Origin: Frankia tisae
GTDB taxonomy: Bacteria; Actinomycetota; Actinomycetes; Frankiales; Frankiaceae
NCBI RefSeq assembly: GCF_025403405.1
Contig: NZ_JANEZT010000021.1
Span: 1-33,821 of the forward strand
DNA length: 33,821 nt
Direction of reading: 5' to 3'
Of the stretch, positions 1 through 33,821 are shown piece after piece (the first letter of the stretch is position 1; each line of letters starts with the position of its first letter). The notes beneath the pieces were generated by a model. The model had not been told where the DNA came from. It was given only the letters and a program-made list of their open reading frames with translations, and did no database searches. Both the position numbers and the translations under genes were made by a program.

Positions 1-8
1 ACCGCCCC

Positions 9-32
9 CCCGCCGTCCGCCGCGACGGCGGG
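9..32 (-). terminator. stem-loop downstream of the PEBP gene
   Basis: A perfect 9-bp inverted repeat (arms 9-17 and 24-32, loop of 6 nt) lies just beyond the minus-strand stop of the PEBP-family gene. It is all G/C apart from one A-T pair and has no T-tract, which is common for actinobacterial terminators. The role is inferred from position. Confidence 0.5.
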
Positions 33-54
33 ACGGCGGGCGGCCGACCGATCC

Positions 55-597
55 TCAGTGCTGGTAGGTGACCCGCAGCACGGCCCGGGCGAGGGTGTGG
101 AAGGCGAGGTTGAACCCGACGACCGCCGGCGAGACCTCGTCGTTGATCTCCAGCTTGGGCACGTCGACCGCGTGCACGGTGAAGACGTAGCGGTGCGGCA
201 CGTCGCCCTGTGGAGGCGCCGCCCCGCCGTACTCCTTGGTACCCCAGTCGCTACGGACGTGGTACGCCCCGGCTGGCAGGCCGGGGAACGCGCCACTGCC
301 GGCGCCGCGCGGCAGCTCCGTCGCCGAGCCTGGGAGGTCGACCAGCACCCAGTGCCAGAAACCGCTGCCGGTCGGCGCGTCCGGGTCGTAGGTGGTGACG
401 ACGAAGCTCTCCGTTCCGGCAGGATGGCCGGACCAGGACAGGTGCGGGGAGATGTTCGCGCCGCCGGCGTCGGTGAACACATGGTCAAGCGGCAGGACAC
501 CGCCGTCGGCAAGATCCGTGCTGGTCACGTCGAATGACGGGCGAACGGGGAGCACGTCGTACGGGTCGGGGGGAGTTCCGCGGTCGAGCAGGGACAT
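55..597 (-). CDS. YbhB/YbcL-type phosphatidylethanolamine-binding (PEBP) family protein
   Basis: The 180-residue protein has the PEBP/Raf-kinase-inhibitor-like fold signatures. The anion-pocket motif DPDAPTGSGFWHWVLVDLP lies at residues 71-89, with His82 in the usual pocket position. The second motif, YGG followed by PPQGDVPHRY, lies at about 123-137. The length matches bacterial YbhB/YbcL proteins, which are cytosolic small proteins whose ligand is mostly unknown. The start is ATG at 597, preceded by a GGAAGGA ribosome-binding site. The gene is divergent from the PII-like gene at 714, with a 116-bp shared upstream region. No signal peptide is seen. The family assignment is firm; no biochemical role can be assigned. 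Confidence 0.9.
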   Translation of the reverse strand: MSLLDRGTPPDPYDVLPVRPSFDVTSTDLADGGVLPLDHVFTDAGGANISPHLSWSGHPAGTESFVVTTYDPDAPTGSGFWHWVLVDLPGSATELPRGAGSGAFPGLPAGAYHVRSDWGTKEYGGAAPPQGDVPHRYVFTVHAVDVPKLEINDEVSPAVVGFNLAFHTLARAVLRVTYQH

Positions 598-713
598 CTA
601 CTATTCCTTCCGTTGCACCATTCGATGACGTTCCCGCGACGGAACCGTCACCTGTCGGCTCTACGCTTCCCCGCGATGAAACCTCACTCTGGCAGCGAGG
701 ACGAGAAAGCGCC

Positions 714-1052
714 GTGAAACTAGTCACCGCGATCTTGCGCCCACACCGCGTCGATGATGTGCGCGCCGCCCTCGACACATACGGCATCCATGGTATGACG
801 ATCAGCCAGGTAACCAGGTTCGGCACCGCACTGTGGCGAACTCAGACCTACCGCGGACGGACGTTCCACGACGAGTCGGTGAGCGTCGCCCGGATCGAGT
901 GTGTCGTCGCCGATGCCGACGTCGAGGACGTGCTGAGCGTGATCCTGCGCTCGGCCGAGTCGGCGGAGAGCGGGGCCGGGAAAATCTGGGTGCTACCCGT
1001 CGAGACGGTGGCGCGGGTGCGCACGGGTGAGCGCGGGCTCGACGCGCTGTGA
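714..1052 (+). CDS. divergent PII-family signal-transduction protein
   Basis: From the GTG at 714 this reads as a 112-residue PII protein that aligns without gaps to GlnB/GlnK numbering. The N-terminal strand VKLVTAILRP, the B-loop region (SGAGKIWVLPV, with Lys90) and the C-terminal VARVRTGERG (Arg101, Arg103) are conserved, so nucleotide binding is plausible. The T-loop is atypical. The uridylylation/adenylylation residue Tyr51 is Phe, Gln39 (metal/2-oxoglutarate ligand) is Ala, and Lys58 (2-oxoglutarate contact) is Val; Tyr46 remains. No amtB, glnD or glnA lies nearby. An in-frame ATG at 534 would add 60 residues of low-quality sequence that overlaps the PEBP gene, so it is rejected. It probably works as a trimeric nucleotide sensor with an unknown partner. 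Confidence 0.85.
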   Translation: MKLVTAILRPHRVDDVRAALDTYGIHGMTISQVTRFGTALWRTQTYRGRTFHDESVSVARIECVVADADVEDVLSVILRSAESAESGAGKIWVLPVETVARVRTGERGLDAL

Positions 1053-1109
1053 TCCGGCCCGTGGTCTGGTTCGGCGCCGGGCCTGAGCGGCGAAGCGGGA
1101 CGGGCCGGA
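1053..1109 (+). terminator. inverted repeat directly after the PII-like gene
   Basis: TCCGGCCCGT (1053-1062) begins immediately after the stop codon. It is repeated inverted and perfectly at 1100-1109, giving a 10-bp stem with a 37-nt GC-rich loop. It is a probable transcription end for the PII-like gene; no T-tract follows. Confidence 0.5.
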
Positions 1110-1260
1110 ACGCACCGTGATTCGTGAAGCGCTGTGCGTCGTCGACCGATCGGCCACCCGGATCGAGTGAGATGATCGTCACATTTTACCGACATTGCTC
1201 CCGCCACCTGCATTTCCTGTCTTCGACCGGCGATCGGTGGGGCGACAATGCCCCGTTGAC

Positions 1261-1313
1261 CCGATACGGTTGACGGGTCCCGGCGGGTGTCCCGTCGACT
1301 CCCCCCGTATCGG
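1261..1313. terminator. nested stem-loop between convergent genes
   Basis: An outer 9-bp inverted repeat (CCGATACGG at 1261-1269, inverted at 1305-1313) encloses a second one (GACGGG at 1272-1277, inverted at 1291-1296). It lies in the 383-bp gap between the convergent PII-like and DedA genes and may serve as a bidirectional terminator. I see no gene in the rest of this gap. Confidence 0.4.
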
Positions 1314-1435
1314 CGCGGAGCCCGTCGGGACCCATCTGGCCTGGCCATTGCCGAGATCATCCGGCGGAGGATGCCGCTCGCCGCGGGATTGATCGGCCGG
1401 CGAGGCATCGCGCCGGCCGATGCCGGAGAGGTGCC

Positions 1436-2284
1436 TCAGTCCCGAGCGGTCTCGCGGCGATGGGCCGCCGAGTGACGACCGCCGCCACGGTTCAGGCGCA
1501 TGGTGGCGGCCGAGTCTGCGTCCTCGCTCAGGTCCTCGCTGTGGTTCCAGCCGTCGCCGTCCCAACCGGTAGCCGGCCGGCCACCGGGGATGTCCTGCTG
1601 GGGCGGCTCCGGGGACCTGGCCGTGGCGGCCGACCCGGTGGCCGTCCCCGCGCGCTTCCGCCGCCGGTTCCGGAGGAATTCAACGAAGATCGGTACCACC
1701 GAAACCAGAACCACCAGGATCAGCATGGCCTCGATGTTGTTGCGGATGAAATCTATCTTTCCGAGATAGAAGCCGAGTACGGTCACTCCACAACCCCAGA
1801 GCAACCCGCCGAGAATGTTGTAGATGGTGAAGACCCGGTATTTCATCCGGCTGACCCCGGCGATGACCGGGGTAAATGTCCGCACGATCGGAACGAACCG
1901 GGCGAGCACGATGGAACGCGGGCCGTTTTTCGCGAAGAACGCCTCCGCCTGCTCGACGTACTCCTGTTTGAACAACCGCGAGTCGGGCCGGCGGAACAGC
2001 GCCGGGCCGGCCTTGCGGCCGATCAGATATCCCACCTGGTCGCCCGCGATCGCCGCCAGGCCGATCAGGATCGCCGCGACCGGCAGCGGCGTGGAGACCT
2101 CGTCCCTGGAGATCAGCATCCCGAGGGTGAACAGCAGGGCGTCACCGGGCAGAAAGAACCCGATCAGCAGCCCCGATTCCGCGAAGACGATCAGAAGGAC
2201 AACGGCCAGCCCTGCCTTGATGAGGCTGTCAGCGCTGATCGCGCTGGGACCTAGGGCGAGCGTGCTCGACGCGAGCGTGGTCAC
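1436..2284 (-). CDS. DedA/SNARE-associated family integral membrane protein
   Basis: This 282-residue protein has the DedA core in its first 205 residues. There is a hydrophobic segment at about 24-44 containing Glu36, then GFFLPGDALLFTLG (42-55) with the conserved Asp48. The signature ARFVPIVRTFTPVIAGV (128-144) carries Arg129 and Arg135, and hydrophobic segments follow at about 152-174 and 186-203. DedA proteins act in the cytoplasmic membrane and are linked to proton-motive-force homeostasis and lipid scrambling. The C-terminal 75 residues form a charged, disordered cytoplasmic tail rich in Arg, Ser and Gly that is not part of the usual roughly 200-residue family. The start is GTG at 2284. 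It appears monocistronic and is flanked by hairpins on both sides. Confidence 0.9.
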   Translation of the reverse strand: MTTLASSTLALGPSAISADSLIKAGLAVVLLIVFAESGLLIGFFLPGDALLFTLGMLISRDEVSTPLPVAAILIGLAAIAGDQVGYLIGRKAGPALFRRPDSRLFKQEYVEQAEAFFAKNGPRSIVLARFVPIVRTFTPVIAGVSRMKYRVFTIYNILGGLLWGCGVTVLGFYLGKIDFIRNNIEAMLILVVLVSVVPIFVEFLRNRRRKRAGTATGSAATARSPEPPQQDIPGGRPATGWDGDGWNHSEDLSEDADSAATMRLNRGGGRHSAAHRRETARD

Positions 2285-2629
2285 AATCGCGGGCCTCCGA
2301 CGGCTTCGGGCGACGGGTCGGACGCGTCCGTTGAGATCGCGGTGACGTCCGCGTCACCGCACCGGCCCCGCCTGCTGACACCGTAAGGGTATCGAGCGGC
2401 TGGGCATCCACGACCAGCACCTGCGGGTACCGCGCTGATCCACAGATAGTCCACAGGTCCTCCACCCCGCCCAGCTCATCACCCCGCGCGGCTCACTCAC
2501 CCAAGCGGATCGGCTCAACACGGCTTGAACCAACACGGCAGAGACATCGCACGAGCCCACCGAGGGCCTCCAGACCGTGACCACACGGACAGCAACTGTG
2601 CGACGGAACCGGCGCCATAGTCTTATTTC
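2285..2629. promoter_or_regulatory. divergent intergenic region with hairpin and weak DnaA-box-like sites
   Basis: This 345-bp region separates dedA and the lipase gene. It contains a 9-bp perfect inverted repeat (GCGGTGACG at 2339-2347, inverted at 2352-2360) in the likely dedA leader. Two one-mismatch DnaA-box-like sequences, TGATCCACA (2436-2444) and TAGTCCACA (2448-2456), lie 3 bp apart. No credible gene is seen here. Confidence 0.35.
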
Positions 2630-4087
2630 GTGCGTTTCTCGCGGTCCGGTCCGAACGATGATTCACCCGCCTCTACCGGTCCGCACCCGAGCCGATCGGA
2701 CGTGCGGTATCAGCGCCCCCGGCCGCCGGTCGCGCCCGGCTCCACCGATCGGCTCGCGCGGCGGGGAGCCCGGTACGGACCCCGCCGCCAGACAATCCGC
2801 GCGCCACTTCTGGTGCTCCTTCTGGTGCTCCTTGTGGTGCTCGGACTGATCCCGCTGGCCGGCTGCGGACGGCGGAGTGACGTCGACGGCGGGCAGGGCG
2901 ACGCGGGCAACAACAGTGCTCCTGCGGCCGGCCAGCCGAGGCAGCCGAGGCAGCCGAGGCAGCCGAGGCAGCCGAGGCAGCCGAGGCAGCCGAGGCAGCC
3001 GAGGCAGCCGCAGACTGTCCCCGGGGCTCTGCTCTCCCGGGAGGTCGTCACGCCGGCCCCGGACGGCATCCGTGCCTGGCGGGTCACTTATTCGTCCCGG
3101 CCGACCGGCGCTGGCGGGGTTCCCGTCTCCGGAATCATTCTTGCTCCGGGCACAGGTGTCCCGGTGCCCGCCGGCGGGCGCAAGGTCGTGTCGTTCGGGC
3201 ACGGGACGACGGGCATCCAGGATTCCTGCGCGCCCTCACGCGCCCGCCCCCCACTGGCCGCCGCCGTCTGGACCTTCCCCTTGGTCCGGGCCGGCTACGT
3301 CGTCACGCTGACCGACTACGCGGGGCTGGGTACCCCCGGCGAGCATGCGATCTACGTCGCCGCCCCCGAGGGGCGGGCGGTACTCGACGCTGCCCGCGCC
3401 GCCCGCGCCCTCACCGCGACGGGGGCCGGCCGTGACGTCGTCCTCTGGGGTTATTCACAGGGCGGGCAGGCGGTGCTGGCCGCCGGCGCACTGGCCGCCG
3501 ATTATGCCCCGGAGCTGAGCATTCGCGGCGTGGTCGCGACCGCGCCGCTGGCGGACCTGCCCGCCTCACTCGCCACCATGCAGCGCCGTGCGGACGGTGT
3601 CGGATACCTGCTGCTGGCAATGATCGGGCTGGCGGTCAACGATCCGCGGATCGATCTGGACCGCTACCTGACCCCGGACGGTCGGCGGTTGCTGACGGTC
3701 GCACGCACCCGGTGCGCCGACGAGGTGATGAACATGAGTGTCGGCTCGTCGATCCACACGGCCTTCACCGTGGATCCGCTCACCCGCCCACCGTTCGCCG
3801 CTGGGTTCGCGCGGCAGCGAGACGAGATCATGCGACGGATGGCTCCCACGCTCGTCCTCCAGGGTGACCGCGACGAGGTGATTCGCCAACCGGTCACCGA
3901 CGGCGTGGTCAGCCGCCTGTGTGGTGAGGGCACGACGGTGGACTACCGGCGCTACCCGCTGGCCGATCATGGCTCGATCCTCGGCACGTCGATGAACGAC
4001 CTGATGGGCTGGGTCGCGCAACGCTTCGAACCACGTCCGCCGACGGTCAGCGACATCTGCGCACTCGACACCTCCGCCCGTAGGTAG
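2630..4087 (+). CDS. predicted lipoprotein alpha/beta-hydrolase (secretory lipase type)
   Basis: The 485-residue protein carries a hydrophobic segment (59-75) ending in a lipobox, LAGC, with Cys79 as the probable lipidated residue, so export and anchoring on the outer face of the membrane is predicted. A Pro-Arg-Gln tandem array (103-126) forms a linker to an alpha/beta-hydrolase domain. The nucleophile elbow is GYSQGG (274-279) with Ser276. The probable acid is Asp415 in QGDRDEVI and the probable base is His447 in LADHGSI. The layout resembles the secretory lipase (LIP) family. The start is uncertain: from the GTG at 2630 the signal segment is preceded by an unusually long 58-residue polar stretch, and a GTG at 2702 would shorten it to 34. 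No good ribosome-binding site supports either start. The substrate is unknown. Confidence 0.8.
   Translation: MRFSRSGPNDDSPASTGPHPSRSDVRYQRPRPPVAPGSTDRLARRGARYGPRRQTIRAPLLVLLLVLLVVLGLIPLAGCGRRSDVDGGQGDAGNNSAPAAGQPRQPRQPRQPRQPRQPRQPRQPRQPQTVPGALLSREVVTPAPDGIRAWRVTYSSRPTGAGGVPVSGIILAPGTGVPVPAGGRKVVSFGHGTTGIQDSCAPSRARPPLAAAVWTFPLVRAGYVVTLTDYAGLGTPGEHAIYVAAPEGRAVLDAARAARALTATGAGRDVVLWGYSQGGQAVLAAGALAADYAPELSIRGVVATAPLADLPASLATMQRRADGVGYLLLAMIGLAVNDPRIDLDRYLTPDGRRLLTVARTRCADEVMNMSVGSSIHTAFTVDPLTRPPFAAGFARQRDEIMRRMAPTLVLQGDRDEVIRQPVTDGVVSRLCGEGTTVDYRRYPLADHGSILGTSMNDLMGWVAQRFEPRPPTVSDICALDTSARR
2936..3007 (+). repeat. 9-bp tandem array, eight identical copies
   Basis: The unit CCGAGGCAG is repeated eight times without change inside the lipase gene and encodes eight Pro-Arg-Gln triplets. 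Perfect nucleotide identity, including third positions, points to recent slippage or to an array kept homogeneous by slippage. Any change in copy number stays in frame. Confidence 0.95.
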
Positions 4088-4103
4088 GCCCACCCGGCCT
4101 GCC

Positions 4104-4112
4104 TGTGGATAA
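4104..4112 (-). promoter_or_regulatory. perfect DnaA box
   Basis: TGTGGATAA on the plus strand is TTATCCACA on the minus strand, the canonical DnaA box. It lies 17 bp after the lipase stop codon, at the left edge of the repeat array. Confidence 0.7.
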
Positions 4113-4284
4113 CTTTCTGCCGCACTGGGTGGGCTCCTGGCGAGCACCCGCGGGGACATCACCTGTCGGGGTCAGCGGCCGGCCCTCACCCGGTGCCCAT
4201 GGCCGGGCCCCATCGGGCCCCATCGGGCTCGACCGGAGCCTCGGAGGTCGAGCGTCCAGCGCACTCCGCCACGAGTTTCGCGAG

Positions 4285-4362
4285 CTCCTGTGGATCTCCC
4301 GGCCGGCGGGCATCGAGCATCAGCCCGGGTGACCGTGCACAGAAATGACGATGACCGGTCCG
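4285..4362 (+). repeat. direct repeat family D, copy 1
   Basis: This block contains a near-box TGTGGATCT (4289-4297), then GGCATCGAGCATCA and a run ending near ATGACGATGACC. It recurs at 5201-5277 and 5811-5887, each time with CCTGTGGAT, then TTCGAGCATCAA and a final ACCATGACCGC. In the second and third copies the similarity reaches further left (5167 and 5777), sharing GCCGCGGCGCCG and CTCACGGTGCCCA. Confidence 0.75.
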
Positions 4363-4559
4363 GACAACGGCCGGATCCGCGCCCGTCGGCTGTGGACAGG
4401 TGCCCGACGGGTGGCGCACGCGACCCTCACCGGTCACCGCGCAGGCCGTCGGTGGTCAGTGGCCCAGCTCGACACGGTGCCCGCTGCCGGGCCCCTGCCG
4501 AGCTGGGCCGGCACCTGGGGAGGTGACCGTCGAGCACCTCCGCCACGCGGACCGCGCCC

Positions 4560-4666
4560 TGTGGACAACGTCGAATTATCGGCCACGATGCTCATCAGCG
4601 GTCATCGTGTGCAGCACGGTGCTCCTCGTCGAACCCGGCGGCGGGCGCACCTGGGGTTTATCCACA
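4560..4666. promoter_or_regulatory. inverted DnaA-box pair with conserved core, copy 1
   Basis: A minus-strand box TGTGGACAA (4560-4568) and a plus-strand box TTATCCACA (4658-4666) are separated by 89 bp. Between them lies a conserved core containing GGTCATCGTGTGCAGCAC and GGTGCTCCTCGTCGAA. The same arrangement recurs at 5479-5584 and 6088-6193. Confidence 0.75.
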
Positions 4667-4728
4667 GACAGGACGCGGCACGGCTGGCGGTCACCGTCCC
4701 CCTGTGGGCAGTACGGTCACCCCGCGTG

Positions 4729-4855
4729 GGGTCGGCATGCTCGCGAGGCCTTCCGACACCGTGGACGGTGGCAACACGATGCCCAGGGACGGGGCCCCGG
4801 TCGGCGGCAACGCTCTCCCTGCCCGGCACGTCTGTGGACAGCGCGATGCCCGTTA
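4729..4855 (+). repeat. direct repeat family C, copy 1
   Basis: This block runs from GGTCGGCATGCTCGCG to a near-box TGTGGACAG (4833-4841) and GATGCCC. It matches 5622-5748 over about 127 bp with scattered substitutions. A more degenerate third version lies around 6470-6550, where GCGACGCTCTCCC and two TGTGGACAG near-boxes (6474-6482 and 6540-6548) are retained. Confidence 0.7.
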
Positions 4856-5478
4856 CTCGTCGTCCCCGTGTCGAGGAACAACGATGCCCACCGGAGAGCT
4901 GTGGACGACCGCTTCGCTGCCCATCCCGGGGTCCGGACGTCGCCAGGGGCCGGGAACGTTCGCCAAGCGCTGGCGACGCCGTGCCCGCGCCACGAGGGTC
5001 CTGGCAAGCGCACCCGGGGTGGTCACGGTCGGGCCTCGTGCCGGCCCGTCGTTGCGGGGCACGATGCCCACGGACGACCGGCGGCGGGCGCGCCCCGGTC
5101 GCACCTGTGGACACCGTTCGTTCGTCCGTCCAGTGAGGACGCCGGAACTCGCCCCGTTACCCCCGGCCGCGGCGCCGGTCTACTCACGGTGCCCATGGAC
5201 GACCTGTGGATTTCCCTGCCGGCGGCCTTCGAGCATCAACTCTGATCAGGGTGCAGGGAAAGAACCATGACCGCCCCTGATGCCGGACGGATCGGCAACG
5301 CCCGTCGTGGACAGGTGTCCGGTGGGTTCCGCGGACGACCCTCGCCGGGCACCTCGCTAACCATGACGGGTCAGCGGCCGGGCCCGGCACAGTGCTCGCG
5401 GGCAGGCCCCGTCCAGCTGGGCCGGGGCCCCGGAGGGCGACCGTCGAGCACCCCTTCGTCACATGAGACCTGCGCCCC

Positions 5479-5584
5479 TGTGGATAACGCCGAACCGCCC
5501 ATCACAATGCCCATTGGTGGTCATCGTGCGGAGCACGGTGCCCCTCGTCGAGGCTGGCGGGGAGCGCGCCGGGAGTTATCCACA
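5479..5584. promoter_or_regulatory. inverted DnaA-box pair with conserved core, copy 2
   Basis: TGTGGATAA (5479-5487, minus-strand box) and TTATCCACA (5576-5584) are separated by 88 bp. The core GGTGGTCATCGTG, then GAGCACGGTGCCCCTCGTCGA, is retained with a few changes from copy 1. Confidence 0.75.
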
Positions 5585-6087
5585 GGCGCACGGCGCACGG
5601 TCGGAGGTGACCTCACCCGCGTCGGGTCGGCATGCTCGCGCGACCTTCCAACGCCGTCGACGGTGGAACCACGATGCCCACAGGAGGGGGCCGGCCGGCG
5701 GCCACGCTCTCCCTGCCGGGGACGTCTGTGGACAGCACGCTGCCCCTTCGGCGACGGGGCCGGTCTCGGACCCCCGCCGCGGCGCCGATCTGCTCACGGT
5801 GCCCACGGGTGGCCTGTGGATCTCCCGGTTGACGGGCTTCGAGCATCAACCCAGGTAACCGTGCAAGAAAACGACCATGACCGCTCGGGGTGCCGGTCGG
5901 AGTGGTACTCGCCTGCTGTGGACATCTGCCCGGCGGGTGGCGCAGGCGACTCCCGCCGGGCACAGCACAGACCGTGCATGGTCAGCGACCGCGCCCGGCA
6001 CGGTGCCCGCGGCGGGGCCCCTCGGTAGCTGGCTCGATCCCCTGGGACCGACCGTCGAGCACCCTTCGCCACGCGGACCCGCGCACC

Positions 6088-6193
6088 TGTGGACAACGCC
6101 GAACCACCGGTGACGATGCTCATCGGTGGTCATCGTGTGCAGCACGGTGCTCCTCGTCGAAGCCCGCGGTGGACGCATCGAAAGTTATCCACA
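6088..6193. promoter_or_regulatory. inverted DnaA-box pair with conserved core, copy 3
   Basis: TGTGGACAA (6088-6096) and TTATCCACA (6185-6193) are separated by 88 bp. The central stretch from about 6114 to 6162 is nearly identical to copy 1, while the flanks next to the right-hand box differ. The box sequences and their spacing are therefore conserved better than some of the intervening DNA. Confidence 0.75.
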
Positions 6194-6737
6194 GGGACAA
6201 CGGGGTGCGATCGACGGTGACCATCGAAGAGCGTCACCGGCGACCGCAACGGTCCGGCGGTCGCCCTGTGGGCAACCAAGGAAATGCCTGGTCAAGAGGC
6301 TGAATACGGCGACCGAGGCGAGCCGGAGCCATGAGCACCGAGCGACTCGGACGAGTGCCCTCCCACGCTGTCGATCCCAAGAACGCTGTCCATGGGCAAC
6401 CAGCCCGGGTCGCTGCGAACCCGCCGTCTCACGGGCGAGACGCGCAGGATCCCGCGCCGACACCGGTAGCACGTGTGGACAGCACGATGCCCATCCGTGG
6501 GGTCGGTCCGCGGCGACGCTCTCCCCGCAGGGAGACGGCTGTGGACAGCCCGGCGCTGACCGACACAGTGACCACCTTCCTCGGCGATGCACAGTGCCCG
6601 AGGTTGGAACCCGGACCTCGTGCAGACCAGGCGCTGCGCACGATGCCCGCGGGAGACCAGCGGCCGCCGCGCCCCGGCCACGCCGGTGGACACCGCCTGT
6701 CAGCTCGGTCGTCACGCCGGGGTCATGGGCTCCGCCG

Positions 6738-6811
6738 CAACGCCGAACCGCCGGTCACGAGACTCATAGGTGGTCATCGAGTGCAGCACGGTGCCCCTCG
6801 CCGAGGCCGGC
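6738..6811 (+). repeat. core repeat copy 4, without DnaA boxes
   Basis: CAACGCCGAACCGCCGGTCA, then GGTGGTCATCGAGTGCAGCA and CGGTGCCCCTCGCCGAGGC, matches the core of the three box pairs. The left flank reads CCGCAA instead of a DnaA box, and no TTATCCACA follows. It lies immediately left of the tetR 3' end and looks like a decayed or truncated unit. Confidence 0.7.
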
Positions 6812-6874
6812 AGCGAACGAGGTTCAGCGGGCTCAGCGGGCAGCGGGCTCAGCGGGCTCGGCGAACGAGGCTGC

Positions 6875-7510
6875 TCAGTGGGCGGCGGTGGATCGCGTCT
6901 CGGTGACTGGCCGGACCGCCGCGACGCAGAAGTCGACGAGTCGGCTGTGGAAGGCAGGGTCGTCGATGGGCTGGCGGGCACCGAAGGCGTGCCGGGCCAG
7001 CAGGGCGCCCAGGAAGGCGCCGGTGGCGAGGTCGGTGTCGAGGTCGGCGCGGGCCTCGCCCCGGGAGACGGCGTCGTGCAGGGCATCCTCGATGGCGGCC
7101 GCGCAGCGGTCGACAGACTCGCGCCGGAACGCCGCGTACATCGCGGGGAAGTGCGGCAGTTCAGCCATGCAGCGGGCCAGAATCGACAACCGGGGCTCGG
7201 TGAACACCGCGTCGACGTAGGGCGCGAGGTGGAGCAGGTCCGCGCGCAGTGACCCGGTCCGCGGGGGCATGAGCCCGGCCGCCAGGGTCCCGAGCGCGTG
7301 CAGGACGAGATCCTCGCGGGCCGGCCAGCGCGCGTAGATGCCGCGTTTGGCAACCCCGGCGCGGGCAGCGACCCGGTTCACGCTGAATCCGCCGACGCCG
7401 TGCTCGGCCAGTTCGTCCACGGCGGCGGACAGCACGCGGGTGTCGATCGTCGCGTCGCGGGGGCGCCCGCGCCGCGGCCGATCGAGCTGCCCGGTCTCCT
7501 CCTGCGCCAT
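6875..7510 (-). CDS. TetR/AcrR-family transcriptional regulator
   Basis: The 211-residue protein has an N-terminal TetR helix-turn-helix at about residues 24-70, containing FSVNRVAARAGVAKRGIYAR and the usual WPAREDL continuation. It is preceded by a basic stretch rich in Arg and Pro. The helical C-terminal half is the ligand-binding and dimer domain, whose ligand cannot be read from sequence. The start is ATG at 7510. The gene is divergent from the ohr-like gene at 7667, and a long dyad (7552-7580) lies between them. It is therefore a good candidate to control itself and the peroxidase gene, although Ohr is classically controlled by the MarR-type OhrR. The 3' end abuts the repeat array and includes short GC-rich direct repeats around 6823-6865. 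Confidence 0.88.
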   Translation of the reverse strand: MAQEETGQLDRPRRGRPRDATIDTRVLSAAVDELAEHGVGGFSVNRVAARAGVAKRGIYARWPAREDLVLHALGTLAAGLMPPRTGSLRADLLHLAPYVDAVFTEPRLSILARCMAELPHFPAMYAAFRRESVDRCAAAIEDALHDAVSRGEARADLDTDLATGAFLGALLARHAFGARQPIDDPAFHSRLVDFCVAAVRPVTETRSTAAH

Positions 7511-7551
7511 CCGCTCAGGCTAAGCGGGAAACGGGGGTGTGGACCGCGAAT

Positions 7552-7580
7552 ATTTAGGGCACCAGTCTGGTTGCATAAAT
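7552..7580. promoter_or_regulatory. 29-bp dyad, probable TetR operator
   Basis: The arrangement is perfectly symmetric: ATTTA, 4 nt, ACCAG, central T, CTGGT, 4 nt, TAAAT. It lies between the divergent tetR and ohr genes, 42 bp upstream of the tetR start. The size and symmetry fit TetR-family operators. The assignment to this regulator is inferred from proximity. Confidence 0.6.
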
Positions 7581-7666
7581 CTGACAGGCTCCACGGAGCT
7601 CCGACAGCCCGCGTCGCGGCCGGACGGTGTTCGTCCCGCGATGCACAGTGACACACGGAGGCAGCT

Positions 7667-8095
7667 ATGACGACCGCGATCTACTCGGCGACCTCGACCG
7701 CCTGGGGCGGCCGCGAGGGACGGGTGGCATCCAGCGACAACCGGGTGGACCTCCAGCTCTCCATCCCGAAGGGGGTGGGCGGCGACGACGGGCCGGGTAC
7801 GAACCCGGAGCAGCTCTTCGCCACCGGCTACGCGGCGTGCTTCCACAGCGCGCTCAAGGCCGTCGCCCGGGGCAAGAAGGCCGACGTCACCGACTCGGCG
7901 GTGTCGGTGACCATCGAACTGCTCCGGGACGACGAGGGCGCCGTCAGCCTGGGCGCGAGGATCGAGGCGCAGATCCCGGGGCTCGAGCGGGCCACCGCCC
8001 AGGAACTGCTCGAGGCCGCGCACGCGATGTGCCCGTACTCCCGCGCCACGAAGGGCAACATCCCCTCCGAGGTCGTCCTCGTGGACAACGACTGA
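7667..8095 (+). CDS. ohr: organic hydroperoxide resistance protein (Ohr/OsmC family)
   Basis: This 142-residue protein matches the Ohr subfamily. The catalytic cysteines are Cys58 (in GYAACFHSAL) and Cys122 (in AHAMCPYSRAT). The active-site Arg19 (EGRV) and Glu48 (TNPEQL) are also present. Ohr is a cytosolic, thiol-dependent, usually lipoyl-dependent peroxidase that reduces organic and fatty-acid hydroperoxides. The gene starts at ATG 7667 after a GGAGG ribosome-binding site. It is divergent from a TetR regulator with a dyad in between. A small hairpin (8096-8110) follows the stop. The subfamily call rests on the overall length and the spacing of the two cysteines. Confidence 0.92.
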   Translation: MTTAIYSATSTAWGGREGRVASSDNRVDLQLSIPKGVGGDDGPGTNPEQLFATGYAACFHSALKAVARGKKADVTDSAVSVTIELLRDDEGAVSLGARIEAQIPGLERATAQELLEAAHAMCPYSRATKGNIPSEVVLVDND

Positions 8096-8110
8096 CCGGT
8101 GCGCCACCGG
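8096..8110 (+). terminator. short hairpin after ohr
   Basis: CCGGTG (8096-8101) and CACCGG (8105-8110) form a 6-bp stem with a 3-nt loop directly after the ohr stop codon. It is a weak terminator candidate. Confidence 0.3.
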
Positions 8111-8330
8111 CCTGCGGCCCGTCGGGTCAGCGCGTTCCCCGGACGCGTGGCCCGGCGGGCCCGCGGGTCGCCACCGCCCGCGGCCGGCCAGTCCGCGACC
8201 CGGCCCGGCCGCGCCGTCACATGGGATTTCAGTGAAGATCGGACCTGAATGTCCTAATGTGCGGAAGAAGCGGCGCCACCCTCGACGTCGAGGGGTCAGG
8301 ACTGGCCCGAAACGAACGGAGGGCGCACAG

Positions 8331-9761
8331 TTGCGGATTGCGTTGTTGTCGTACCGGAGCCTGCCCACCTGCGGTGGACAGGGCGTGTACGTCCGACATC
8401 TGTCCCGCGAACTAGTCGCCCTGGGGCACCACGTGCAGGTGCTGAGCGGGCCGCCGTACCCCGACCTCGACGACGGGGTCGGTCTCACCGAGCTGCCCAG
8501 CCTGGACCTCTACCGCGACTCGGACCCGTTCCGCTGGCCGGGGCTGGCAGAGGTCCGCGCGCTGCCCGACGTCGTCGAGTTCGGGATGATGCGAACCGGG
8601 CAGTTCTCGGAGCCGCTGTCGTTCAGCCTGCGCGCCTACCAGGCACTGCGGCCGCGAGCGTCCGGTGGGCGGCCGCCGTTCGACATCGTCCATGACAACC
8701 AGGGGCTCGGCTACGGGCTGCTGGCGCTGCGGGCGGCACTGCGCCCGTACCGAATCCCCGTGGTGAGCACCGTGCACCACCCGATCACCGTCGACCTTCG
8801 GCTGAGCCTGGCCGCGGCGTCGAGCTTCACCGCCCGGGTGGGGCTGCGCCGGTGGTACTCCTTCCTGCCGATGCAGGCCCGGGTGGCGCGGGGGCTGGAC
8901 GGCATCGTCATCCCCTCGGAGAGCTCGCGGCGCGAGATCATCGCCGACATGAACCTTCCGTCGGAGGTCATGCACACGGTGCCCCTCGGGGTCGACGCCG
9001 ACATCTTCACGCCCGCGCCCGCCCCCACGCCGGCCGTCGCTGGCCGCATTGTGGTCGTGACCAGTGCGGACGTGCCACTCAAGGGGCTGGGTGTCCTGTT
9101 GGAGGCGCTGGCCAAGCTGCGATCCGAGCGTGCCGCGCACCTGGTCTGCATCGGCAAGGTCCGCGAGGGCGGCCAGGCCCAGCGCCGGGTGACGGAGCTG
9201 GGCCTGGGCAACGCGGTGACGTTCCGGTCGAACGTCCCGGAGCAGGAGCTGATCGAGCTGCTGCGCTCCGCCGAGGTCGCGGTCGTCCCCTCCCTCTACG
9301 AGGGGTTCAGCCTGCCCGCGGTGGAGGAGATGGCCTGCGGCATCCCGCTGATCGCGACGACCGCCGGGGCGTTGCCCGAGGTCGCCGGCGCTGACGGCGA
9401 GGCCGCCCTGCTGGTCCCCCCGGGAGATCCGGACGCGCTCGCCGAGGCCATCCGCACGCTGCTCGACGATCCGGCGCGCCGCGCCCGGATGGGGGCCGCC
9501 GGGCGGCGCCGGGTGGAACAGCGGTTCTCCTGGCGGGCGGCGAGCGCCGCGACCGCGGCCTGGTACGCGGAGCGGATCGCGGCGGTGGGCGGGACGCCGA
9601 CCTCGCCCTACCCGGGCTCATCGTGGTCGTGGGCGCAGCCGACACCGGCGTCCCGGCCGACCCCGGCCGGGCTGGCCACCGCCACCACCACCGCCACGTC
9701 CGCGCCGGCAGCGGTCCCGGGCGATTCGAGCTCGTCGGCGTCGCCGACGCTCGCCGGCTGA
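8331..9761 (+). CDS. family 4 glycosyltransferase (GT-B fold)
   Basis: From the TTG at 8331 the protein is 476 residues and begins MRIALLSYRSLPTCGGQGVY, the typical first Rossmann strand and glycine-rich loop of GT4 enzymes. The C-terminal nucleotide-sugar domain contains VVVTSADVPLKGLGVLLEAL and the EX7E motif, Glu324 to Glu332, in YEGFSLPAVEEMACG. The last 55 residues are a Pro/Thr/Ser/Ala-rich tail of no recognised function. The TTG is chosen because CGGAGGG lies 8 nt upstream and the fold starts there; a GTG at 8232 would add 33 atypical residues. Retaining glycosyl transfer from an NDP-sugar is expected, acceptor unknown. It is the first gene of a tight run with a methyltransferase and a terpenoid-cyclase-like gene. 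Confidence 0.9.
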   Translation: MRIALLSYRSLPTCGGQGVYVRHLSRELVALGHHVQVLSGPPYPDLDDGVGLTELPSLDLYRDSDPFRWPGLAEVRALPDVVEFGMMRTGQFSEPLSFSLRAYQALRPRASGGRPPFDIVHDNQGLGYGLLALRAALRPYRIPVVSTVHHPITVDLRLSLAAASSFTARVGLRRWYSFLPMQARVARGLDGIVIPSESSRREIIADMNLPSEVMHTVPLGVDADIFTPAPAPTPAVAGRIVVVTSADVPLKGLGVLLEALAKLRSERAAHLVCIGKVREGGQAQRRVTELGLGNAVTFRSNVPEQELIELLRSAEVAVVPSLYEGFSLPAVEEMACGIPLIATTAGALPEVAGADGEAALLVPPGDPDALAEAIRTLLDDPARRARMGAAGRRRVEQRFSWRAASAATAAWYAERIAAVGGTPTSPYPGSSWSWAQPTPASRPTPAGLATATTTATSAPAAVPGDSSSSASPTLAG

Positions 9762-9772
9762 GCCGGCGCCGC

Positions 9773-10504
9773 ATGCTCACCGTCGACTTCGATCGTTTTC
9801 CCGTACCCGCAGGCTGCCGGCTGCTCGACCTGGGCTGCGGGGGCGGGCGCCATTCCTTCGAGGCGTTCCGGCGCGGCGCCGACGTCGTCGCGCTGGACTA
9901 CTCCCTCGACGAGGTCAGCGGCGTGAACGCGATGCTCGCCGCGATGGCCCTGGAGGGGCAGGCACCGGCCACGGCACGGGCCGGCGGGGTCCGCGGCGAC
10001 GCGCTTGCCCTGCCGTTCGCGGACGCCACCTTCGACCGGGTCATCATCGCCGAGGTCCTCGAGCACCTGCCCGCCGACACGGCGGCGATGGCCGAGATCG
10101 CCCGCGTGCTGCGGCCCGGCGGCTGGGTGGCGGTCACCGTCCCGAATCGCCTGCCCGAGCAGGTGTGCTGGAACCTGTCGACGGCGTACCACACCGTCGA
10201 GGGCGGTCACATCCGCATCTACCGGCAGTCCGAACTGCGCGACCGGCTGACCGCCGTCGGGCTGGAGCCGATCGGCACCCACTTCGCCCACGCCCTGCAC
10301 GCACCGTACTGGTGGCTGCGGTGTCTCGTCGGTGTCCATGACGACGACCATCCGGCGACGCGGCTTTACCACCGGCTGCTGGTGTGGGACATGATGCGCC
10401 GTCCCCAGGTCACGCGGCTCGCCGAACGGATCCTCAATCCGGTCATCGGCAAGAGCATCGTCCTGTACCTACGAAAACCGGAGGTAGCGCGTGCGGTCGG
10501 TTGA
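9773..10504 (+). CDS. class I SAM-dependent methyltransferase
   Basis: From ATG 9773 the protein has 243 residues and contains methyltransferase motif I, LLDLGCGGGRHSFEA (17-31). The acidic end of strand 2 is VVALDY (38-43), and further motifs include GDALALPFADATFDRVI and IAEVLEHLP. This is the UbiE/Methyltransf_11 style, usually acting on small molecules. A start at 9623 is possible but would add 50 residues overlapping the glycosyltransferase reading frame and of low-complexity character. The gene begins 11 bp after the glycosyltransferase stop, and its own end overlaps the next gene by 14 bp, so translation is probably coupled. The substrate is unknown. Confidence 0.87.
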   Translation: MLTVDFDRFPVPAGCRLLDLGCGGGRHSFEAFRRGADVVALDYSLDEVSGVNAMLAAMALEGQAPATARAGGVRGDALALPFADATFDRVIIAEVLEHLPADTAAMAEIARVLRPGGWVAVTVPNRLPEQVCWNLSTAYHTVEGGHIRIYRQSELRDRLTAVGLEPIGTHFAHALHAPYWWLRCLVGVHDDDHPATRLYHRLLVWDMMRRPQVTRLAERILNPVIGKSIVLYLRKPEVARAVG

Positions 10505-11672
10505 GTCTGCTCCGGTGTTGACCCCCGAGGCGCTCATCGCGACCGCGACCGCGATCGCCGCCGTCCAGGAACCGGACGGCGCCATCCCCTGGTATCCCGG
10601 CGGCCACACCGACCCCTGGGACCATCTCGAATGCGCCATGGCGCTCGACCTCGGCGGCCTCGTCGGCGCGGCCGACGCCGCCTGGGCCTGGCTGCGCCGC
10701 AACCAGCGGGCCGACGGCTCCTGGGCCACCAGCTACGTGGCCGGCGCGGTCAAAGAGGACTTCGCAGACAGCAACCAGTGCGCCTATGTCGCGACGGCCG
10801 CCTGGCACCGCTGGCTGCTCACCGGGGACCGTGCCTTCGCCGCCGGGATCTGGCCGGTCGTCCGCCGGGCACTCGACCTCATCGTTGACATGCAGGCCCC
10901 CAGCGGCCAGATCTGGTGGGCACGGGGCTCGGACGGCGTGGACTATCCCGAGGCGCTGCTCACGGGCTGCTCCAGCACGCTGCACAGCCTGCGGTGCGGG
11001 ATGGCGCTCGCCGCGCTCGTCGACGAGGTGCCGCCGGCCTGGGAGCGGGCGACCGGCGCGCTGCATCACGCGCTGGTCGCGCATCCCGAGCATTTCGCCC
11101 CGCGGGACCGCTGGTCGATGGACTGGTACTACCCGGTGATCGGCGGGGCGCTGCGCCGCTCCGCCGGCCGGGCCCGGCTCGCCTCCCGCTGGGACGACTT
11201 CGTCGTCGACGGGCTGGGAATCCGCTGCGTGGCCGACGAGCCCTGGGTGACCGGCGCGGAGACCTGCGAGCTCGCGATCGCCCTGCACCTGGTCGGCGAG
11301 TCGACCGCCGCGGCCAAGCTGGTCGCGGACATGCAGCATCTGCGGCACGACAGCGGCGGCTACTGGACAGGCTGGCAGTTCGCCGACCGCACGTTCTGGC
11401 CGGTCGAACAGTCGACGTGGACCGCCGCGGCGGTGATCCTCGCGGCCGACACACTGGCCGGCGGGGTCACCGAGACCCTGTTCCGCGGTGCGGACCTGCC
11501 CACCGGGCTGCACGGGCCGGAGGGGATCGACGGCCAGGCCGTCGCCGACGCCGGCCGCTCCCGGGGCGAGCCGCGCCCACCCGAGCAGCGCCCGGCGCCC
11601 GATGGCGACCCGCCGGCGACAGACTCCGACCCGCCAGCGGCGTGCGGCTGCCGGTCAGTCGACGCGGCGTAG
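10491..11672 (+). CDS. terpenoid-cyclase/prenyltransferase-fold (alpha/alpha toroid) protein
   Basis: The 393-residue protein shows repeated helical hairpins with QEPDGAIPWYPGG, RRNQRADGSWATSY, MQAPSGQIWWARG and RHDSGGYWTGWQF. These resemble the QW-like repeats of squalene/hopene-cyclase and prenyltransferase toroids. Actinobacterial homologues are commonly labelled prenyltransferase. However, no DXDD protonation motif is evident and the protein is much shorter than a hopene cyclase, so a cyclase activity should not be assumed. A GTG start at 10491 follows a GGAGGT ribosome-binding site and overlaps the methyltransferase stop. The C-terminal 60 residues are Pro/Arg/Asp-rich. The gene ends inside the convergent methyltransferase gene, with an 18-bp overlap. 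Confidence 0.75.
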   Translation: MRSVESAPVLTPEALIATATAIAAVQEPDGAIPWYPGGHTDPWDHLECAMALDLGGLVGAADAAWAWLRRNQRADGSWATSYVAGAVKEDFADSNQCAYVATAAWHRWLLTGDRAFAAGIWPVVRRALDLIVDMQAPSGQIWWARGSDGVDYPEALLTGCSSTLHSLRCGMALAALVDEVPPAWERATGALHHALVAHPEHFAPRDRWSMDWYYPVIGGALRRSAGRARLASRWDDFVVDGLGIRCVADEPWVTGAETCELAIALHLVGESTAAAKLVADMQHLRHDSGGYWTGWQFADRTFWPVEQSTWTAAAVILAADTLAGGVTETLFRGADLPTGLHGPEGIDGQAVADAGRSRGEPRPPEQRPAPDGDPPATDSDPPAACGCRSVDAA

Positions 11673-12290
11673 CACCCGCAGCGACCCGGTCCGCGACTGC
11701 TCGCGGAAGCCCTCGTCGAGCGCCCGCAGCAGGACGTGGTACGGCGCCTGGCCGCCGTCGGCGGGGTCGGGGAACACGTCGTGGATGGCCAGCAGGCCAC
11801 CGGAGGTGACATGGCGCCCCCACGCCTCGTAATCGGCCTGGGCCTGCTCCTCGGTGTGCCCGCCGTCGAGGAAGAGCAGCGCGACCGGGGTCGTCCACCA
11901 CCGTCCGACCTGCTCGGACCGCCCGACGATCGCCGTCACCACGTCCTCGACCTGGCCCTGCTCCAGGGTCCGGCGCAGGAACGGCAGCGTGTCGAGCCGG
12001 CCCGTGCGCAGGTCGACGAGGGTGGTGTCGTGGTACTCCCAGCCGGCCTGGTTCTCCTCCGAGCCGCGGTGATGGTCCACGGTGACCACGGTGGCGCCCG
12101 CCGCTCGGGCGGCGGCGGCCAGGTAGAGGGTGGACTTCCCGCAGTAGGTGCCGACCTCGCAGATCAGGCCACCGGCCGGGATCGCCGCGGCCGCCGTGTA
12201 CAGCGCAAGCCCCTCCTGCGGGGGCATGAAGCCCGTCGCCCCCTCGGCCACCTGCCGCAATGCCGCGTCCACCGCCGACTCCCTTCCCAC
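11655..12290 (-). CDS. class I SAM-dependent methyltransferase (Methyltransf_24-like)
   Basis: This 211-residue protein has a SAM-binding loop, LICEVGTYCGKSTLYLA (42-58), an acidic strand-2 end (VVTVDHH) and the signature LLFLDGGHTEEQAQADYEAW (138-157), followed by GGLLAIHDVF. This pattern fits the Methyltransf_24/O-methyltransferase group, in which the Asp-Gly-Gly-His segment often sits near a metal or catalytic site. The start is GTG at 12290; an in-frame GTG a few codons later is also possible. It is convergent with, and overlaps by 18 bp, the toroid-fold gene. Conserved proximity suggests it belongs to the same pathway, although it is on the opposite strand. Confidence 0.85.
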   Translation of the reverse strand: MGRESAVDAALRQVAEGATGFMPPQEGLALYTAAAAIPAGGLICEVGTYCGKSTLYLAAAARAAGATVVTVDHHRGSEENQAGWEYHDTTLVDLRTGRLDTLPFLRRTLEQGQVEDVVTAIVGRSEQVGRWWTTPVALLFLDGGHTEEQAQADYEAWGRHVTSGGLLAIHDVFPDPADGGQAPYHVLLRALDEGFREQSRTGSLRVLRRVD

Positions 12291-12485
12291 TGGCCTCGCG
12301 CCGTCCTGACTTCCCGCCGGCTGGCGGGTACCGCCCGATCCGGCCAGTACCGAACTTAGTGCCCCGGGCTCGCCGACCGGCGGTCTTCCGGGACTGGCCG
12401 CCGGCGACGAGCCCGGTCGAGGCGGGACGAGCGCCGGAGCCGACCGCGTCGAGCCTGCGCCCGCGACCGGTGAACGAAAAACTGT

Positions 12486-12514
12486 TTGCCCGGCCGGCCG
12501 GAATGAACTAGCCT
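12486..12514 (+). promoter_or_regulatory. candidate promoter with 17-bp spacer
   Basis: TTGCCC (12486-12491) and TAGCCT (12509-12514) are separated by exactly 17 bp, fitting the TTGNCN and TANNNT pattern of the principal actinobacterial sigma factor. It would start transcription near 12521, just before a series of hairpins. It is predicted from sequence only. Confidence 0.4.
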
Positions 12515-12592
12515 GCCCTCATGGGCATCTGAGTAGGCGTGCGAACGCCTCGGTGCACCCACTGTCACGGCAGGGTGACCGATTATTCTCTT
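12514..12592 (+). ncRNA. candidate structured short RNA or leader with terminator-like end
   Basis: Three consecutive hairpins follow the candidate promoter. The first is TGCCC (12514-12518) with GGGCA (12523-12527). The second is GGCGT (12536-12540) with ACGCC (12545-12549), closed by a GNRA-type GCGA loop. The third is a longer stem, 12551-12560 with 12573-12581, with one bulged base. A pyrimidine/T-rich stretch, ATTATTCTCTTCTTTCC, comes next, so the last hairpin could act as an intrinsic terminator. A three-codon ATG-GGC-ATC-TGA frame starts at 12521. It could be an sRNA or an attenuating leader of the gene at 12836; no known RNA family is recognised. The rest of the 545-bp gap (12291-12835) shows nothing else. 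Confidence 0.35.
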
Positions 12593-12835
12593 CTTTCCAG
12601 CCGACCTGGGCGATCGGCCTCGTGGCACCGGACCTCCGGCCGCGCACGACGCCATAATGCCTGGCAGTCCTGCTGATTCGTCCGTCCATCGCGGCGCTCC
12701 GCTCGCCCGCCAGTGCCGTTTTCGGCGGCTGACGGCGTTTACCCGATTAGGCGTACTGCGTTTCTCGCCCATTTTTGGGAGCCGAGCGTCCGCGGGGTCG
12801 GCGTCACCATTCCACGCTGCCCGAAAGGAACACTG

Positions 12836-13276
12836 ATGGCTGCTCGTTCTCGATCCCGAAACCCGAAACTGCGCGACACCGCCCGCACCGCCCGCAGACC
12901 ACCGGCCGGGGACACGGTGACCGGGCCCGGCGCTGAACCGGCCGTGTCCCCGCCCGCTGAACCGACTGGGTCGGCTGACGCGGTTGGGTCGGCTGACGCG
13001 GTTGGGTCGGCTGACGCGGTTGGGTCGGCTGACGCGGTTGGGTCGGCTGACGCGGTTGGGTCGGCTGACGCGGTTGGGTCGGCTGACGCGGTTGGGTCGG
13101 CGCTCCCCGGCCTTGCGGACGCGCCGGTTCAGGACCGCCGTTCTCGGCGGGAGCGGCGAGGGCACGGCGGGGACGCCGAGAGTCCCCGGTCCGGGCCGGT
13201 TGCGCCGCGGCTGAACGCCGGGGCAGCGGGCGCAGGCCGCAACCAGCGGCGCTTCGCCGCCCGCCGCCAGGGCTGA
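12836..13276 (+). CDS. hypothetical repeat-containing protein
   Basis: From ATG 12836, with CGAAAGGAA 7 nt upstream, this encodes 146 residues. The N-terminus is basic (MAARSRSRNPKLRDTARTAR). The middle consists of a Ser-Ala-Asp-Ala-Val-Gly hexapeptide repeated seven times, and the C-terminal part is Arg/Gly-rich and ends in NQRRFAARRQG. No signal peptide, membrane segment or known domain is visible. The protein is probably disordered with basic ends and an acidic linker. An ATG at 12713 in the same frame is less likely, because the added residues look non-coding and the ribosome-binding site supports 12836. The gene converges on def. Function is unknown; whether it is expressed is not certain. 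Confidence 0.55.
   Translation: MAARSRSRNPKLRDTARTARRPPAGDTVTGPGAEPAVSPPAEPTGSADAVGSADAVGSADAVGSADAVGSADAVGSADAVGSADAVGSALPGLADAPVQDRRSRRERRGHGGDAESPRSGPVAPRLNAGAAGAGRNQRRFAARRQG
12968..13093 (+). repeat. 18-bp tandem array, seven identical copies
   Basis: The unit GGGTCGGCTGACGCGGTT is repeated seven times without change, followed by a partial eighth copy. It encodes the hexapeptide array in the small hypothetical protein and keeps the frame with any copy number. Confidence 0.95.
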
Positions 13277-13288
13277 CCGCGGCGGCGG

Positions 13289-13963
13289 CTACTTGCCGAG
13301 GGTCTCGGCCACCTCGGTGCGGCGTGCGAAGATCTCCTCGGCCCGCTCCTCCATCTCCTTCAACGCCTTCTTGCGTCCGCGGCTGGACAACCGGTCGAGG
13401 TAGAGGCCGCCGTGCAGATGATCGGTCTCGTGCTGCAGGCACCGGGCGAAGTAGCCGGTGCCCGCCAGCCGCAGCGGCGCGCCGGTGCAGTCCTGGCCGC
13501 GGACCGCGGCGTGTTCGAGCCGGGCGACCTCCATGTAGGCGCCCGGCACGGACAGGCAGCCCTCGTCGCCCTTGACCAGTCGGCGCTCGGCCGGATCGGC
13601 CTCGTCCAGCTCCGGATTGGCGAGGTGCCCCACGTGCCGGACGCCGTCCTCGTCGGTGCAGTCGTAGACGAACAGGGCCGCGTCGACGTCGATCTGGTTC
13701 GCGGCGAGGCCGACCCCCTCGGCGCCGTACATCGTGGCGAACATGTCATCGATCAGGGCGGCGAGTTCCGGGGTGCCGAACTCGGTGATCCTCCGGCAGG
13801 GCCGGTGCAGGATGGGCTCCCCGACGACCGTGATGCGCCGGATGGTGCCCCGCGCCACCTCGGGCGGGACCGCGGGATAGGTGTCGACCGGCTCTCCCAG
13901 GACCCGGATCCGCAGATCCTGCTTTTCGTTCGCCTCATCCGATCGCGCGGTACGCGAGGCCAT
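13289..13963 (-). CDS. def: peptide deformylase
   Basis: All three deformylase motifs are present in this 224-residue protein: GVGLAANQ (83-90), EGCLS (134-138, metal-ligand cysteine Cys136) and HETDH (178-182, two His ligands and the catalytic Glu179). The enzyme removes the N-formyl group from nascent proteins at the ribosome and uses a divalent metal, normally Fe2+. ATG 13963 is chosen because AGGAG lies just upstream; a longer frame extends to 14344 but contains non-coding-looking sequence. The N-terminal 40 residues before the catalytic domain are longer than in typical enzymes of about 170-190 residues. No fmt or other translation gene is adjacent. Confidence 0.95.
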
Positions 13964-14274
13964 GGCGGGCTTCTCCTTCCGTCCGACCGCCGGCGCGCCC
14001 GCGCGGGCGGCGGCGCGGTGCCGACCGGGCCCCACCCGCCGTCCGCCAGGCCGAACCGGGCCGCCGCCGATCCTCGACATGCTGTACCTACGAGCTTGGC
14101 AGAACGCCCGCGCCATCGGCGCGACGGATCGACTCTCCTCGGGCGAATATCGCACCGTCGGGCGGGCGAGACGGTTCATCCCGACGGTGCCCGGCATGTC
14201 GACGGCGGACCGCTGCCCACAGGTGACGCACGCGGACCACCTCGAGCGCATCGGCCCGCACGTGCCATTCGCAG

Positions 14275-14283
14275 TTATCCACA
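14275..14283 (+). promoter_or_regulatory. isolated perfect DnaA box in a fragment resembling the repeat array
   Basis: TTATCCACA lies in the 400-bp gap between def and the first Roadblock gene. Nearby motifs such as CGACGGTGCCCGGCATG (14182-14198) and TGCCCACAGG resemble phrases of the 4.1-6.9 kb array. No gene is seen in this gap. The resemblance is limited to short motifs and was judged by eye. Confidence 0.55.
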
Positions 14284-14314
14284 GGCACGCGAGATGGCGA
14301 GGAGGTGGCAAGTG

Positions 14315-14361
14315 CCGAAAGGGGATACCGGCCCGCCGCCTCAAGCCGGTACCCCCTTCGG
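14315..14361 (-). terminator. strong hairpin after the first Roadblock gene
   Basis: The arms 14315-14332 and 14345-14361 pair over about 17 bp with one bulged base and a 12-nt loop. The hairpin lies 3 bp downstream of the minus-strand stop codon at 14364, a clear terminator position. Confidence 0.65.
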
Positions 14362-14363
14362 AC

Positions 14364-14741
14364 TCAGGCGGCGAGCAGTCTCGCGAGGCGCGTCACGGCG
14401 GGTCGCGACTGCAGGTGCAGCCGTTCGAGGTCGAGCCCCTCGTCGCCCAGGACGACGAGCAGCTTGGTCTCCCCGATCGCGTAGACGATGATGTGCCCCC
14501 CCTGGCACCGGGTGATCACCTCGCGCAGCGGGCCCATCCGGACCTCCTGGCCGGTGGACCGGCCGAGGCCGAGGGCCGCGGCGGCCATCGCCGCGAGCAC
14601 CTCGGGCCGGACGTCGTCGGCGTCGGCGGCGACCAGCAGGCCGTCGGCGGACGCGACGGCGCTGCTGGTGACGCCCGGAACCTGGTCCCGCAGGGCGTAG
14701 AGCTCGGCGAGTACCCCGTCGGTGATCGTGCTTGTGCTCAT
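14364..14741 (-). CDS. Roadblock/LC7-domain protein
   Basis: The 125-residue protein is a single Roadblock/LC7 domain. It has an N-terminal helix ([20 protein letters not shown]), then a strand-turn [10 protein letters not shown], helix [18 protein letters not shown] and the strand [17 protein letters not shown]. This fold resembles the CvnB-type partners of actinobacterial MglA-like GTPases, where it acts as a dimeric regulator. No GTPase, histidine kinase or DUF742 gene is nearby, so it is not part of a complete conservon. The gene follows the second Roadblock gene by 81 bp on the same strand and ends in a strong hairpin. The start is ATG at 14741. Confidence 0.85.
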
Positions 14742-14822
14742 CGAGGCCTCATTTCTGCCGCTATGGAAGGCTGGGCGGACGGACGGTTCTCACAGCTCGG
14801 CCTCGGCCGGCGCCGCCGGCCT

Positions 14823-15188
14823 TCAGAGGTCGAGGTTGCGGGCGATGGTGCGCAGGCCGTGCCGGGCGAGCGCGAGGTTCGCCCGATGCCGGTCCATCGC
14901 CAGGTAGAGAAACAGCGGGGTGCCGCCGCGGTGGAGCAGCCGGATCAGGTGGTACTGCTGATCGAGGGTGATGAGGATGTCCTCGATCCCCTCCTTGATC
15001 CCCAACGCGTCGAGGGTGCGGGCCTTGGCGCGCACGACGTCGGTGTTTCCGGCCGAGGCCACCTCGAGATCGAGGTTCCGGCCGCCCCCGGCGGAACCGA
15101 GCATCATTCCGCTCTCGTAATCGACGAGCGAAGCACCGATCGCCCCGCCAATTGTCATTGCTTCCTTGAGTGCGGTTTCAATGTCCAT
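14823..15188 (-). CDS. Roadblock/LC7-like protein
   Basis: This 121-residue protein begins MDIETALKEAMTIGGAIGAS and continues with LVDYESGMMLGSAGG and ILITLDQQYHLIRLL. The helix-strand order matches a Roadblock/LC7 fold, though less clearly than its neighbour. A good ribosome-binding site (GGGGGG region) precedes the ATG at 15188. It is the promoter-proximal gene of a two-gene unit and is divergent from the DUF4388-like gene at 15340, with 151 bp between them. A heterodimer with the downstream Roadblock protein is possible but only inferred. Confidence 0.7.
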   Translation of the reverse strand: MDIETALKEAMTIGGAIGASLVDYESGMMLGSAGGGRNLDLEVASAGNTDVVRAKARTLDALGIKEGIEDILITLDQQYHLIRLLHRGGTPLFLYLAMDRHRANLALARHGLRTIARNLDL

Positions 15189-15339
15189 GAGGTACCCCCC
15201 TCAACCCGTTGACAGCAGGACGAAATTACGTCGCCAGGTTCCAGGTTTGTTAACGTTCGCGTGCGCATCGACGGGCATATCGTGTAGACAGGGCGACCGT
15301 ACCGGTGCGCGAACGGAATGTCACATCGAGGAACCCACC

Positions 15340-16335
15340 ATGCCGGATGAGATAAAGAACATGCGGAGTCCCGTTTCTTCTACCCACGGCCCACCCCGCA
15401 AGGAGGATGCCGGCCCGCGAGCGGCCGAAGAAATGCCGGCCGGGGTCGAGATCCTGCTGGCAGCGCTCCGGCAGCAGGCCCGGGAGAGGATCTCGGGCGT
15501 GGTCGCGGTGCTGGGCGAGGCAAGTGGGAAGGTTGTCTTTCGGGAGGGTTTGATCGCAGCCGCCACCACCTCAGCGGCGCCCGGTCCCGAATCGTTGCTG
15601 CTGCGGTCCGGGCGGATCTCCGACGAGGAGTGGACCGCGGTGTTCGCCGCGGCCGCGCCGAGCGGGCAGCTGGCGACGGCGCTGGTCGAGCGCCGGCTGC
15701 TGGGCAGCGCGGGCGTGCAGGTGGTGACTCGGACGGCGACGATGGATGCCCTGTTCGCCCTGGCCAGCACCCAGATCACGAGCGTGTCCGCGGAGCCCGC
15801 CGGCCCCGGTCTCCTCTCCCCGGTGCTGCCCGTCGAGCCGGGGATCGAGGTCGAGTGGGCCGTCCGGGAGACGACTCGACGGCTCTCACGTGCGTCCCGC
15901 TGGCGGGCTGAGCTGGGCCTGGAGCTCCAGGTCCGGCCGCGGCTGGCGTCGCCCCCGCCGCGGGCCGCGGCGGGCCCGGCGCAGGCCGACCTGCTGGCCC
16001 GCGTCAACGGCCGCCGGACGTGCCGGGACATCGCTTTCGTGGTGGGCCGCGGGCTGTTCCCCGTCATGACGGACCTGGCCTCACTTACGGGGGATGGCTG
16101 GATCGTTCTGCCACCCCCGCAGGGGCGATCCCCGGCCGCCCCGGAATCCGGCGACGGCGACGCGCCCGGGCTGCCTGCCTACGGCGACCGAGTACGCGCG
16201 GAAATCACGGCGACGGCGGACAATGATAATTTCCGGGAACGCCGATATGACTTGACGGTGGACAGCAGCCTGCCCCGCCGCGACAGTCATCGCCATCACG
16301 GTCGCGATTTTCCCGCCTACCGCCAGATCGGCTGA
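15340..16335 (+). CDS. DUF4388-like regulatory protein
   Basis: The 331-residue protein starts at ATG 15340 with GAGGA upstream. Residues about 35-165 resemble DUF4388 (PATAN-like): ILLAALRQQARERISGVVAV, then GKVVFREGLIAAAT and a helical part with SGRISDEEWTAVFAAA. Residues about 225-260 (ADLLARVNGRRTCRDIAFVV, GRGLFPVMTDLASL) look like a small winged-helix module. The C-terminal 60 residues are disordered and polar. Such proteins often neighbour Roadblock genes in actinobacteria and are thought to act in signalling. It is divergent from two Roadblock genes here, suggesting one functional group. No catalytic residues are visible. The family call is by pattern and is moderately secure. Confidence 0.65.
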   Translation: MPDEIKNMRSPVSSTHGPPRKEDAGPRAAEEMPAGVEILLAALRQQARERISGVVAVLGEASGKVVFREGLIAAATTSAAPGPESLLLRSGRISDEEWTAVFAAAAPSGQLATALVERRLLGSAGVQVVTRTATMDALFALASTQITSVSAEPAGPGLLSPVLPVEPGIEVEWAVRETTRRLSRASRWRAELGLELQVRPRLASPPPRAAAGPAQADLLARVNGRRTCRDIAFVVGRGLFPVMTDLASLTGDGWIVLPPPQGRSPAAPESGDGDAPGLPAYGDRVRAEITATADNDNFRERRYDLTVDSSLPRRDSHRHHGRDFPAYRQIG

Positions 16336-16580
16336 CCGACATCCATAACGACACCGACCGACCGACCGGGCTGCCCCCGCCCGGTGAATGCATCTCCTCC
16401 GCGACCGATGGCAGGCCCGGGCGAGGTTCGGTGGGCCCTGGCTGTCCAGCCTGGACAGTCCTTCACCCTGTGATCCCGGTGAGGCGGGCAGGCCGAGTCT
16501 TCAAGAATCTTGCTGGGCATGCCGAAGACGTGTGATCTCGTCAGCCGAGCTTCGCAGCGACAGAAATGGCTGCGGTGCAG

Positions 16581-16622
16581 GGTGGACCTGGGTGGACGTG
16601 AACCACCGGCCTCTTCCTCATC
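16581..16622 (-). pseudogene. partial tRNA-Ile copy, probable relic attachment site
   Basis: This 42-bp segment matches 18488-18529, the stretch from the anticodon to just beyond the 3' end of the intact tRNA-Ile(GAT), at 39 of 42 positions and in the same orientation. Similarity stops at the anticodon, and the 5' half of a tRNA is absent. Integrases of the tyrosine type typically leave such a 3'-half duplication at the far end of an element integrated in a tRNA gene. No integrase gene survives here. Confidence 0.6.
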
Positions 16623-17177
16623 CGTTCAAACCGGATACGAAGGATACGAGGAGACTATTATATCGGCCCCTAGAACCGCTCGTAGCGCGTGCCTTCGGGT
16701 GTCGGGCGATGTTGACCGTTCCGGACGGTTCGAGGGGCTGGCTGGGAACGCCGGGAACGCTTGGCGATCTCACGGATGCACAGGCCGACGGCCTAGCGGG
16801 CGCCGTCTGCGGAGCCGACTACCCACGGGCGTCCGTCTGTGGCACATCAGGCGCAACAGACCGCCCGGCAGGGCGTTCACCGCTTCCTTTCGGATCGGGT
16901 TGTCTATCACGGTCCGCGAGGTCCAAGCAGGATGACGCCACTCGTATTCTTGGTGAGCCAACCAAGGCAGGGGAAAATATTCCAGCTCGCCGCTCAAGTC
17001 GGTTCGGGCTAACGACGGGTTGCACTGCTAAAGAAATGAGAAGGCATCCAGAGCCGTATCAACGACGCACCGGCCTCGCTGCCGGCGTCACCCTCGGCCG
17101 TTTCCAGGCGGTCGGCGACGCCCCCGTCGCGGTGTCTCCTTACCAGGGCGGCGCACTTCGCTACGTCAGCGTGGTAG

Positions 17178-17441
17178 CCCCTCCCGGACGGGGACTACCG
17201 GCTGTACTACGAGGCGACCCGCGCCGACGGTGCCCACGAGCTGCGCCCCGAACGTCCCGCCCCGCTACCCCTGTTTGCACTCGCTGCCGAGTTGTCAGCA
17301 CGCATACGTCTGGCCAGACGCAAGGTGGGAGCATCTCCTTCGCCGTTCACCTACGGAACCAGCAGGCACGGAACCAGCAGGCACGGAACCAGCAGGCACC
17401 CACGACGGCAACATGCTCGTAGCCGGTACCGAATCGTCTGA
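17178..17441 (+). pseudogene. possible decayed reading frame without start
   Basis: A frame beginning right after an in-frame TAG (17175-17177) reads PLPDGDYRLYYEATRADGAH and continues with Leu/Ala/Arg-rich sequence into three GTSRH repeats before the stop at 17439-17441. The first 45 residues look protein-like, but there is no start codon. It is not matched to a family; a 5'-truncated gene remnant is the best guess. Confidence 0.25.
17355..17399 (+). repeat. 15-bp tandem repeat, three copies
   Basis: GGAACCAGCAGGCAC is present three times in a row without change, inside the possible gene remnant. The unit is a multiple of three bases, like the other short arrays in this window. Confidence 0.9.
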
Positions 17442-17570
17442 AGCGCATCGGCGCCGCTAATCCACTTCCGGCAGGGCGCGGGACGTGCAACTATAACCTG
17501 CTGCCCGCGCGGCGAGTTCGGCGCATCTATACCGTTTACACCGGCAGCCTCGACGAGAGCAGGAGCACTC

Positions 17571-18146
17571 ATGACGACCAACGGGCCCTACGGCGACGAG
17601 CACAACCAAGGCGCGGGACCGGCCTACGGCCAAGAACCGGCCTACGGCCAGGCGCCCGGCTACCCTCCGTATCCCCAGGCACCCGACTACCCCCCGTATC
17701 CCCAGGCGCCCGGCTACGGGGCAGGACAACCCCAGAGCGCCGCACTTCCCGGACTGGCCGTGCGGCTCGGTGCCCGTTTTGTGGACAACCTGATCCTTAC
17801 CGCCGTCAACATCGCGACCTTCTTCATCCTCGGCTACGGGTTCGGATGGATGGCCCTCAGCGCCGTCCTGACCTACGCCTACTTCGTAGGCTTCGACGTC
17901 GCTCTCGGCGCGACACTGGGCAAGAAGGCGTTCAACCTGCGGGTCGCCGGCCCGGACGGCGGGCGGCCCGGGCCCAACAATGCCGCGGTCCGCGAGCTGT
18001 TCGTCCTCTTCAACATCATCCCGGTCCTCGGGCCATTCCTGCTCGTGGCGGCCTACATCACGATCGCCATCACGATCAACTCGAACCCGCAGGACCAGGG
18101 CATCCACGACCGCTTCGCCGGCGGCACCCGGGTACTGCGCGGGTAA
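17571..18146 (+). CDS. RDD-family membrane protein
   Basis: The 191-residue protein begins with a Pro/Tyr/Gly-rich cytoplasmic segment (residues 8-52) with repeats of YPPYPQAPGY type. An RDD domain follows, with Arg69 and Asp72 in ARFVDNLIL, a membrane segment at about 74-92, a second at about 93-113, GKKAFNLRVAG (118-128), and a third hydrophobic stretch at 143-170. The end, QDQGIHDRFAGGTRVL, is typical of the family. RDD proteins are small integral membrane proteins, some proposed to be ion or proton antiporters; the role here is unknown. ATG 17571 follows AGGAG. The codons for FVDNL include a perfect DnaA-box sequence (17780-17788). The gene lies between the relic tRNA fragment and intact tRNA-Ile. 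Confidence 0.88.
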   Translation: MTTNGPYGDEHNQGAGPAYGQEPAYGQAPGYPPYPQAPDYPPYPQAPGYGAGQPQSAALPGLAVRLGARFVDNLILTAVNIATFFILGYGFGWMALSAVLTYAYFVGFDVALGATLGKKAFNLRVAGPDGGRPGPNNAAVRELFVLFNIIPVLGPFLLVAAYITIAITINSNPQDQGIHDRFAGGTRVLRG

Positions 18147-18217
18147 GAGAGCACGCCGGGTCAGGCAGCGGCGAATCGACTGACGCCTCGCCGAGGCGAC
18201 CCGGCATGCGTGGCCGC

Positions 18218-18252
18218 AACGGGTGGGAAGCGCCGCTGCGGTCCCACCCGTT
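18218..18252 (+). terminator. hairpin after the RDD gene
   Basis: AACGGGTGGGA (18218-18228) is repeated inverted and perfectly at 18242-18252, with a 13-nt loop, 71 bp after the RDD stop. A smaller hairpin (18184-18198) precedes it. The remaining gap to the tRNA at 18490 shows no gene. Confidence 0.55.
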
Positions 18253-18489
18253 CCAGGCGACGGCACCGACTGCACCCGAACGCCAGCCCCACCTTTCCGG
18301 CCTGACTGGGCCTGCCCGGCGGCGTCCGAAACCTCGTTCTAAGGGGGCCGCCGACGGCGCAGCCAAGAAACTGCTCGGCCCGTCCGATACCGATCCAGAC
18401 GACGCCGTTCCGCGGATCTGCTCGCGCCCGCACCGCGATACCCCCGGCCGACGAAGCGGAGAAAGGGAGTAATGCCTGCTGGCCAAGGG

Positions 18490-18563
18490 TGGACCTAGGT
18501 GGACTTGAACCACCGGCCTCTTCCTTATCAGGGAAGCGCTCTAACCGGCTGAGCTATAGGTCC
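18490..18563 (-). tRNA. tRNA-Ile(GAT)
   Basis: The minus strand folds into a full cloverleaf of 74 nt. The acceptor stem is GGACCTA with TAGGTCC and discriminator A. The D-arm contains AGCCGGTTA, the anticodon stem-loop is CTTCC-CTGATAA-GGAAG with anticodon GAT (plus-strand 18527-18529), and the T-arm is GGTGG-TTCAAGT-CCACC. The terminal CCA is not encoded. The gene lies downstream of gyrA and the DUF3566 gene, as in other actinobacteria. I found no tRNA-Ala next to it. Its 3' half is duplicated at 16581-16622. Confidence 0.95.
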
Positions 18564-18627
18564 CGGCAACGACTGCAACCATACAGGACGGCGGGGCCGG
18601 GGTGGCGGCCGCCGCCGTCCGTTGGCG

Positions 18628-20448
18628 CTACTGGTCGCTGAGGGTGAGCTCGATGCCGCCGATCATCTCGGCGCAGAGGTTGTAGAGCAGGGCACCGAGG
18701 GTTGTCAGCGCGGTCATCAGGATGACGTTGATCGCGCCGACGAGCAGGCTGAGCTCCATCGCGCGGCCGAACGACAGCCAGCTCTTGACGTCGCTGGCGC
18801 TGCTGTCGGTCAGGGTGTCCGCGGCGTCGGTGACGCTGCCGAACACACCAATCGAGTTGAGCACGAACCACAGCACGGCGACCGCGACGAGCAGGACGAC
18901 GAAGACGCACAGGGAGAACGCGAAGCTGAGCCGGGTCACGGTCAGCGGGTTGACCTTGGACAGCCTCAGTTTGGCCCGCCGGCCCGCGCCGGGCGGGCGT
19001 GCGGAGCCCGAACCCGGGCCGGAGCGGCCGGGAGCCCGGGAGGCGCTGGGCCGGTCGGCCGGGACCGCCTCGAGCTGGTCGTCGAGCGCGCCGGGCGAGG
19101 TGGTGGTCACCGGGCGCGGCGACGCGGCGGCGGTGGCCGCGGACGCCGGCGCGGCGATCGGCCGCTCGTAGGCCGCGGTGGCGCTGGCCCCACGGCCCGC
19201 GGCGGGTGCGGCCGGCCGCACCGCGTCGGGAGCGGGCGCCCGCTCCGGCGCGGCACGGTTCCTGTCGGGCTTCGTGGTACCGCTCCTCGTCATGCTGGGC
19301 GGACGGACCAGGGAGATCGTGTCGGTCTCACCGGGCCGCTCGGCCGGGGGTTCGGGGCGGGCACTGGGCAGGCCCGTCGTGCTTCGGCGGGCACCGGGCG
19401 GCGCCGTACCTGGGGACTTCGCGGGCGACGATACGGCGGGCGAGCCGAGTTTGCGGGTAGCCGAGCCCGCATCGTCGCCGTGGGTCCCGGCGTTCCCGGT
19501 ACGAGCCGACCCGGATGGGGGCAGCGCCGACCCGGTGATACCAGCCGGGGCACCGCCCGCACCGTTGCGGCTCGGGGTCGCCCGCGACCGGCCGGACCGC
19601 TCGTCCCACTCGCCGCCGCGCGCCGCCGGCTCGCCGCCGCGCGCCGCCGGTGCCCGCTGCGCCGACGCGGCGGACCTGTCCGGGCCGGCCGGGCGGTCAG
19701 CAGCACGGTCGGAACTGCCCGAACCGGCTGTGCTGTCAGAGCGGGCCGGGTCATCGGAGGACCGCACGGACCCGGCGGGTGCCGCGGAACCGGACGATGC
19801 CGCGGATGAGGACGCCGAGGACACCGAGGACGACGGCACTGAAGACGACGCGGACTTGGCCGGCGCGGGCTTCGGCGGCACCGCGGACTTCGACGGCACC
19901 GCGGACTTCGACGGCACCGCGGACTTCGACGGCACCGCGGACTTGGCCGATGCCACGGACGACCGCGGCGGCTCCGCAGGCGTGGCCGCCGACCGGTCGC
20001 CGCCCGCAGCCCCGGAGGCCTTGCCCCCCGGGGCGGGCGAGGACGAGTCGGACGAACCCGGCTTCGATGAGTCGGGCGAGGAAGATCCGGCCGCGCCGAC
20101 CCCCAGGGCACCGTCCCGGCCGTCTTCGACCTGATTGGACGGCCCCGCACCCGACCGGCCGGAACGCTGGAAGAAAGGGCTCCCCGCCGACGGGTTCAAC
20201 GGGCCGGCAGGGAGAGCACCGCCTCCGGAGGCGCTACCGCCGGAAGAACCACCGGCGGAGGCGCCGTCTGCGCCGGACGCCCCGGCGGCGGGCATCTTCA
20301 CCGTGTCGCCGCCCGGCTCCCCGTCCACGCCGTCGCCGCCGGGACGGCGGGAACGATCGCCGTCCCGCGCTCCTCCCGACCCGGCGGCCGGGGAGGAACC
20401 GCGGTGGACCGCCGACCGGGCGGGCCGGTCATCCTGACTGTCGCTCAC
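18628..20448 (-). CDS. DUF3566 transmembrane protein with long disordered N-terminus
   Basis: The 606-residue protein has about 490 residues of low-complexity sequence rich in Ser, Pro, Ala and Gly, followed by a conserved C-terminal domain. That domain begins at [20 protein letters not shown], has a first membrane segment, a loop ([12 protein letters not shown]), then [20 protein letters not shown] and a second membrane segment ending in [10 protein letters not shown]. This matches DUF3566, the family of the gene next to gyrA in mycobacteria (Rv0007 position). The GTG start at 20448 follows GGGAG. The gene begins 145 bp after gyrA on the same strand. The function is unknown; the N-terminal part is presumably cytoplasmic. 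A hexapeptide array lies in the disordered part. Confidence 0.85.
19877..19944. repeat. 18-bp tandem array in the DUF3566 gene
   Basis: GGCACCGCGGACTTCGAC occurs three times exactly (19877-19930) plus a partial fourth copy. On the coding (minus) strand it gives repeated Lys-Ser-Ala-Val-Pro-Ser. The copies are identical at the DNA level and in frame. Confidence 0.9.
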
Positions 20449-20593
20449 GGACTACTCCCGGTTCACTTCCTGGCGGCGTACGCGGGCCATGCGCACACCG
20501 GATCCCCGCTTCGGCGTCCCCGCGGCGCCGGGGGACGACGCCGACATCGAGGACCACCATCGCCCCGGGCCTGGACCGTTACCGGCCCCGGGC

Positions 20594-23098
<2,505 letters not shown>

Positions 23099-23264
23099 GG
23101 GGTCCTTCCAGGGCAGTGGGATCAGTCGTCAGGTGGGACGGGCGTCCCGGCGGAGGCCGGGCTGTCCGGCGGGGCGCCAGCCACGATTCCCCCGGGCCGT
23201 CCCGGCCAGCCGGTGCCAGGCGGCGGCCGCGGGGGCCGGACCGCCGCGGCCGCGCTGCGCCGCG

Positions 23265-25256
<1,992 letters not shown>

Positions 25257-25511
25257 TTAGCGGACGCAGGGTGACCCCTGACGACTGCGCAGCGCCCCGT
25301 ACGGCGGGATGGTGAACCCCCCTACCGGACCGCGGCATCCCGAGGCCTTGACGCGCCTTCACGACGGTCACCCGACGCGACGATCAACCGGCGCCCACAT
25401 GATCGCCTCGAGTTGCGGGCGCGAGCCGGGGCGAGCCGGGGCGGCGCGCAGGAAGATCCCGCGGTGGCTCGGCCCCGCGGCCCGGCCGGGCGCCGGACTC
25501 GGGCGCCCGAC

Positions 25512-26201
25512 TCAACCGTAGGTGTCGCGCGGGCCGCGGCCGTTGGTGCGGATCGATCCGTGCCGCCACGACGGGGCCGTCGGGCCCCGCACCGTGATCC
25601 GCCGGACAACCTGCGGACCGAGCTCCCGGTGCAGGATGGCGAGGATCTGCCGGGACAGCATGCGCAGCTGGGTCGCCCAGGCCGTCGACTCGGCGACGAG
25701 TTCGAGCTCGCCGTCCCGCAACGAGACCGGAGTGCAGTGGTCGGCGATGTCCGGGCCGACGATGACGTCCCACCGGGCGAGCACACCGGCGTCGTCGGCC
25801 TGCGCCTGCCAGCCGCGCGTGGCGAGCAACCGGCCGATCGCCGCGCCGAAGGAGACCGGGTCACGCCACTCCCGGCCGGGGCTGGCGATGCCCGGCAGCC
25901 GTGGGCGCTGCGGGACCCGGTCGTCGTCCGCACCGGACCGCGGCCGGCGGCCGGCGCGGTCCCCGGCCGCGGATTCCCCACCGGGCCCACCGGCCGGCCC
26001 CGCTGAACCGAGGTCACCGGCGGAGGGGCCGAGCCAGGAACCGCCGATGCGGGTCGAGCCGCCGCGATGTCCCCGCGCCCGCTCGCGGGCGTCCCGCTTG
26101 GCCTGGGCGAGGATCTCCCGAGCCAGGTCGGCGCCGCGTCCCTTACCCGACGATGGGGATGGGGATGGGGCGCCCTGGTCGTCCTCGGGTTCAGGAGGCA
26201 C
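25512..26201 (-). CDS. dciA: DciA/DUF721 family protein (predicted helicase-associated factor)
   Basis: From GTG 26201 the protein is 229 residues. A charged, disordered N-terminal half ([15 protein letters not shown], then an Ala/Arg-rich helix) precedes the DUF721 domain, which starts at about [18 protein letters not shown]. It includes [39 protein letters not shown] and a final RRITVRGPT. DciA proteins bind the replicative DNA helicase and support its loading or activity in bacteria that lack DnaC/DnaI. The gene overlaps the 3' end of recF by 11 bp, with GGGAGAGG upstream, so translation is probably coupled. The position between recF and gyrB is the conserved actinobacterial one. Longer upstream starts would read through recF in another frame and are rejected. 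Confidence 0.88.
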
Positions 26202-27348
26202 GGCGTACCTCTCCCGCGGCGACGACGAAACAGGTGCCGGCCAGCTCGGCCGGCACATCCGCCTCGACGGCGGCCGTGACCAGCACCTGCTCCGCAGGGG
26301 CGACGAGTTCGGCGAGGCGGGACCGGCGCCCGGCGTCCAACTCGGCGAAGACGTCGTCGAGGAGCAGGACGGGCTCGCGGTCGTCGGCCCGCAACAGCTC
26401 GAACGAGGCGAGCCGCAGAGCGAGTGCAAGCGACCAGGACTCGCCGTGGCTGGCGTAGCCGCGCGCCGGTCGCCCGTCGACGGTCAGCAGCAGGTCGTCG
26501 CGGTGCGGTCCGACCAGGGTCTGCCCGCGTTCGACCTCCCGCGGGCGGGCGGCCACGAGCTCGGTTCGGATCGCCTCCTCCCACGCCTGGCGGTCGGGCC
26601 ACGCCTGGCCGTCGGGGAGGACCGGCCCCTGCTGCTGCGGCGGCGGCACGCTGGCCCGGTACTCGAACCCGACCTGGGCCTGCGTGCCGGCCACCGCCGC
26701 GTACGCCCCGGCCACCCCCGGGCGCAGCGCCTCGACGAGGGCGAGGCGGGCCGCGAGTAGTTCGGCGCCGTAGCTGGCCAGGTAGCCATCCCAGACGTCC
26801 AGGGTGCGCAGGTCGCCCTTCCCACCGGATCGCCGGGCCGTCCCGGCGGTACGCAGCAGGGTCGAGCGCTGCTTGAGGACCCGGTCGTAGTCGGCGAGCA
26901 CCGCGGCCATCCGGGGGGTGCGGGCGACGAGCAGTTCATCAAGGAACTGCCGCCGCCCCGCCGGGTCCCCCTTCACCAGAGCAAGATCCTCCGGGGCGAA
27001 CAGGACCGTGCACAGCAGCCCGAGGACATCGCGGGGCCGGGAGACCGGCGCCCGGTTCAGCCGGGCCCGATTCGCCCGCCCCGGCACGATCTCGAGCTCC
27101 ACCAGGGCCGCCCGGTCGCCGCGCACGATCCTCGCCCGCAGCACGGCGTGCGACGCGCCCTCGCGCACCAGAGGGGCATCCGCGGAGACCCGGTGGCTGG
27201 CCAACGTCGCGACATACCCGATTGCCTCGATGAGGTTCGTCTTCCCCTGGCCGTTGCGACCGACAAGCGTGGTCACTCCTGGACCGAGGGCGAGATCCAG
27301 GGACGGGTAGGACCGGAAGTCGACGAGAGACAGGTGGGTGAGGTGCAC
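26191..27348 (-). CDS. recF: DNA replication and repair protein RecF
   Basis: The 385-residue protein begins at GTG 27348 with [20 protein letters not shown]. It carries the Walker A motif GRNGQGKT (30-37), an ABC-type signature region around [17 protein letters not shown], and Walker [13 protein letters not shown]. RecF is an SMC-like ATPase that with RecO and RecR loads RecA on gapped DNA. The start lies one base after the dnaN stop codon, so translation is likely coupled. A longer frame runs back to 27564 inside dnaN but is an overlap artefact. No gnd gene separates dnaN and recF here, unlike the Streptomyces arrangement. Confidence 0.96.
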
Positions 27349-27349
27349 G

Positions 27350-28531
27350 TCACCCGTGCAGGCGGATCGGCATGAGCAGGTACCGGTAGTCGGGCACCTC
27401 GCCGTCGCCGTCGGACTTGCCGGTGAGGATCGCCGGTTTGTTCGCCGCGACGGCCGGGTCCTCGGCGCTGGCGAAGCCGACCCGCACGATGTCGGACTCC
27501 AGCGCGCCGAGTGCGTCGAGCAGGTAGGACGGGTTGAACGCCACCGAGAGCTCCGGGCCGTCATAGGTCACCGGCAGTGTCTCCGTCGCCTGCGCCTCGC
27601 CGCCGGTGCCGGCCTCCAGGACAAGATGATCCGGGGAGAACGACAGCTGCACCGGGGCGGTCTTCGCCGCCACCAGGGCGACTCGCTTGACCGCCTCCTG
27701 CAACGGCGCGATCTCGAGCTGGGCGATCAGCGGAGAGCTGTCCGGCAGCAGCTTGCGGAAGGGCGGGAACTGGCCCTCGAGCAGCCGAGTGGTCGTCTGC
27801 CGGGTGGAACCCGCGAAGCCGGCGAGCGTCTCCCCGGACGGACCCGTCCCCAGCGCGATCGAAACCTCCACCCCGGAGCCGGACAGCGACTTGGCCGTGT
27901 CCAGCAGCGTACGAGCGGGGACGAGGGCCACCGTGACGGGTGCCGGCGCCGCGTCCGGGTCGTCGGCGGAGTCGTCCGGACGCCACTTCAGCGTGCGCAC
28001 AGCGAGCCGGTAGCGGTCGGTCGCGGCGAGGGTGAGGGTGTCGCCGTCGATCTCGATACGGACGCCGGTGAGCACCGGGAGGGTGTCGTCGCGCCCGGCG
28101 GCGATCGCCACCTGCGCGACCGCCGCGGCGAAGGCCGATCCCTCGATGTGACCGGTGACGGGGGGCATGGCCGGCAGTGCCGGGTAGTCGTCCACCGGAA
28201 GCATCGGGAGCGCGAACCGGGCGTTGCCACAGGTGATCACGAGCCGGGTGCCGTCGATGCCGAGATCGACCGGTGCGGCCGGCAGCGCCCGGGTGATCTC
28301 CGCGAGCAGCTTGCCGTTGACGAGAGCGCGACCCTCCTCCGACACCGTGGCGTGCACCGTGCCCTGCGCGGCCACCTCGTAGTCGTAGGCGGCGACCTTG
28401 AGCATCGGCCCGGTGGCGTCGAGAAGGAGGCCCGACAGCACCTGCAACTGCGTGGTCGGCCGGCTCGGCAGCGTGCGGGCGGTCCAGGCGACCGCTTCGG
28501 TGAATTCGTCCCGTTCCACCCGGAACTTCAT
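27350..28531 (-). CDS. dnaN: DNA polymerase III sliding clamp (beta subunit)
   Basis: From ATG 28531 the protein is 393 residues, beginning [20 protein letters not shown] and ending [13 protein letters not shown], the typical clamp C-terminus. Three successive clamp domains are visible, including [19 protein letters not shown] and [18 protein letters not shown] (the conserved TDRYRLA segment). The homodimeric ring tethers polymerase III and other partners to DNA. GAAGGAGGG precedes the start, so the in-frame ATG/GTG codons further upstream are not preferred. It is the first gene after oriC on this side and leads the dnaN-recF-dciA unit. Confidence 0.98.
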
Positions 28532-28697
28532 GGTTAGCCCTCCTTCGTTCCCTCCGGTGTTCGGAGTCAGCCCGTCGGGAACACCGATCAGCATCCCAGA
28601 GTGCCAGGCGGCCTCGGCGGGCGGTCGGCCTCACCGCGAACGTCACGGGGAGCCCACGAAGTGGCACAGATCGCGCTCGTTCAAGATCGCGAAAAGT

Positions 28698-28706
28698 TGT
28701 CCACAC
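28698..28706 (+). promoter_or_regulatory. perfect DnaA box next to the AT-rich stretch
   Basis: TTGTCCACA lies 4 bp before the AT-rich stretch of oriC on the dnaN side. A box beside the unwinding element is the usual arrangement for DnaA loading. Confidence 0.8.
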
Positions 28707-28710
28707 CCCC

Positions 28711-28752
28711 TAGTACTTAGAGCTTTTGATCTTTGAAGAAAAAATTTAAGTT
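28711..28752. other. AT-rich stretch, candidate DNA unwinding element
   Basis: About 42 bp, running from CTAGTACTTAGAGC to AAAAAATTTAAGTT, is by far the most AT-rich segment near the origin in an otherwise very GC-rich region. It adjoins a perfect DnaA box. Confidence 0.65.
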
Positions 28753-28926
28753 CGTGGTGGTAGTAGGGGCTGTGGATGCTGGGGATAACTCACGTTTTCG
28801 CAGGTCAGAGGCATGATGAGCCGGTGCAAAACCTGTGGGTGAAGCTGTGGGTTCGCGCAGTGGATTTCCACATGCTCGGACGTTGTCCCCAGGGACCACT
28901 TTGTCCCTCCACAGGCCATCCCCGAG

Positions 28927-29005
28927 TTATCCACAGGCTGTCCACGGCTTCTTCCACCGATCTGCCCCCGGGATGTCCACAAGGTTTTCCACAAGCTGTG
29001 GGTGG
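28927..29005. promoter_or_regulatory. main DnaA-box cluster of oriC
   Basis: In 79 bp there are TTATCCACA (28927), CTGTCCACG (28938), ATGTCCACA (28973), TTTTCCACA (28985) and an inverted TGTGGGTGG (28997). Dense, partly degenerate and mostly same-strand boxes are typical of actinobacterial origins. Confidence 0.75.
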
Positions 29006-29077
29006 CACCACCTAGTGGGCTCGAGGGCGCCGGGTGGGTGTGCTAGGGGATGCCGCGCGGAGTCCATGCCCGCGGCG

Positions 29078-29115
29078 GCGACCCCCATGCTGTGGCACTC
29101 ACCCCATGGGGTCGC
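29078..29115. repeat. hairpin at the dnaA side of oriC
   Basis: GCGACCCCCATG (29078-29089) pairs with CATGGGGTCGC (29105-29115) with one bulged C. It may be structural or part of the dnaA transcript end. Confidence 0.45.
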
Positions 29116-29223
29116 CCGGCCGGGTGGCGCGCAGCCCGCCCGCCTCGACGCGTGAGTGTCGGAAGCCGATCGGCTCCGGGTTGAGCGCTGTCCCGGCAGC
29201 GTGCCCCCCGAACCGACGCCTGT

Positions 29224-29275
29224 TGCGGTGCGTTCTGGACGGTTCGGGCCCGCAGACCGTGCAGAACGCACCGCA
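29224..29275 (-). terminator. long hairpin downstream of dnaA
   Basis: TGCGGTGCGTTCTG (29224-29237) is repeated inverted and perfectly at 29262-29275. After one G-G mismatch the stem continues with ACGGT (29239-29243) and ACCGT (29256-29260), leaving a 12-nt loop. It lies 105 bp past the dnaA stop on the minus strand, so it probably ends the dnaA transcript before the origin. No T-tract follows. Confidence 0.55.
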
Positions 29276-29379
29276 GTCCGCCCAGCCGCAGTGGCCCCGG
29301 GCGCGGGCCACTCGTGCGCGGTCCCAGGAGCAGGGACCGGTGTCCGCCCGCCTGCTGCGGCCGGAGGGCCCTGCCCGCG

Positions 29380-30996
29380 TCAGGGCTGGCGGGCCTGGAC
29401 CCTGATGCGGTTGGTCAGTTCGGTGACCTGGTTGTAGATCGCGCGCCGTTCGGCCATCAGGCCGCGGATCTTGCGGTCGGCGTGCATGACCGTCGTGTGG
29501 TCACGGCCTCCGAAGTGCTGGCCGATCTTGGGCAGCGACAGGTCGGTCAGTTCGCGGCACAGGTACATGGCGATCTGCCGGGCCGTCACCAGCACCCGAC
29601 TTCGGGAGGTGCCGCACAGGTCGTCCATGGAGACGCCGAAGTACGCCGCGGTCGCGTTCATGATCGCCGCTGCGGTGATGTCGGGGTTGCCGGCGTCCGG
29701 GATGAGGTCCCGCAGCACGATCTCGGCGAGCGTGCGGTCGACGTGGGACTTGTTCAGGCTCGCGAACGCCGCGACCCGGATCAGCGCCCCCTCCAGCTCG
29801 CGGATGTTGCGCTCGATGTGCGTGGCGATGTACTCGAGCACGTCGGGCGGCACGGGCAGGCGCTCGGTGGCGGCCTTCTTCGACAGGATCGCGATGCGGG
29901 TTTCGAGGTCCGGCGGGGTGATGTCGGTCATCAGGCCCCACTCGAACCGGCTGCGCAGCCGATCCTCGAGCGCCGAGAGCTGCTTGGGCGAGCGATCGGA
30001 GCTGATGACGATCTGCTTCTCGCCGTCGTGCAGGACGTTGAACGTGTGGAAGAACTCCTCCTGCGTCCGCTCCTTGTTCTCCAGGAACTGGATGTCGTCC
30101 ACGAGCAGGACGTCGATGTCCCGGTAGCGGCGCTGGAAGGCCTGCTGGCGATCATCTCGGATCGAGTTGATGAAGTCGTTGGTGAACTCCTCCGAGCTCA
30201 CGTACTTGACCCGGGTGTTCGGGTAAAGCTTCAGCGCGTAGTGGCCGATCGCGTGCAGCAGGTGGGTCTTGCCGAGCCCGGAGTCCCCGTAGATGAACAG
30301 CGGGTTGTACGCCTTCGCCGGCGCTTCGGCGACGGCCACCGCGGCCGCGTGGGGGAACCGGTTGCTGTCTCCGATGACGAAGGTCTCGAAGACGTAACGG
30401 GGGTTCAGCCGGGCCTGCGCAGGCTCGGTCTCCAGCGGCGCGGCGTCGCGGCCGAGTCCCGCAGCCACCCGCATCGGCGGGGCGCTCTCGGTGGAATCGG
30501 GGAAGGGCAGTTCGCCGTTCACCGCCTCGCCGGCCGCCGGCGAGGCGGCGGATCCCCTCCCCTTGCCGGAGTCCGTGGCCCCCGCGCCGCCCGATCCGCG
30601 TCCCCGGGAACCGCCGGGGTCCCGCTGTGCGTCGCCCTCCCCCGGCCGGACGATCCTGATCGGACCGCTCATCGGCTCCGGATCGGGCAGGTGCTCGACG
30701 GTGACCGCGACCCGGATCTCCCGTCCATACGCTGTGGACAACGCTGTGGACAGGAACGGTCGTAGCCGCGAGTCGAGAAGCTCCTTGGTGAACTCGTTCG
30801 GAGCGGCGAGCAGGGCGGTGTCCTGCACGAGGCCGAGCGGGCGGGTCAGCCGTAGCCACGCGCGCTGCTGGGCGGACAACGTGCCGTCGGCGACCCCGGC
30901 GACGGCGTGGCTCCAGACCGCGGCCAGGTCCGGGTCGCCCGTAGGTTCCTCCCCGAAAGGTAGACCGGCGACGGAGTCGGCGCGGGGGTTGGACAC
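29380..30996 (-). CDS. dnaA: chromosomal replication initiator protein DnaA
   Basis: The 538-residue protein has an N-terminal helicase/DnaA-interacting domain (about 20-105) and a long Gly/Ser/Pro-rich linker (about 110-195), as is common in actinobacteria. The AAA+ domain has Walker A GDSGLGKT (237-244) and Walker [10 protein letters not shown] (296-304). The C-terminal DNA-binding domain carries the DnaA signature [20 protein letters not shown] followed by [11 protein letters not shown] (480-510). ATP-bound DnaA binds the boxes in oriC and opens the AT-rich region. The start is GTG at 30996. Two DnaA boxes lie inside its own coding sequence (30733-30753) and further near-boxes upstream, suggesting autoregulation. 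Confidence 0.98.
30733..30753 (-). promoter_or_regulatory. two DnaA boxes within dnaA
   Basis: TGTGGACAA (30733-30741, a perfect minus-strand box) and TGTGGACAG (30745-30753, one mismatch) are spaced 12 bp start to start within the coding sequence for residues 82-88. They could bind DnaA and affect transcription elongation. This is a sequence observation with an inferred role. Confidence 0.5.
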
Positions 30997-31777
30997 GGGG
31001 GCTCCTCGGGCAGTTCGGTACGGTTTGCGGGCGGTGCTGGCCCCTCAGGTGGGGGGTACGTCGCGGATGCTGATGTGGTCCCGGTCCGGCCGCGACCGGG
31101 ACGCCTCGTCCCGATGGTTCTCCACATCGTCGTCCACAACCTGTGCATGGACGCGGCAGGGCCTCCGGCGTGGCGTAAGCGGGTCACTCCCCGTGCGGCG
31201 CTCGACTCCGGCGCGTCATCCGGATCTGCCTCGGCCTCCGCTGATCGCCCTCTCCACAGGCGTTTTCCACAGGCCAGAGCGCACCCGGCCGGTGGGCCCC
31301 TGAACGCGGGCCTGCCCGGCACCGTCCGGCACCCGCGTGCACGTGATGTCGCCCAGGGATCGTAAGGCGCCGCCTGCCCGGCTGTGTCGGGGGCGGACGA
31401 GAACGGGCGGGCCTTGGCCGGGCGGCCAGGCCGACCCGGGTCGGCAATCCCAGCCGTGTGGCATTTGCTTACGAGCAGTCACGTCGGTGGCCGGTGCCCG
31501 TCCGGGTGTGGGCCACGGTCGGGCCTGCGGTGGCTTCGGGTCGGCTGCGTCGAGCCACGGTCGTGGGCCGGGTGGGCCGGTCCGGCTCGAGGTGACGGCG
31601 AAAGGGGCGCGGTCGCCGGGTCGGTTCGCGGCGCCGGCATGTGTAGGCTAGGTCGAACCGCGGTGTTAGACCGCTCCGTTTGTCGTGGGATGCGCTTGCG
31701 CGGGCCGTGTGGTGTGGCCCACCCCCCTCGGCGACAGAGCTCACCGCCCGCGTCCATCTTGCAGACGGAGTCTTCAC
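30997..31777. promoter_or_regulatory. divergent dnaA-rpmH intergenic region
   Basis: This 781-bp region has no credible gene. On the dnaA side it holds one-mismatch DnaA boxes TTCTCCACA (31118-31126), TCGTCCACA (31130-31138) and TTTTCCACA (31263-31271), a typical set-up for DnaA control of its own promoter. A TAGGCT sequence near 31645 is a possible -10 box for the rpmH transcript. Promoter positions are not certain. Confidence 0.5.
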
Positions 31778-31915
31778 GTGAGTAAGCGCACCTTCCAGCC
31801 GAACAACCGCCGGCGGGCCCGCACACACGGGTTCCGGCTGCGCATGCGGACCCGCGCTGGTCGTTCCATCGTCTCCGCCCGCCGTCGCAAGGGCCGCAGC
31901 GAGCTCTCCGCCTGA
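31778..31915 (+). CDS. rpmH: 50S ribosomal protein L34
   Basis: From GTG 31778, preceded by GGAG, the 45-residue product begins [20 protein letters not shown] and ends [13 protein letters not shown], the complete and highly basic L34 sequence. It is a structural protein of the large ribosomal subunit. It is the first gene of the rpmH-rnpA-yidD-yidC set and is divergent from dnaA. Longer frames upstream do not encode L34-like residues. Confidence 0.98.
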
Positions 31916-31944
31916 CGGCGGGTTCCTGCTGTACCCCGGCTGTC

Positions 31945-32358
31945 ATGCTTCCTGAGGGTTCCCGCGTGCGGACCCGGGCCGAACACGCCCGCGTGGGGAC
32001 CGCGGGCCGGCGGACCCGGTCCGGCCCACTAGTTGTCCACAGCTTGTGGACAACTAGTGGTGAGTCCCCGCGAGCGGGTTTCGTCGTCGGCCGCCGGGTC
32101 GGCAACGCCGTCGTGCGCAACCGGGTGCGCCGCCGCCTGCGCGAGCAGGTGCGGGCCCGATTGGGCCAGCTGCCTGCGGGGACCATGCTGGTGGTGCGCG
32201 CTCTGCCGGAGGCGGCCTCGGCCAGTTCCGAGCTGCTCGGCCAAGCCCTCGACGACGCGCTCGCGCGTGCTGCGCGCGCGGCCTCGGACGCCCCGCGCGA
32301 CAATGCCCACGCGCGTCGGGTCCGGGCCCCGCGGCCCGTGGTGGGGAGCAGCCGATGA
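31945..32358 (+). CDS. rnpA: ribonuclease P protein component
   Basis: The 137-residue protein has the RnpA N-terminus ([11 protein letters not shown]), the strand GPLVVHSLW and the diagnostic basic helix [20 protein letters not shown], with the RNR motif at 58-67. It assists the RNase P RNA in maturing tRNA 5' ends. The C-terminal 30 residues are an Arg/Ala-rich tail longer than usual. Codons for residues 28-39 form a perfect palindrome with two DnaA boxes (32026-32060). The gene begins 29 bp after rpmH and overlaps yidD by 4 bp (ATGA), so the cluster is probably co-transcribed. Confidence 0.95.
32026..32060. repeat. 35-bp perfect palindrome made of two inverted DnaA boxes, inside rnpA
   Basis: The left arm CCACTAGTTGTCCACA (32026-32041) and the right arm TGTGGACAACTAGTGG (32045-32060) are exact inverse complements around a 3-nt centre. 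Each arm contains a perfect DnaA box (32033-32041 and 32045-32053). The palindrome encodes the loop segment [12 protein letters not shown] of RnpA. Confidence 0.9.
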
Positions 32359-32972
32359 CCGCCGGGATTGTCTTGCTCGTGGCGCTGGCGGCGATCGCTG
32401 CCATTGATCTTTCCCTGGCCTCCGGGGCGGCCCGCAGGCACCTGCCGAGCGTCGCCCGCACGGCCGACGGCGCGGTTCGGGGCCCGCTTGCCTGGGCGCT
32501 CGCCGGGCTTGTGCGGCTCTATCGGGCCGGGTGGTCCGGTCGTAACGCCGGCATGTGCCGGTTCGAGCCGTCGTGCAGCGCCTACGCGTTGACGGCCGTT
32601 CGCCGCCATGGCGGCGTGCGCGGCGGAGCCCTGGCCGTCGGCCGGGTACTGCGCTGTCAGCCGTTGTCGGCTGGCGGGTACGACCCGGTCCCCGGCGAGT
32701 CCGCCGGTCCGCCCGCCGGGCGTCCCCCGCCCGCCGGCGGACCGTCGGATACAGGGGTCCGGTCGAGCACAGGCACGGATCCGGGAACCAGCGTGGGGCC
32801 GAGAGTCGTTCGCAACCTCAGGGGCGTGGCGACCGTCTCCGAACATGGTGACCGCGCGATCGCGCCCGGGCACACCGGTGCCGTCGCGCCGGCCCACAGG
32901 CATGGCTTTCCGTCTCCGGCCGAGGGGACGCGGGCCGAGATCGTCGGTTCCGGTCGCGGACCGTGGGCGTGA
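32355..32972 (+). CDS. yidD: membrane protein insertion efficiency factor YidD, extended
   Basis: The YidD core lies at about residues 48-113 of a 205-residue protein. It comprises [40 protein letters not shown] and [15 protein letters not shown], with the conserved cysteines at 68, 74 and 101. YidD acts at the inner face of the membrane and helps YidC-dependent insertion. Usual family members are about 70-120 residues. Here a hydrophobic N-terminal segment (about 4-22) and a 90-residue disordered C-terminal tail are added. The start ATG overlaps the rnpA stop, and yidC follows after 12 bp. Confidence 0.9.
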
Positions 32973-32984
32973 GGAGTCCGAACG

Positions 32985-33821
32985 TTGTTGAATCCCCTTT
33001 ACCATCTCGCGGCAAACGCGATCGTCTTCTTCCATAAGGGATTCGCGCCGATCTTCGGCGCCGACAGCTTCTTCGCCTGGGCCTTCTCGGTCGTCCTGCT
33101 TGTCATCGCCGTCCGCGTCCTGATCTTCCCGCTGTTCGTCAAGCAGGTGAAGTCGCAGCGGACGATGCAGATGATGCAGCCGCGGATCAAGGAGATCCGG
33201 GAGAAGTACGGGCACGACAAGCCCCGCATGCAGCAAGAGATCATGGCGTTGCAGAAGGAGCATGGCAACCCGCTTCTGGGCTGCCTGCCGATCGTGCTCC
33301 AGATCCCGTTGTTCATCTCGCTGTTCCACGTGTTCACCCACCTGGCTCCGATGAACGAGGGCCCGAACGGGTCCCTCGTCTGGCGGCCCCGGGTGGGGTT
33401 GTCCGCGGAACAGGTCGAGCAGATCGCCTCGGCCAAGGTCTTCGGAATCTCGCTCGCCAGCGAGTTCGGTTCCGACAGCGACTTCGTGCACTTCCTCGGG
33501 GTGAACAGCACCCACGTCAAGATTCTCGCGGTCGTGCTGATCGTGCTGATGGGTCTGACCACCTTCATGACCCAGCGGCAGATCATGGCCCGCACCGGGC
33601 CGGTGGACCCGCAGCAGGCGATCGTCCAGAAGGTCCTGCTCTACGGCTCCCCGCTGATGCTCGCGGTCTTCGGGTTCCGGTTCCCGATCGCCGTGCTGCT
33701 CTACTGGCTCACCACCAACCTGTGGAGCATGGGTCAGCAGTTCTTCGTGATCAAGCGGATGCCGCCGGTCCGCCCGCTCCCCGCCAGTGGCCGGCTCCCC
33801 GGCGCCCGCACCGCGGCCGAC
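32985..33821 (+). CDS. yidC: membrane protein insertase YidC/Oxa1 family (3' end outside window)
   Basis: The first 279 codons are present. From TTG 32985, with GAGGAG 8 nt upstream, the protein reads LLNPLYHLAANAIVFFHKGF, then a membrane segment (SFFAWAFSVVLLVIAVRVLI), a basic cytoplasmic loop (KQVKSQRTMQMMQPRIKEIR) and further membrane segments including GCLPIVLQIPLFISLFHVF. The end in view includes FRFPIAVLLYWLTTNLWSMG. It is an Oxa1-type insertase lacking the large periplasmic domain of proteobacterial YidC, as expected for a Gram-positive. It inserts and folds inner-membrane proteins alone or with SecYEG. The adjacent TTG at 32988 is an alternative start. Confidence 0.95.
   Translation, partial: MLNPLYHLAANAIVFFHKGFAPIFGADSFFAWAFSVVLLVIAVRVLIFPLFVKQVKSQRTMQMMQPRIKEIREKYGHDKPRMQQEIMALQKEHGNPLLGCLPIVLQIPLFISLFHVFTHLAPMNEGPNGSLVWRPRVGLSAEQVEQIASAKVFGISLASEFGSDSDFVHFLGVNSTHVKILAVVLIVLMGLTTFMTQRQIMARTGPVDPQQAIVQKVLLYGSPLMLAVFGFRFPIAVLLYWLTTNLWSMGQQFFVIKRMPPVRPLPASGRLPGARTAAD

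Follow-up and report, generated by a model that had tools for sequence, protein, structure and literature searches.

A fast-evolving, non-coding stretch beside the replication origin of Frankia, a plant symbiont, in which two short signals are kept largely intact, points to a chromosome-replication control region that has so far gone unrecognised. In the window (the whole stretch of 33,821 nucleotides analysed here), synteny and motif enrichment delimit it as the entire intergenic gap (4088-6874, unstranded) between a gene of the secretory lipase family (PF03583; 2630-4087, plus strand) and a gene for a TetR-family regulator (tetR; 6875-7510, minus strand). The gap combines DnaA boxes with a second motif, M2 (ACGNTGNCC), which is new here and at least as frequent in the array as the boxes (22 sites on both strands within 4348-6796, the first at 4348 and the last at 6788). 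The locus offers a well-delimited DNA element whose two motifs appear to be under selection; it illustrates how an intergenic array may evolve fast and yet retain short motifs, which an ordinary DNA search misses. Among the titles and opening lines of abstracts of the matches listed, no earlier report of the array was found in the literature, including that on Frankia, which is weak evidence of absence.

DnaA boxes in the lipase-tetR gap

A preliminary description of this DNA had listed seven perfect TTRTCCACA sequences in the gap, six of them in recurring units, and had argued that such words should be rare by chance. All seven were found (at 4104, 4560, 4658, 5479, 5576, 6088 and 6185; all within 4104-6193), the first being a TTATCCACA box on the minus strand (4104-4112). 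Dinucleotide shuffling of the gap (200 rounds) gave a mean of 0.000 perfect boxes, and the whole window contains 14 perfect boxes against 0.20 expected (100 shuffles). The genome-wide count proposed at that time gave 54 perfect boxes in the 7.07 Mb of the window genome versus 17 for a reversed control pattern, and seven of the 54 fall in a 2.1-kb stretch inside the gap. Likewise, the claim of at least five one-mismatch sites was borne out by five CTGTCCACA (= TGTGGACAG) sites (4391-4399 on the minus strand, and 4833, 5727, 6474 and 6540), one GTGTCCACA site (5106) and one ATGTCCACA site (5917).

Six of the seven perfect boxes are accounted for by three convergent pairs with a start spacing of 97-98 bp, each inside a recurring unit of about 115 nt on the plus strand. 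In copy 1 (4558-4667) the convergent boxes at 4560 (minus) and 4658 (plus) flank an M2 dyad; copy 2 (5472-5586) carries boxes at 5479 (minus) and 5576 (plus), and copy 3 (6081-6195) at 6088 (minus) and 6185 (plus). A partial fourth copy (6738-6819, plus strand) is without end boxes, and a close composite of box and M2, CTGTGGACAGCACGCTGCCC, lies at 5726-5745 (plus strand). The favoured box context is G-Y-T-R-TCCACA-G-G, which includes one oriC box: the 12-mer GTTATCCACAGG holds the oriC box at 28927 and is also present at boxes of the array. Judged by their sequence, several boxes of putative high affinity are thus clustered outside oriC above chance.

The oriC spacer between dnaN and dnaA (28595-29379, unstranded; dnaA, PF00308 and PF08299, at 29380-30996 on the minus strand) lies about 22 kb from the array and harbors two perfect boxes (28697 and 28927), as described before, together with four one-mismatch sites. 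The distance from the gap to dnaA is 22.5 kb in the window and 21-35 kb in six relatives with both on one contig. That the array holds more perfect boxes than oriC is correct for the window genome (seven versus two), but the difference shrinks in the complete genome G006, which we take to be F. alni ACN14a: there TRTCCACA occurs six times per 2 kb in the array, five times in oriC and five times in a second locus described below, so that the array is only a little denser.

The gap had been called gene-free, and this was upheld. Six of its long open reading frames gave no Pfam match, 20 of the 25 gaps in alignments between the window genome and F. gtarii were not multiples of three, and the substitutions lacked codon phase. 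Among the control genes tetR was phased and could be used as positive control, whereas the lipase gene showed no phase and could not. An Rfam search of the window returned only a tRNA, with no match in the array.

Conservation of the locus and slow evolution of both motifs

The gene order lipase - gap - tetR - osmC - glycosyltransferase was found on one contig in 11 of 13 Frankia species. In torreyi the two flanks lie on two contigs, each ending inside the array, and in G010 (presumably F. casuarinae CcI3) the gap lies between the lipase and osmC genes, the glycosyltransferase gene is elsewhere and tetR is reduced to a 41-residue remnant at the end of the gap. Among the best 80 of 242 relatives for the glycosyltransferase gene (8232-9758), the top nine were Frankia, led by F. 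gtarii with 97% protein identity, which places the window in a close relative of that species within Frankia. Gap length ranged from 0.9 to 6.1 kb across the 12 one-contig Frankia gaps; the shortest is that of G010, which includes the tetR remnant, so that the array itself is nearer 0.7 kb.

Perfect boxes were counted per gap in the 13 species (14 sequences, torreyi being split over two contigs), and at least two were present in 11 of them; a comparison of the locus with related genomes had been proposed in the preliminary description. In the alni clade the counts per gap length in bases were 7/2787 (window genome), 13/6120 (gtarii), 3/2369 (QA3), 6/2930 (AiPs1), 4/2883 (G006) and 2/2031 plus 2/1462 (torreyi). 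The other Frankia gave 5/2317 (canadensis), 5/2388 (AgB32), 4/2593 (AgKG'84/4, hereafter AgKG), 2/926 (G010), 2/1341 (AiPa1), 0/1012 (R82, including 100 N) and 0/1242 (nodulisporulans). In the outgroup, Parafrankia soli (0/1381) and EUN1f (0/312) had none; EI5c and P. colletiae, whose gaps measure 79 and about 240 bases, were left out of the count, as were other loci without both flanks. The highest perfect-box count obtained by shuffling was one in any species' gap.

Five of the 11 box-bearing gaps have no match there to the array of the window. When 12 genomes of the genus were searched with this array at the DNA level, the five further alni-clade genomes were the only ones with a match in the gap; the others had short matches elsewhere, or none. 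Similarly, a profile of the 115-nt unit (built on one strand; 18 matches) recovered a single fragment of 50 bases in AgKG (E 2.5e-5), with none in the other six non-alni Frankia. With blastn, the gaps of AgKG and AgB32 aligned, while no alignment was obtained for canadensis-AgB32, canadensis-window genome, AiPa1-G010 or R82-nodulisporulans.

Gathering of boxes round oriC was assessed in three single-contig genomes. Within 150 kb of oriC lie 25 of the 47 perfect boxes of G006 (1.9 expected), 21 of 46 in QA3 (1.8 expected) and 16 of 40 in G010 (2.2 expected). A similar box density in many intergenic regions would have spoken against a special locus; in the 860 kb of G006 examined, no 2-kb window beyond the array, oriC and the second locus exceeded three TRTCCACA.

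For the analysis of substitution rates, masks of boxes and M2 from one species were set against the substitutions in the other, together with 118 shifted masks, in seven species pairs that have sequences in common and are not independent. Rates were 0.05-0.14 for boxes and 0.06-0.16 for M2, compared to shifted-mask means of 0.13-0.31. The ratio of shifted-mask mean to motif rate was about 1.7 to 4.7 (both motifs evolving roughly two to five times slower), which could be somewhat exaggerated, as alignment seeds favour conserved words. For both motifs, none of the 118 shifts was as low as the motif in six of the seven pairs; the closest pair, window genome-gtarii, was the weakest, with two and three shifts as low. 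By Fisher tests, M2 was slower than the remaining sequence in every one of the 11 comparisons (p below 0.05), and the same held for boxes in ten of them, the exception being AiPs1 against one torreyi contig (p 0.059). The same was seen in the independent clade of AgKG and AgB32 (boxes 0.067 versus 0.294; M2 0.074 versus 0.255). Non-motif 9-mers with at least seven copies had rates of 0.126-0.257 and were faster than boxes and M2, with a small margin for M2 in the pairs window genome-gtarii and window genome-AiPs1. Therefore repetition, e.g. by gene conversion, does not account for the slow motifs.

M2, its dyad and a second locus across oriC

All 13 Frankia gaps contain M2, at a density of 5.4-15.8 per kb versus 0.61 in the remainder of the window, and it was absent from both Parafrankia gaps counted. 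The two Frankia gaps without a perfect box are rich in it (R82 15.8 and nodulisporulans 11.3 per kb). When k-mer enrichment was run separately on the alni group and on the other Frankia, the families CTGTGGAYA and ACGNTGMCC were at the top of both 9-mer lists. In G006, ACG[AGC]TG[AC]CC was found 96 times in 400 kb of spaced stretches, and across 1582 overlapping 2-kb windows outside the array (860 kb) the M2 maximum was five versus up to 13 in the array. In AiPa1, M2 is also arranged in an iteron-like tandem of 17-bp repeats with 12.4 copies, and nodulisporulans has a similar one with 3.8 copies.

An alignment of 14 of the 18 unit matches (omitted were three partial ones, one of them in AgKG, and gtarii 2476 with an insertion) had its invariant columns mainly in both end boxes and in the M2 elements. 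The unit centre is a dyad, CACNNTGNCCA-N4-TGGNCANNGTG, which is perfect over 12+2+12 in two copies and paired imperfectly in most units, with 85% of dyad cells pairing. A looser 26-bp dyad pattern, CACNNTGNCCAN4TGGNCANNGTG, is matched without mismatch by unit copy 2 (5503-5528). With at most one mismatch it was found at 14 places in 13 genomes, 13 in the gap and one elsewhere, versus two for the reversed control; as the pattern was derived from the unit alignment, matches in those units are partly by construction, which does not apply to the matches in AgKG and nodulisporulans. The dyad is thereby nearly confined to the gap, where eight species carry it, including AgKG and nodulisporulans; five genomes are without it. 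A stricter palindrome, ACGNTGNCCAN{2,4}TGGNCANCGT, matched in only one of four genomes and was abandoned.

Two candidate M2 binders were considered. The site of MtrA from M. tuberculosis is given as GTCACAGCG in a table of PMC4285127; M2 as an MtrA site was dropped by eye, since M2 does not keep the GTCAC core constant and is found as inverted pairs. The neighbouring TetR protein is an unproven binder, and G010 has kept M2 with only a 41-residue tetR remnant.

On the other arm of the G006 chromosome, about 65-67 kb from oriC, a second locus with four boxes was identified (7432669-7432814). It is a tandem of units of about 46 bp, in which a DnaA box is followed a few bases on by M2 or an M2-like word, and it is flanked by a tRNA-Ala gene on one side and a ParA-like gene on the other. 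The only other 2-kb windows with at least four M2 in the 860 kb of G006 overlap the boxes of this locus. The second-locus window has five exact M2, only two of them within the tandem and three in or beyond the ParA-like gene, so that the case for this locus rests on composites of box and M2. The composite CTGTGGAYA-N0-25-ACGNTGMCC was matched 25 times across the 13 Frankia genomes. Of these matches 16 are in the gap, eight in the second locus (five genomes) and one, in R82, is elsewhere; the reversed control gave no match. In a set of 393 genomes from the class, at least three composites were found only in the six alni-clade genomes and at least one in 45. Every one of the six alni-clade genomes has the tandem with two to four boxes, which in QA3 are followed by nothing closer to M2 than M2-like words; in the window genome the second locus is broken in the draft assembly. 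Outside this clade, G010 has two boxes and AiPa1 one at the second locus, and the stretches examined in the other five Frankia had none.

A proposed role in DnaA control and its alternatives

We give an even chance to the array being a regulatory, oriC-proximal DnaA-box cluster interleaved with sites for a putative dimeric partner; its best functional analogues would be datA and the clusters of Bacillus and Streptomyces. DnaA would bind the many boxes, and a candidate, probably dimeric, DNA-binding protein would occupy the M2 dyad and half-sites. Lying about 22 kb from oriC, the array would be copied shortly after oriC fires, and its doubling would thus provide extra sites early after initiation. 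These could hold DnaA from oriC or alter its nucleotide state, and re-initiation would be delayed. The M2 protein might shape or gate the DnaA complex, as IHF does at datA, and the tandem of box and M2 about 65 kb off on the other arm would be part of the same system. A DnaA reservoir had been among the possibilities raised at the outset, and it fits best with the recurrent place, the slowly evolving boxes and their concentration round oriC. However, R82 and nodulisporulans keep M2 without a perfect box, which counts against a pure reservoir and suggests that DnaA is perhaps not the main occupant everywhere. Since M2 and the mini-array had been overlooked, a reservoir alone is an incomplete description; the mere three perfect boxes of the QA3 gap are a further point against the regulatory cluster. 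More tentatively, the two loci may constitute a genus-specific bipartite element, in which DnaA and the putative dimer co-occupy composite arrays flanking oriC and form a dedicated nucleoprotein hub, linking the availability of DnaA with how the origin is organised. If true, such a hub would act in a filamentous, nitrogen-fixing actinobacterium; to our knowledge, DnaA restraint in Actinobacteria is poorly understood. As M2 is a defined element, its DNA can serve as bait to isolate the putative partner protein for testing.

It is rather unlikely, in our view, that the array mainly serves an M2-binding protein in nucleoid anchoring, origin positioning or a centromere-like function, with DnaA as a lineage-specific partner. 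The presence of M2 in every Frankia gap, box-free ones included, would fit such a role, as would the iteron-like tandems, the nearly locus-specific dyad and the tRNA-Ala and ParA-like genes adjoining the second locus, but boxes are conserved about as strongly as M2, and the ParA-like gene is also found in genomes whose second locus is without boxes. Moreover, parS has a GTTTCACGTGAAAC-like consensus, and canonical parS sites are present in G006 at 7487392 (no mismatch) and 7490461 (one mismatch), about 7-11 kb from the origin end, so that partition needs no new centromere; the window contained no parS at up to two mismatches. Neutral expansion of tandem repeats, with boxes and M2 carried along by chance and without function, is improbable. 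It would explain the highly variable gap length, the clear duplications and the lack of both motifs in the two Parafrankia gaps counted. The slow rates relative to equally repeated words and shifted masks argue against it, as do boxes in species whose gap escapes a DNA search, and the repeat family fortuitously carrying boxes that the preliminary description had considered is disfavoured on the same grounds.

It is very unlikely that the array encodes a structured non-coding RNA or serves to regulate its neighbouring genes, and the evidence for RNA structure is weak. The folds of three units had z values between -1.5 and -3.4 over the two strands, the paired cells of the dyad include two of 12 pairs changed on both sides, the covariation score of the dyad was reached by two of 500 shuffles, and in the predicted consensus fold five pairs out of 32 had a double change. 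However, the inverted boxes themselves supply much of the fold, the covariation term is only -0.14, and the array is without an Rfam match. No sigma-70-type promoter or terminator was found, and G010, where tetR is a mere remnant, has retained boxes as well as M2. Least probable is an auxiliary or relic origin, which had also been suggested. The many boxes near oriC are in line with it, as is the fact that in the window genome perfect boxes outnumber those of the oriC spacer, but no AT-rich unwinding stretch is present (lowest GC per 50 bp 52% in the array versus 32% in the oriC spacer), and dnaA, dnaN and the gyr genes are grouped at the usual origin, away from the array.

Among known systems, plasmid-type iterons and parS-like arrays resemble the locus in their short tandem sites, represented here by the 17-bp M2 repeats of AiPa1 and nodulisporulans; unlike in those arrays, M2 is not parS, canonical parS lies elsewhere, and none of ten neighbouring proteins scanned was a replication protein. 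For the IHF-like proteins of actinobacteria, no consensus suited to scanning is known to us. DnaA-box clusters near but outside oriC are described in reviews on B. subtilis and S. coelicolor as preventing initiation at the wrong time (PMC4585315, PMC5742627), with the reservation for B. subtilis that a strong effect required deletion of all six clusters and that their role was called not significant (PMC5295017). The Frankia array differs from these clusters in being a 2.8-kb non-coding region with a partly palindromic second motif interleaved and a mini-array on the other arm; the review descriptions consulted make no mention of such a motif. The datA locus of Escherichia coli is described as about 1 kb long with five boxes and as working with IHF (PMC5295017). 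Like datA, and DARS1/2 of the same species, the array is non-coding and combines several boxes with sites of a second protein, an architectural one (IHF) in E. coli; it differs from datA in being longer and repeated, and in that the site of the putative partner is a dyad.

Codon-phase bias at the lipase gene

For the lipase gene that flanks the array (window 2630-4087), substitutions relative to gtarii were compared by codon phase, and values of 0.050, 0.048 and 0.058 were obtained. As the lipase gene thus shows no codon-phase bias, unlike tetR, for which a bias was detected, relaxed or diversifying selection may be acting on its sequence.

Minor DnaA-box clusters and a single box

Six minor clusters, each harboring two or three perfect DnaA boxes (TTRTCCACA), were observed on contig C1 of the complete relative G006, at 81800-81842, 737733-737840, 2164040-2164064, 7367473-7367494, 7453886-7454038 and 7466058-7466087; four of the six lie at most ~135 kb from oriC. 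Both QA3 and the window genome have clusters of equal box spacing, as does, in part, the non-alni Frankia G010, homology across genomes being called from box spacing alone. A single perfect box at window 14275-14283, embedded in the sequence GTTATCCACAGG, adjoins the peptide deformylase gene, and a G006 box at 16555 has a similar position.

Arrays of boxes and motif M2

In G006, the second, short array of boxes and M2 is adjoined by a ParA-like ATPase gene (C1 7432887-7434002), the end of which was matched at the DNA level in 13 of 13 Frankia genomes. Draft contigs break within or adjoining such arrays in the window genome (G000, C396/C112) and in torreyi (G011, C9/C64), as expected from their repeat nature, and box and M2 counts from draft assemblies are therefore lower bounds.

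An identical 31-bp site, CTGTGGATAACCAGATTGGCTGACGGTGCCC, consisting of a DnaA box followed by an M2-like word, is common to 12 genomes (G051, G088, G103, G129, G176, G194, G210, G233, G273, G356, G384 and G391), all of one genus, g24.
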